Part shown: positions 1 to 46,256 of the stretch, one piece after another
Position numbering within the stretch: the first letter of the stretch is position 1
How the letters are laid out: each line of letters opens with the position of its first letter
Source: Gemmatimonadota bacterium
GTDB taxonomy: Bacteria > Gemmatimonadota > Gemmatimonadetes > Gemmatimonadales > GWC2-71-9
NCBI GenBank assembly: GCA_003221035.1
Contig: QHUB01000033.1
Location: 1-46,256 of the forward strand
Direction: 5' to 3'
Length of the DNA stretch: 46,256 bases
Program-made: the position numbers and the translations under genes
Notes under the pieces: model-generated
The model's database searches: none
What the model saw: the letters and a program-made list of their open reading frames with translations, nothing else
What the model was told of the DNA's origin: nothing

Positions 1-63
1 GCGGCGACCGGCGCCGCTAGTCCATAACAACGTGCCGTCGATGTCGAACAGGATCAGGCGCAT
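1..63 (-). CDS. HAD-superfamily hydrolase, N-terminal fragment
   Basis: Only the first 21 codons are inside the window; the gene continues past base 1. The translation begins MRLILFDIDGTLLWTSGAG, the classic HAD motif I: Asp8 is the nucleophile and Asp10 the acid/base, followed by GT. That supports a phosphatase-type HAD enzyme, perhaps phosphoglycolate-phosphatase-like. The substrate cannot be told from this piece. It lies downstream of the NlpC/P60 gene on the same strand, separated by 63 bases that carry a palindromic repeat. Confidence 0.8.
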   Translation of the reverse strand, partial: MRLILFDIDGTLLWTSGAGRR

Positions 64-80
64 GATGAGAAAATAACGTA

Positions 81-147
81 CGGGTGAGCGGTGCGCGGTG
101 AGCGGGACTGCAGCGCCGCGGACCGGTTACCGCGTACCGCGCGCCTC
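81..147. repeat. Palindromic repeat with heptamer arms at the 3' end of the NlpC/P60 gene
   Basis: The left arm (81-108) reads as four 7-bp units close to GCGGTGA. The right arm (120-147) reads as four 7-bp units close to GTACCGC. The arms pair over about 24 positions (82-105 with 123-146), with two mismatches and several G-U pairs. The right arm supplies the last codons and the stop (127-129) of the NlpC/P60 gene, so the element seems to have fixed that protein's C-terminus. It shares its architecture, not its sequence, with the elements at 17948, 22333 and 42948. Confidence 0.6.
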
Positions 148-1131
148 GTCCAGGCGCCTGGCTCCCACCAGGTTCTCCAGCAATTTCCGCATCTGCGGCT
201 CATCACCAAACAGATGGTCACCCCCCACGCCGCCCCTGGAAAGCGCCGAGTGTACGATACGGCCCGCGCCGGCCCAGAGCGCGACGTGCGAGACCCGGCC
301 GCGTTCCGCAAAGAACAGCAGATCGCCCGCTGCGTAGCCGTCACCGTCAGGCGAAACGGCGATCTCTGTACCCTGCCCGAATTGTTGATCGCTGTCGCGC
401 GGCAACACGATGCCACGGGCCGCGTACACCGCCTGCACCAACCCGGAGCAGTCGATTCCCCACTCGGTGCGTCCACCCCAGAGATATGGAGCGCCGCTGT
501 ACCACTTTTGCGCCAGTTCGGGAAGCGCGAGATGCCGGGCTTCGATCCGCAGCTCCTGTTCACGCCGAACATGGCCGGACGCGATCGCGCCGCGCTGCCC
601 GTCCGCCAGCTCGACGACGCCGCGCCTCAGCGCGACCCGTGCGCCCGTTGGAAGTCGGCGGCGCCCTTCGGTGATGACGATGTCGGCGCTCAACGAGCGA
701 GCCGTGGCGCGCTCTCGCCAGTCTTCGGCCCAGCCGTTCGGCCCCGTTGCGACGTATCCGGCATTGAGCCAGCCGATGTAGCCGTCCGGTGCTCGAATGC
801 GCAGCCACTCCTCGCGCCCCTCGAGGATGTCGAGCGTCTCGCCGTGCAGAACTTCGCTCACCCTCGCGGCCTGAATCCTGGGCTCGGCAAGGAGCGGCGC
901 GAGCGCCACGGTGACGATCGCTGCCGGATCGCCGCGCTGGTCGGGAATGAGCTCGACCTTGTCGACGAGCTCGGCTTCGTTGGCGAGGCGCCGTAACGCG
1001 TCACGCGCGTCGCGGCTCGACGTGATGCCGGCGATGCCCTTGGGCAGCAGCGACACCTCGAAGACCGCCAGGCGATGGTCGGGCGCCCATTTGCGCCGAA
1101 TGTCATCGACCGCGCGTTCGATCTTATCCAT
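127..1131 (-). CDS. NlpC/P60 cysteine peptidase with N-terminal SH3-like domains
   Basis: This 334-residue protein probably cleaves murein peptides (gamma-D-Glu to diamino-acid bonds), as YkfC-type enzymes do. The C-terminal half carries the NlpC/P60 core: WGID-C-SGLVQ with Cys228, SHVALW with His282, and IVHS with His294 as the third polar residue. Residues about 75-195 look like two bacterial SH3 modules (EEWLRIRAPDGYIGWL is typical). I see no clear signal peptide, which fits a cytoplasmic murein-peptide recycling enzyme. Its ATG lies inside the 3' end of the upstream P1-peptidase gene (8-bp overlap), so the two are probably co-transcribed and coupled. The final residues are encoded by a palindromic repeat. 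The family is sure; the exact substrate is inferred. Confidence 0.88.
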   Translation of the reverse strand: MDKIERAVDDIRRKWAPDHRLAVFEVSLLPKGIAGITSSRDARDALRRLANEAELVDKVELIPDQRGDPAAIVTVALAPLLAEPRIQAARVSEVLHGETLDILEGREEWLRIRAPDGYIGWLNAGYVATGPNGWAEDWRERATARSLSADIVITEGRRRLPTGARVALRRGVVELADGQRGAIASGHVRREQELRIEARHLALPELAQKWYSGAPYLWGGRTEWGIDCSGLVQAVYAARGIVLPRDSDQQFGQGTEIAVSPDGDGYAAGDLLFFAERGRVSHVALWAGAGRIVHSALSRGGVGGDHLFGDEPQMRKLLENLVGARRLDEARGTR

Positions 1132-2041
1132 GCCGCACCGATCGCTCGACCGCCTCCGGCACCACGAGCGCGGCGATTGCGTCGACCTGCAGCGGCGATT
1201 TCGGTCTTACCGCCGCGGTGCTGACCGTAAAAATCACATCACCATCGAACAGAGTCCCGTATGGCGTGATGCGGCGCGCCAGCGCGTCACTTCCCGTCTG
1301 CGCAAGGGCTTGCAGCTGGACGCGATCGATATCCGCGTTCGTCGCGATCACCGCGAGGGTCGTGTTGCGGTTCAAGCGCGCCGGATCGCCGAGCGGCGCG
1401 CCTCCCTCCGCGAGATAGCGGAGGCTGTCGACCTTGCCGGCGATGATTTCGCCCCGACCGTTTCGAATGTCTCCCACCGCGTTGACCACGACCAGCGCGG
1501 ACACGATCACATCGCCGAATTGGGCGGCCCAGGACCCGATTCCCGCCGGAATCATCTTCTCGAGCCCCGCCGCCTTGCCGCAGGTTGCGCCGCGGCCCGC
1601 CCCGACACGCCCATCCGCATAGTCCTCGGTTGCCGCCTCGCACGCGCGATACGCGTCGTCGCCACTCGCCCAGCCGGGCGGTTTGCCGGCATTGCCGAGA
1701 TCGAAGATCACCGCGGAGGGAACGATGGGAATGGTGCCCATGTCGCCCACCGGGAGCCCGCGACCGCGCTCGCGCAGCCACCGCATCACGCCGTCAGCCG
1801 CGCCGAGGCCGAGCGCGGAGCCGCCGGTAAAGAGGATCGCGTCGATGCGTTCGACGAGATGGCGTGGGTCCATCACGTCCAGCTCACGCGTGCCCGTCGC
1901 GCGCCCGCGTACGCACACCGCCGCGCGCATGCCGGCCTCCGGGGCCAGCACCACGGTGCAACCGGTGCCGTGAGCTTCGATCGTGGTATGGCCCACGGTG
2001 ATGCCCGGTACGGCCGCGAGGTTCGTCCGCAATCTGCTCAT
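1124..2041 (-). CDS. P1 family (DmpA-like) N-terminal-nucleophile peptidase
   Basis: The 305-residue protein matches the DmpA / L-aminopeptidase-esterase family (peptidase S58, P1), whose members mature by cleaving themselves before a Ser or Thr nucleophile. The start region reads LAAVPGITVGHTT, typical of the family. The predicted cleavage and nucleophile motif is N-T-T-L-AVIATN, with Thr at about residue 227. A TGGSALGL turn at about 72-79 is also characteristic. I chose the ATG at 2041 because sequence further upstream shows no family similarity and runs into the divergent response-regulator gene. It probably forms an operon with the NlpC/P60 gene, which suggests joint degradation of cell-wall or other D-amino-acid-containing peptides; that role is inference. 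Confidence 0.87.
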   Translation of the reverse strand: MSRLRTNLAAVPGITVGHTTIEAHGTGCTVVLAPEAGMRAAVCVRGRATGTRELDVMDPRHLVERIDAILFTGGSALGLGAADGVMRWLRERGRGLPVGDMGTIPIVPSAVIFDLGNAGKPPGWASGDDAYRACEAATEDYADGRVGAGRGATCGKAAGLEKMIPAGIGSWAAQFGDVIVSALVVVNAVGDIRNGRGEIIAGKVDSLRYLAEGGAPLGDPARLNRNTTLAVIATNADIDRVQLQALAQTGSDALARRITPYGTLFDGDVIFTVSTAAVRPKSPLQVDAIAALVVPEAVERSVRHG

Positions 2042-2077
2042 TGACGCGCCAAGATAACTTCCACAACGTTGACGGCC

Positions 2078-2692
2078 ATGACTCCGCCAAGAGTTCCCGC
2101 CGATCGCACGACCGTGCTCGTCGTGGACGACGAAGAAGGCATCCGGCAAGCCCTGACCCGGTTTCTCTCCCGCCTGGGCTATCATGTGCACGCCGCCGCC
2201 AATGCCGCCGAGGCGCTGCCGCTGCTCGCGGCGCACCACCCGCAGGCCATGCTGTGCGACATTCGAATGCCGGATACGAGCGGGGTGGAGTTGCTTCCGA
2301 AAGTGCTGGCTCACGATCCAGACCTCGCCATACTCATGCTCACGGCCATCGACGAGCCCCGCACGGCGATCGAATGCCTCAAGCTTGGCGCCTATGACTA
2401 TCTGATAAAGCCCGTCGACTTGGAGGAGTTGGAGTTGTCATTGCAACATGCCTTGCGGCAACGCCAGCTCGAGGTAGACCGGCGCGAGCTGGAGCAGTGG
2501 CTCGCACGTGAGGTGGCGGTACGGACGCGCGACCTCGAAGAGCGCTCGGCGGCGATCGAGGAAGTCGCGCTGGACGCGCTCGCGGCGGCGCGCGACTGGT
2601 CGGGGACAGACGCAGCGCTGAACAAACTCGCTGAAGAGCTCGGCGCGCCGCGGGAGGAACTGCTGGCCGAGGTGAAGCGGCGGCGCGGCTAG
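2078..2692 (+). CDS. Single-domain response regulator with helical C-terminal tail
   Basis: Residues 11-130 form a CheY-like receiver: acidic pocket Asp17-Asp18, phosphoacceptor Asp61 (LCDIRMPDTSG), Thr89 and Lys111 (LIKPVD). After it come about 70 residues rich in Glu, Arg and Ala that look like a coiled coil followed by a short helical pair. I see no DNA-binding, GGDEF or HD-GYP output domain, so it may act by protein-protein contact. Start: ATG 2078 is preferred; TTG 2069 is in frame and would add three residues. No strong ribosome binding site is visible. It diverges from the P1 peptidase gene with only about 36 bp between starts. No histidine kinase is adjacent. Confidence 0.85.
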   Translation: MTPPRVPADRTTVLVVDDEEGIRQALTRFLSRLGYHVHAAANAAEALPLLAAHHPQAMLCDIRMPDTSGVELLPKVLAHDPDLAILMLTAIDEPRTAIECLKLGAYDYLIKPVDLEELELSLQHALRQRQLEVDRRELEQWLAREVAVRTRDLEERSAAIEEVALDALAAARDWSGTDAALNKLAEELGAPREELLAEVKRRRG

Positions 2693-2871
2693 GCCTTGGC
2701 GATCTTGGCCTTCTCCTCGCACGCCTTACAGCGCGTCACGCCTCGGAACGTACAAATCAGACAGATGAAGGTCCCGCAGTCTGCGCAAGGGTAGCCCTCC
2801 GACGCCCGTTCCTCATTGCCACACGACCGGCATTGCATGCCGTCGTGTTCCTTGAGCTTAGGCTTTTCCAT
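2689..2871 (-). CDS. Small zinc-ribbon protein (60 aa)
   Basis: This 60-residue protein has four CxxC pairs (CRSC, CADC, CLIC, CKAC), enough ligands for two zinc sites, in a compact domain with charged ends (MEKPKLKEHDG at the start, EEKAKIAKA at the end). The pattern argues strongly that the reading frame is real. It probably binds nucleic acid or a protein partner; no more specific function can be claimed. It converges on the response regulator, and the two stop regions overlap by 4 bp. Confidence 0.7.
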   Translation of the reverse strand: MEKPKLKEHDGMQCRSCGNEERASEGYPCADCGTFICLICTFRGVTRCKACEEKAKIAKA

Positions 2872-2985
2872 AGCACCAAGATAGCGTCGATTCCGAGTAC
2901 TGTAGGGGTTCGATTACGTGGTTATGCAAGTTACCTCCATTGTGTCGAAACGCTCTTCAAAGAGGTTTGCTCTAGGAGCGTGACG

Positions 2986-3168
2986 ATGCGCAGGACTCTG
3001 ATGGGGGTATCGCTGATCTGCCCCTACTGCCACAAACCGGTCGATCCGACGAAGCCGAACGCGATGGTGAACGCAGCGACGAAACAACTACAGCACAGAG
3101 ATTGCTGGACTGAGCGGTCGAATCCCGCCGACCCCGGCGACCCTAAATCGACATCCCATACTGCTTGA
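2986..3168 (+). CDS. Small zinc-binding protein (60 aa), function unknown
   Basis: The start is fixed by an AGGAG Shine-Dalgarno at 2974-2978, seven bases before ATG 2986. The 60-residue product has SLICPYCHKPVDP and then HRDCW, a CxxC...HxxC layout suggesting one zinc site. The last 20 residues are Pro, Asp and Ser rich and probably disordered. The 3' end overlaps the convergent NtrC-type gene by 26 bp. The 114 bp between this gene and the divergent zinc-ribbon gene must hold both promoters; I could not pick convincing -10/-35 pairs. The role is unknown. Confidence 0.6.
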   Translation: MRRTLMGVSLICPYCHKPVDPTKPNAMVNAATKQLQHRDCWTERSNPADPGDPKSTSHTA

Positions 3169-4486
3169 TCTTGTTGATCAGCGTCGCGCGCGAAATCCCC
3201 AGCTCGAGCGCGGCGCGCGTGCGGTTCCCTCCATGATGTCGCAGTGTCCGCTCGATATGCTGCCGCTCCACCTCCGATAGCGGCTGCGCCTGATAGCGTC
3301 GATCGGTCGGTGAGCGTTGCCGCAGGTCCGGCGGCAGCTGCTCGAAACTGATCGCGTCATGACCGCGCCCCAAAATCATCGCCCGCTCGAGGACGTTGCG
3401 CATTTCGCGCACGTTGCCGGGCCAGGGCGCCGACAGCAGCCGGTCGAGCACGTCGGTCGTGCACTCGGTCGGGCAACCGGGCAATTGCGTCTTGAGGTCG
3501 GCGAGGATCCGCTTGATCAGGTCAAGCCGGTCCTCACGCGAGCGGTCTCGGACCGGCGACAGGAACAGCGGCATGACGTTGATCCGGTAGTAGAGATCCT
3601 CACGGAAGCGCCCGGCTTCCACCTCGCGTACCAGATCGTGGGCCGTCGCGGCGATCAGTCGCACGTCGACCGTGAGCTCGCGAGCCCCTCCCACCCGGCG
3701 GAACGTCTTGGTCTCGAGCACGTTGAGCAGCTTGGGTTGGAGCTCGGCCGCGAGCTCGCCGACTTCATCGAGAAAGATCGTGCCGTGATCGGCCAGCTCG
3801 AAGAGACCGGCGCTCCGTTCCGTGGCGTCGGTCGACGCGCCCTTTTCGTTGCCGAAGAGCTCGGCGTCGAGAAAGGCGGCCGACAGACCGGCGCAATTCA
3901 CCTCCACGAACGGTCCTTCCTTCCGGGGCGACAGGTTATGAATGACGCGAGCCGCCCAACCCTTCCCGGTTCCACTTTCCCCCGTCAGCAGGACCGTTGC
4001 GCGCTCGCTCGCGGCGACCAGCTGGATTTGGCGCGCGAGCGCCTGCATGGCGGGCGACACTCCAACCGAGGCGAGAGAAGCTCGCTCGTGGTCGAGCATT
4101 TTGAGCCGCGCGTTCTGGCGCGACAGTCCTACTTTCTCGGCGACGCGCGCGACCACGGCCCCCAGATGCGACAGATCCACCGGTTTCGTGAGGAAATTCT
4201 CGGCGCCCGCTTGCATGGCCTTCACCGCCGTGTCGATGTCCCCGTGCCCGGTGAGCAGCACGACCGCAGCGCCCTCCTGTCGCAAGCGCTCGAGCACCTC
4301 CAAGCCTGTTGCGTCGGGAAGATGCAAGTCGAGCAGCACGACGTCGGGCCGGATGCGCTGGAACGCGTCGATCGCTTCCCCGCCCGAGCCGACGCGCCAG
4401 ACCTCGTAGCCCTTGCGCTCGAAGTATTCGCCGATCGCGCGCAGCACGGCGATCTCGTCGTCCACGAGCAGCAGCGTGTCAGCCAT
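3143..4486 (-). CDS. NtrC-family response regulator with degenerate GAFTGA loop
   Basis: The 447-residue protein has the full NtrC layout: receiver (Asp53, Thr79, Lys101), AAA+ sigma-54 activator domain (about 140-370) and a C-terminal Fis-type helix-turn-helix (GNRTRAALELGISRATL). Walker A is GESGTGKG (169-176), Walker B is TIFLDE (about 236-241), and FREDLYYRINV and PGNVREMRN are present. The loop that contacts sigma-54 is normally GAFTGA but here reads GASTDA (216-221), losing the Phe and the second Gly. ATP hydrolysis motifs look intact, so the protein may have lost sigma-54 activation or may act on a different target. It is the last gene of the tamA-tamB-lipid kinase operon (8-bp overlap with the kinase gene). 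No kinase partner is nearby. Confidence 0.9.
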   Translation of the reverse strand: MADTLLLVDDEIAVLRAIGEYFERKGYEVWRVGSGGEAIDAFQRIRPDVVLLDLHLPDATGLEVLERLRQEGAAVVLLTGHGDIDTAVKAMQAGAENFLTKPVDLSHLGAVVARVAEKVGLSRQNARLKMLDHERASLASVGVSPAMQALARQIQLVAASERATVLLTGESGTGKGWAARVIHNLSPRKEGPFVEVNCAGLSAAFLDAELFGNEKGASTDATERSAGLFELADHGTIFLDEVGELAAELQPKLLNVLETKTFRRVGGARELTVDVRLIAATAHDLVREVEAGRFREDLYYRINVMPLFLSPVRDRSREDRLDLIKRILADLKTQLPGCPTECTTDVLDRLLSAPWPGNVREMRNVLERAMILGRGHDAISFEQLPPDLRQRSPTDRRYQAQPLSEVERQHIERTLRHHGGNRTRAALELGISRATLINKIKQYGMSI

Positions 4487-5399
4487 CGTGCGCTTTGAAG
4501 GCCGGACCGACCAGCACGGAAAGCGCCCGCGGGAGCACCCGAGCCTCGAACGGCGTCGTACCGGTCACGTCGCCGTCGAGCTGAACCGGTCGGGCCATAC
4601 CGTCCATGACGTCGACCGTTACGACCCGCCCCCGCGCCCACCACACGCGCCGCCCTTTGCCGTTGCGATCGCCCAGCAACAGCTCGACGATCGCGCTCGC
4701 ACTCTGGAAGGCGCCGTCGGCATCGAGGGCGACGACATCCAGCCAGCCGTCGTCCGGACAAAGATCCGCGTGGAGCTTGAGAAACCCCGGCGCCAGCTGG
4801 CCGCAATTCAGCACCAGGATCATGGCCGCGCGGATTTCCTGCGTGTTGCCGTCCACCGTCACCCGGTGCGGGGCGCTGCGCACTGAGGGCAGCGCCATTG
4901 CGGCGCGCGCGACGTACGCCGCAAACTTCCAGCGCCGCTTGAACGCGCGATCGGTGCCGGCCATCAGCTCCGCGTCGAACCCCGTGCCGGCGACGACCGC
5001 GAAGTAGTGCGCGCCGTCGGACCGCTGCACGACGCCCAGGTCGATCGCGCGCGAACGTGCCTTGAGCAACGCGCGCGCCGCCCCCGTGGGGGTGCGCGGC
5101 AACCGCAGATTGGCCGCGAGCACGTTGCCGGTCCCGCCCGGGACGACGCCGAGTGCTATGCCCGACCCGGCGATCGCGGCGGCGATCTGCATCGCGGTGC
5201 CGTCCCCGCCGTGACTGACCATCACCTCGAATCCGCGGTCGAGCGAGTCCTCGGCGATGCGGCGCGCGTCACCCGGAGCGGCGATCGTGCGGAGGTCTAC
5301 GTTCCAACCGCCGCGACTGAGTACTTCGAGCACCGCGGTCACGGTCTTCGCATCGGCCCGCGCCGCAAAGGGGTTCGTGATCAACAGCGCGCGCGTCAT
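4479..5399 (-). CDS. Diacylglycerol-kinase-type lipid kinase (YegS/DagK-like)
   Basis: The 306-residue protein belongs to the DAGK catalytic family, which phosphorylates diacylglycerol, sphingoid or related lipids using ATP. The nucleotide-binding signatures are VSHGGDGT (residues 62-68) and VVPGGTGN (85-92). The C-terminal half contains VAGTGFDAE and PDDGWLDVV, both typical of the family's second domain. Its ATG follows the tamB-like stop codon directly, and its 3' end overlaps the NtrC-type regulator by 8 bp, so all four genes probably share a transcript. Placement after an outer-membrane transport pair fits a role in envelope lipid metabolism; that link is inference. Confidence 0.88.
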   Translation of the reverse strand: MTRALLITNPFAARADAKTVTAVLEVLSRGGWNVDLRTIAAPGDARRIAEDSLDRGFEVMVSHGGDGTAMQIAAAIAGSGIALGVVPGGTGNVLAANLRLPRTPTGAARALLKARSRAIDLGVVQRSDGAHYFAVVAGTGFDAELMAGTDRAFKRRWKFAAYVARAAMALPSVRSAPHRVTVDGNTQEIRAAMILVLNCGQLAPGFLKLHADLCPDDGWLDVVALDADGAFQSASAIVELLLGDRNGKGRRVWWARGRVVTVDVMDGMARPVQLDGDVTGTTPFEARVLPRALSVLVGPAFKAHDG

Positions 5400-8300
5400 C
5401 TAGTAGCGCCGCTCCCAGAACACGTCGAAGCCGGCCTGACGCGTCTGCGGCGTCGTCACGATGTTGGGATCCGTAATCGCGCAGTTGTGCACCGGCTCGA
5501 AGCTCGCCTCGGTGCGCCACTCCGGACTGAGGCGGTACTGGAGTGATGCGCCCAACGCATTCGTGATCCGCGTCTGCTTGCGCGGGCAGAAGCCCGCGTT
5601 CAGCACGAGGAAGGTCTTCGCGCCGATCGCCCACCCCGCGGCGACCTGAGTCCCGATCAGCGAGTTCGCCGGATCGCCGGGACGGATCTCGAAATAATCG
5701 AGCGGCACTCCCAGGTCGGACACAACCGTGCGCTCGAGCTCGCCGGCGACCAGGGAGGCGACGACGCCGGTCACGTATGCGCGCTCGCTTCCGCTCAGCT
5801 CGAAGGTCGGCTTCCCTCTGATGAGATAGGAAATCAGCTCGGCCTGCGAGTAGTCGCCCTGCTCCGCCTCGAGCGTGAGTCGCGGCAGTCGCAGGGTACC
5901 GCGAATGTGCGCCAGAATGTTGATCTCCGACCGCGTCTCGCCCCCACCCGGCAGCGGATGCACGATGTGGCTCCCCTCGATGTTGAGCGCCGCATCGAGA
6001 TCAGGCGTGCCGAAGTACTGCACCGTTCCCTGCCGCACGACGAACTCGCGCGTGACGGGCCCGATGATCAGCCGATACGTGCCGCGTGGCGCCTGGAGCG
6101 TGCCGTTGAGCAGGTACTGGTTACGGGTCTTGTTGACGGTGACCGTGCCGGTCAGCTGGATGTTCGCTTCATTGGACCGGAGCCACACGTCTTCGCCCAT
6201 GGTCATCTGCAGGTTGCGGATTTGCAGGCTGTCGAAGAACACGCTCTGGAATTCGGGACCGAGCCGCTGCGTGCGGATCAGCGACGTATCGATCAAATCC
6301 TGGACCCACGGCTCGTCCAGATTCACCACGCGCTTGTTCAGGAGATCGGCAAAGTGCAGCACGCCCGACGTGACCGTGCCGTGGCCGGTGAGTGTCGCGC
6401 CAAAGACGGGGCCGGTGAGTGCCACACGCCCGCTCGCGGTCACGGCGAGATAGCCTCTCAGATCGAGCGCTTTGAAATCGGACGTGTTGATGTTGAGCGC
6501 CAGAATCGGCTTGGACAGCCGTTCGAGCCGCACGTAGCCGGTGAGCTCGGCCTTGCCGCGCTCGCTGGTCGCGGTGAGGCTGTCGACGCGAATCGTGTCG
6601 CCCCGCAGCGAGAAGCTGCCGTTCATGTTCGTGTAGCGAACATTGAGGGCCGGGATCGTGGCTGCGGCATTCCCGATCTGGAGGCCGCCGCGCAGCAATG
6701 GAGCTTCCCACGTGCCGCCAATTCCAAGATCGGCGCTGAAGACGCCTCCGACCTGCCGCACCGTGGTGGTCACCGCCGCCAATACGCCCATGTCCACGCT
6801 GTCGGCTCGCGCCTGCACCGAGAGCGTATCGCCAAGCTGCCGCTGTGCTACCGGGGCGAGCGCAAGATCGAGCGGGAGGTGCGCGGTGACATTCAGGACC
6901 TGCTGGCCCGCCCGCCACAGATGCACCTCGCCATTCAGGCGCCTGTTCCGGTAATCGATGATGCCGTCCATGAACGGGGCCCGGAACGAGCCGAACGCCG
7001 CGTTCGAGAAGGCGAACGAGCCGCTGTACGTGGGATTGGCCCTCGTGCCCATCGCCGACATCGTCGCGGTCACCGCGCCGGCAACGCCGAGCGTGTCGCT
7101 CTGCATCAGCGCGTAGACGCCGGTCAGCGGGAAGCTGTCCAGCGTGACGTGCGCGTTGATCGGGCCGCGGGCCGGCAGATCGCCGACGATGCCGAGCTGG
7201 CCGCCTCCGTTGGCGTTCTTGAGTGACGCCGAATCGACATGCAGGATCGAGTCGCTGAACGTGAGCGCCGTTGGACGCTGGAGGAACCAGACTCCGCTCG
7301 GGATCAGGACGGCGAGGGAATCGACGGCTGCGTGCTGGATCGGACCGCCAGCGGGGCGCTCATATCGTCCGCCGGCGAGGAACGCGCCCAGATCGCCGAC
7401 CCGCGAGCGTGCAAACCAGGTGAGCGAGTCGCGCGTCCCGCGGACGTGAGCCGCCGCGGCTCCGAATCCCAGCCGCCCGTATCCCAGCGAATCGATCCGG
7501 GTGTCGAATTCAAAACTCGGCACCGGACCCGGCCGGAACGCGCCGGTGCCCTCGCCCTTGGGCACGCGCCAACCGCGCCACTGCAGATCGAGGACGCGCG
7601 CGCTGCCGCCGAAGGTCAGTGAATCGAGCGCTCCCTCGAGCCGGAGCTGAACCTGGGCCGATCCCTTGAGCTTGTCTTCCGGAGTCGGCGTGATGCTCGG
7701 TCCCGCAAGCCAGGTGACGAGGGAATCGAGCACGCTCAAACTATCGGCATCGAAGTCAAAGGCGAGCGTGCCCTGCGCGGGGCGCGCCCATCCGAGCGCG
7801 CCGCTCCCGTTGGTAATGAGTCCCGGCTGCTGGATGCGCAACGAATCGAGGAGCATGCGCCCGTCCGCAAAGCGAACACTGGCGGCGCCCGTATCGATGA
7901 TCGTGCCGGCGAAGAACGACGGTGCGAGCGTCGCCGTAAGAGCGCCGGCGGGTTTCGTCACGCTGTCCGCCGTGACGGTGCCGGTCGCGACGAAGCTGAG
8001 CCGTGATGGCGGAGCGCCCTTGCGCACCAGCCAGCGCTGCAGATTCAGGTCCTGCGTGCGCAGCGTGAATCGTCGCGCGCCGTAGCCCGGGTGCACGCCG
8101 CGCGCGCCGAGGAGCAGCGTCCCGTCGCCGCGGATCGCCCCGCCGCCGCCCAGCATCCCGAGGTCCGCATGCGTTTCGACACCCGTGAGATCGCCGCTCA
8201 TGCGGATCGTCCCAGCCAACGTGCCGTGCAATGGGAAACCCGCGAACCGGCCGGTCAGTCCGTCGAGCGAGAGGGAGTCGGCGCGGACGTCCGCAAAGAC

Positions 8301-9794
8301 GCTCAGGATGTCGCCCCGGAAGTCGAGACCGATGGCGCCGTTGACGAGGCTGACGGGACGGTCGCCGTCGTGATGGCGCAGCGTGCCGCTGAACATCGCG
8401 TTCTTGAGCGTGCCGGTGAGTGTACCCGTCGCATCGAGCTCGCCCTGGAGATCGAATCCCGGCACGAGGCGCCGCACGGTGCCGATGTCGATGCGTCCCG
8501 TTGCCACCTCGAAGGGCTGAAATCCCAGGTCGTGGCCGGCGACGTTGACTTCGCCTTTGCCGAACACCTGCGACTCCGGCCAACCGGGCACGAGTGAGTC
8601 GCGGAACGACCACTCGGTCTGGATCTTCAGCGCGCTCATGGGACCGTCTACAATGGTGCGCCCCGTGAGACGCCCGTAGAACGGCAGGGAGTCGATGTAC
8701 ACGCGCGCGAGATCGAGCGACAGATCCCGCGCCATGAGATCGCCCTGCCGCAGCGCCACCAGCCCGGAGTCCGGGGCGCTGAACGCGGTCACGTGCCCCG
8801 TCAGCCGCCCCTGTCCAAAGGAGAGGTCCATCGGGCGCAGCTGAATTTCGAGCACCCGGCCACCGTGCGAGACAACGCTCACACCGCCGTGCAGGACGGC
8901 ATCCGCCGGAAACCGGGGATCGAGGAAACGGATGTCGGTCAGGGTCGCCGAGTCGGCCCGCATCGCGAGATTCCACAGCAACGTGTCCTGCGGCCATTGG
9001 ACCGTTCCACGCGCGCTGAACTGCGTCGCGGGGAAGCGCACGCGCGACAGATCGACGTCGAGCGTGCGTCCATCGATCGTCACACGGCCCACGGCGTCGT
9101 TGATGGAGAGCTTCGGATCGCTGCTCTCGGTTGAGAGCCGCAGTATGTCGATGCGAATGCCCTTCTCGCGCGGCGCCTGAATGCGCAACGCCGCGAGCCG
9201 GGCATTGAGATGCTCGAACCGGCGCACGCGATAGCGCCCGTCTTCACCGGAGAATTCGATCTCCTCGTTGGCACTGGTCACCTCGCCGTGCTTCTGCAGC
9301 CGCAGGGTGAGCGAGCCGTCCACGATCTGTACGTTGCGGAGCAGGATGAGCGAGCGCGGACCCGCGGGGCCGAGCGGCTCGACCTTGACGGTGTCTTTTT
9401 TACCGAGACGGAGCAGCTCATCGAAATTGGTTCGACCGCTCGCGTGCTGGACGATATTGAAGATCGGCCGCTCGAGCCGCACTTCCATGAACACCACGCG
9501 CCCCGCCGCGAAATCGAGCGGGTTGTAGCCCAGCTCCGCACGCGGCAGCCACGCGACCAGCGTGGAGTCAGGATCCAGGAGCCGGACGTCGGTGAGCACG
9601 ACCCCCGTCAGCAGCGAGCCGCGCACCTCGCCCACTTCGATCGAGCCGGCTACCCCGCTCCGGACCACGGAGCTCGCGACGCGCGCCAGCAGGGTGCGTC
9701 CGGCCCGCGTGCCCACGAGCGCGTTCATCGCGCCGAGGAAACAGGCGAGCAGGCCAACCAGGGACCAGAGCGCGACACCCAGCGAGCGGCGCAT
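5400..9794 (-). CDS. tamB: TamB-like translocation and assembly module / inter-membrane lipid-transport protein
   Basis: At 1464 residues this is the length expected of a TamB/AsmA-like bridge protein. An N-terminal anchor (about residues 5-25, VALWSLVGLLACFLGAMNAL) is followed by a very long repetitive beta-rich region of the 'SGTLTG / GRVTIDG' type. The DUF490 signature sits near the C-terminus (GTYRLIIGPVTREFVVRQGT, then SQAELISYLIRG). The protein ends in an aromatic beta-strand (FDVFWERRY). TamB proteins span the periplasm with TamA in the outer membrane and help move lipids or outer-membrane proteins. The upstream tamA-like gene ends exactly where this one begins, a classic tamAB arrangement. 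Large open frames on the opposite strand here are shadows of GC-rich coding. Confidence 0.9.
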   Translation of the reverse strand: MRRSLGVALWSLVGLLACFLGAMNALVGTRAGRTLLARVASSVVRSGVAGSIEVGEVRGSLLTGVVLTDVRLLDPDSTLVAWLPRAELGYNPLDFAAGRVVFMEVRLERPIFNIVQHASGRTNFDELLRLGKKDTVKVEPLGPAGPRSLILLRNVQIVDGSLTLRLQKHGEVTSANEEIEFSGEDGRYRVRRFEHLNARLAALRIQAPREKGIRIDILRLSTESSDPKLSINDAVGRVTIDGRTLDVDLSRVRFPATQFSARGTVQWPQDTLLWNLAMRADSATLTDIRFLDPRFPADAVLHGGVSVVSHGGRVLEIQLRPMDLSFGQGRLTGHVTAFSAPDSGLVALRQGDLMARDLSLDLARVYIDSLPFYGRLTGRTIVDGPMSALKIQTEWSFRDSLVPGWPESQVFGKGEVNVAGHDLGFQPFEVATGRIDIGTVRRLVPGFDLQGELDATGTLTGTLKNAMFSGTLRHHDGDRPVSLVNGAIGLDFRGDILSVFADVRADSLSLDGLTGRFAGFPLHGTLAGTIRMSGDLTGVETHADLGMLGGGGAIRGDGTLLLGARGVHPGYGARRFTLRTQDLNLQRWLVRKGAPPSRLSFVATGTVTADSVTKPAGALTATLAPSFFAGTIIDTGAASVRFADGRMLLDSLRIQQPGLITNGSGALGWARPAQGTLAFDFDADSLSVLDSLVTWLAGPSITPTPEDKLKGSAQVQLRLEGALDSLTFGGSARVLDLQWRGWRVPKGEGTGAFRPGPVPSFEFDTRIDSLGYGRLGFGAAAAHVRGTRDSLTWFARSRVGDLGAFLAGGRYERPAGGPIQHAAVDSLAVLIPSGVWFLQRPTALTFSDSILHVDSASLKNANGGGQLGIVGDLPARGPINAHVTLDSFPLTGVYALMQSDTLGVAGAVTATMSAMGTRANPTYSGSFAFSNAAFGSFRAPFMDGIIDYRNRRLNGEVHLWRAGQQVLNVTAHLPLDLALAPVAQRQLGDTLSVQARADSVDMGVLAAVTTTVRQVGGVFSADLGIGGTWEAPLLRGGLQIGNAAATIPALNVRYTNMNGSFSLRGDTIRVDSLTATSERGKAELTGYVRLERLSKPILALNINTSDFKALDLRGYLAVTASGRVALTGPVFGATLTGHGTVTSGVLHFADLLNKRVVNLDEPWVQDLIDTSLIRTQRLGPEFQSVFFDSLQIRNLQMTMGEDVWLRSNEANIQLTGTVTVNKTRNQYLLNGTLQAPRGTYRLIIGPVTREFVVRQGTVQYFGTPDLDAALNIEGSHIVHPLPGGGETRSEINILAHIRGTLRLPRLTLEAEQGDYSQAELISYLIRGKPTFELSGSERAYVTGVVASLVAGELERTVVSDLGVPLDYFEIRPGDPANSLIGTQVAAGWAIGAKTFLVLNAGFCPRKQTRITNALGASLQYRLSPEWRTEASFEPVHNCAITDPNIVTTPQTRQAGFDVFWERRY

Positions 9795-11921
9795 CTAGAA
9801 CGCCTGCCCCACGGCTACCTGGATCACGACTTTCTGCCAGAACGTCTTCTGGGCATTCACCGGCGGATAGGACGAACGCCATACGACAATGGGATTGGGT
9901 GGGGTGGCCACGTACAGCAGCGGTCCGCGCTCCTGCTGGTAGCCGTTGTACGCGGCGTCGATGCGGACTGGACCAAGCGGGGTCGAGAAGCGGGCGCCGA
10001 GGCCCGGCGTCACACGCATGCCGTTCGTCGCCACCACTCTCTCACCCCGCTCCCATACCTGCCCCGCGTCTACAAACAGGCCGAGACGCATCCTTTGCGG
10101 CAGGATCGGCGACGGAACGCGCAGCTCGGCGTTCAGGATGACAACGGTATTGCCGCCGGTGGGGGCGGTGATCACACCCCGATAGATCGTGTCGCCTGTG
10201 GGCGTGATGTCGTAGCTGAGCGTGTCGCTCATGAAGTAGACCCGCGGTCCCATCTCGTTGCGGCCGTATCCGCGGACCGAGGTCGGACCACCGGCGTAAA
10301 ACCGCTGGTCCGGCGGGACATAGCCGACCGCCTGGCCGTTCAAATTGATGTTGCGTGGCAGGATGGTCCCGGCGCGGATCCGCCATGCGAAGACGGTGCT
10401 CCGACCGATGAGATGATATCGGGCCGTTTCGACCTCCGCGCGGTTGAACTCGTACGGCGGCTGCGAGCCCACCGCGCGGGAGGCATGCAACACCGAGACC
10501 GTCGTTACGCTGCCGAACGTGGGATCGAGGACGTTGTTGACCCGCTCGCGCACGATGCTCGCGCTGACCGCTCCGAACTGCCGCCGGTCGCGGAGAAACT
10601 TGCGGCTCGACTCATCGCACAGTCGGAACAGCTGGCAGTAGATCGCGTCGGAGGCCGTCGTGCGGCCCACCGCGTAGGTATAGCCCACGGTGAAGGGGAG
10701 ATGGCTGCGGGCATTGAACGTCATATCCACGTTGCCGCCGATCGCCTCGCGCGTGTAGACGCCAAACTCCGACGTCTTCTCAGCCACAAAGCCGATGGTC
10801 AACACGTGCGCGCGCTTCAGAAACGCCGGCTGCCGCACCGTCACTCCGAACTGGTAGTCGAGGGTGTCGATGGTCCACGTGCCGGCAAACGGATTGCAGA
10901 ATTGATTAAATCCGGTCGTGTGCGTCGAAGTACCGGCGCCGATCTTCGAGAGCTTGGCCGACAGGTCGAGCGTGCGCGCGCCTCCCCAAAAATTGTGCGC
11001 CGTCCAACCGCTCTGCACGCGGAAGCATTCCACCGTCGCATAGCCTCCGCCGAAGCGCAGCTGATGCCCCGAACCTTCCTGAACTTGGATCAGCGTGCGC
11101 ACCATTGAGTCGCGCGGCACCATCTCCTGCGGCGGGACGGAGTCAATCAGCTGCACGTTGACGGAATTGAAGACGCCGATGCCGTAGAGATCGCGCTGCG
11201 TCTGGTAGAGTGCGTCCTGCTTGTAGTAGGTGCCGGGCCGCAGTGACATCACGCGTCTGACGGCGCTCGTGTCGACCCGACGCAGCCCGCGGATGAGCAC
11301 CTCGCCGATGCGCATCCGGGGGCCCGGCTGCGCATCGAGCTCGACTTCGGCCTTCAGGATTCCGGCCTCGGAATCGAAGTTGCGCAGCACCTCGGCGTAC
11401 GGATAGCCGCTGTTGCGGAGCCGCGCGACAATCGTGTCGGCCGAGGCCTGCAGCAGGAATCGATTGAACGGATCTCCCAGCTGAAGGGGCAAATCGCGCT
11501 TCAGTTTGGCGATGTTGACGATGCCCTCGAGTCCCTTGACCTCGAGCCGCTCGACGCGCACGGGGTCGCCCTCGTGAATCCGGAACGTGACGTACGCATC
11601 CCGTGCGGTGCGCTGCACCGATGTGTCCACGACGACGTTCATGTAGCCGGACTGCCGGTATAGGAGAATCATCCGAACGACGTCACGCCGAAATTCGATT
11701 TCGCTGAAGTACCGCTTTTCGCCCAGGCCCATCCAGCGGACCAAAGGGTAGCGCGCCCACCAGCTCGACTTGGTCGTCGCGATGGCGCTTTCGAGGGTGT
11801 AGTCGTCGAGTGCCTTATTGCCGACGAACCGCAGCCCGCGGACTACGCGCTCCTGTTCTTGGGCAGAGAGGAGGGTCGTCGCCGCGCAGACGGCGAGCAC
11901 CAGGAAGGATATGACTCGCAA
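9795..11921 (-). CDS. tamA: Omp85-family outer-membrane protein (TamA/BamA-like)
   Basis: With the start used here the product is 708 residues: a short signal peptide (ISFLVLAVCAATTLLSAQ), about three POTRA domains (repeats beginning VRGLRFVGNKAL, VRVERLEVKGL and MRIGEVLIRGL), then a beta-barrel. The Omp85 lid motif appears as PTSVRGYGRNEMG, and the chain ends in Phe (IQVAVGQAF), the usual beta-signal. Three POTRAs plus an adjacent tamB-like gene favour TamA over BamA. Start: TTG 11921 puts the signal peptide directly at the N-terminus. An in-frame ATG at 12032 exists but would prepend about 37 basic residues and run deep into the divergent gene. The ribosome binding site is not clear, so the start is uncertain by a few codons. 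Confidence 0.85.
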   Translation of the reverse strand: MRVISFLVLAVCAATTLLSAQEQERVVRGLRFVGNKALDDYTLESAIATTKSSWWARYPLVRWMGLGEKRYFSEIEFRRDVVRMILLYRQSGYMNVVVDTSVQRTARDAYVTFRIHEGDPVRVERLEVKGLEGIVNIAKLKRDLPLQLGDPFNRFLLQASADTIVARLRNSGYPYAEVLRNFDSEAGILKAEVELDAQPGPRMRIGEVLIRGLRRVDTSAVRRVMSLRPGTYYKQDALYQTQRDLYGIGVFNSVNVQLIDSVPPQEMVPRDSMVRTLIQVQEGSGHQLRFGGGYATVECFRVQSGWTAHNFWGGARTLDLSAKLSKIGAGTSTHTTGFNQFCNPFAGTWTIDTLDYQFGVTVRQPAFLKRAHVLTIGFVAEKTSEFGVYTREAIGGNVDMTFNARSHLPFTVGYTYAVGRTTASDAIYCQLFRLCDESSRKFLRDRRQFGAVSASIVRERVNNVLDPTFGSVTTVSVLHASRAVGSQPPYEFNRAEVETARYHLIGRSTVFAWRIRAGTILPRNINLNGQAVGYVPPDQRFYAGGPTSVRGYGRNEMGPRVYFMSDTLSYDITPTGDTIYRGVITAPTGGNTVVILNAELRVPSPILPQRMRLGLFVDAGQVWERGERVVATNGMRVTPGLGARFSTPLGPVRIDAAYNGYQQERGPLLYVATPPNPIVVWRSSYPPVNAQKTFWQKVVIQVAVGQAF

Positions 11922-11975
11922 TTGACGTAGTTTGGCAATTTTGGCTATGTTGCGACACTTGCTCCGCACTGTCAA
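11922..11975. promoter_or_regulatory. Overlapping divergent promoter region between tamA-like and binding-protein genes
   Basis: Only about 25 bp separate the two divergent starts, so each promoter must reach into the other gene's first codons. On the plus strand TTGACG (11922-11927) is followed after 18 bp by TATGTT (11946-11951). This would place transcription start at or past the annotated ATG 11947, hinting at a leaderless message or a later start. On the minus strand there is a perfect TTGACA (11975-11970), but the -10 at 17-bp spacing (CAACAT) is poor. These are matches by eye to sigma-70 consensus only. Confidence 0.3.
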
Positions 11976-13551
11976 CCTTTTCGACACCGCGCAAAGCGTC
12001 CTGTTCCTGTGTTTTCTCGCCGCCTGCCACACCGAGTCGGGCAGCGGGAACAGCGGTTATCAGGCGCGGGGCCTCGTTTATTACGAAACCTATGACCCGC
12101 GCTCGCTCGACCCCGCGCTCTCCACCGACGTCCCTACCGGCGAGATAGTGACGCTCATGTTCGACGGGCTCACCCAGTTCGACCCCGACGGCCGCCTGTT
12201 GCCGGGACTCTCCGATCGCTGGACCGCCGATCACACCGGGCAGCGCTACGTCTTTCACCTGCGGCCCGGTGTCGCCTTCCAAGACGGGCGACCGCTGGTC
12301 GCTTCCGATGTTAAGAGCTCCTTCGTTCGCGTGCTGAATCCCGCCACGCAGGGCGGTCGAGTCTGGCCGCTGCTCCCGATCGCGGGCGCGGCCGACTATG
12401 CCGGCGGACGCGCGCACGATGTGCGCGGGATCGAGGTGCTCGGCGACTCCGCAGTCGCATTCACGCTGACAGAGCCCCTGGCCGTATTTCCAAAATTTCT
12501 CGCGATGCCTGTCGCATCGATCGTCCCATCGCCGCTGCCGGAGGGATTCGCGCAGCGACCCATCGGCACAGGTCCATGGCAATTCGTGTCGTGGGAGCAC
12601 GACGACTACCTGCGGTTCGCGAAGAATCCGAAATACTGGGGCGGCGCGCCGGAGAGCGACACGTTGACCGTTCGGATCGTTCCGGAGGCGTTCACCCGCG
12701 CCGCGGAGCTCCTGGCCGGCCGGCTCTCGGTCGCCGAGATACCGTTCGGCGAGACCGCCAAATGGGAGCAGGAGCACGCCGACTGGCTCAAGCGTAAGCC
12801 GGCGCTGCGAGCGGTCTATGTGCCGCTCAACAACCGCCGCGGGCCGCTGCGCGATCCGCGCGTGCGTCAGGCGCTGAATCACGCCGTCAACGTTCCCGAG
12901 CTGCTGCGCACCCTCTGGAACGGGCGCGGCGTCGCCGCCGCGGGCGCGATCCCGCCGGCGCTGGGCGGAAGCGATCCCAACCGGAAGCCCTATTCCTACG
13001 ACACGACTGAAGCTCGCCGCCTGCTTCGCGCGGCGGGGTATCCCAACGGCTTCGGTGTGCAGCTCTGGCGCTCAGGCACCAATGTCGAGATGGGGCGCGT
13101 CGCGCAGGCGATTCAGGCGCAGCTGGCCGCGGTGGGGATCCGTGTCGAGATCGTGTCGCGCGACGCGTCAAGCATGCGCGAAGCGGTTCGCAAAGGCGAC
13201 ACCGACATGGCGATCCTGGACTGGTGGGCCGATTACCCCGACGCCGACAACTTCCTGTATCCGCTATTCCATAGCGCGAGCTTCGGTCCAGGCGGTAACT
13301 ATTCCTTCTATAGTGATCCGGTCACCGACTCCCTGATCATGGTCGCCCGCCACACCGTAGACCAGGCCGCGCGTGAGGCTCTGTACCAGCGCATCGACGA
13401 GCGCGTCTTCGCCGCCGCGCCCTGGATCTATCTCTGGTTCCCGGTGGACCTGTGGGCGCAGCATCCCGCCGTGCAGGGATGGGACGTCCCGGTGATCTTC
13501 AACGGCCAGCGCTGGACCAAAGCGGGGGTCCGTGTTCCTGCTGGTCGGTAG
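11947..13551 (+). CDS. Family 5 solute-binding lipoprotein (peptide/oligopeptide ABC transporter)
   Basis: The 534-residue protein opens with a lipoprotein signal whose lipobox is FLAAC (Cys27), so it should be anchored in the envelope facing the periplasm. The body has the SBP_bac_5 hallmarks: YETYDPRSLDPALSTD near the start, QPIGTGPWQFVSWEHDD-like GTGPW, and repeated DPRVRQALNHAV and GFGVQLWRSG segments, as in DppA/OppA. It binds peptides or related solutes for a DppB-type permease. Start: ATG 11947 is chosen; TTG 11932 and TTG 11959 are alternatives. Its last 20 bases overlap the permease gene, showing an operon. Confidence 0.9.
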   Translation: MLRHLLRTVNLFDTAQSVLFLCFLAACHTESGSGNSGYQARGLVYYETYDPRSLDPALSTDVPTGEIVTLMFDGLTQFDPDGRLLPGLSDRWTADHTGQRYVFHLRPGVAFQDGRPLVASDVKSSFVRVLNPATQGGRVWPLLPIAGAADYAGGRAHDVRGIEVLGDSAVAFTLTEPLAVFPKFLAMPVASIVPSPLPEGFAQRPIGTGPWQFVSWEHDDYLRFAKNPKYWGGAPESDTLTVRIVPEAFTRAAELLAGRLSVAEIPFGETAKWEQEHADWLKRKPALRAVYVPLNNRRGPLRDPRVRQALNHAVNVPELLRTLWNGRGVAAAGAIPPALGGSDPNRKPYSYDTTEARRLLRAAGYPNGFGVQLWRSGTNVEMGRVAQAIQAQLAAVGIRVEIVSRDASSMREAVRKGDTDMAILDWWADYPDADNFLYPLFHSASFGPGGNYSFYSDPVTDSLIMVARHTVDQAAREALYQRIDERVFAAAPWIYLWFPVDLWAQHPAVQGWDVPVIFNGQRWTKAGVRVPAGR

Positions 13552-14452
13552 GCGGCTGCTGGCCACCATCCCCACGCTGTTTGGCGTTCTGGTCGTCGCC
13601 TTTCTCCTGCTGAACGTCGTGCCCGGCGACCCGGTCGCCGAAATGGTGGGCGAGCGCGCCGACTCCGCCACGATCGCGCGGCTGCGCGGTGAGCTGCATC
13701 TGAATGATCCCCTCCCCGTGCAGTTCGGCCATTACCTCTGGGGCGTCCTCCGCGGCGACCTCGGCCGCTCCTACATCACGCAGCGCCCGGTGCTCGGCGA
13801 CCTGGCCGAGCGCTTCCCGAAGACCTTGCAGCTTGCGGCGAGCGCGATGATGCTCGCCGTAACGGTCGGCATCACCCTCGGCGTCTTGGCGGCGATTCGT
13901 CCGGGCGGGATGATCGACCGGTTGAGCATGCTGATCGCCTATGTCGGCGTCTCGTTTCCCGTCTACTGGGTGGGCTTGCTGCTGATTCTGCTGTTCGCGG
14001 TCGCGCTGCGGTGGCTGCCGCCGTCGGGCTACGGAGGCATCACGTTCTTGGTGTTGCCGGCACTGACGCTCGGCATGCGGTCGATCGCCTTCCTGGCGCG
14101 CATGACGCGCGGCGCGATGCTCGAGGTCCTGCCGTCCGATTTCGTGCGCACGGCGCGCGCCAAGGGTGCGGCGGAGCGGCGCGTCATCGGCCGTCACGCG
14201 CTCCGCAACGCGCTGCTCCCGATCATCACCGTACTCGGACTCGATGTCGGCAATTATCTGACCGGCAGTATCCTCACCGAGACCATCTTTTCGTGGCCGG
14301 GCGTCGGGCGTTACGTGCTGCTCGCGATTCAGAAGCGCGACTTGCCCGCCGTTCAGGGCAGTATCCTGTTCCTGTCCGTCGTCTTTGTGCTCGTGAACCT
14401 TCTTACCGATGTGCTCTATGCGAAAGCTGATCCTCGCGTCGCTTACGATTAG
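13532..14452 (+). CDS. dppB: DppB-type ABC transporter permease
   Basis: This 306-residue integral membrane protein has about six transmembrane helices. It carries the full DppB signature: an N-terminal helix (LLATIPTLFGVLVVAFLLL), the PGDPV loop, GDLGRSYITQRPV, the EAA-like cytoplasmic loop (VRTARAKGAAERRVIGRHALRNALLP), FSWPGVGRY, and the canonical C-terminus TDVLYAKADPRVAY. It starts with GTG 13532 inside the binding-protein gene. A dppC partner and the two ATPases would normally follow, but the next gene is a DD-carboxypeptidase that overlaps this gene's last 35 bp. The permease therefore needs subunits encoded elsewhere, or works as a homodimer. Confidence 0.92.
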   Translation: MFLLVGRRLLATIPTLFGVLVVAFLLLNVVPGDPVAEMVGERADSATIARLRGELHLNDPLPVQFGHYLWGVLRGDLGRSYITQRPVLGDLAERFPKTLQLAASAMMLAVTVGITLGVLAAIRPGGMIDRLSMLIAYVGVSFPVYWVGLLLILLFAVALRWLPPSGYGGITFLVLPALTLGMRSIAFLARMTRGAMLEVLPSDFVRTARAKGAAERRVIGRHALRNALLPIITVLGLDVGNYLTGSILTETIFSWPGVGRYVLLAIQKRDLPAVQGSILFLSVVFVLVNLLTDVLYAKADPRVAYD

Positions 14453-15923
14453 CGCTGCGGTCTCCCTCCAGGCACAGTCGCGCGGCTCGGTCCAGCAGCG
14501 GGTTACGCGCCTGATCGACCAGACCCGGTTCGATCGCGCGACGTGGAACATCTTTGCACAGGACGATCGCGGGCGCGTGCTGTTCAACCGGAATGGCGAC
14601 CGCTTCTCGATGCCGGCCAGCAACACGAAGCTGATCGTCTCCGCCGCGGCCACGGTTCTGCTGCCGGCGGACTATCGCGTTCGCACCAGCCTCTATGCCA
14701 ACGGCACGATCACGAATGGCGTGCTCCAGGGCGATCTCATCCTGTATGGGCGCGGCGATCCGACGTGGTCGGAGCGGTGCTACGGCGTCGACACGACCGT
14801 GGCGGGCGCGTGCGACTCGACATGGACGGCGGTCGATGCCATCGCCGACTCGCTGCGGGCGCGTGGGTTGAAGCGCGTGACCGGCAAGGTTGTGGGCGAT
14901 GGCTCCTACTTCGAACCGCAGATCTTTCATTGGAACTGGGGCATCTACGATGTGAACTGGTATTACGGCGCCCCGGTCTCGGCACTTGGCTTTCACGACA
15001 ACAGCATCGATTTCCAGGCCGGCCCCGGCCCGTTCGTGGACGCTCCTCCTGTGATTTCCTGGCAGCCGGATCTCGGCCTGTTCACGTTCGAGAATCGTGG
15101 GCGGACCGACCCGGCGGATTCCAGCACCACGCTCGACTTCTTTCGAGTGCCGGCGGGAAATGGAGGCGCGGGTCCCGACAGGAACGATCACATCTGGGCG
15201 TCCGGCGGCATCCCGCTCGGTCGAGCGCCGTTCATGCAGTATTTCGCCGTGCTCGACCCCAACCTCTATGCCGCGCGTGCGCTCGACGCTGCTCTGTTGC
15301 GCAAAGGAATCGCGGTCGAAGGCGGTGCGGCCAGCACGACCGATTCGATGGCGTATCGAAGCCTGCGCTGCTGCGGCAGCCCGCTCGCCGAGTACCGCGG
15401 CCGGCCGCTGCCGGACATCGTGTTTCCCATCCTGAACTCGAGCCAGAACTGGTTTGCGGAAACGCTCTTAAAGATTGTCGGGCGGGAGCGGGGAGACACG
15501 GGCAGCTGGGCAACGGGACTCCGCGTGGAGCGCGCGTTCCTGATGGACTCCGTGAGAATCGATTCGACCGCCTTCTCGCTCGAAGACGGTTCGGGCCTCT
15601 CCGCCGGCAATCTCGTGACGCCGCACACGTTCGTGCAGCTGCTGAGCTACATGCGGCACCATCCCAAGGGCGCGCCGTTCCTCGCCGCGCTTCCCCGCTC
15701 GGGACAGCGCGGCTCGCTGCTCAGGCGCTTTGTCGGGACGCCGCTGGAAGGCAGGGTCGTGGCGAAGACGGGGTCGATCGATCGCGTGAACACACTGTCG
15801 GGCTACGTCGAAAAGGCGGACGGGCACGTGATCACATTCTCAATCCAGGTGAATGGTCATGATGTGCCGACGAGACAAATGCTGGCGCAGATCGATTCGG
15901 TGGTGGTGCAGCTGGCGAGGTGA
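14418..15923 (+). CDS. dacB: D-alanyl-D-alanine carboxypeptidase/endopeptidase (PBP4 / DacB, peptidase S13)
   Basis: The 501-residue protein has a signal peptide (MRKLILASLTISAAVSLQAQ) and the three penicillin-binding motifs of family S13. These are SxxK as ASNTK (Ser68, Lys71), SxN as SSQN (about residues 341-344) followed by WFAETLLK, and KTG as VAKTGS (Lys450). The long insert between the first two motifs is also typical of PBP4. The enzyme trims or hydrolyses peptidoglycan peptides in the periplasm. Start: ATG 14418 begins the signal peptide directly; ATG 14409 would add three residues. It overlaps the permease gene, which suggests that released cell-wall peptides could be the transporter's cargo; that is inference. 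Its last codons lie in a 24-bp tandem duplication. Confidence 0.9.
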   Translation: MRKLILASLTISAAVSLQAQSRGSVQQRVTRLIDQTRFDRATWNIFAQDDRGRVLFNRNGDRFSMPASNTKLIVSAAATVLLPADYRVRTSLYANGTITNGVLQGDLILYGRGDPTWSERCYGVDTTVAGACDSTWTAVDAIADSLRARGLKRVTGKVVGDGSYFEPQIFHWNWGIYDVNWYYGAPVSALGFHDNSIDFQAGPGPFVDAPPVISWQPDLGLFTFENRGRTDPADSSTTLDFFRVPAGNGGAGPDRNDHIWASGGIPLGRAPFMQYFAVLDPNLYAARALDAALLRKGIAVEGGAASTTDSMAYRSLRCCGSPLAEYRGRPLPDIVFPILNSSQNWFAETLLKIVGRERGDTGSWATGLRVERAFLMDSVRIDSTAFSLEDGSGLSAGNLVTPHTFVQLLSYMRHHPKGAPFLAALPRSGQRGSLLRRFVGTPLEGRVVAKTGSIDRVNTLSGYVEKADGHVITFSIQVNGHDVPTRQMLAQIDSVVVQLAR

Positions 15924-15954
15924 GTAGGGGTGCAGCTGGCGAGGTAAGTAGGGG
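15907..15954. repeat. 24-bp tandem duplication covering the dacB stop
   Basis: Bases 15907-15930 and 15931-15954 are two tandem copies of a 24-bp unit (TGCAGCTGGCGAGGT...GTAGGGG) differing at one base. The first copy encodes the last residues of DacB and its TGA. The second repeats the same codons with TAA in place of TGA. It looks like a recent slippage or duplication next to the palindrome that begins at 15948. Confidence 0.75.
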
Positions 15955-15975
15955 CGCAGCATGCTGCGCCCCTAC
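15948..15975. repeat. Perfect 28-bp palindrome, probable bidirectional terminator or REP-like element
   Basis: Two 14-base arms (GTAGGGGCGCAGCA and its exact reverse complement) meet with no spacer. CTTTT follows on the plus strand. It sits between the convergent dacB and ferredoxin-NADP reductase genes, where a shared terminator is expected. The short T tract and lack of loop bases make it an imperfect intrinsic terminator. A dispersed repeat is an equally good reading. Confidence 0.6.
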
Positions 15976-15983
15976 CTTTTGGA

Positions 15984-17006
15984 TCAGTCCTCTTTCTGTC
16001 CGAACAGGGCCATGTTCGAGGAGTGCCCCGGCATCACCTTGGCGGACGGATTGAGGAAGTGCGCGATCTGGTTGACCGCCGTGCATGCCTCGCCAAAGCC
16101 TGTCGCGATCAGCTTCAACTTTCCCGGATAGGTCGCGATGTCCCCCGCGGCGTAGATGCCCGGGATGTTGGTCTCCATTGTCTGCGTCACCTTGATGTCG
16201 CCCTTCTCGATCTCCAGGCCCCACTCGGCGATCGCACCCAACGATGACACGAAGCCGAGCTGCGGAATGACGCAGTCCATCTGAAGGGTTTCTTCCGCTT
16301 TTGTCTTGTTGTTGACGATCGTGACGCGCTCGATGCGATCGGTGCCGGCGATCTCCTTGAGCTCCCAAAACGTGCGCAACTCCATCTTTCCCGCCCCCGC
16401 CAGCGCCTGCACCTGATCGACCGTCGCCTGGTGGGCCCGGAAGCCGTCGCGCCGGTGGATCATCACGATCGATTTCGCGATGCCCTGGAGGTTCACGGCC
16501 CAGTCGAACGCCGAGTCGCCCCCGCCGACGATCAGGATTCGCTTGCCGGTGAAGAGTTTCGGATTCAATACGCGGTCGTGGAGCCCCTTGTCATTCCACT
16601 GATCCGCGTCCTTGAGCGGCAGCTTGCGCGGTGTAAAGGCGCCGATTCCGCCCGCGATCAGCAGCGAGCGTCCCGGATATTCGTCATTGTCGGTGATGAT
16701 CGTGAACGGCGGCTTGCCGTCCGCTTCGCCGCGGCGGAGTCCGATGACCTTCTCGCCGAGATTCACGGGCGGACTCCACCGAAGTCCCTGCTCGGCAAGC
16801 GATTTCACGAGGTCCTTGGCGAGGATCTGCGGAAAGCCGGCGACGTCGAAGATGTATTTCTCGGGATAGAGCGCGGTGAGCTGGCCGCCCACTTGGTCGA
16901 GGTTGTCGATCAGGCGATGCGAGGCGCCGCGCATTCCGGCGTAGAATGCAGCAAAGAGACCCGTCGGGCCCGCCCCGATGATGATGATATCTTTTTGCTC
17001 TTGCAT
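15984..17006 (-). CDS. Ferredoxin/flavodoxin-NADP+ reductase, thioredoxin-reductase-like type
   Basis: The 340-residue flavoprotein matches the YumC/CT1512 class of ferredoxin-NADP reductases. The FAD-binding GxGxxG is IIIIGAGPTGLFAAFYAG (from residue 7) and the NAD(P)H-binding segment is ILIVGGGDSAFDWAV (about 155). The thioredoxin-reductase redox pair CxxC is absent, which separates it from TrxB. The closing motif NIPGIYAAGDIATYPGKLKLIATGFGEA is diagnostic. It transfers electrons between NADPH and ferredoxin in the cytoplasm. The ATG at 17006 overlaps the 5' end of the divergent unknown gene, so its promoter would lie inside that gene. Confidence 0.9.
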   Translation of the reverse strand: MQEQKDIIIIGAGPTGLFAAFYAGMRGASHRLIDNLDQVGGQLTALYPEKYIFDVAGFPQILAKDLVKSLAEQGLRWSPPVNLGEKVIGLRRGEADGKPPFTIITDNDEYPGRSLLIAGGIGAFTPRKLPLKDADQWNDKGLHDRVLNPKLFTGKRILIVGGGDSAFDWAVNLQGIAKSIVMIHRRDGFRAHQATVDQVQALAGAGKMELRTFWELKEIAGTDRIERVTIVNNKTKAEETLQMDCVIPQLGFVSSLGAIAEWGLEIEKGDIKVTQTMETNIPGIYAAGDIATYPGKLKLIATGFGEACTAVNQIAHFLNPSAKVMPGHSSNMALFGQKED

Positions 17007-17930
17007 CGCGCGAACGCTAGCCTGCTTCTCGTTGTCGGGCTACTGGCGGAGGTGGGGGCCTGCGCCAGCGCCGGCACGCACGCAGCCCTGGGCTGGAGCC
17101 TCGGCGGCGAAGCGCACGTCTTTGTCGCTGACGACCGGTTTTCCCGCGACCTCTATCATCAACTGACGGGCCGCGACCTGAAGACTGCGCTTCTCACTCG
17201 CTCTCTCGTCGCCGTCGACGCGAGCTCGGCGCGCAGCGTGACGGTACTCTCCGCGAACGGCGCTGCACCCGCCCGGCTCACCCTCGCGCGATTTCATGCC
17301 GGGGAGTCGTGCGGCGCAGCCACGGCGGTCAGTGAGCTGGTATTCGCGTTTCCGGCCGGCGGCGGAGGCGGCCGCAGTACGCCGCCGTCGCACGTGCCGG
17401 TCGTCGCGCTGCTCGACGAGCAGCCATTTGCCGGCGGTGCCGGCTCGCCGGCCCCGGCACTCCCTCGCGCCGAAGCGCGCGATCTGGTGAACCGCGTCGC
17501 CCAGCGAGCCGAGAGCACGAGCCGAGGCCCGCGCGCGACGCTGGTGCGGCCGCTGGTTGTGGATGCGGATCAATCCGCAGATGCCGGCGAGGTGGTTCCG
17601 ATTCACGGCGGCTATGCGGTCGGATTCCGCGCGCGCTATGCGACGGCCGCGAGCGACACGGTTCTGGTGACCGGCGTCGCCACAACCGATGTGTCGCTGC
17701 ACGAGCTGCGCTGGGTCGCACGGCCGCGGCGACTCGCGTTGCAGCGGGGCATGACGTCTCAGGGGATACGCTATTCCGTCCGCGGTTGGGTTACGGGCAG
17801 CGGGGGCGGCACGCTGCTCCTGGTCGATCAAATCGCCGACGTCTCCGCCCGTGGCTCGCGTGCCACGGTGCTCGATGCCGCCACGCGAAGTGTCGTGGCC
17901 TCGCAACCGCTCGCGTTGCGCTGCCCGTAA
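17001..17930 (+). CDS. Hypothetical secreted or lipoprotein-like protein
   Basis: I do not recognise this family. The frame encodes about 309 residues that begin MHRANASLLLVVGLLAEVGACAS, a basic start and hydrophobic stretch ending in a Cys that could be a weak lipobox (VGAC). The middle has a Gly/Pro-rich linker (about residues 110-120). The last 100 residues alternate in a beta-strand pattern (GIRYSVRGWVTGSGGGTLLLVDQI). Start: TTG 17001 is the nearest usable codon before the hydrophobic segment. It overlaps the divergent reductase start by 6 bp, which is unusual. GTG 17052 is possible but loses the signal. No operon partner is evident, although the adenosyltransferase follows about 100 bp later. 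Confidence 0.5.
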   Translation: MHRANASLLLVVGLLAEVGACASAGTHAALGWSLGGEAHVFVADDRFSRDLYHQLTGRDLKTALLTRSLVAVDASSARSVTVLSANGAAPARLTLARFHAGESCGAATAVSELVFAFPAGGGGGRSTPPSHVPVVALLDEQPFAGGAGSPAPALPRAEARDLVNRVAQRAESTSRGPRATLVRPLVVDADQSADAGEVVPIHGGYAVGFRARYATAASDTVLVTGVATTDVSLHELRWVARPRRLALQRGMTSQGIRYSVRGWVTGSGGGTLLLVDQIADVSARGSRATVLDAATRSVVASQPLALRCP

Positions 17931-17947
17931 CGATACGTTCTAAAACC

Positions 17948-18016
17948 CGTGCGTCGTTCGTCGTGCGTCGTGCGTCGGAACGCATGCCACGCACCACGTA
18001 CGACGTACGACGCACG
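17948..18016. repeat. Long palindrome with heptamer arms upstream of the adenosyltransferase gene
   Basis: The left arm (17948-17977) is four 7-bp units of the form CGTGCGT plus CG. The right arm (17987-18016) is four 7-bp units near CGACGTA plus CG. They pair over 30 positions with three mismatches and one G-U, around a 9-base centre. The stem ends one base before the AGAGAGG ribosome binding site of the next gene, so in RNA it could affect translation or terminate the upstream transcript. No T run follows. Confidence 0.8.
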
Positions 18017-18026
18017 AGAGAGGTCA

Positions 18027-18563
18027 ATGAAGATCTATACAAAAACAGGCGATGCAGGTGAGACCGGGCTCTTCGGCGGTGGTCGCGTGCCCAAGGACGA
18101 CCCGCGCGTGTGCGCATACGGCGACGTGGACGAAACCAACGCGGCGATCGGGTTTGCGGCCTCGCTCGAGCCGGGCAGCTTCGAGTCCGACGCGCTGCAA
18201 GCGATTCAGCGCGACCTCTTCGCCATCGGCGCCGAGCTGGCGACACCGGATCCTTCGAAGCGGCGAGCGGGAGGGGCGCTCGAGCCCGACCGCGTCAGCG
18301 CGCTCGAACAATTGATCGACAAGTATGAGGGCGCGCTTCCGGCCTTGAAGAACTTCATTCTTCCCGCGGGAACGCCCAAGGCCGCAGCCCTCCATTTGGC
18401 GCGCACGACCTGCCGGCGCGCGGAGCGGTCCGTCGTGAGTCTGGCGCGCGACGAACAGATCAATGCCGTCATCATTCATTACTTGAATCGGCTGTCCGAC
18501 CTGTTGTTCATGCTGGCGCGCGGCGTGAACCAACAGGCCGGCGGTCCGGACATCGCGTGGTGA
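18027..18563 (+). CDS. Cob(I)alamin adenosyltransferase, PduO type
   Basis: The 178-residue protein is a PduO/MMAB-type ATP:cob(I)alamin adenosyltransferase, which makes adenosylcobalamin from reduced cobalamin and ATP. The N-terminal signature MKIYTKTGDAGETGLFGGGR is the ATP-binding segment. AYGDVDETNAAIG and the C-terminal helix LNRLSDLLFMLAR are also characteristic. AGAGAGG lies just upstream of ATG 18027. It overlaps aroB by a 4-bp GTGA. No cobalamin riboswitch features were seen in the 96-bp leader, which is instead filled by a palindromic repeat. Confidence 0.92.
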   Translation: MKIYTKTGDAGETGLFGGGRVPKDDPRVCAYGDVDETNAAIGFAASLEPGSFESDALQAIQRDLFAIGAELATPDPSKRRAGGALEPDRVSALEQLIDKYEGALPALKNFILPAGTPKAAALHLARTTCRRAERSVVSLARDEQINAVIIHYLNRLSDLLFMLARGVNQQAGGPDIAW

Positions 18564-19663
18564 CGATCCGTGTCCCGCTCCTCGAGCAGCGGGATGCGTC
18601 ATACGATATCCTGATCGGCGCAGGGCTCATCCGGCAGCTCGACAAGATCCTCCCCGAATACTGTCCCGCCGCCGCCTACGCGGTGATCTCGGACTCGCAC
18701 GTGGGCACGCTGTACGGAGCATCCGTTGCAGAACAGGTGTCTGGTGCCGGGTGTCAGGTTGAGCTCTTCACCTTTCCTGCAGGAGAATGGAATAAGACCC
18801 GCGACACCTGGGCATCGCTTTCCGATCGCATGCTCGCCGCCCATTTCGGCCGCGACTGCGCCGTGATCGCGGTCGGGGGCGGTGTGGTGAACGACGTCGG
18901 CGGGTTCGTGGCGGCGACCTATCTACGCGGCGTGCCGCTCGTGCAGATCCCGACCTCCCTGCTGGCAATGATCGACTCGTCGATCGGCGGGAAAACCGGT
19001 GTCGACGTGCCCGCGGGAAAGAATCTGCTCGGCGCATTCCATCAACCGCGGGTCGTCGTCGCCGATCCGGAGCTGTTGGCCTCGCTCGCGAGTGTGCAGT
19101 TGGCGGCGGGACTCGCCGAAGCGTTGAAGCACGGCGTGATCGCCGACGCGGAATACTTTGCGTTTCTCGAGCGCGAGTACGCCGGGATCTTCGCAAAGCA
19201 CGCACCGGCGCTCGAGCATGTCGTCCGCCGCTCGGTCGAGATCAAAGCGTCGGTCGTCTCTCATGACGAACGCGAAACGGGCAAGCGTGCGATTCTGAAC
19301 TTCGGACACACCGTGGGACACGCCATCGAAGCGACGTCGAAATACGAAGTGTCGCACGGCGAAGCGGTGGCGATCGGAATGGTCTATGAGGCGCGACTCG
19401 CCGAGTCGCTCGGGATCGCGACTGCGGGGACGGCGCAGCGGATCAAATCCGCTCTCGAACGGCTGAACCTGCCGGTCGAACGGCCCGATGCCAGCCAAGT
19501 GGATGCGCTCGTCGCAGCCATGCGCGCCGACAAGAAGGTCCGCGGCGGGGAAATCCGTCTCGCGCTGCCACGCGCGATCGGCAGCGCGCATGGAGACGAT
19601 GCAAACGGGTGGACGGCGGTCGTGCCAGAGGCTGCTATTCGTCAGGTTCTGGTGAACACGTAG
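18560..19663 (+). CDS. aroB: 3-dehydroquinate synthase
   Basis: The 367-residue enzyme catalyses the second step of the shikimate pathway, converting DAHP to 3-dehydroquinate with NAD+ and a divalent metal. Family motifs are clear: GGGVVNDVGGFVAATYLRG (NAD-binding), PTSLLAMIDSSIGGKTGVD (substrate and metal region) and LNFGHTVGHAIE (metal-binding histidines). Start: GTG 18560 gives the usual 4-bp GTGA overlap with the adenosyltransferase gene; GTG 18557 is one codon earlier and equally possible. The gene ends just before a 275-bp AT-rich intergenic region. Confidence 0.95.
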   Translation: MTIRVPLLEQRDASYDILIGAGLIRQLDKILPEYCPAAAYAVISDSHVGTLYGASVAEQVSGAGCQVELFTFPAGEWNKTRDTWASLSDRMLAAHFGRDCAVIAVGGGVVNDVGGFVAATYLRGVPLVQIPTSLLAMIDSSIGGKTGVDVPAGKNLLGAFHQPRVVVADPELLASLASVQLAAGLAEALKHGVIADAEYFAFLEREYAGIFAKHAPALEHVVRRSVEIKASVVSHDERETGKRAILNFGHTVGHAIEATSKYEVSHGEAVAIGMVYEARLAESLGIATAGTAQRIKSALERLNLPVERPDASQVDALVAAMRADKKVRGGEIRLALPRAIGSAHGDDANGWTAVVPEAAIRQVLVNT

Positions 19664-19938
19664 CCCACATTCCTGTCCACGTCTCCACACGCCGAAAGTC
19701 ATCCCTCGGATCGAGTTTGTGGGCAAGCGCTTATACGCTACAAGACCGCTTATCCACAGGTTGTGTGGATAGTGGACAAACGGGGGAATCCCTACAGGTC
19801 CAATAATTTGTGATGTGGAAAACTGCGCTTATTTGCACGTATTGGCAGGAAAACCTATATTGCGGCGTGATTTAGGTCGCCTAAGCGGCGGTCATAAGGC
19901 CTATCCACACACAACTCGCGTTTCAAGGGGAGTCGCTC
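19664..19938. other. 275-bp intergenic region with clustered DnaA-box-like sites
   Basis: This is the longest gene-free stretch in the window. One perfect DnaA box, TTATCCACA, lies at 19750-19758 (+). Single-mismatch boxes lie at 19764-19772 (-, CTATCCACA), 19814-19822 (-, TTTTCCACA) and 19901-19909 (+, CTATCCACA). Two-mismatch sites lie at 19718-19726 (-) and 19771-19779 (-). The first two face each other across 5 bp. Bases 19801-19860 are about 63% A+T (38 of 60 counted), far richer than the surroundings. The mix could be a replication origin or a DnaA-controlled promoter for the sigma-factor gene. No dnaA, dnaN, parA or gidA is present in the window. Confidence 0.55.
19833..19861 (+). promoter_or_regulatory. 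Candidate promoter of the sigma-factor gene
   Basis: TTGCAC (19833-19838) and TATATT (19856-19861, five of six matches to TATAAT) are exactly 17 bp apart, in the AT-rich part of the gap. Transcription would start near 19868, leaving a leader of about 70 bases that contains one DnaA-box-like site (19901-19909). AAGGGGAG at 19925-19932 is a good ribosome binding site for ATG 19939. Confidence 0.5.
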
Positions 19939-20832
19939 ATGGCGAGGTCGAATGCCGGCAAGGCGAAGGCCTTTTTCCGCACCACCCCTTCCGGAGCATT
20001 CGACCAGTACCTGCAAGACATACAAAAACTCCCCCTCATCAAAGATCCCGCTGAAGAACGTCGTCTCGCTCGTCGCGTGCAACGCGGCGATGAAAAAGCT
20101 GCTGAGCGTCTCGTCACCGCCAATCTGCGTTTCGTCATCTCCTACGTAAAAAAATATCAGGGACACGGACTCGATCTCTCCGAGCTCGTCGCCATCGGTA
20201 ATGAAGGATTGCTCAAGGCGGTCAAGAAGTTCGATCCCGACCAGGGCGTCAAATTCATTTCGTACGCGGTGTGGTGGGTGCGGCAGGCGGTGCTGAAGGC
20301 ACTCGCCGAGCAGACGCGCAGCGTCCGCATTCCGTTGAATCAGAACTCGCAGCTGATCCGCATGAGCCGCACCGAGACGTATCTCTCGCAAGAGCTCGGT
20401 CGCGAGCCCACGGACAACGAGATCGCCCGGGCGCTCGAAGACTCGGTCGAGAACGTGCGCATGGCGCGCCGCATGACGGCCGCCGAGCTGTCGCTCGACG
20501 CGCCGGTCGATCGCACCGACAAGGATGCGGCGACACTCGGCGAGCGCTTCGCGGGACAAGAGGGCGGCGAGATCGAAGAGCGCACCGACGGCAAGTTGAT
20601 GCGCGAGTTCATCGACCGGATCTTCCAGAAGTATCTCACGCCGCGCGAGCGCAAGATTCTCTACCTTTATTACGGGCTCGAAGAAGGCAGCGAGGCAATG
20701 ACGCTCGAGAAGATCGGCGCGTTGATGGGCGTGACTCGCGAACGCATCCGGCAGATCAGAGAACGGGCGTTTGAAAAGCTGCGCGAATCTCCGGACGGGA
20801 AAGCGCTGAAAGGGTTCTGGAGAGCCGCCTAA
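19939..20832 (+). CDS. rpoD: RNA polymerase primary-type sigma factor (RpoD/SigA family, short form)
   Basis: The 297-residue sigma-70 protein starts at region 1.2 (SGAFDQYLQDIQKLPLI). It then has region 2 (ANLRFVISYVKKYQGHGLDL-type and FDPDQGVKFISYAVWWVRQAVLKAL, the core- and -10-binding helices), region 3, and region 4 with its helix-turn-helix (EKIGALMGVTRERIRQIRERAFEKLR). Region 1.1 and the non-conserved insert of proteobacterial RpoD are missing. That short form is what Bacteroidota-like and Gemmatimonadota-like primary sigmas show, so it is probably the housekeeping sigma; a group 2 paralogue cannot be excluded. It stands alone, with its own promoter and a terminator-like hairpin downstream. 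Confidence 0.92.
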   Translation: MARSNAGKAKAFFRTTPSGAFDQYLQDIQKLPLIKDPAEERRLARRVQRGDEKAAERLVTANLRFVISYVKKYQGHGLDLSELVAIGNEGLLKAVKKFDPDQGVKFISYAVWWVRQAVLKALAEQTRSVRIPLNQNSQLIRMSRTETYLSQELGREPTDNEIARALEDSVENVRMARRMTAAELSLDAPVDRTDKDAATLGERFAGQEGGEIEERTDGKLMREFIDRIFQKYLTPRERKILYLYYGLEEGSEAMTLEKIGALMGVTRERIRQIRERAFEKLRESPDGKALKGFWRAA

Positions 20833-20833
20833 G

Positions 20834-20881
20834 ACGAGAGGCCGAGAGGCCAAGCGGCTGAGGGGCTATGAGGTGAGAGGG
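20834..20881. repeat. Degenerate 8-bp tandem repeat after the sigma-factor gene
   Basis: Six adjacent 8-bp units vary around CYGAGAGG (ACGAGAGG, CCGAGAGG, CCAAGCGG, CTGAGGGG, CTATGAGG, TGAGAGGG). It resembles a single arm of the palindromic elements elsewhere in the window, without the inverted partner. It abuts the hairpin at 20880. Confidence 0.45.
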
Positions 20882-20905
20882 GTCGGGAAGATCGCTTCCC
20901 GACCC
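20880..20905 (+). terminator. Terminator-like hairpin after the sigma-factor gene
   Basis: An 11-bp perfect stem (GGGTCGGGAAG, 20880-20890, with 20895-20905) closes a 4-base loop (ATCG). Only TT follows, so it is a weak intrinsic terminator by sequence, but its position between the sigma-factor gene and glcD fits that role. Confidence 0.6.
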
Positions 20906-20925
20906 TTCATGCTTAGTATATAGGC

Positions 20926-22422
20926 ATGTCGTCAGCCCTAGCCCGCGACCTTGCGGCCATTGTCGGTGAGCGCCACGTGAGCGAGGCGCGCGCTGAGCGC
21001 TTCACGTACGCGATGGATGGCCTGCCAACGCATCGCCGCGTTCCCGACCTCGTTGTCCTCCCCGGCACCCGCGAGGAACTCATCGCCGTCGTGCGACTGC
21101 TCGCCGCACTCGGCGTGCCGTTCGTGCCGCGCGGCGCGGGGACGGGACTCTCGGGCGGCGCGCTCGCGGACCAGGGCACGGTGCTGCTCGTGCTGACGCG
21201 CCTCAACCGGATTCTGCAGATCGACAACGCCAACCGGCGCGCGGTGGTCGAGCCCGGCGTCGTCAACGCGAAACTCGGCGCCGCGGCGAAACCGCACGGT
21301 CTCCAGTACGCGCCCGATCCCTCGAGTCAGACGGCGTGCACTGTGGGCGGCAACGTCGCCGAGAATGCCGGCGGCCCGCATTGCCTCAAGTACGGCGTCA
21401 CGGCAAATCACGTCCTCGCGCTCGAGGTCCTGCTCGCCGACGGCTCGGTCGTCGAGCTGGGCAGCCCGGGTGGTGAGCCCTGGGGACCAGATCTGGTCGG
21501 GCTCTTTGTCGGCTCCGAGGGCAACTTCGGGATCGCGACGAAGATCACCGTACGCCTGACGCCGCTGCCCCGCGCGATCCGCACCCTGCTCGCCGACTTC
21601 ACGAGCATCCGCGCGGCCGGCGAAGCGGTCACGACAATCATCGCCAGCGGGATCGTACCGGCGGCGCTCGAGATGATGGATCAATCCTGCATCTGCGCGG
21701 TCGAGGATTCGGTGTATGCGGCAGGATATCCGCGCGATGCGGCCGCGATCCTGCTCGCGGAAATCGATGGCCGAAATGTCGACGGCGTCGTCGCCGAGAC
21801 GGAAGCCGTGACGGAGATGCTGCGCAAGTCTGGAGCGCGATCCGTCCGCTCGGCGGCAACGGAGGTCGAGCGGGAACGGCTCTGGCAGGGCCGGAAGAAA
21901 GCGTTCGGCGCCATGGGCCGCCTCTCGCGCGATCTGGTGGTCCAGGACGCCGTCGTGCCCCGCTCCGCCCTTCCGCACGTGCTCGAGACGATCTGCACGA
22001 TCGCCCAAAACTACGGGCTCGTCGTGAGCAACGTCTTCCATGCCGGCGACGGTAACCTCCATCCCAACATCTCGTTCGACGCCACCGACCCCGCGCTCAA
22101 ACAGCGCGTCGAAGCCGCCAGCGCCGAAATCATGCAGCTGTGCATCGACGCCGGCGGAACGATCACTGGCGAGCATGGCGTGGGCATCGACAAGTTGCGG
22201 TATATGCACCTCATCTTCGATGCGGAGTCGCTGGGTGCAATGCAGGCCGTGCGCCGCGTGTTCGACCCTCGCGAACTGGTCAATCCCGGCAAGGTCGTCC
22301 CGATTCACGCGTGTCGGGAGTGGACATCAATTCGAAATGCGAAATTCGGAATGCGAAATGACACTACAGGCTTCAATTCCGCATTCCCCATTCCGCATTC
22401 CGCAGTCGAGGTCACTAGATGA
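20926..22422 (+). CDS. glcD: Glycolate oxidase FAD subunit GlcD (FAD-linked oxidase)
   Basis: The 498-residue flavoprotein has the PCMH-type FAD domain: FVPRGAGTGLSGGA, SSQTACTVGGNVAENAGG, and VGSEGNFGIATKITV. The FAD-oxidase C-terminal domain carries GDGNLHPNISFD and GEHGVGIDKLRYM. With GlcE and GlcF it oxidises glycolate or a similar 2-hydroxy acid and passes electrons to the respiratory chain. The family normally ends near NPGKVVPIH. Here about 30 extra residues (SIRNAKFGMRNDTT... to VEVTR) are encoded by a palindromic repeat at 22333-22403. An AT-rich TATATA sits 4-9 bases before ATG 20926, with no clear ribosome binding site. The gene begins a seven-gene coupled operon. Confidence 0.92.
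   Translation: MSSALARDLAAIVGERHVSEARAERFTYAMDGLPTHRRVPDLVVLPGTREELIAVVRLLAALGVPFVPRGAGTGLSGGALADQGTVLLVLTRLNRILQIDNANRRAVVEPGVVNAKLGAAAKPHGLQYAPDPSSQTACTVGGNVAENAGGPHCLKYGVTANHVLALEVLLADGSVVELGSPGGEPWGPDLVGLFVGSEGNFGIATKITVRLTPLPRAIRTLLADFTSIRAAGEAVTTIIASGIVPAALEMMDQSCICAVEDSVYAAGYPRDAAAILLAEIDGRNVDGVVAETEAVTEMLRKSGARSVRSAATEVERERLWQGRKKAFGAMGRLSRDLVVQDAVVPRSALPHVLETICTIAQNYGLVVSNVFHAGDGNLHPNISFDATDPALKQRVEAASAEIMQLCIDAGGTITGEHGVGIDKLRYMHLIFDAESLGAMQAVRRVFDPRELVNPGKVVPIHACREWTSIRNAKFGMRNDTTGFNSAFPIPHSAVEVTR
22333..22403. repeat. Palindromic repeat with heptamer arms, translated as the GlcD C-terminal tail
   Basis: The left arm (22333-22360) is four 7-bp units near CGAAATG. The right arm (22376-22403) is four 7-bp units, three of them ATTCCGC and one ATTCCCC. 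About 22 of 27 positions pair (22333-22359 with 22376-22402). The centre is 15 bases. The whole element is read in the glcD frame, and the overlapping glcE start follows 16 bases later, so the element was accepted without breaking the coupling between the two genes. Confidence 0.8.
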
Positions 22423-23627
22423 CCATTCTCGACAAGGTGACCGCACTCCTCGGCGAGGGCGCCGTATTAGAGGCCGCCCCCGACCGCGTGCCGCGTGTCG
22501 CGCCCGGCTCTCCAGACGCCGTCGCCTTGCTCCTCGGCACCGCGCATCAGGAGGGCTGGCGCGTGCGGATCGAGGGCGCGGGAACCTGGCTGCAGAGCGA
22601 CGCGCCGGCCGATATCGCGCTGACGACTCGCAGGCTCGATCGTATCCCCGCAATCGAGCCGTCCGATCTTACGGCCACCGCGGAAGCCGGCATCGGGCTC
22701 GACCAGCTGCGCCAGCAGCTTGCCGACCGCGGAGCATGGCTCGCGATCGATCCTCCAGGGCTCGCGGGCCGCACGCTCGGCTCGGTAGTCTCGACGGCGA
22801 CCGCCGGTCCGCTGCGTCACGGCTACGGCCCCATCAAAGACCATCTCCTCGGGGTCACGTTCGTGACCGGCGATGGCCGCATGGTGCAAAGCGGCGGACG
22901 CGTCATGAAGAACGTCGCCGGCTATGACCTCACTCGCGTGCAGGCGGGCGGCTTCGGTGCATTCGGCGTCATTGTGCTCGTGCATCTACGACTGCGTACG
23001 CTCCCGCGCGCCGACGTCACGTACGTGCTCGAAGGCGCGCGCGAGGATCTCACACAAGTCGGCGAAGACATTGCCGCGGCGGGTCTCACGCCGGCAGCGC
23101 TGGAGCTCGTCTCGCCGGCGCTCGCGCGGCGGGAGCGCTGGGTGCTCGCCGTGCGGCTTGCGGGATCGCCGGCACTCGTCGCCGCGGACGAAGCGGGCCT
23201 CGGGGCTGCGAGCGGGGGCGGTCGCTTCGCGCCGCTGCGCGCGGAAGAAGCCCATGCCTTCTGGATGCGCCTGGCGGAGGGCTTCGCCGTTCGGCCCGTG
23301 ACGTTCCGGATCGGCGGCGTGCCCACGGCGAGCGACGAGCTGCTCGACTTGCTGCAGCACCAGCTCGGCGACGAATGGATTTCCGCGTCTCCCGCGGCCG
23401 GCGCGATTCGCTGGACCGGCGATGCCAGCATCGACCGTCTGCAGCGGCTGCGCCGGACCCTTGCGGGCCAGGAGGTGCCGCTCACGCTCGAGCGCGCGCC
23501 CTGGCCGCTGCGGGGTGCCGTCGGTCACTTCGGCGCGTATCGCGAAGGTGTCGGACCACTCGTGGCCGGGCTGAGGCGCACGTTTGATCCCGGTGGTGCG
23601 CTCGTCGTCGCCACAGAAGGCACATGA
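22419..23627 (+). CDS. glcE: Glycolate oxidase subunit GlcE (second FAD-binding subunit)
   Basis: The 402-residue protein has one FAD-binding PCMH-like domain: RIEGAGTWLQSD, DPPGLAGRTLGSVVSTATAGPLRHGYG, then GGRVMKNVAGYDLTRVQAGGFGAFGVIV. This is the GlcE pattern rather than a second GlcD. It acts as a partner subunit in the GlcDEF complex at the inner membrane. Its ATG overlaps the glcD stop (ATGA, 22419-22422) and its stop overlaps glcF (23624-23627). Length is slightly above the E. coli protein; the C-terminal third is less conserved. Confidence 0.9.
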   Translation: MTILDKVTALLGEGAVLEAAPDRVPRVAPGSPDAVALLLGTAHQEGWRVRIEGAGTWLQSDAPADIALTTRRLDRIPAIEPSDLTATAEAGIGLDQLRQQLADRGAWLAIDPPGLAGRTLGSVVSTATAGPLRHGYGPIKDHLLGVTFVTGDGRMVQSGGRVMKNVAGYDLTRVQAGGFGAFGVIVLVHLRLRTLPRADVTYVLEGAREDLTQVGEDIAAAGLTPAALELVSPALARRERWVLAVRLAGSPALVAADEAGLGAASGGGRFAPLRAEEAHAFWMRLAEGFAVRPVTFRIGGVPTASDELLDLLQHQLGDEWISASPAAGAIRWTGDASIDRLQRLRRTLAGQEVPLTLERAPWPLRGAVGHFGAYREGVGPLVAGLRRTFDPGGALVVATEGT

Positions 23628-24886
23628 CGGAAGGGCGACTCGGTTTCGAAGGGCTGGACGCGTGCGTGCACTGTGGGTTCTGCCTTCAAGCCTGTCCGAC
23701 ATTTCTCGCTACTGGCGATGAGTCCGACTCGCCGCGCGGCCGCATCGAGCTGATGCGGGCGCTCGAGCGCGGCGATCTCGCCGTGACCGATCCGGCACTC
23801 ATCTATCATCTCGATCGCTGCCTCGGCTGCCGCGCCTGCGAGCCGGTGTGCCCCTCGGGCGTGCAGTACGGCCACGGCCTCGAAGCGGCTCGCGCTCGAA
23901 TCACTGCGGCGCGAGGCACCACACTGCTCACGCGCGCGGCAGTATGGGCGTTGACCACGCCTGGTGTGAGCGGCGTCGTGTATTGGTTTGCTCGCCGACT
24001 GCGATCGGTGCTCCCGCGGGGAATCGCTGGGTGGGGCAGGATCCGGTTTGCGCTCGGAATGCTGGTGGCAACGAAGGGCGATAGGGGGCGGGATGAGGCG
24101 GTAAACGGCGGTAGAAGGCGCGCAACTCCTACCGCCTCTCACCGCCCCGTACCGCCCCGTACCGCCCAGCTGTTTCGCGGCTGCGTCCAGGAGGGTCTCT
24201 TCTCCCACGTCCATGAGGCCACCAAGCGCACCCTGAGCGTCAATGGCTACGAGACTCGCGAGGTCCCCGGTCAGCGATGCTGCGGAGCTCTCCATGCCCA
24301 CGCCGGCCTGCTCGACGAGGCGCGGGTCCTGGCTCGCGCCAACATCCAGGCTTTCGGAGATGGCGACGAGCCGATCGTCGTGAACAGCGCGGGGTGCGGA
24401 GCCCTGATGAAGGAATACGGCCATTTGCTGGGTGAGGAGCGCGGCACCCGGTTCGGTACTCGAGTCCGCGATGTGACAGAGCTGCTCGCCGGCGACGGCA
24501 AGGGACCGGTCGCAGGCGCACCGCTCGATCTCCACGTGGCGTACGATCCACCGTGTCACCTGCTGCACGCGCAGCGGATCGGCGCCGAGCCACTCAAGCT
24601 GTTCGCGGCGATTCCGCTGCTCCAGCTCGTGCCGGTCCAGGGGGCCGCGGAGTGTTGCGGCAGCGCCGGTCTGTTCACCCTACTCGAGCCCGAGATGTCG
24701 CGTGCCGTGCTCGAGACCAAGCTCGAGCATTTGCGTCACGCGGCGCCGCAGATCGTCGCCAGCGGGAATCCGGGATGTCTCATGCAGCTTGGCGCGGGGC
24801 TCGCCGCGGCCGGGATTCACGCAGCGGTTCGCCACCCTGTCGAGCTCCTCGACGACTCCTACCGCGTCGCCGGCCGGTACGAATGA
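23624..24886 (+). CDS. glcF: Glycolate oxidase iron-sulfur subunit GlcF
   Basis: The 420-residue protein has two 4Fe-4S ferredoxin motifs (Cys14, 17, 20, 24 in CVHCGFCLQACP; Cys66, 69, 72, 76 in CLGCRACEPVCP). Two cysteine-rich CCG domains follow (GQRCCGALHAHAGL and AECCGSAGLFTLLEPE), as in GlcF and heterodisulfide-reductase-like subunits. It carries electrons from GlcDE to quinone. Residues about 152-181 (KGDRGRDEAVNGG... to PVPPRTA) form a low-complexity basic insert encoded by a 92-bp palindrome between the ferredoxin half and the first CCG domain. Both ends overlap neighbours by ATGA. Confidence 0.92.
   Translation: MTEGRLGFEGLDACVHCGFCLQACPTFLATGDESDSPRGRIELMRALERGDLAVTDPALIYHLDRCLGCRACEPVCPSGVQYGHGLEAARARITAARGTTLLTRAAVWALTTPGVSGVVYWFARRLRSVLPRGIAGWGRIRFALGMLVATKGDRGRDEAVNGGRRRATPTASHRPVPPRTAQLFRGCVQEGLFSHVHEATKRTLSVNGYETREVPGQRCCGALHAHAGLLDEARVLARANIQAFGDGDEPIVVNSAGCGALMKEYGHLLGEERGTRFGTRVRDVTELLAGDGKGPVAGAPLDLHVAYDPPCHLLHAQRIGAEPLKLFAAIPLLQLVPVQGAAECCGSAGLFTLLEPEMSRAVLETKLEHLRHAAPQIVASGNPGCLMQLGAGLAAAGIHAAVRHPVELLDDSYRVAGRYE
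24076..24167. repeat. In-frame palindrome with 10-bp-unit arms inside glcF
   Basis: The two 41-base arms (24076-24116 and 24127-24167) pair at 33 positions plus one G-U, around a 10-base centre. Each arm is four roughly 10-bp units (right arm near CGTACCGCCC; left arm its complement with more drift). The reading frame stays open, adding about 31 residues between conserved domains of GlcF. The right arm is much better conserved than the left, suggesting age or biased repair. Confidence 0.8.
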
Positions 24887-25758
24887 CGGGAGGCACACGC
24901 CGCGTCACGACGCCCGACGGCGTGGAATTGGCCTTGCACCGCCTGCGCGCTCATCGGGATGGCCGGCCCGCCGTGCTGCTGGTACACGGCGCCTTCACCA
25001 ACCACCGGTTTTGGCTGCATTCTCCGGACGGGTCCGATGGCGGCGCTGAAACGGGAGCCGGCGGGCTGGCGCATTTTTTCGGCGCCGCCGGTTTGGATGT
25101 CTGGCTCGCCGATCTGCGTCATCACGGAGACAGTGCGCGCGAGCCGCGGCGCGGTGCCTGGACGTTCGAAGACTGGGTGCTGCACGACACGCCCACGCTG
25201 GTTGCGCGCGTGCGCGAAGAAACCGACGGCGCGCCGCTCGCCTGGATCGGACACTCGGCCGGCGGCGCCGCGGGATTGTGCTGGCTGGCGCGCGTCGCGG
25301 CTGCGGCGCCGATTGGAGGGATCGTCACGCTCGGCACGCCGGGACCGCGGCGTCTTGGACCGGTGCGGCGCGCCGCGGCGGCCGCGACCGTGGCCGTCTC
25401 GCGCGCACTCGGCCACTTCCCCGCCCGCCGGTTCCGGTTCGGCAACGAGGACGAGGCAGCCGAGATCATCGCGGAATGGATGGAGTGGAATGTGCGCGGG
25501 CGGTGGGTGGGAGTGGACGGCTTCGACTACTTTGCCGGGCTCGCGGCGCTCAGCACGCCGTATCTTGGCGTCGCCGGCAGCTCGGACTGGCTGTTTGCGC
25601 CGCCACGCGCGTGCCGGCAAGTGGTCGATCGCATCGGGTCGGCACGGAAGTCACTCACGATCGCGCGGGGATTGTCGCATCGCGGTCTCGTCGTGAATCC
25701 CCGCGCGCGCACTGACTGCTGGCCCAACATCGTGGCATGGCTCAAGGAGACGTTGTGA
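24883..25758 (+). CDS. Alpha/beta hydrolase
   Basis: The 291-residue protein has the alpha/beta-hydrolase fold: oxyanion VLLVHGAFTNHRFW (about 32-45), DLRHHGDS, nucleophile elbow GHSAGG (Ser125) and a late histidine in GLSHRGLVV. The acid may lie in the GSSDWLF segment. It probably hydrolyses an ester or thioester; the substrate cannot be read from sequence. ATG 24883 overlaps the glcF stop (ATGA). The operon context links it loosely to glycolate or 2-hydroxy-acid metabolism. Confidence 0.85.
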   Translation: MTGGTRRVTTPDGVELALHRLRAHRDGRPAVLLVHGAFTNHRFWLHSPDGSDGGAETGAGGLAHFFGAAGLDVWLADLRHHGDSAREPRRGAWTFEDWVLHDTPTLVARVREETDGAPLAWIGHSAGGAAGLCWLARVAAAAPIGGIVTLGTPGPRRLGPVRRAAAAATVAVSRALGHFPARRFRFGNEDEAAEIIAEWMEWNVRGRWVGVDGFDYFAGLAALSTPYLGVAGSSDWLFAPPRACRQVVDRIGSARKSLTIARGLSHRGLVVNPRARTDCWPNIVAWLKETL

Positions 25759-26426
25759 CCGAAGCGGTGTTGTTCGACTTCAACGGCGTGCTGGTGGACG
25801 ACGAGGCACAGCATTACGAGGCGTTGCAGCGCGTGCTCGCGGACGAAGACATCACTGTCACGCGCGAGGACTACTACGCGCATTACCTGGGCCTCGACGA
25901 CCGCACTGGATTCTTCGAGGCGTATCGGCGGGCGCAGCGGACGCTCACGACCGAGCTGCTCAAGATTCTCGTCTCGAAGAAATCGCAGGTCTATCTCAAG
26001 CTCGTGGCGACATCGTTGCGGATGGTCCCCGGCGCCACCGAATTCGTGCATGACGCCGCGAAGCGGTACCGCCTGGGCATCGTCTCCGGCGCGCTGCGGG
26101 GCGAGATCGATCACGTCCTGAGCCAGACCGGGTTCGCCGACCGCTTCGAAGTCATCGTCGCCGCCGATGACGTCTCGATGAGCAAACCGAATCCGGCATC
26201 GTACCTGGCCGCTCACAAGCTGTTCAGCCTCAAAGCGCCGGTCGACGCCGGTGGCTGCGTCGTCATTGAAGACTCGTTGCCCGGGCTCGCCGCGGCCCGG
26301 GGGGCGGGAATGCCGTGCATCATGCTGGCGACGAGTCACCCAGCCCGCGCGCTGGAAGGGCACGGCGCGGCGCGCGTGTGGGATTCGTTCCTGGGACACT
26401 CCGCTGGCGAGCTCGCCGCGTTGTGA
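25755..26426 (+). CDS. HAD-family phosphatase (beta-phosphoglucomutase / phosphoglycolate-phosphatase-like)
   Basis: The 223-residue HAD subfamily I enzyme has a helical cap. Motif I reads LFDFNGVLVDD: nucleophile Asp8 is present but the usual Asp at +2 is Asn10. Motif II is GIVSGALRGEI, motif III includes SKPNP, and motif IV is CVVIEDSLPG. Start: GTG 25755 has AAGGAG five bases upstream and gives the GTGA overlap seen at its neighbours; ATG 25737 would lie upstream of that ribosome binding site. In this operon a role as phosphoglycolate phosphatase, feeding glycolate to GlcDEF, is attractive but unproven. A sugar-phosphate phosphatase is equally possible. Confidence 0.85.
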   Translation: MTEAVLFDFNGVLVDDEAQHYEALQRVLADEDITVTREDYYAHYLGLDDRTGFFEAYRRAQRTLTTELLKILVSKKSQVYLKLVATSLRMVPGATEFVHDAAKRYRLGIVSGALRGEIDHVLSQTGFADRFEVIVAADDVSMSKPNPASYLAAHKLFSLKAPVDAGGCVVIEDSLPGLAAARGAGMPCIMLATSHPARALEGHGAARVWDSFLGHSAGELAAL

Positions 26427-27496
26427 GCGAGGTCTTTCCCACCGCGCCGCCCCCCACGGTGACGCGCCTCGAGCGCGACGCTGTGCCCGCCGAGATCGTC
26501 GACCGGTTGCGGGCGGGTGCGATCGTCGCTCCCGCCGATGTCGCGACGATCGATCTCACCGGATCCTCCAATGGTCCTGGTGCGATCACATCCTTTCAGG
26601 GACTGCTGACCAACGACATCGAAAAACCAGGCGATGGGGCATTCGTGTACGGAGCTCTACTCACACCCAAAGGGATGATCGTCGTCGACGGCTGGGCGGC
26701 ACGACTCGGGCCACGCGTCCGTTTTACCGTTCCATTGGAAGGCCGTGAACGCGCGTGGCTGATCCTGCAGCGCTCGGTGCCGCCGCGGCTCGCACGCGCG
26801 GCGGATCGCACCGCCGAGCTCGCGGTCGTGCGCATCGCCGGTGCGCATGCGGTGGCGGTCATGGGCGCCAGTGGGTTACCGGTCCCGCCCGTGCCCAACC
26901 ACACGATGGAAGGCGTCGTCGCCGGTGTGGCGGTCGAAGTCGCGCGCACCGGTGACGGCGCTCCCTTCGTCTTTCAGGTCACGGTGACCGCGGATCAGCT
27001 CACCGCCATCCGGAACCGATTGATCGGCGCGGGCGCGCATACGGCCAGTAGCGAAGCCCTGGAGCTCGCGCGGATTCTCTCCGGCTGGCCGCGGCTGGCC
27101 TCCGAGGTGGATGAAAAGACGATCCCGCAGGAAGTGCGGTTCGACGAGATCGGCGGCGTGTCATACACGAAGGGCTGCTACACGGGCCAGGAGACTGTGA
27201 GCCGACTGCACTTTCGAGGGCACGCGAACCGTCAGCTGCGCGGCCTCGTGTTCGAGACCGATCCCCCTGCCGCTCCAGCGAGCGGGTGGACTCCGGTCAC
27301 GCACGACGAGCGCGAGGTTGGCCGCGTGACGAGCATCGCCTGGCTTCCTGATGGCGGCGGCTCCGTCCTTGGCCGCTGGGTCGGGCTCGCCGTGTTGCGG
27401 CGCGAAGTCGAAGTCGGCGCCACGGTCCGCGCGGCGGGCCGAGAGGCGCGCGTGACGGAGCTGCCGTTCGACGCGCCCCGCGTCGCGCCGGCGTGA
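26423..27496 (+). CDS. ygfZ: YgfZ/CAF17-like folate-binding protein (GcvT-related)
   Basis: The 357-residue protein has the aminomethyltransferase (GcvT) fold and the diagnostic motif KGCYTGQE (Cys at about residue 252). That marks the YgfZ/CAF17 group, tetrahydrofolate-binding proteins that help assemble or repair particular iron-sulfur enzymes. FQGLLTNDIEKPGDG and YGALLTPKGMIVVD are typical earlier blocks. Being two genes from GlcF, a multi-cluster Fe-S protein, makes a maturation role plausible. GTG 26423 overlaps the HAD stop (GTGA). Confidence 0.88.
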   Translation: MSEVFPTAPPPTVTRLERDAVPAEIVDRLRAGAIVAPADVATIDLTGSSNGPGAITSFQGLLTNDIEKPGDGAFVYGALLTPKGMIVVDGWAARLGPRVRFTVPLEGRERAWLILQRSVPPRLARAADRTAELAVVRIAGAHAVAVMGASGLPVPPVPNHTMEGVVAGVAVEVARTGDGAPFVFQVTVTADQLTAIRNRLIGAGAHTASSEALELARILSGWPRLASEVDEKTIPQEVRFDEIGGVSYTKGCYTGQETVSRLHFRGHANRQLRGLVFETDPPAAPASGWTPVTHDEREVGRVTSIAWLPDGGGSVLGRWVGLAVLRREVEVGATVRAAGREARVTELPFDAPRVAPA

Positions 27497-28518
27497 CTGC
27501 TCCCGTTCTGGTCACGGGTGCCGGCGGTCTCGTCGGCACTCACGTGATCGAGGCATTGCATGCGCGCGGGGAACGGCCCCGGGCCCTGGTGCGCGAGCAC
27601 TCGCGCGTCCTGGTCGAATCCCTCGGCGCAGAGCCCTTCATCGGTGATGTCACCGACGCCATTACGTGGCAGCGCGCCGCGCAGGGCGTCCGTGCCATCG
27701 TACACGCCGCTGCACTCGTCGCATCACACGACACTCATGAGGAGTTCACGCGAGTCAACGTGGGCGGCACGCGACTCGCACTCGAGGCGACGCGGCGCAG
27801 CGGCGCGCGTCTGATTCACGTTTCGACGGTGGCGGTGTACGGACGTACCGCGGTCTATCAGGCCGGCGCGCAGGGAGTGAACGAGGACTATCCGTTCCAG
27901 CCGCTGCCGGAGCGTGACTACTACGCACGCAGCAAACGTGCGACGGAGCAGCTGGTGCAGCAGGAAGCGGCGCGAGATCGACTGTCCGTCATCGCGATCC
28001 GCCCCAACGTCATCTATGGCGAGCGCGACGTATTGTTCACGCGCCGCCTGCTCGCAAACATCGAGCGTCGCGTCCTGCCCCGGATCGGGCCGGGGACAAA
28101 TCATCTGTCCTGCGTCTACGCCGGCAACGTGGCGTCCGCGATCGTCGCGGCGCTCGATTCGCCCGCTCAATCCGGCTTTCGCGCCTACAACGTCACACAG
28201 GATGCGCAGCCGCACCTCATCCAGCGCGACTTTTTTGCGACGTTCGCCGACGCGTTGGGCGTGCGTCCACTCCCGGTCCGGATTCCGGTGCCGCTCATTC
28301 GCATGGGCGTCGGGGTGTGGAGTGTGCTCATGCGCCTGGTGCTGCCGGGCCGCTACACCGCACTCGGCAATGCCGCGATGTCGTTCATTCTGGGCGAGAA
28401 TCCGTACTCGATCGGCCGGATCCGGAGCGAGCTCGGCTGGACGCCGCCATACGACACGCGCACCGCAATCATGCGTACGGTATCGAAAACAAAAAGCCCG
28501 GGCGACGCCCGGGCTTGA
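27493..28518 (+). CDS. NAD-dependent epimerase/dehydratase (extended SDR)
   Basis: The 341-residue protein is an extended short-chain dehydrogenase. The Rossmann motif is VTGAGGLVGTHV (residues about 7-18), and an HVSTVAVYG block and the catalytic pair Tyr/Lys in YYARSKRATE (about 143-150) follow. The substrate is probably a nucleotide sugar, steroid-like or flavonoid-like alcohol; sequence alone does not decide. GTG 27493 overlaps the ygfZ stop. The last residues (KSPGDARA) are encoded by a hairpin that also serves as terminator for the opposite strand. Confidence 0.85.
   Translation: MTAPVLVTGAGGLVGTHVIEALHARGERPRALVREHSRVLVESLGAEPFIGDVTDAITWQRAAQGVRAIVHAAALVASHDTHEEFTRVNVGGTRLALEATRRSGARLIHVSTVAVYGRTAVYQAGAQGVNEDYPFQPLPERDYYARSKRATEQLVQQEAARDRLSVIAIRPNVIYGERDVLFTRRLLANIERRVLPRIGPGTNHLSCVYAGNVASAIVAALDSPAQSGFRAYNVTQDAQPHLIQRDFFATFADALGVRPLPVRIPVPLIRMGVGVWSVLMRLVLPGRYTALGNAAMSFILGENPYSIGRIRSELGWTPPYDTRTAIMRTVSKTKSPGDARA
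28494..28516 (-). terminator. Intrinsic terminator for the small lipoprotein gene, embedded in the SDR gene
   Basis: Read on the minus strand, a 10-bp stem (AAGCCCGGGC pairing across a 3-base loop) is followed by a T-rich tail (TTTGTTTT). It lies 24 bases downstream of the lipoprotein stop. The same bases encode the last eight residues and stop of the SDR protein on the plus strand. Confidence 0.85.
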
Positions 28519-28540
28519 ATCTCTTCTCGCTACCCCGCTG

Positions 28541-28768
28541 TTACGGCTTGCGGGGGCGCGTCGTGGTCTTGTGGGCGTGACTCGTATCGGTACGCGCCTT
28601 TGTGGTATCCATCATGTGCGTCGTATCGGCAGGCGCCATCTTCATCGAGTCCGCCATTCTCATCGAATCCGCACGCGTGCTGTCGGCGGCCGTGTTGCTG
28701 TTCTGGGCCTTCTTGCACGCGCCGGCGGCCATGACGACCACCGCCACGGCCAATGCAATACGCTTCAT
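28541..28768 (-). CDS. Small lipoprotein, Asp/Thr/Met-rich (75 aa)
   Basis: This is a 75-residue product with a clear lipoprotein signal, MKRIALAVAVVVMAAGAC (Cys18). The mature part is low-complexity, rich in Asp, Thr, Ser, Met and Lys (ADSMRMADSMKMAPADTTHMMDT) and ending in a basic KTTTRPRKP. AGGAG precedes ATG 28768 and a good terminator follows, so it is an independent single-gene unit. No family is recognised. Its Met- and His-containing tail could bind metal, but that is speculation. Confidence 0.75.
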   Translation of the reverse strand: MKRIALAVAVVVMAAGACKKAQNSNTAADSTRADSMRMADSMKMAPADTTHMMDTTKARTDTSHAHKTTTRPRKP

Positions 28769-28857
28769 GCTCGCTCCTGTTGAGGTACGGGGGTCCGGGA
28801 GACGCGAAACGTACATAGGGGACTTGCGCAGTCAAGCTGCGCTAAGTTGTAGCAATC

Positions 28858-31806
28858 ATGCCGACTTCTGACCGTCGCACATTCCTCGGCTTACTCTCCT
28901 CCGTCGCCGGATGGATGGCGTCGCGTCCGCACGATGCGGCACAACAGCCGGTCGTCGAAGCGCGTCCCACCGCGCTGTTCCAGCAACCCGACGGCCGCAA
29001 GAACCTCGTTCGCGTCACCGTGTCCGGCGTGTCGGCGCCGGCCGCGCGGGCGCGTGTGACCGACCGGCACGGGGCGCTGGTCGGAACAGCCGGACTGTTG
29101 CCGGCACCAACCGGTCCCGCGCTGAGCGGCGAAGTCTGGGTGCCGCTGTCCGAGCCTGCGGATTTCCAGATCGATGTCGAAGTGGGGCGAGATCGCATCG
29201 CGCGGCGTCGCCTCCGCCTTGCGCCGGCGAAGCGCTGGACGCTGTACTGGCTTTCGTCGATTCACACCGACGTCGGCTACACCGATCTGCAGGAACGCGC
29301 GCTCGAAGTTCATCGCAAGAATCTCGATGAGGCGCTCGCATGGCTCGCGCCACATCGAGACTTTCGTTTCACCGCCGAGTGCGCGTTACAGGTGTTGTCG
29401 TATCTCGAGAATCGCCCGCCCGACGCGGGCGATGCGCTGGTGCAGGCGATCCGGGACGGGAGAGTCGGCTGGCAGGCGCTGTTCGCGAATATGCTGACGG
29501 GGATCCTGAGCCATGACACGTTCGCGCGGCTCGTGTGGCCCGCCGGCAAACTCGCGCGGGAGCGTGGATTGACGTTTCTCTCCGCGCAGATCACCGACGT
29601 GCCCGGCCAGACGCTGACGTTCCCAATGCTCCTCGCCGCGAGCGGCGTGAAGTATCTGGCCAGCGGCCCGAATCCCGAGCGGGCAGTCCCGTTGCTTCCC
29701 GCGGCGGGTTCCGAGGGAACGATGTACCCGCAGCTCTACTACTGGGAGGCGCCCGACGGCAGCCGAGTGCTGCATTGGCGCGCCCACCATTACGGCGACG
29801 GCACACGCTTCGGCTTCGACGTCAGTCCGGACGAAATGGGGCATCGTCTCTCCGACTGGCTCCTCAATCAGCCCGCATTCCTCGCGCAAAACTGGCCGTA
29901 TGATATCGCGCTGCTGTACGGCGCCGACTGGCAGGACAACGCGCTCATGAAGGAGTCGATCGTCGCGAACGTGCAGGAGTTCAGCCGGCGATTCACCTGG
30001 CCCCGGATTATCACGGGGCGTCCGGAAGACTTCTTCCGAGACGTCGAGCGCCGCTACGCCGCCAAGATCCCGGTGCGCCGCGGCGATACCGGGCTCTACT
30101 GGGAGGACGGCGCCGCATCGACCGCCGCCGAGCTGGCCGCGTTTCGGTCGGCGCAGCTCGCGGCTCGCGCGGCCGAAGTCCTCGCGCTCTGGGACGACCG
30201 GATCGAGCCGCGAGATGACGACACCGTCGCGCAGCGTCGCGACCGCGCCGACGCGCGCGCCTCCATGTGGCGCGACGTGCTGTTATTCGGTGAGCACACC
30301 TGGGGCGCCGCCGAGAGCATCGCCCAGCCGCAGTCCCGTCAAACGGTCGCACAGTGGGAGTACAAGAAGCGGTTCCTCGATGCCGGCGCCGCGGCCGCGC
30401 AGGAACAACTGGCCGCCGGACTGTTGCGTCTGGGGCACGCAACGCGGTCCGGTCGAGGCCGCATCGTGTTCAACGCGGGGACCTGGGAGCGCACCGATGT
30501 GGCTCGCGTTCCCGGCGGCGCGGGGAAAACGCTGAGCTTCGACGGCCGCGAGCTCGCCGCCGTGGATCTGGACAATGGCGACGCGCTCGTACTCTTCCGT
30601 GAGGTGCCGGCCCTCGGCTACCTCGCGCTGACGGAGTCCGATCGCGACGCGCGACCGCCCACCGCGGACGGTGAGGCGCTGGACGCGAAGGCTGGTGGAT
30701 TCAGTGTCGCGCTCGATCCCGCGACCGGAGCGATTCGCTCGCTGACCGGACCGGACGGCAAGGAGCGCGTGGCGCCTCACCCGTCGGACTGGTCGGGACT
30801 CAATCAGTTTGTGTATGCGCGCGGCGGCGCGCAGAGCGCGCTCTGGACCTCGGGCGACCGCGACCAGCTCAAGAACCCGGCGCAGCTGGTGCTCACCCAG
30901 ACAAAGTTGGTGCGCTGCCGCCGCGAGCGGCTGCCCGGCATCGGCGTTCGCCTGGTTGTCGATCGCGCGCTCGAAGGTTTTCCGTCAATCGTTTCCACTG
31001 TCACGCTCTACGACGAGCTGCCGTGGGTCGATATCGAGAATCGAATCCTGAAGACCGCGACGCTCGAGAAAGAAGCGTTGTACATCGCGTTCCCCTTTGC
31101 GTTCACCAAACCCGTTGTGGACGTTGAAGTCCCACTCGGCCGCATGACGGTCGAGCGTGACCAGCAACCTGGAAGTTGCCGCGATTGGTACTGCCATGCG
31201 CAGTGGGTCTGGATGCACGAAGGGAGCGACGGCGTACTGTGGAGCGGGCCCGATACGCCGCTCTTCACTCTCAACGATCTCTTCCGCGGCTTGTGGCGCC
31301 GCACCATCGCGCCCGACGGCACCCTCTTCGCGTACGCGATGAACAACTACTGGCACACGAATTACGCGGCGTCGCAGGGCGGATCCGTCACCTTTCGCTA
31401 CCGGATCTCGCTGCTCGCGCCGGGCGATGCCGCCGAGCCGGTGCGGCGCGGTTGGGCCGCATGCGATCCGTTGTACGTCAGCGGGTCGTACACCAACGAC
31501 AGGCCCGGCCCCTTGATCGCCAAGGACCGGGCGTTGTTCTGTGCCGACAAGGGAGTGATGGTCGTGGGCGCGAAACCGGCCGACGACGGCGAAGGCGTCA
31601 TCGTCAAGCTGCTCGATGTCTCGGGCCAGGCGCGCAGCGTAGGCCTGTGGCCCGCCGCGTACGCCTACAAGCTCGCGCGACGCACCACGCTGGTCGAACA
31701 AAACGGCGACGCCATCACGGTCGGCAGCGACGGGCGAGCGTCGCTCGATCTCGCGGCCTGGGGCGTGGGCGCCGTGCGGCTGTTCACACCTGCCGAGGCT
31801 TCCTGA
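28858..31806 (+). CDS. Glycoside hydrolase family 38 alpha-mannosidase, exported
   Basis: The 982-residue protein begins SDRRTFLGLLSSVAGW, which resembles a Tat signal (RR with a hydrophobic stretch), so it is probably exported folded. The GH38 N-terminal domain starts at about residue 128 with LYWLSSIHTDVGYTD (His136 and Asp138 would bind zinc). The probable nucleophile is the Asp at about 247 in AQITDVPGQ, which aligns with the family's D-x-x-GH/Q site. A large beta-rich C-terminal region follows. It likely releases mannose from glycans. It lies downstream of a divergent lipoprotein gene and overlaps PEP carboxylase by 4 bp, an odd functional pairing. Confidence 0.85.
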   Translation: MPTSDRRTFLGLLSSVAGWMASRPHDAAQQPVVEARPTALFQQPDGRKNLVRVTVSGVSAPAARARVTDRHGALVGTAGLLPAPTGPALSGEVWVPLSEPADFQIDVEVGRDRIARRRLRLAPAKRWTLYWLSSIHTDVGYTDLQERALEVHRKNLDEALAWLAPHRDFRFTAECALQVLSYLENRPPDAGDALVQAIRDGRVGWQALFANMLTGILSHDTFARLVWPAGKLARERGLTFLSAQITDVPGQTLTFPMLLAASGVKYLASGPNPERAVPLLPAAGSEGTMYPQLYYWEAPDGSRVLHWRAHHYGDGTRFGFDVSPDEMGHRLSDWLLNQPAFLAQNWPYDIALLYGADWQDNALMKESIVANVQEFSRRFTWPRIITGRPEDFFRDVERRYAAKIPVRRGDTGLYWEDGAASTAAELAAFRSAQLAARAAEVLALWDDRIEPRDDDTVAQRRDRADARASMWRDVLLFGEHTWGAAESIAQPQSRQTVAQWEYKKRFLDAGAAAAQEQLAAGLLRLGHATRSGRGRIVFNAGTWERTDVARVPGGAGKTLSFDGRELAAVDLDNGDALVLFREVPALGYLALTESDRDARPPTADGEALDAKAGGFSVALDPATGAIRSLTGPDGKERVAPHPSDWSGLNQFVYARGGAQSALWTSGDRDQLKNPAQLVLTQTKLVRCRRERLPGIGVRLVVDRALEGFPSIVSTVTLYDELPWVDIENRILKTATLEKEALYIAFPFAFTKPVVDVEVPLGRMTVERDQQPGSCRDWYCHAQWVWMHEGSDGVLWSGPDTPLFTLNDLFRGLWRRTIAPDGTLFAYAMNNYWHTNYAASQGGSVTFRYRISLLAPGDAAEPVRRGWAACDPLYVSGSYTNDRPGPLIAKDRALFCADKGVMVVGAKPADDGEGVIVKLLDVSGQARSVGLWPAAYAYKLARRTTLVEQNGDAITVGSDGRASLDLAAWGVGAVRLFTPAEAS

Positions 31807-34481
31807 CCGAGTTCGCGCCGAAGGATATTCCGCTCAAGGACGACGTCCGCACGCTCGGCGCGCTGGTCGGTGACGTCCTGCGCGAGCAGTGCGGCGACCA
31901 ATTCTTCCAGCGCGTCGAGCGCGCGCGCCTTGCGGGGATCGCGGGCGCGGACGACGACCTCCAGGGATTGGTCAAAGGCTTGCCGGCCCGCGAGGCGGAA
32001 ATGCTCGTGCGCGCGTTCTCGACGTACTTCGAGGTCGTCAATCTCGCCGAGCGGATTCATCGAATCCGGCGGCGCCGCGATTACCTGCAGAGCGCCACCG
32101 AACCCCAGGAGGGCAGTCTCGCCGCGGCGTTCAGCCAACTCTCCAACGCGAACGTGCCCGGGAGCCAGATCGCGGCGCTGCTGCAACGCCTGCATGTCGA
32201 GCCGGTTTTCACCGCGCATCCCACGGAAGCCACGCGGCGCACTTTGCTCGAGAAAGAGCAGGTGATCGGGCGCTTGCTCGTCGAACGGCTCGACCCCGGG
32301 CGCACGCCGGACGAGGAGCGCGCGGCACTCGCGCGCATCCGCGAGGAAATCACCACGACCTGGCAAACCGATCCACAGCCCTCGGCGCGTCCATCGGTGA
32401 TGGACGAGCTCGAGAACGTGCTCTTCTATCTGACCGATGTGGTCTACCGGATCGTCCCGCCGTTCTCCGAGGAGCTGGAACAGGCCGTGCGCCGGCACTA
32501 CCCGATCGAGATGCCCGCCCGGCCGGTCCTCCGGTTTGGCTCGTGGGTCGGCGGCGACATGGACGGCAATCCCAACGTCGGCGCGGACACGTTACGCGAG
32601 GCCTTGACCCGGCAACGTGAGCTGGTGCTGGGGCGATATCACGGCGAGGCGCTGGCGTTGTCGCGCCGGCTCTCGCAGTCGGGCGCGCGCACCGGTGTGA
32701 GCGATGTGGTGCGCGATCGGATCGCGGGCTATAGCGCCCGTTTTCCGAAGGCGCTGACGACGATCCCCTCGCGCTACCACGACATGCCGTACCGGGTGCT
32801 GTTCCGCTTGATCGCCGCGCGGCTCGCCGCTACGCGCGCCGAGGCGCCGGAGGGGTACGCCAGCCGCTCCGAGCTCGAGCAGGACCTCGGCGTGGTCATC
32901 GCCAGTCTGCGTGAGCATCGCGGCCAACACGCCGGCCTGTTCGGTGTGGAGCGGTTTCTCAGACGCGTGGAGACGTTCGGCTTTCATCTCGCGACCATCG
33001 ACGTGCGCCAGCACGCGCGGGTGCATCGCAGCGTGCTCGCAACACTGCTGCAGGATTCCGAGTGGAGCTCGCGCAACCCGGCCGATCGCGCGGCGCGGCT
33101 GCGGGACTTGCTGCAGGGTGCCGCGCAACCGCCCGGCACACCGGACGCCGATGCCACGCACACGCTCGACGTCTTCAAGGCGATCGCCGAATGCCGAGCG
33201 CGATTCGGACCGGATGCCGTCGGACCGTACATCATCAGCATGGCCGAAGGCGTGGATGACGTGCTCGCGGTTCTGGTTCTCGCGCGCTGGAGCGGGCTCT
33301 CTGAATTGGATGTCGCGCCGCTGTTCGAGACGGTCGCCGATCTGACGCGCGCCGCCGCCGTCATGCGTGCCCTCTTTGACGATCCCCACTACCGCACGCA
33401 CCTCGCGGCGCGAGGGATGCGGCAGATGGTGATGATCGGCTACTCCGACAGCAACAAAGACGCGGGGATCGGCTCGGCGCGGTGGGGACTGCAGCGCGCC
33501 CAGGCGGCGCTCGTCGAGACGGCCGAGCGTACGGGGGGCGGAGTGGATCTGACCTTTTTCCATGGCCGTGGCGGCACGGTCAGCCGCGGCGGCGGCAGAA
33601 TCGCGCACACGATCCTCAGCGCCCCCTCTGGATCGGTCCGGGGACGCTTCCGCGTCACGGAGCAAGGCGAGGCCATCAATGCCAAATACGGCTTGCGCGG
33701 GATCGCCATGCGGACGCTCGAGCAGACGACGAGCGCCGTCATGCTGGCGAGCGCACTCCCTTCCCCTCCGCCCGACACTCGCCAGGCACGCTGGGTGGAG
33801 ATTGTGGAAGAGATCGCCCAGGGCAGTCGCCAGGCGTACCGCCGGCTCATCTACGACGACCCCGAGTTCGTGCAGTACTTCCATCTGGCGACGCCGATCG
33901 ACGTTATCCAGCGCATGGAAATCGGAAGCCGCCCGACGTCACGCCACGGCGACAATCAACCGGGAGAGATCGAGCGGCTCCGCGCCATCCCGTGGGTCTT
34001 CGCATGGACGCAGAGCCGCCATCTGCTGCCGGGTTGGTTTGGCATGGGCTCCGCGTTGGAGCGTGCGGTCGATCGCCACGGCGCGGCACAACTGAGTGAA
34101 ATGGCTCACGACTGGCCGTTCTTCCGTGCGCTCATCGAGGACATCGAAATGGTGCTCGGCACGGCGCATATGTCGATCGCGGCGCGCTACGCCTGCCTCG
34201 CGGGCGAGCTGGGCGATCGTTACTTCCCAGCCATTCGGGCGGAATTCGACCGGACCGTCGCGCACGTGCTCGCCGTTAAGCAGGAACACGCGCTGCTCGA
34301 CTCCGATCCAGCGCTGCAGCGATCGATCCTGCTTCGCAATCCGTATGTCGCGCCCATGAGTTTGTTGCAGATCGACCTGCTCGAGCGCTGGCGCGCCGCG
34401 GGCCGGCCGGACGACGAGCTGTTCCGCGCGCTCCTGGCAAGTGTACGGGGAATCGCGCAAGGGTTGCAGAGCACGGGCTGA
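31803..34481 (+). CDS. ppc: Phosphoenolpyruvate carboxylase with apparent CTG start
   Basis: The 892-residue enzyme carboxylates PEP to oxaloacetate, replenishing the TCA cycle. Signatures are FTAHPTEATRR (catalytic His139, where the E. coli enzyme has His138), FGSWVGGDMDGNPNV, GYSDSNKDAGIG and FFHGRGGTVSRGGG. It ends in Gly, as the family does. No ATG, GTG or TTG occurs in frame near the start: the nearest upstream is a GTG about 52 codons away, inside the mannosidase gene. CTG 31803 overlaps the mannosidase stop as CTGA, has GAGG four bases upstream, and gives an N-terminus (KDDVRTLGALVGDVLREQ) that aligns with the E. coli protein from about residue 10. I therefore call CTG as the start. 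Confidence 0.93.
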   Translation: MTEFAPKDIPLKDDVRTLGALVGDVLREQCGDQFFQRVERARLAGIAGADDDLQGLVKGLPAREAEMLVRAFSTYFEVVNLAERIHRIRRRRDYLQSATEPQEGSLAAAFSQLSNANVPGSQIAALLQRLHVEPVFTAHPTEATRRTLLEKEQVIGRLLVERLDPGRTPDEERAALARIREEITTTWQTDPQPSARPSVMDELENVLFYLTDVVYRIVPPFSEELEQAVRRHYPIEMPARPVLRFGSWVGGDMDGNPNVGADTLREALTRQRELVLGRYHGEALALSRRLSQSGARTGVSDVVRDRIAGYSARFPKALTTIPSRYHDMPYRVLFRLIAARLAATRAEAPEGYASRSELEQDLGVVIASLREHRGQHAGLFGVERFLRRVETFGFHLATIDVRQHARVHRSVLATLLQDSEWSSRNPADRAARLRDLLQGAAQPPGTPDADATHTLDVFKAIAECRARFGPDAVGPYIISMAEGVDDVLAVLVLARWSGLSELDVAPLFETVADLTRAAAVMRALFDDPHYRTHLAARGMRQMVMIGYSDSNKDAGIGSARWGLQRAQAALVETAERTGGGVDLTFFHGRGGTVSRGGGRIAHTILSAPSGSVRGRFRVTEQGEAINAKYGLRGIAMRTLEQTTSAVMLASALPSPPPDTRQARWVEIVEEIAQGSRQAYRRLIYDDPEFVQYFHLATPIDVIQRMEIGSRPTSRHGDNQPGEIERLRAIPWVFAWTQSRHLLPGWFGMGSALERAVDRHGAAQLSEMAHDWPFFRALIEDIEMVLGTAHMSIAARYACLAGELGDRYFPAIRAEFDRTVAHVLAVKQEHALLDSDPALQRSILLRNPYVAPMSLLQIDLLERWRAAGRPDDELFRALLASVRGIAQGLQSTG

Positions 34482-34499
34482 AAGGTTTAACGTCGAGCC

Positions 34500-35993
34500 A
34501 TGACATTAGCGACGACCCTCGGTGAACTGAAGCGAACGGAGTGGGCGAGTCCGGCCCGCCGCCAGCGCACCGTCAAAGACGAGATGCGGGAGAACCTGAT
34601 CTGCCTGCTGGAGAACGGCTCGCCGCTGTTTCCCGGCATCCTGGGCTACGAAGAGACGGTCCTGCCGCAGCTCGTCAACGCCATCCTTTCGCGCCACAAT
34701 TTCATTCTGCTGGGACTGCGCGGGCAGGCGAAGAGCCGCATCCTGCGCCAGCTCGTCACGCTGCTCGATGAAGAGATTCCGATCATCGCGGGCAGCGAGG
34801 TCAACGACGACCCGTTCGAGCCGCTCTCCAAGTACGGCCGCGAGCTGATCGCCGAGCGCGGCGATAGCACGCCGATCGCCTGGCTGCCGCGCGAGCTGCG
34901 CTTCGTCGAAAAGCTCGCGACGCCGGACGTCACGATCGCCGACATCCTCGGCGACGTCGACCCGATCAAGGCGGCACGAGGTGGGCATCTGTTGTCCGAC
35001 GAGCTGACGATGCACTTCGGCCTCTTGCCCCGTGCCAACCGCGGCATCTTCGCGATCAACGAGCTTCCGGATCTCGCGGGCAAGATTCAGGTGGGATTGT
35101 TCAACATCATGCAGGAAGGCGACGTCCAGATCAAAGGCTATCCCGTCCGGCTGAATCTCGACGTGGCGCTGGTGTTCACGGCAAACCCCGAGGACTATAC
35201 GGCACGCGGCAAGATCATCACGCCGCTGAAAGACCGCATCGGCTCCGAGATCACGACCCACTATCCGCTGAGCGTCGAGCTGGGCACCGCGATCACGCAA
35301 CAGGAAGCGTGGGTCGACCGCAACGGCGGCACCCGCTCGATCCGGATTCCCGATTTCATGTCGGAGCTGATCGAGCGCATCGCGTTCGAGGCGCGCGAGG
35401 ACAAGCGCGTCGATCGCCGCAGCGGCGTGTCCCAGCGCCTGCCGATCAGCGTGCTGGACAACGTCGTCTCGAACGCCGAACGGCGCACGATCCTCAGCAA
35501 GGAAAAGACGGTCGTGCCGCGCATCTCCGACGTCTATTCGGCATTGCCGGCAATTACCGGCAAACTGGAGCTCGAATACGAAGGCGAGCTTCAGGGGTCT
35601 GAGGCGATCGCCAAGGATCTGATTCGCCGCGCGGCGGGCAGCACGTTCGAAGGCCGGGTCGGGGGCGCCAACGTGGACGACATCGTCCACTGGTTCGACG
35701 AAGGAGGAGCTCTCAAGATCACGCCGGACGAGCGCTCCGAGTCGCTGCTCAAGGGCTTCACCGTTGTTCCAGGGTTGCTCGACTTGATCGATCAGGTCGG
35801 ACTCGCGGCCAAGAAAGACCCCGCCACGGTCGTGTCGGCGTGCGAGCTCGTGCTGGAAGGGTTGGTGGCGGGGAAACGGATCGCGCGCAGCGAAGAGCTC
35901 GGCTACGTGCGCGCGCGCGCCGAGCAGAAACCGCCATTCGGAAAAGGGCCGGGCGGGTCGGGCCCTGGAACCGGGCCGAATCTCTTCACGTAA
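34500..35993 (+). CDS. AAA+ ATPase of the Mg-chelatase ChlI / MoxR-like group
   Basis: The 497-residue AAA+ protein resembles ChlI and MoxR. The P-loop is GLRGQAKS (72-79, with Ala before Lys as in MoxR proteins). The Walker B region is [11 protein letters not shown], where the usual Asp-Glu is Asn-Glu (187-188). Sensor 1 is [24 protein letters not shown]. The C-terminal tail is Gly/Pro rich. Such ATPases usually work with a VWA-domain partner to remodel or insert metal into a target; a VWA gene lies 2.9 kb downstream. No CobN/ChlH-type chelatase subunit is present, so I do not call it a Mg chelatase. ATG 34500 follows PEP carboxylase by 18 bp. Confidence 0.85.
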
Positions 35994-36025
35994 GTCCTTC
36001 CCGTCCCCCACATTCGGGAGTCGCC

Positions 36026-36952
36026 ATGGGCAGGCTCGTCTTTGGTTTCGTACTCCTCGGCATCGCGTTGTTCCTCCGCGTCGGCGCGGCCACCGTGCGC
36101 AGCGACAGCGCGGCGACCCGCCCGGTCAGCGGCATCCTGCGTCTGCTGAGTTGGGCCGCGGTCGTGATCGGTGTGATTACGATCCTCGGCTCCACGACGG
36201 TGGTGATCAACGCCGGAGAGGTCGGTGTCCGGCATGCGTTCGGCACGGTCGACTCCAAGCCGCTGCTCGCCGGTATCCGGTTCGTTTCGCCCTGGTCATC
36301 GGTCGAGCGCTTCTCGACGCGGGAAGAGCAGTGGCCCGCGGCCGGCGCTCAAGTCGAGGAGATCGAGGCCCTCTCGTCCGAACAGATGGGGATGCACGTC
36401 GAGGTCTCGATCCGGTGGCAGATCGATCCCCAACAGGCGCCCAGGATCTATACGGAAATCGGCGCTGAAGATCAGATCCGCGGGGCGGTCCTGAACGCGA
36501 TCCGGAAGGGCGTGCGCGACGGGATGGTGCAGTACTCCATCAACGACATCGCCAAACGCACGCAGATCGCCAACACCATGGAAGCGCTCACCGATTCCGC
36601 GCTCGTCACCCAGCCGCGCGCGGGCGGAGCGGAATTCCGGATCGCCCAGGTCACGGCGTTCTTCCTGCGCGACCTCCAGCCGCCCGCGCAGGTCGTACAG
36701 GCGATCAACAACAAGATCGCGCAGGAACAGCAGGTCGAAACGGAGCGTCACCGGGTGGAAGTCGCGCGGTTGCAGGCCGAGCAGCAACGGCTGCTGAACA
36801 CCACGCTGACGCCCGAGGCGCTGATGCGGCAGTACCTCGAGGTGCTGCGCGACATGAAAACGTCGAACAATCTCGTGATTCTCGTACCGACACAGGGCGG
36901 CGTGCCGATCCTGAACATCGGAGATCTCCGACGGAATCTGCATCAGCAGTAA
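36026..36952 (+). CDS. SPFH/prohibitin-family membrane protein
   Basis: The 308-residue protein has two N-terminal hydrophobic segments (about residues 4-18 and 38-56) followed by the SPFH/band-7 domain (VVINAGEVGVRHAFGTVD, then SSEQMGMHVEVSIRWQID). A long charged coiled coil (NNKIAQEQQVETERHRVEVARLQAEQ) precedes a short C-terminal region. Prohibitin-like proteins form membrane scaffolds and often regulate proteases. GGGAG lies five bases before ATG 36026. It sits 32 bp after the AAA ATPase and five bases before the cytidylate-kinase-like gene, so the three are probably one operon. Confidence 0.88.
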   Translation: MGRLVFGFVLLGIALFLRVGAATVRSDSAATRPVSGILRLLSWAAVVIGVITILGSTTVVINAGEVGVRHAFGTVDSKPLLAGIRFVSPWSSVERFSTREEQWPAAGAQVEEIEALSSEQMGMHVEVSIRWQIDPQQAPRIYTEIGAEDQIRGAVLNAIRKGVRDGMVQYSINDIAKRTQIANTMEALTDSALVTQPRAGGAEFRIAQVTAFFLRDLQPPAQVVQAINNKIAQEQQVETERHRVEVARLQAEQQRLLNTTLTPEALMRQYLEVLRDMKTSNNLVILVPTQGGVPILNIGDLRRNLHQQ

Positions 36953-36957
36953 AGCCT

Positions 36958-37587
36958 CTGGTCACGATCACGCGCCAGTACGGATCGGGCGGATCGGAGA
37001 TCGGCCGTCGCGTCGTCGAGCGCTTGAGTGGCTGGACCCTGATCGACAACGAGTTCGTCGATCAGGTGGCGCGGCGCGCCGGGCTGCCGCGTGACGAGGT
37101 GGCGCGCCGCGAGGAGCGCGGCCCCAGCCTGCTCGAGCGCCTCGCCCGCACGCTGGCGAACGCCTCACCCGAAATGTTCATCACCACCGGCGAGCATCCG
37201 GTTTCGGTCGAGACCGAGGAGGACACGCTCGTCAAGACGACCGAGCGCGTGATCGCCGAGGCGGCGCGCGAGGGGCGTGTCGTGCTCGTGGGCCGGGGCG
37301 CGCAGGCGCTGCTCGCCTCGCGGGCGAACGCGCTGCATGTCTACGTCGTCGCGTCGAAGGCATTTCGCCGCACGGTCGCCGTCGAGCGCCTCGGCGTGGA
37401 TCCCGCGACCGCGGAGAAGACGATCGCCGAAACCGATGGGCATCGGGACGAATACGTGAAGGCGCGCTACGGTCGCGACCGGCAGGATCTGACGCAATAT
37501 GATCTCGTCCTGAATGCGGAGCGGCTGGGATTCGACGGCGCCGCCGAGATCATCGTGGCGGAGGTGAGACGCCGGGGGTGGAAATGA
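36958..37587 (+). CDS. Cytidylate-kinase-like P-loop protein with apparent CTG start
   Basis: The 209-residue protein belongs to the cytidylate-kinase-like family. Its nucleotide-binding loop is VTITRQYGSGGSEIGRRVVERL at the very N-terminus, followed by IDNEFVDQVARRAGL and VLVGRGAQALLA. No ATG, GTG or TTG precedes this loop in frame for more than 80 bases, and TTG 37024 would delete the P-loop. CTG 36958, six bases after the SPFH stop, gives an N-terminus MVTITRQYGSGG that fits the family. The ribosome binding site is weak, so translation may depend on coupling. The substrate (CMP or another nucleoside monophosphate) is uncertain; members of this family are not all true Cmk. Confidence 0.8.
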   Translation: MVTITRQYGSGGSEIGRRVVERLSGWTLIDNEFVDQVARRAGLPRDEVARREERGPSLLERLARTLANASPEMFITTGEHPVSVETEEDTLVKTTERVIAEAAREGRVVLVGRGAQALLASRANALHVYVVASKAFRRTVAVERLGVDPATAEKTIAETDGHRDEYVKARYGRDRQDLTQYDLVLNAERLGFDGAAEIIVAEVRRRGWK

Positions 37588-37605
37588 TGCCGGCGGGCCG
37601 GCGTG

Positions 37606-38838
37606 CTACATGTCGGTAAGCTCCGGGACCGTCAGCCCCGCCACCACAACCGCCAGCGCCACAACCGCCCCGCCGATCGCGAGCGTCTCGGGCACACCGA
37701 TATGCTCGCCGACCAGCCCGAACAGAAACGCGCCGAACGGCGCCATCCCCACGAACACAAACGAGTAGAAGCCCATCACCCGCCCGCGCAGATGATCCGG
37801 CGACGTCGTCTGGATCATCGTGTTCGTGATCGCGTTGTTGACGATCATCGCGCAGCCCGTCAGCCACAGCAGCCCCATCGAGAGCCCGAGCGAGCGCGAG
37901 GCGGAGAAAAAGATCAGCAGGATGCCGAACGCCGTGCCTCCCACCAGCATCAACCGTCCCCGCGCGCGGATCCGTCCGGAGGCCAGCGCGACACCCAGGG
38001 CCCCGATGAGAGCGCCGATCCCAATCGACGACGTGAGCGCGCCGTAGCCCGTCGCGCCGCGATGCAGCACGTCGCGCGCGAAAACCGGCATCATCGTGAT
38101 GTAGGGAAAACCGAAGACGCTCAAAATCGCCGTCAGAATCATGAGGACGCGGAGGCGCCGATCGTTTCGTAGATAGACCAGCACTTCGCGAAATCCGGTC
38201 CAGGCCGACGTCGTCTTGGGCGGTCGCGGGTTGTACGGCAGGCGCATCAGCAGCAGACCCGCGATCACCGCGACGTAGCTCAACCCGTTCAAGAAGTAAC
38301 ACCAGGCGATGCCGACCGCGCCGATCAGGAAGCCCGCCATCGCGGGGCCGATGACGCGGGCGCCGTTGAACAGGGACGAGTTGAGCGCGATCGCGTTCAT
38401 CAGATCTTCCTTGCCGACCATTTCGATCACGAATGCCTGGCGCATCGGAATGTCGAACGCGCTGGCAATGCCGAGCAGCGTGGCGAGGACGAGGACTTGC
38501 CACACCGCCACGACGTGGGTCGCCACGAGGACCGCGACCGCCAGCGCTTCGAGCATGAACGCGACCTGCATGTAGACGATGACTCGCCGCTTGTCCACGC
38601 GGTCGGCGATCACGCCCGCGTAGAGGCTGAACAGCAGCACGCCGATCGAACTGAGTGCCGAGGTCAACCCGACATAGAACGGCGAGTTGGTCAGGGTGAG
38701 AATCAGCCATCCCTCGCCGATGTTCTGCATCCACGTGCCGACGAGGGAAATGCCTTGACCGATGAAGAAGAGGCGGAAGTTGCGGTGGGCGAGCGCCCCG
38801 AGTCCGTACCGTCTGGCTCTTGTTGTGGCCTCGGTCAT
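37606..38838 (-). CDS. MFS transporter (EntS-like exporter family)
   Basis: The 410-residue membrane protein has about 12 predicted helices and the MFS_3/EntS-type pattern: NFRLFFIGQGISLVGTWMQNIGEGWL at the start, the loop motif GVIADRVDKRRV between helices 2 and 3, and DHLRGRVMGFYSFVF in the second half. It probably exports a small molecule, such as a siderophore or drug, by proton antiport. Start: ATG 38838 (MTEATTRARRYGLG) is chosen because longer readings prepend about 70 basic residues antisense to the VWA gene. It converges on the cytidylate-kinase-like gene and diverges from the VWA gene with 41 bp between. Confidence 0.9.
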   Translation of the reverse strand: MTEATTRARRYGLGALAHRNFRLFFIGQGISLVGTWMQNIGEGWLILTLTNSPFYVGLTSALSSIGVLLFSLYAGVIADRVDKRRVIVYMQVAFMLEALAVAVLVATHVVAVWQVLVLATLLGIASAFDIPMRQAFVIEMVGKEDLMNAIALNSSLFNGARVIGPAMAGFLIGAVGIAWCYFLNGLSYVAVIAGLLLMRLPYNPRPPKTTSAWTGFREVLVYLRNDRRLRVLMILTAILSVFGFPYITMMPVFARDVLHRGATGYGALTSSIGIGALIGALGVALASGRIRARGRLMLVGGTAFGILLIFFSASRSLGLSMGLLWLTGCAMIVNNAITNTMIQTTSPDHLRGRVMGFYSFVFVGMAPFGAFLFGLVGEHIGVPETLAIGGAVVALAVVVAGLTVPELTDM

Positions 38839-38879
38839 TGCGTGAAAGGTCGCGACTGCACGACATTGTGGGTAGCCGC

Positions 38880-40178
38880 ATGCGCTACACGACCTACAGC
38901 CGCTACCTGCCGGGTCTGCTCGAGACGCTGAATCTGCAGGCGTTGCTCGACCAGCTCGCCGACTTCCTGTTGCAATCGGGATTTGCCGGCGGCCCCTACT
39001 CGCATCCGTTTTGGGGCGAGTTCGGCGAAGAGGATCCCGACCGCTCGCTCGACGCACTGCGCCAGGCGATCCTGCGGGCGCTGATGGATTCGGGCCAGCT
39101 CACCCCCGACATGCTCAACGTGCTGCGCGGCGACTCGACCGGCGACGCCCAGAAGGATGCCGAGCTACAAAAGCAGCTTGCCGATCTGCTCGATCAGATC
39201 GTGCAGAAGCTGATCGACGAGGGCTACCTCAACCTGCAGCAGGCGCCCAAGATGCCGGGCGCGCAGCAGCCGGTGTTTGGCCCCGGCGGCATGGCGAAAG
39301 AAGCCGCCCAACAGGTGCAGTTCAATCTCACCGACAAGGGCATCGACTTCCTCGGCTACCGCACGCTCAAGTATCTGCTCGGCAGCATCGGGAAATCGAG
39401 CTTCGGCGCGCACGAGACCGAGCACCTGGCGACCGGCGTCGAGGCCGAGGCGGCAAGCAAGCGCTACGAGTACGGCGACACGCTCAATCTCGACGTCAAC
39501 GCCACGCTCTCGCATGCGTTGAAACGCGAAGGCTTGGGCGTGCCGATCAATCTCGAGTACGATGACTTGATGGTGCACCAGGCCGAGTATCGCTCGTCGT
39601 CCGCGACGGTGCTGATGCTCGACTGCTCGCACTCGATGATTTTGTACGGCGAGGATCGGTTCACGCCCGCCAAGAAAGTCGCGCTCGCGCTGACCCATCT
39701 GATCCGCACCCAGTTTCCGGGCGATACGCTGCGCGTCGTGCTGTTCCACGACACGGCCGAGGAGATTCCGCTGGCGCAGCTCGCGCACGCGCAGGTGGGA
39801 CCATATCACACGAATACAACCGAGGGACTCAAGCTCGCGCGTCGCATCCTGATGGGCCAGCGCAAGGACATGCGGCAGATCATCATGATCACGGACGGGA
39901 AACCGTCAGCGCTGACACAGCCCGACGGCCGGATCTACGTGAATTCAATGGGCCTGGACCCGCACATTCTCCAGGCGACCTATCGCGAAGTCGCGCTGTG
40001 TCGCCGCTCGGGCATCCTGATCAACACATTCATGCTGGCGCGCGACCGCAGCCTGGTGGAGTTCGTGAAGAAAGTTTCGGCGATCTGCCGCGGCAAGGCC
40101 TACTTCACCAACACGATGACGCTGGGCCAGTTCATCCTCATGGACTTCATGAGAAGGAAGACTCGGCGCGTCAGCTGA
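38880..40178 (+). CDS. VWA-domain protein, probable partner of the AAA ATPase
   Basis: The 432-residue protein has a helical N-terminal half and a von Willebrand A domain (about 240-420). The metal-ion-dependent adhesion site is DCSHS (Asp248, Ser250, Ser252), with Thr in HTNTTEG and Asp in [15 protein letters not shown] pairs are a known functional unit (ChlI-ChlD, MoxR-VWA, RavA-ViaA). The matching AAA gene is at 34500-35993, separated by three genes and an inverted MFS gene, so pairing is inferred. ATG 38880 is the start; GTG 38868 would add four residues. Confidence 0.85.
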
Positions 40179-40259
40179 ATTGTGACGTTTAGGGCGGCCC
40201 GGGTTCCGCCACGCCCATCGGCCACATATCATGAAGCCCGACATCTCGCCAAGTCTCCA

Positions 40260-41459
40260 ATGCGCCCTCGCACGCTTGTACTCGCCTGCTTCCTCGGAGC
40301 ATCCGCCTGCGCTGAACCGCTGGTCCCCGAAGTATCCGGCCGGTTCACCGTCCTCGCGGCCGGCGACGATCACACCTGCGCCCTGGTCGAGGACTCCACC
40401 GCCTTCTGTTGGGGGAGTAACAGCAGCCTGAAGCTCGGGAGCGGCGGCACCGAACTCCGCGACTCGCTGCCGCAACTCGTGTCGACCGGCTTTGCGTTCA
40501 CGCAACTCGTTGCCGGCAGGGATCACACCTGCGCTCTGACCGCGCTTGGAACCGCGTACTGCTGGGGTGAGGGAGGGAATGGCCAGCTAGGCAAGGCGGG
40601 GACGTCTAGTGCACCCGAACCAGTCGCGGTCGACGGTGGACGTACATTTCGCGCGATTACGGCGGGCGTCATTCATACCTGCGCGCTGACCGACGCAGGC
40701 GCGGCCTATTGCTGGGGCGACAATAACCTGAAACAAGTGGGCTACGATACCGCTGCAACCACAGTGGGCACGCCAGTGCCCGTTGCCGGCGGGCACACGT
40801 TCAAACTGATCGCCGCCGGCAATTACCACACCTGTGGAATCACATCGACCGATGACGCGTACTGCTGGGGCGCCAACAATTTCGGTATGCTGGGCAGCGG
40901 CGACAGTGTGTACTCCAGCGCGCTTCCGGAGCCGGTCGCCGGCGGTCTGAAATTCAAATCCATCGCCGGTGGCGCGTGGCACACCTGCGCCGTAACGACG
41001 GGCGGCGAGGCCTATTGCTGGGGATCTACCGATTTCGGGCTATTGGGCACCGGGCTTCCAGCGTCCCACAACCAGTTCACGCCCCAACATGTCGCGGGGG
41101 CGGGACATTATCTGTCGGTGAGCCTGGGAGTACGGCACTCCTGCGCGCTCGATGTCGATGGCCGGCTGTCGTGTTGGGGAGCCAACGACGAAAACCAGCT
41201 GGCCGCTGTCAGCCACGATCGGTGCGTGACGCAACCAGGATCGAGCAACTTTGTCCCCTGCGCGTTGCAACCGATCGCCTCGGCGCCGGGCCACTACTTC
41301 CAGGCCTTCATCTCGGGCTCGAACCACGCCTGCGGGCTGAGCTCTAATGCCGCGGCCTACTGCTGGGGCAAGAACGAGCAGGGACAGATCGGCAACGGCT
41401 CTGTCAGTACGAGTATCGCATCGCCGGCGCGTGTGACCGATCCACCTAGATTGCCCTAG
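40260..41459 (+). CDS. RCC1-repeat lipoprotein
   Basis: The 399-residue protein has a lipoprotein signal (MRPRTLVLACFLGASAC, Cys17) and seven RCC1-type repeats forming a predicted beta-propeller. Each has a paired-cysteine core of the form HTCAL...AYCWG (HTCALVEDSTAFCWG, HTCALTALGTAYCWG and so on). The regular Cys pairs suggest one disulfide per blade, fitting an extracytoplasmic location. The function is unknown; RCC1 propellers usually bind proteins. It follows the VWA gene by 81 bp that contain no convincing terminator. Confidence 0.85.
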   Translation: MRPRTLVLACFLGASACAEPLVPEVSGRFTVLAAGDDHTCALVEDSTAFCWGSNSSLKLGSGGTELRDSLPQLVSTGFAFTQLVAGRDHTCALTALGTAYCWGEGGNGQLGKAGTSSAPEPVAVDGGRTFRAITAGVIHTCALTDAGAAYCWGDNNLKQVGYDTAATTVGTPVPVAGGHTFKLIAAGNYHTCGITSTDDAYCWGANNFGMLGSGDSVYSSALPEPVAGGLKFKSIAGGAWHTCAVTTGGEAYCWGSTDFGLLGTGLPASHNQFTPQHVAGAGHYLSVSLGVRHSCALDVDGRLSCWGANDENQLAAVSHDRCVTQPGSSNFVPCALQPIASAPGHYFQAFISGSNHACGLSSNAAAYCWGKNEQGQIGNGSVSTSIASPARVTDPPRLP

Positions 41460-41483
41460 CGCGCGCCACCCGCTCCCGCCAAC

Positions 41484-41879
41484 TCATGGCTCGTCGGCAG
41501 CGCGTAACGCCGCCTGCTGAACCGCGGTGGCGTTCACCGCGGTGAGCGCCTCATTGTTCTCTTCGCCGGTCCGAATGCGAATCACCCGCTCGATCGGCTG
41601 GACGAAGATCTTGCCGTCGCCGACCTCGCCGGTCCTGGCGGACGACAGGATCGCGTCGATGCACGGCTGCACGAACGGCTCCGAGCAGACCATCTCGATC
41701 TTCACCTTCTCATGGAATTCCATGACGAGGGTGGTGCCGCGATACTGGCTGACGATTTCGTGCTCGCCCCCGTGGCCGCTCACGCGACTCAGCGTGATGC
41801 CGGTGATGCCGGCGCGAAACAGCGCCGCCTTGACTTCCGGCAGGCGCTCCTGCCGCACGATGGTCGTAATCAGTTTCAT
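41484..41879 (-). CDS. PII-family signal protein with variant T-loop
   Basis: The 131-residue protein aligns along its length with GlnB/GlnK, including the C-terminal signature TGEVGDGKIFVQPIERVIRIRTGEE. In the T-loop Tyr46-Arg47-Gly48 is kept. The uridylylation site Tyr51 is Leu, Gln39 (which helps hold Mg-ATP and 2-oxoglutarate in GlnB) is Glu, and Arg38 is Gly. About 19 extra residues follow the usual C-terminus. It should still bind nucleotide, but its control by uridylylation is unlikely. GGAGG just upstream of ATG 41879 overlaps the end of the serine hydrolase gene. No glnA or amtB is nearby. The divergent gene beyond the hydrolase is 2-oxoglutarate dehydrogenase. Confidence 0.88.
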   Translation of the reverse strand: MKLITTIVRQERLPEVKAALFRAGITGITLSRVSGHGGEHEIVSQYRGTTLVMEFHEKVKIEMVCSEPFVQPCIDAILSSARTGEVGDGKIFVQPIERVIRIRTGEENNEALTAVNATAVQQAALRAADEP

Positions 41880-41880
41880 G

Positions 41881-42750
41881 TCACCTCCGAGAGTCGAAGA
41901 TGAGCTTCGAGATGTCCCGCACCAGCGCGTGCGCGTCGTCGTCTTTCTGAATCCCGCCCGTCGTTACGACCAGCACGTACTTCCCGCCATGCGGCGCTTC
42001 CACGAGGGCCGCATCGTGATACACCACCTGCCCCACCCAGCCCGTCTTGTGGTACACGGTGGTGCCCGCCGGCAGTCCCGCCGGGATGCCCTCGTTGAAA
42101 TGCTGCCTTCCGAGAGTCTCCAGCATCTCCCGGCACGAAGCCGGCGCGGCGGCTTTGCCGGTCGCGATCGCCGCGAGTAGCATACCGAGATCACGGGCGG
42201 TTGTCGTGTTGTTCAACCCGGCCCGATACGCCTTGCCGTCTTCGACGCCGCGGAGCACCAGGATCGAGTCGGCGCCGAGCGCGTGCGCCGTGGCGTTCGC
42301 GCGCTTCGCGTCCACTTTAGTGATCAGCAGATTCGTGGCGAGGTTGCTCGACACCGTTTCCATCAGCTCGATCAGCTCGCGAATCGGCGCGCGCTGGCCG
42401 AGGCGCTTGTACAGCGACGAGTCTGAGTCGTCGGTGACGTCGAGCTGGTAGGGCGAGCTGTCGACGATCGATTGAAACGTGTTCGTGATGGTGATGGAAT
42501 CATCGAGTGACAACAGTCCCGCGTCCCGGTCGCGGAACAGCTGGATCATGACCGGGATCTTCATCGTGCTCGCCGCGTGGAACCGCGTGAGGGCGCCGAC
42601 GGTCAGCGAGTCCGAGCTCGTCAGGTCTCGATAGTAGACGCCGACCCCCCGTGCGGGAGCCTGCGCAATGCGCGCTTCGATTCTGGCTCTGAGGGAGGCC
42701 GGTAGTGCTTGAGCTTGCAGCAGGACGAGCGAGAGAGAGAGTAAAACCAT
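41881..42750 (-). CDS. Class-A-beta-lactamase-like serine hydrolase
   Basis: The 289-residue protein has a signal peptide (MVLLSLSLVLLQAQA) and the penicillin-recognising fold motifs: SxxK as STMK (Ser61, Lys64), SxN as SSN (134-136) in place of the class A SDN, a possible omega-loop Glu170 in GVEDGKAYRAG, and KTG as HKTGW (235-237). The omega-loop lacks the class A ExxLN spacing. It could be a beta-lactamase or a DD-peptidase-like hydrolase, and resistance should not be assumed. It is upstream of, and one base away from, the PII gene, so the two are co-transcribed. Confidence 0.82.
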   Translation of the reverse strand: MVLLSLSLVLLQAQALPASLRARIEARIAQAPARGVGVYYRDLTSSDSLTVGALTRFHAASTMKIPVMIQLFRDRDAGLLSLDDSITITNTFQSIVDSSPYQLDVTDDSDSSLYKRLGQRAPIRELIELMETVSSNLATNLLITKVDAKRANATAHALGADSILVLRGVEDGKAYRAGLNNTTTARDLGMLLAAIATGKAAAPASCREMLETLGRQHFNEGIPAGLPAGTTVYHKTGWVGQVVYHDAALVEAPHGGKYVLVVTTGGIQKDDDAHALVRDISKLIFDSRR

Positions 42751-42782
42751 TCTGTCAGATAAGATACGTTAGATTCCAGCCC

Positions 42783-45700
42783 GTGAGCGAATTCGTTTTC
42801 GGTACGCACAACGCCGCCTTCGTGCAGGTCATGTACGAGGAGTGGCTCCGCGATCCGACCGCCGTCGGTCCGGAGTGGCGCGAGCTGTTTGAGAACGGGA
42901 AGCTCGCGCAGCTTCCCGTCATTCCTTCCGAACGCTCCGATGTAGCTGGGAGAAGGGAGAAGGGAGAGGTACGATCCGGCGCGCCGGATAGTACATCTCC
43001 CATCTCCCCTTTCCCGAGGGGTGCGACTCCGATCACCGGTCCTGCCGCCCGGCTCGTGGTCAACATGACGGACTCACTCACCGTCCCGACCGCGACCTCC
43101 TTCCGCGACATCTCAGCCAACACGCTGAACGACCGCCGGAAGGCGCTGAATGCGCAGCTCGCCGCACGCGGCAAGAAGATTTCGTTCACCCACCTGATCG
43201 GCTACGCAATCGTTCAGGCCGCCAAGCAATTCCCGGTGATGACGCACGTGTTCCAGGAGATCGACGGCAAGCCGCATCGCGTCGATCCCGGCGCCATCGG
43301 CCTCGGCCTCGCGGTCGACGTCGAGAGGAAGGATGGAAGCAGGGCGCTGGTCGTGCCCGTTATCAAACACGCCGAAGGAATGGACTTCGCGGCCTTCCAT
43401 GCGGCCTACGAAGCGCTCGTTGAAAAAGCACGCACGAACCGTTTGATGCCTGACGACTTCGCGGGCGGCACCATCCAGCTCACCAATCCCGGCACGCTCG
43501 GCACCGTGGCATCGGTTCCACGCCTCATGAAAGGCCAGGGCTCGATCATCGCGACCGGTACGATCCGCGATATCGCCGGCGCGAAAGTCATCACGATCAC
43601 GAGCACCTACGACCACCGGATCATCCAGGGGGCGGAGTCGGGGATGTTTCTCCGCTCCCTCGATTCCCTGTTGCAGGGCGAGGAACGGTTCTACGAGCTG
43701 GTCACTGAAAGCGTGGAAGCAATTGGGAGCGGGGAGAAGGGAGAGGTACGCTCCGCTGCGCCGCAACCCGCTCCGGCGCCGCCAAGTACATCTCCCATCT
43801 CCACTCTCCCACAGACGAGTATCGACGATTTGAGGCATGTCGCTGCCGCCTACGCCCTCGTTCGCGCGCACCGCAACTTCGGCCACCTCGCCGCGCACCT
43901 CGACCCGCTCGGCAGCGAGCCGCCCGGCGATCCGTCACTCGATCCGGCCCGTCTGGGACTCACGCCGGAGATCATGGCGCGCATTCCCGCCGAAGTGCTG
44001 CGCATCTATGTCACCGGCACGACGCTCGCGGAAGCGTTGCCGGCACTGCGCGCGACCTACTGCGGCACGATTGCGTACGAAGTCGAGCACATCGGCGGCC
44101 ACGAAGAACGCGTCTGGCTGCGGCAAGTGATCGAATCGGGCGAGCACCGGCGCCCGCTGTCGGCCGACGGCAAGCGCCAGCTGCTCGCGCGCCTCACCGC
44201 GGTCGACTCATTCGAGCGCTTCCTTCATAAGGCATACCTCGGCCAAAAGCGGTTTTCGATCGAAGGGCTCGACATGACCGTGCCCATGCTCGATTTCACG
44301 ATCGAGCTCGCCGCGGCGCACGGCACGCGCAAGACCGTGATGGGAATGGCGCATCGCGGACGGCTCAACGTGCTGGCGCACGTGGTGAACGTGCCTTACG
44401 AGACCATCTTCGCCGAATTCGAAGGCGGCAAGCGCGAAGAGACGCCAGACACCGAAGGCGGGACCGCCGGCACCGGCGACGTGAAGTACCACCACGGGGC
44501 CGAGGGGACGTACAAGACCTCGACGGGCAAGGACGTCGCCGTGACGCTGTCACACAATCCAAGCCATCTCGAGGCGGTCAATCCTGTCGTCGAAGGCCGC
44601 ACGCGCGCCGATCAGACCGATCGCCAGACGCGAGAAGCGAAGCACGACCGCGACGTCGCGCTGCCGGTGCTGCTGCACGGCGACGCCGCGTTCGCGGGCC
44701 AGGGCGTCGTCGCCGAGACGTTCAATCTCGCGCGGCTGGACGGTTATACGACCGGCGGAACGATCCACGTCATCCTCAACAATCAGATCGGATTCACGAC
44801 CGACCCCAAGGAAGGACGCTCGACCGATTACTCGAGCGATCTCGCGAAGGGCTTCGACGCGCCCATCATCCACGTAAACGCAGACGATCCGGAGGCCTGC
44901 CTCGCGGCCGTGCGGCTCGCGATGATGTACCGCGTGAAATTCCACGGCGACGTCGTGATCGATCTCGTCGGCTACCGCCGCTTCGGGCACAACGAGGCCG
45001 ATGAGCCGGCATACACGCAGCCGCTGATGTATGAGCGCATCAAGCAGACGCCGCCGGTGCGTCAGAAGTACGCGGCGCAGCTCGCGCAGGAAGGCGTCGT
45101 GAACGCGGCGCAGGCCGACACGGACGCCGAGGCCGCATACCAGCACCTGACGACGATTCAGCAGTCGGTGAAATCGGGCGCGGCGCAAGGCGCCGAAGAT
45201 ACGCAGCGCATCACCCCGAGGCCGGCGAGCGAGCCGGCGACGGCCGTGACCGCGGACGTCCTCACCAGCCTCAACGACGCCCTGCTCGCGGTGCCGGACG
45301 GCTTCACGATTCATCCGAAGCTCCACAAGCAGCTGGAGCGCCGCCGCGGACTCACCTCCAAGGAAGGCATCGAGTGGGCACACGCGGAGTCGCTGGCGTT
45401 CGCGTCGCTGCTGAGCCAAGGCACGCCCATTCGTCTGACCGGACAGGATACCGAGCGCGGTACCTTCAGCCAGCGGCATCTCGTGCTGCACGACGTCAAT
45501 ACCGGCGATCGCTACACGCCGATTCAGAAGCTTGCCGGCGCGGCCGCGCCGTTCGAGCTCTACAACAGCCCGCTTTCGGAGTACGCCTGTCTCGGTTTCG
45601 AGTACGGCTACGCCGTCGAAGCGCAGAACGCGTTGATTCTGTGGGAAGCGCAGTTCGGCGACTTCGCGAACGGCGCCGAGGTGGTGATCGACCAGTTCCT

Positions 45701-46256
45701 CATCGCGGGGCTCGCCAAGTGGGGCGAGACCTCGCGGCTCACACTGCTGCTGCCCCACGGCTACGAAGGCCAGGGGCCGGAGCACTCGAGCGCCCGGCTC
45801 GAGCGCTTCCTGGCCCTCGGCGCCGAGGGCAACATCCGCGTGGCGAACTGCACGACGCCGGCGCAGTACTTCCACCTGCTGCGCCGCCAGGCGCTGCACA
45901 CGGAGATTCGACCGCTCGTCGTGATGACGCCGAAAAGCCTGCTGCGGCTACCCGCCGCCGCGTCGCAGCTCGACGATCTGGTGCTCGGAAAATTCCGCGC
46001 CGTGCTCTGGGACCGGGACCGCACGTGGCCCGAGAAAGTGACCCGACTGGTCCTGTGCAGCGGCAAGGTCTACTACGATGTCATCGCGTCGCCGCGCCGC
46101 GCGGACGCGGCGCACGTCAAGATCGGACGCGTCGAGTTGCTCTATCCCTTCCCCGCCGCCGAAATCGGCGAATACGCGCGCCGCTACCCGAATCTCAAGG
46201 AAGTCGTCTGGGTGCAGGAGGAGCCGCGCAACATGGGCGCGCGGAAATTCGTGCTG
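42783..46256 (+). CDS. Fused 2-oxoglutarate dehydrogenase E1 / succinyltransferase (OdhA/KGD type), 3' truncated
   Basis: The first 1158 residues are in the window; the frame is open at the end. Order of domains: an N-terminal E1 docking segment (VMYEEWLRDPTAVGPEWRELF); linker 1 (about 48-90); an E2 succinyltransferase catalytic domain (about 95-310, with STYDHRIIQGAESG carrying His278); linker 2 (about 312-350); then the thiamine-diphosphate E1 domain. The E1 domain has MGMAHRGRLNV, GDAAFAGQGVVAETFNL, NNQIGFTTDP and YRRFGHNEADEP. This layout is the OdhA/KGD fusion known from Actinobacteria and some others. It decarboxylates 2-oxoglutarate in the TCA cycle. Start is GTG 42783. Both linkers are largely made of the same palindromic repeat read in the same phase. 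Confidence 0.9.
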   Translation, partial: MSEFVFGTHNAAFVQVMYEEWLRDPTAVGPEWRELFENGKLAQLPVIPSERSDVAGRREKGEVRSGAPDSTSPISPFPRGATPITGPAARLVVNMTDSLTVPTATSFRDISANTLNDRRKALNAQLAARGKKISFTHLIGYAIVQAAKQFPVMTHVFQEIDGKPHRVDPGAIGLGLAVDVERKDGSRALVVPVIKHAEGMDFAAFHAAYEALVEKARTNRLMPDDFAGGTIQLTNPGTLGTVASVPRLMKGQGSIIATGTIRDIAGAKVITITSTYDHRIIQGAESGMFLRSLDSLLQGEERFYELVTESVEAIGSGEKGEVRSAAPQPAPAPPSTSPISTLPQTSIDDLRHVAAAYALVRAHRNFGHLAAHLDPLGSEPPGDPSLDPARLGLTPEIMARIPAEVLRIYVTGTTLAEALPALRATYCGTIAYEVEHIGGHEERVWLRQVIESGEHRRPLSADGKRQLLARLTAVDSFERFLHKAYLGQKRFSIEGLDMTVPMLDFTIELAAAHGTRKTVMGMAHRGRLNVLAHVVNVPYETIFAEFEGGKREETPDTEGGTAGTGDVKYHHGAEGTYKTSTGKDVAVTLSHNPSHLEAVNPVVEGRTRADQTDRQTREAKHDRDVALPVLLHGDAAFAGQGVVAETFNLARLDGYTTGGTIHVILNNQIGFTTDPKEGRSTDYSSDLAKGFDAPIIHVNADDPEACLAAVRLAMMYRVKFHGDVVIDLVGYRRFGHNEADEPAYTQPLMYERIKQTPPVRQKYAAQLAQEGVVNAAQADTDAEAAYQHLTTIQQSVKSGAAQGAEDTQRITPRPASEPATAVTADVLTSLNDALLAVPDGFTIHPKLHKQLERRRGLTSKEGIEWAHAESLAFASLLSQGTPIRLTGQDTERGTFSQRHLVLHDVNTGDRYTPIQKLAGAAAPFELYNSPLSEYACLGFEYGYAVEAQNALILWEAQFGDFANGAEVVIDQFLIAGLAKWGETSRLTLLLPHGYEGQGPEHSSARLERFLALGAEGNIRVANCTTPAQYFHLLRRQALHTEIRPLVVMTPKSLLRLPAAASQLDDLVLGKFRAVLWDRDRTWPEKVTRLVLCSGKVYYDVIASPRRADAAHVKIGRVELLYPFPAAEIGEYARRYPNLKEVVWVQEEPRNMGARKFVL
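42948..43015. repeat. In-frame palindromic element, copy 1, linker 1 of OdhA-type gene
   Basis: The two 34-base arms (42948-42981 and 42982-43015) pair with four mismatches and one G-U and meet with no loop at GCGC. The outer part of the left arm is three 7-bp units (GGGAGAA, GGGAGAA, GGGAGAG). The outer right arm is ATCTCCC, ATCTCCC, CTTTCCC. It encodes about residues 56-78 of the protein, including EKGEVRSGAP and STSPIS. Confidence 0.88.
43725..43810. repeat. In-frame palindromic element, copy 2, linker 2 of OdhA-type gene
   Basis: The outer arms match copy 1. The left arm is GGGAGCG, GGGAGAA, GGGAGAG then GTACG (43725-43750); the right arm is AGTAC then ATCTCCC, ATCTCCA, CTCTCCC (43785-43810). 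Outer pairing (43725-43749 with 43786-43810) has four mismatches. The central 34 bases differ from copy 1 and make the element 18 bp longer, exactly six codons. It is read in the same phase, giving EKGEVRSAAP and STSPIS again. Confidence 0.88.

Follow-up and report, generated by a model that had tools for sequence, protein, structure and literature searches.

A conserved cluster of DnaA-box-like sites in the control region of a probable alternative sigma gene in Gemmatimonadota

Results

The sigma gene and the gap upstream of it

The stretch of DNA analysed here (46,256 nucleotides; hereafter the window) corresponds to contig C51 in a 3.36-Mb Gemmatimonadota assembly of 113 contigs (G000). An intergenic, putative control region at positions 19664-19938 separates two genes of the plus strand. 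Upstream lies aroB (18557-19663), which codes for 3-dehydroquinate synthase (TIGR01357, 375 bits; cut-off 305), and downstream a gene of the sigma-70 family (19939-20832), whose 297-amino acid product carries the Pfam domains Sigma70_r1_2, r2, r3 and r4. The gap is AT-rich, as the first-pass annotation had stated: its GC content is 51.6%, versus 66.1% for the window, and it overlaps 19636-19910, which has the highest AT content of any 275-bp segment in the window. That it is also the longest gap of the window could not be confirmed, because the interval from 43.9 to 44.55 kb is likewise without an ORF of at least 100 amino acids. Elsewhere in the window, a 425-amino acid ORF consists of RCC1 repeats (40182-41459).

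The sigma gene had been described as coding for the primary sigma factor. Three RpoD-type genes, the window's gene among them, were found in the genome. With the RpoD equivalog model the window's gene scored 223 bits, against a cut-off of 572. The C38 paralog scored higher, yet it is also below the cut-offs, so that the argument depends on comparing the paralogs with one another. Identity to the RpoD proteins of Hymenobacter and Arenibacter is 58% and 53%, respectively, for the C38 product, and 43% to each for the window's product. The assignment as primary sigma gene was therefore rejected, and the window's gene is probably an alternative (group-2 type) RpoD paralog. No box within one mismatch was found in the sequences retrieved around the other two RpoD-type genes.

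A cluster of DnaA-box-like sites and a promoter in the gap

Four 9-mers with at most one mismatch to the DnaA box TTATCCACA lie within 160 bp of the gap (19750-19909), and there are no others in the 46-kb window. The perfect box TTATCCACA (19750-19758, plus strand) forms the left half of a dyad, and same-genus relatives have TTTTCCACA or a similar sequence at its position. The right half of the dyad is the one-mismatch 9-mer CTATCCACA (19764-19772, minus strand), which is conserved in relatives. The third, termed box A, is the one-mismatch 9-mer TTTTCCACA (19814-19822, minus strand; TGTGGAWAA on the plus strand). The fourth, again CTATCCACA but on the plus strand (19901-19909), is located downstream of the promoter in the predicted leader and is partly conserved in the genus. 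Weaker 9-mers with two mismatches are GTCTCCACA (19681-19689, plus strand), of which TCTCCACA is retained in most of the genus; TTGCCCACA (19718-19726, minus strand), for which no conservation was seen in the upstream alignment; and TTGTCCACT (AGTGGACAA on the plus strand; 19771-19779, minus strand), 43 bp upstream of box A. A further two-mismatch box was found at 19973, just inside the sigma gene.

To judge the density of sites, the 275-bp gap was shuffled 5000 times with its dinucleotides kept. The shuffled sequences had on average 0.066 boxes and at most 2, compared with the 4 observed. The whole genome (3.36 Mb) contains 141 9-mers within one mismatch, and perfect boxes number 6. The cluster of one perfect and three single-mismatch boxes reported in the first-pass annotation is thus non-random by shuffling.

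A sigma-70-type promoter was located exactly as had been described: the -35 hexamer TTGCAC (19833-19838, plus strand), in which TTG is conserved, is followed after a 17-bp spacer by the -10 hexamer TATATT (19856-19861, plus strand), where CCTATATT or CCTATTATG is conserved. Box A lies 11 bp before the -35 hexamer, at about -50 from the predicted transcription start, with other boxes farther upstream. It is part of a longer conserved element, TTTGTGATGTGGAAAA (19807-19822), whose spacing to the -35 hexamer is fixed across the window's family. Just upstream of this element is a dyad plus direct repeat, TCCACA-N5-TGTGGATAGTGGA (19753-19776); the boxes form an inverted pair with a 5-bp gap and an overlapping direct pair.

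Location of the replication origin

The first-pass annotation had offered two readings of the cluster, one of them a chromosomal origin away from dnaA. The cluster of boxes and the AT-richness of the gap are what such an origin (oriC, or a second origin) would display, and they are its likeness to an oriC with a basal unwinding system, in which DnaA boxes are combined with DnaA-trios (PMC8287927). No run of three or more trios was found in the sigma-gene gap, however; the trios lie between dnaA and dnaN. The dnaA gene is on contig C20 and is followed by dnaN. Upstream of dnaA, as read by eye from the sequence, is what we take to be the usual rpmH-rnpA-yidD set. The 243-bp dnaA-dnaN spacer (G000:C20:19147-19389) contains CACATATCCCCGGTGTCTACTACTACTACTAGTATTTCTATATAGA, in which a degenerate box and a short GC-rich segment are joined by a DnaA-trio run and an AT-rich element, the arrangement that PMC8287927 describes for the basal unwinding system. 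The run, CTACTACTACTACTA, comprises five trios and is adjacent to the AT-rich element. A similar layout precedes dnaN in the genome itself and in 29 relatives, although the trio run is altered in some of them. The degenerate state of the spacer boxes in the window's genus is a point in favour of an origin at the gap.

The GC skew was also analysed. Neither the window, where it is small and lacks a clear minimum at the gap, nor the two loci in G002, a genome of the same genus, gave a skew strong enough to use. G031 is a complete chromosome of 4,636,964 bp from the same order and belongs to the family without boxes (f2); its skew, sampled in 20-kb stretches, reveals where the origin lies in the order and bears only indirectly on the window's genome, which is in 113 contigs. 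The skew of G031 is mostly of positive sign at 0.1-1.7 Mb and of negative sign at 2.0-4.58 Mb. The sign change expected of an origin thus falls near position 1, the location of dnaA. The sigma ortholog is at 0.71 Mb, inside one arm, and the sign of the skew does not change there. The skew minimum expected of an origin was thus not borne out at the sigma gene of this relative. The trios in the dnaA-dnaN spacer, their absence from the gap and the skew of G031 led us to reject an origin away from dnaA, which we consider extremely improbable. The true origin of the genome is likely on G000:C20, between dnaA and dnaN, and the comparisons indicate that the gap is not a replication origin but a conserved control region serving a sigma gene of the RpoD family, probably an alternative one. 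This case shows that a box cluster together with AT-richness is insufficient to call an origin.

Conservation of the sites in relatives

The relatives retrieved by name belong to Gemmatimonadota, and searches yielded kin from three families, f1 (that of the window), f2 and f3. When the regions upstream of the sigma gene were aligned, the boxes were retained while the surrounding DNA had diverged. The conservation profile was built from rows chosen by the core motif, and the invariance seen in it is partly circular; counts are therefore preferred here. The strict box TTNTCCACA is present upstream of 23 of the 26 f1/f3-type sigma orthologs (0.42 expected), and so the conservation looked for upstream of the sigma gene was found in these two families. 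It was absent from all nine f2 orthologs (0/9), a family that has the sigma gene without the boxes. In a later check set of seven additional f1 orthologs, TTGTGATGT(G/T)GA was found at the promoter in all seven and the strict box in four. The pattern TGTGATGT(G/T)GA / TGTGATGTNGA at a fixed spacing to the TTG of the -35 hexamer matched 62 of 102 family genomes, against 2 matches for the reversed-pattern control; those among the fetched orthologs do lie before the sigma gene, and the match at G070:C4 looks like chance. Both here and in the set of 63 matches considered below, the informative positions are those that the pattern leaves open.

The spacing is conserved too: the start of box A precedes the first T of the -35 hexamer by exactly 19 bp in nearly all aligned orthologs, and AGTGGACAA or a close variant occurs 43 bp upstream of box A, with the same spacing, in most of f1. 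In the ten genomes that have the dyad TCCACA-N5-TGTGGATAGTGGA, which represent three genera, both arms are invariant (10/10) and N5 varies freely; the control gave 0 matches. In the window's genus and the two other genera, the dyad occurs at the sigma promoter alone. Since the arms are invariant around a free centre, we read this as selection on paired half-sites. Distant members of f1 and f3 have one or two boxes each. Taken together, the shuffling and the counts in relatives show that the clustering is genuine and that related bacteria conserve these DnaA-binding-like sites.

Other conserved sequences were noticed upstream of the orthologs. In f3 (L025, L026, L027, L029 and L031) an inverted repeat, ATCG-N8-CGAT, lies upstream of box A and takes the place of the GTGGA boxes of f1. 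A different conserved stretch, resembling TGGCAYGAAAYRTGGCTGTTGAC, covers the -35 in place of DnaA boxes in genomes of f2 and others like them (L034, L035, L039 and L046).

Candidate binding proteins

TTGACTTTTCCACA is present at the promoter of dnaA itself, both in the window's genome and in 17 of 20 relatives, which makes it very likely that TTTTCCACA is the working DnaA box of this clade. Because TTTTCCACA is used at the promoter of dnaA, DnaA appears the likeliest protein to bind the control region, at what we judge to be an even chance. In the 63 matches of the element, the 9-mer positions left open at the sigma gene follow DnaA preferences: A or T occupies box position 3 in 55, and T occupies position 2 in 59 and position 1 in 45. 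The retention of a DnaA box within the element is mixed: 42 of the 63 matches are within one mismatch of TTATCCACA, and 11 have the box broken (see below).

Other features would suit a different DNA-binding regulator, which would read GTGATGTKGA together with the dyad TCCACA-N5-TGTGGA; the resemblance to DnaA boxes would then be largely coincidental, or DnaA would only share the site. The probability of this reading we place somewhat below one half. The conserved element extends beyond the length of a DnaA box. Its GTGA flank, which is not part of a DnaA box and is absent beside the boxes of dnaA promoters, is kept in all but one aligned ortholog, and is as invariant as the box. In 11 of the 63 matches, belonging to some genera, box position 6 is changed (G to T on the plus strand, giving TGTTGA), which breaks the box, and this change is tolerated while the GTGA flank is unchanged. 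Two genomes with TGTTGA at the sigma gene (G024 and G010) nevertheless keep TTTTCCACA in their dnaA promoters. The dyad, with invariant arms and a free 5-bp centre, resembles the operator of a dimeric protein. In cells, the DnaA of E. coli favours boxes arranged in tandem with 2-3 bp between them (PMC11317965), and a double box of that type (same direction, 2-3 bp gap) was sought in the gap and not found. The inverted arrangement with a 5-bp gap, unlike the E. coli tandem boxes, weakens the case for DnaA, as does family f2, in which the sigma gene lacks the boxes.

Several observations speak against a different regulator. Perfect and near-perfect DnaA boxes exceed what another motif would require, and box positions 1-3 match the preferences of DnaA. 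A broad regulon of the extended motif was not seen: GATGTGGAWAA has three copies in the window's genome and few elsewhere, and there is no wider set of sites. One further conserved copy, which does favour such a regulator, was found in the genus: TTTGTGATGTTGATACTCGGAGTG lies upstream of nrdJ, coding for a B12-dependent (class II) ribonucleotide reductase (L237 1501-3012, also L257, L234, L258 and L238; G000:C81:30049-30072). Of nine relatives from the genus, seven have this copy, and altered versions occur in G000 and G004. The copy overlaps the stop codon of the ORF before it, and its conservation may be partly coding.

Other candidates were examined and discarded. By-eye inspection revealed no palindrome around TGTGA matching a CRP, FNR or Rex type site. 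For an RNA element, there was no Rfam match in the window, and for a plasmid-borne copy there was no match.

Discussion

The second reading in the first-pass annotation, a promoter controlled by DnaA, held in part. The boxes are conserved at a fixed spacing to the -35 hexamer, as it would predict, but some features suit another or an additional protein. The sigma-70-type promoter is preceded by box A, contained in TTTGTGATGT(G/T)GAWAA and fixed 19 bp from the -35 hexamer, and by a second GTGGA box 43 bp above box A; in the window's genus and the genera closest to it, an inverted pair of boxes occupies that position. In the likeliest reading, DnaA would occupy box A at an activating position while the boxes upstream help its assembly, and transcription of the sigma gene would follow the amount or the nucleotide state of DnaA. 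We infer DnaA as the putative binder, activation as its putative effect and, possibly, a link to the cell cycle. More broadly, we put forward as tentative and rather doubtful the idea of a clade-specific DnaA activation module (GTGA plus a DnaA box locked to the -35 hexamer, with the dyad upstream), which would link an alternative sigma factor, and in the window's genus perhaps nrdJ as well, to the state of replication.

The datA and DARS loci of E. coli titrate DnaA or change its nucleotide state. If the cluster mainly acted in this manner, its place before the sigma gene would be incidental. Several boxes close together would fit such a role, and sites of this type are found in E. coli intergenic regions (PMC11317965). 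Titration would not, however, need the fixed spacing between box A and the -35 hexamer across the family, and the one or two boxes of distant f1/f3 members fit it poorly. We regard titration as very improbable.

DnaA control of a sigma gene has a precedent in E. coli rpoH, where it was reported as repression (PMC8203912); DnaA binding there was detected by ChIP-seq (PMC11317965). The likeness resides in DnaA boxes before the gene for a sigma-70 family factor. The systems differ in that rpoH is reported to be repressed and codes for the heat-shock sigma, whereas the window's gene codes for an RpoD-type paralog and its boxes are putative DnaA sites. The comparison covers the boxes only, the GTGA element and the dyad being features of the window's promoter. 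At the E. coli nrdAB promoter, DnaA can activate or repress depending on its level and nucleotide (PMC8203912). The boxes are likewise upstream of the promoter, but the gene is another one, and the tandem boxes of nrdA, 3 bp apart (PMC11317965), have no counterpart in the window's gap. A search of the open-licence literature found no description of a DnaA-box sigma promoter in Gemmatimonadota, which is weak evidence of novelty.

If DnaA binds, the window's promoter would be a further case of DnaA acting on a sigma gene, here from an activator-like position, and replication status would have direct control over the amount of a global regulator of transcription in the large and mostly uncultured Gemmatimonadota. 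If DnaA is not the binder, the element would point to another regulator of that sigma factor.

Two further DnaA-related features were observed in the genome. A 650-amino acid ORF with two tandem DnaA-type (Bac_DnaA) ATPase domains was found at L012 8365-10317 (G000:C4), and similar ORFs with a double Bac_DnaA domain are present in G031, G025, G042 and G043. At the start of a pyruvate kinase gene, two DnaA-box-like 9-mers, TTTTCCACA and a perfect TTATCCACA, form an inverted pair (L224 2728-2765; G000:C81:25227-25264).
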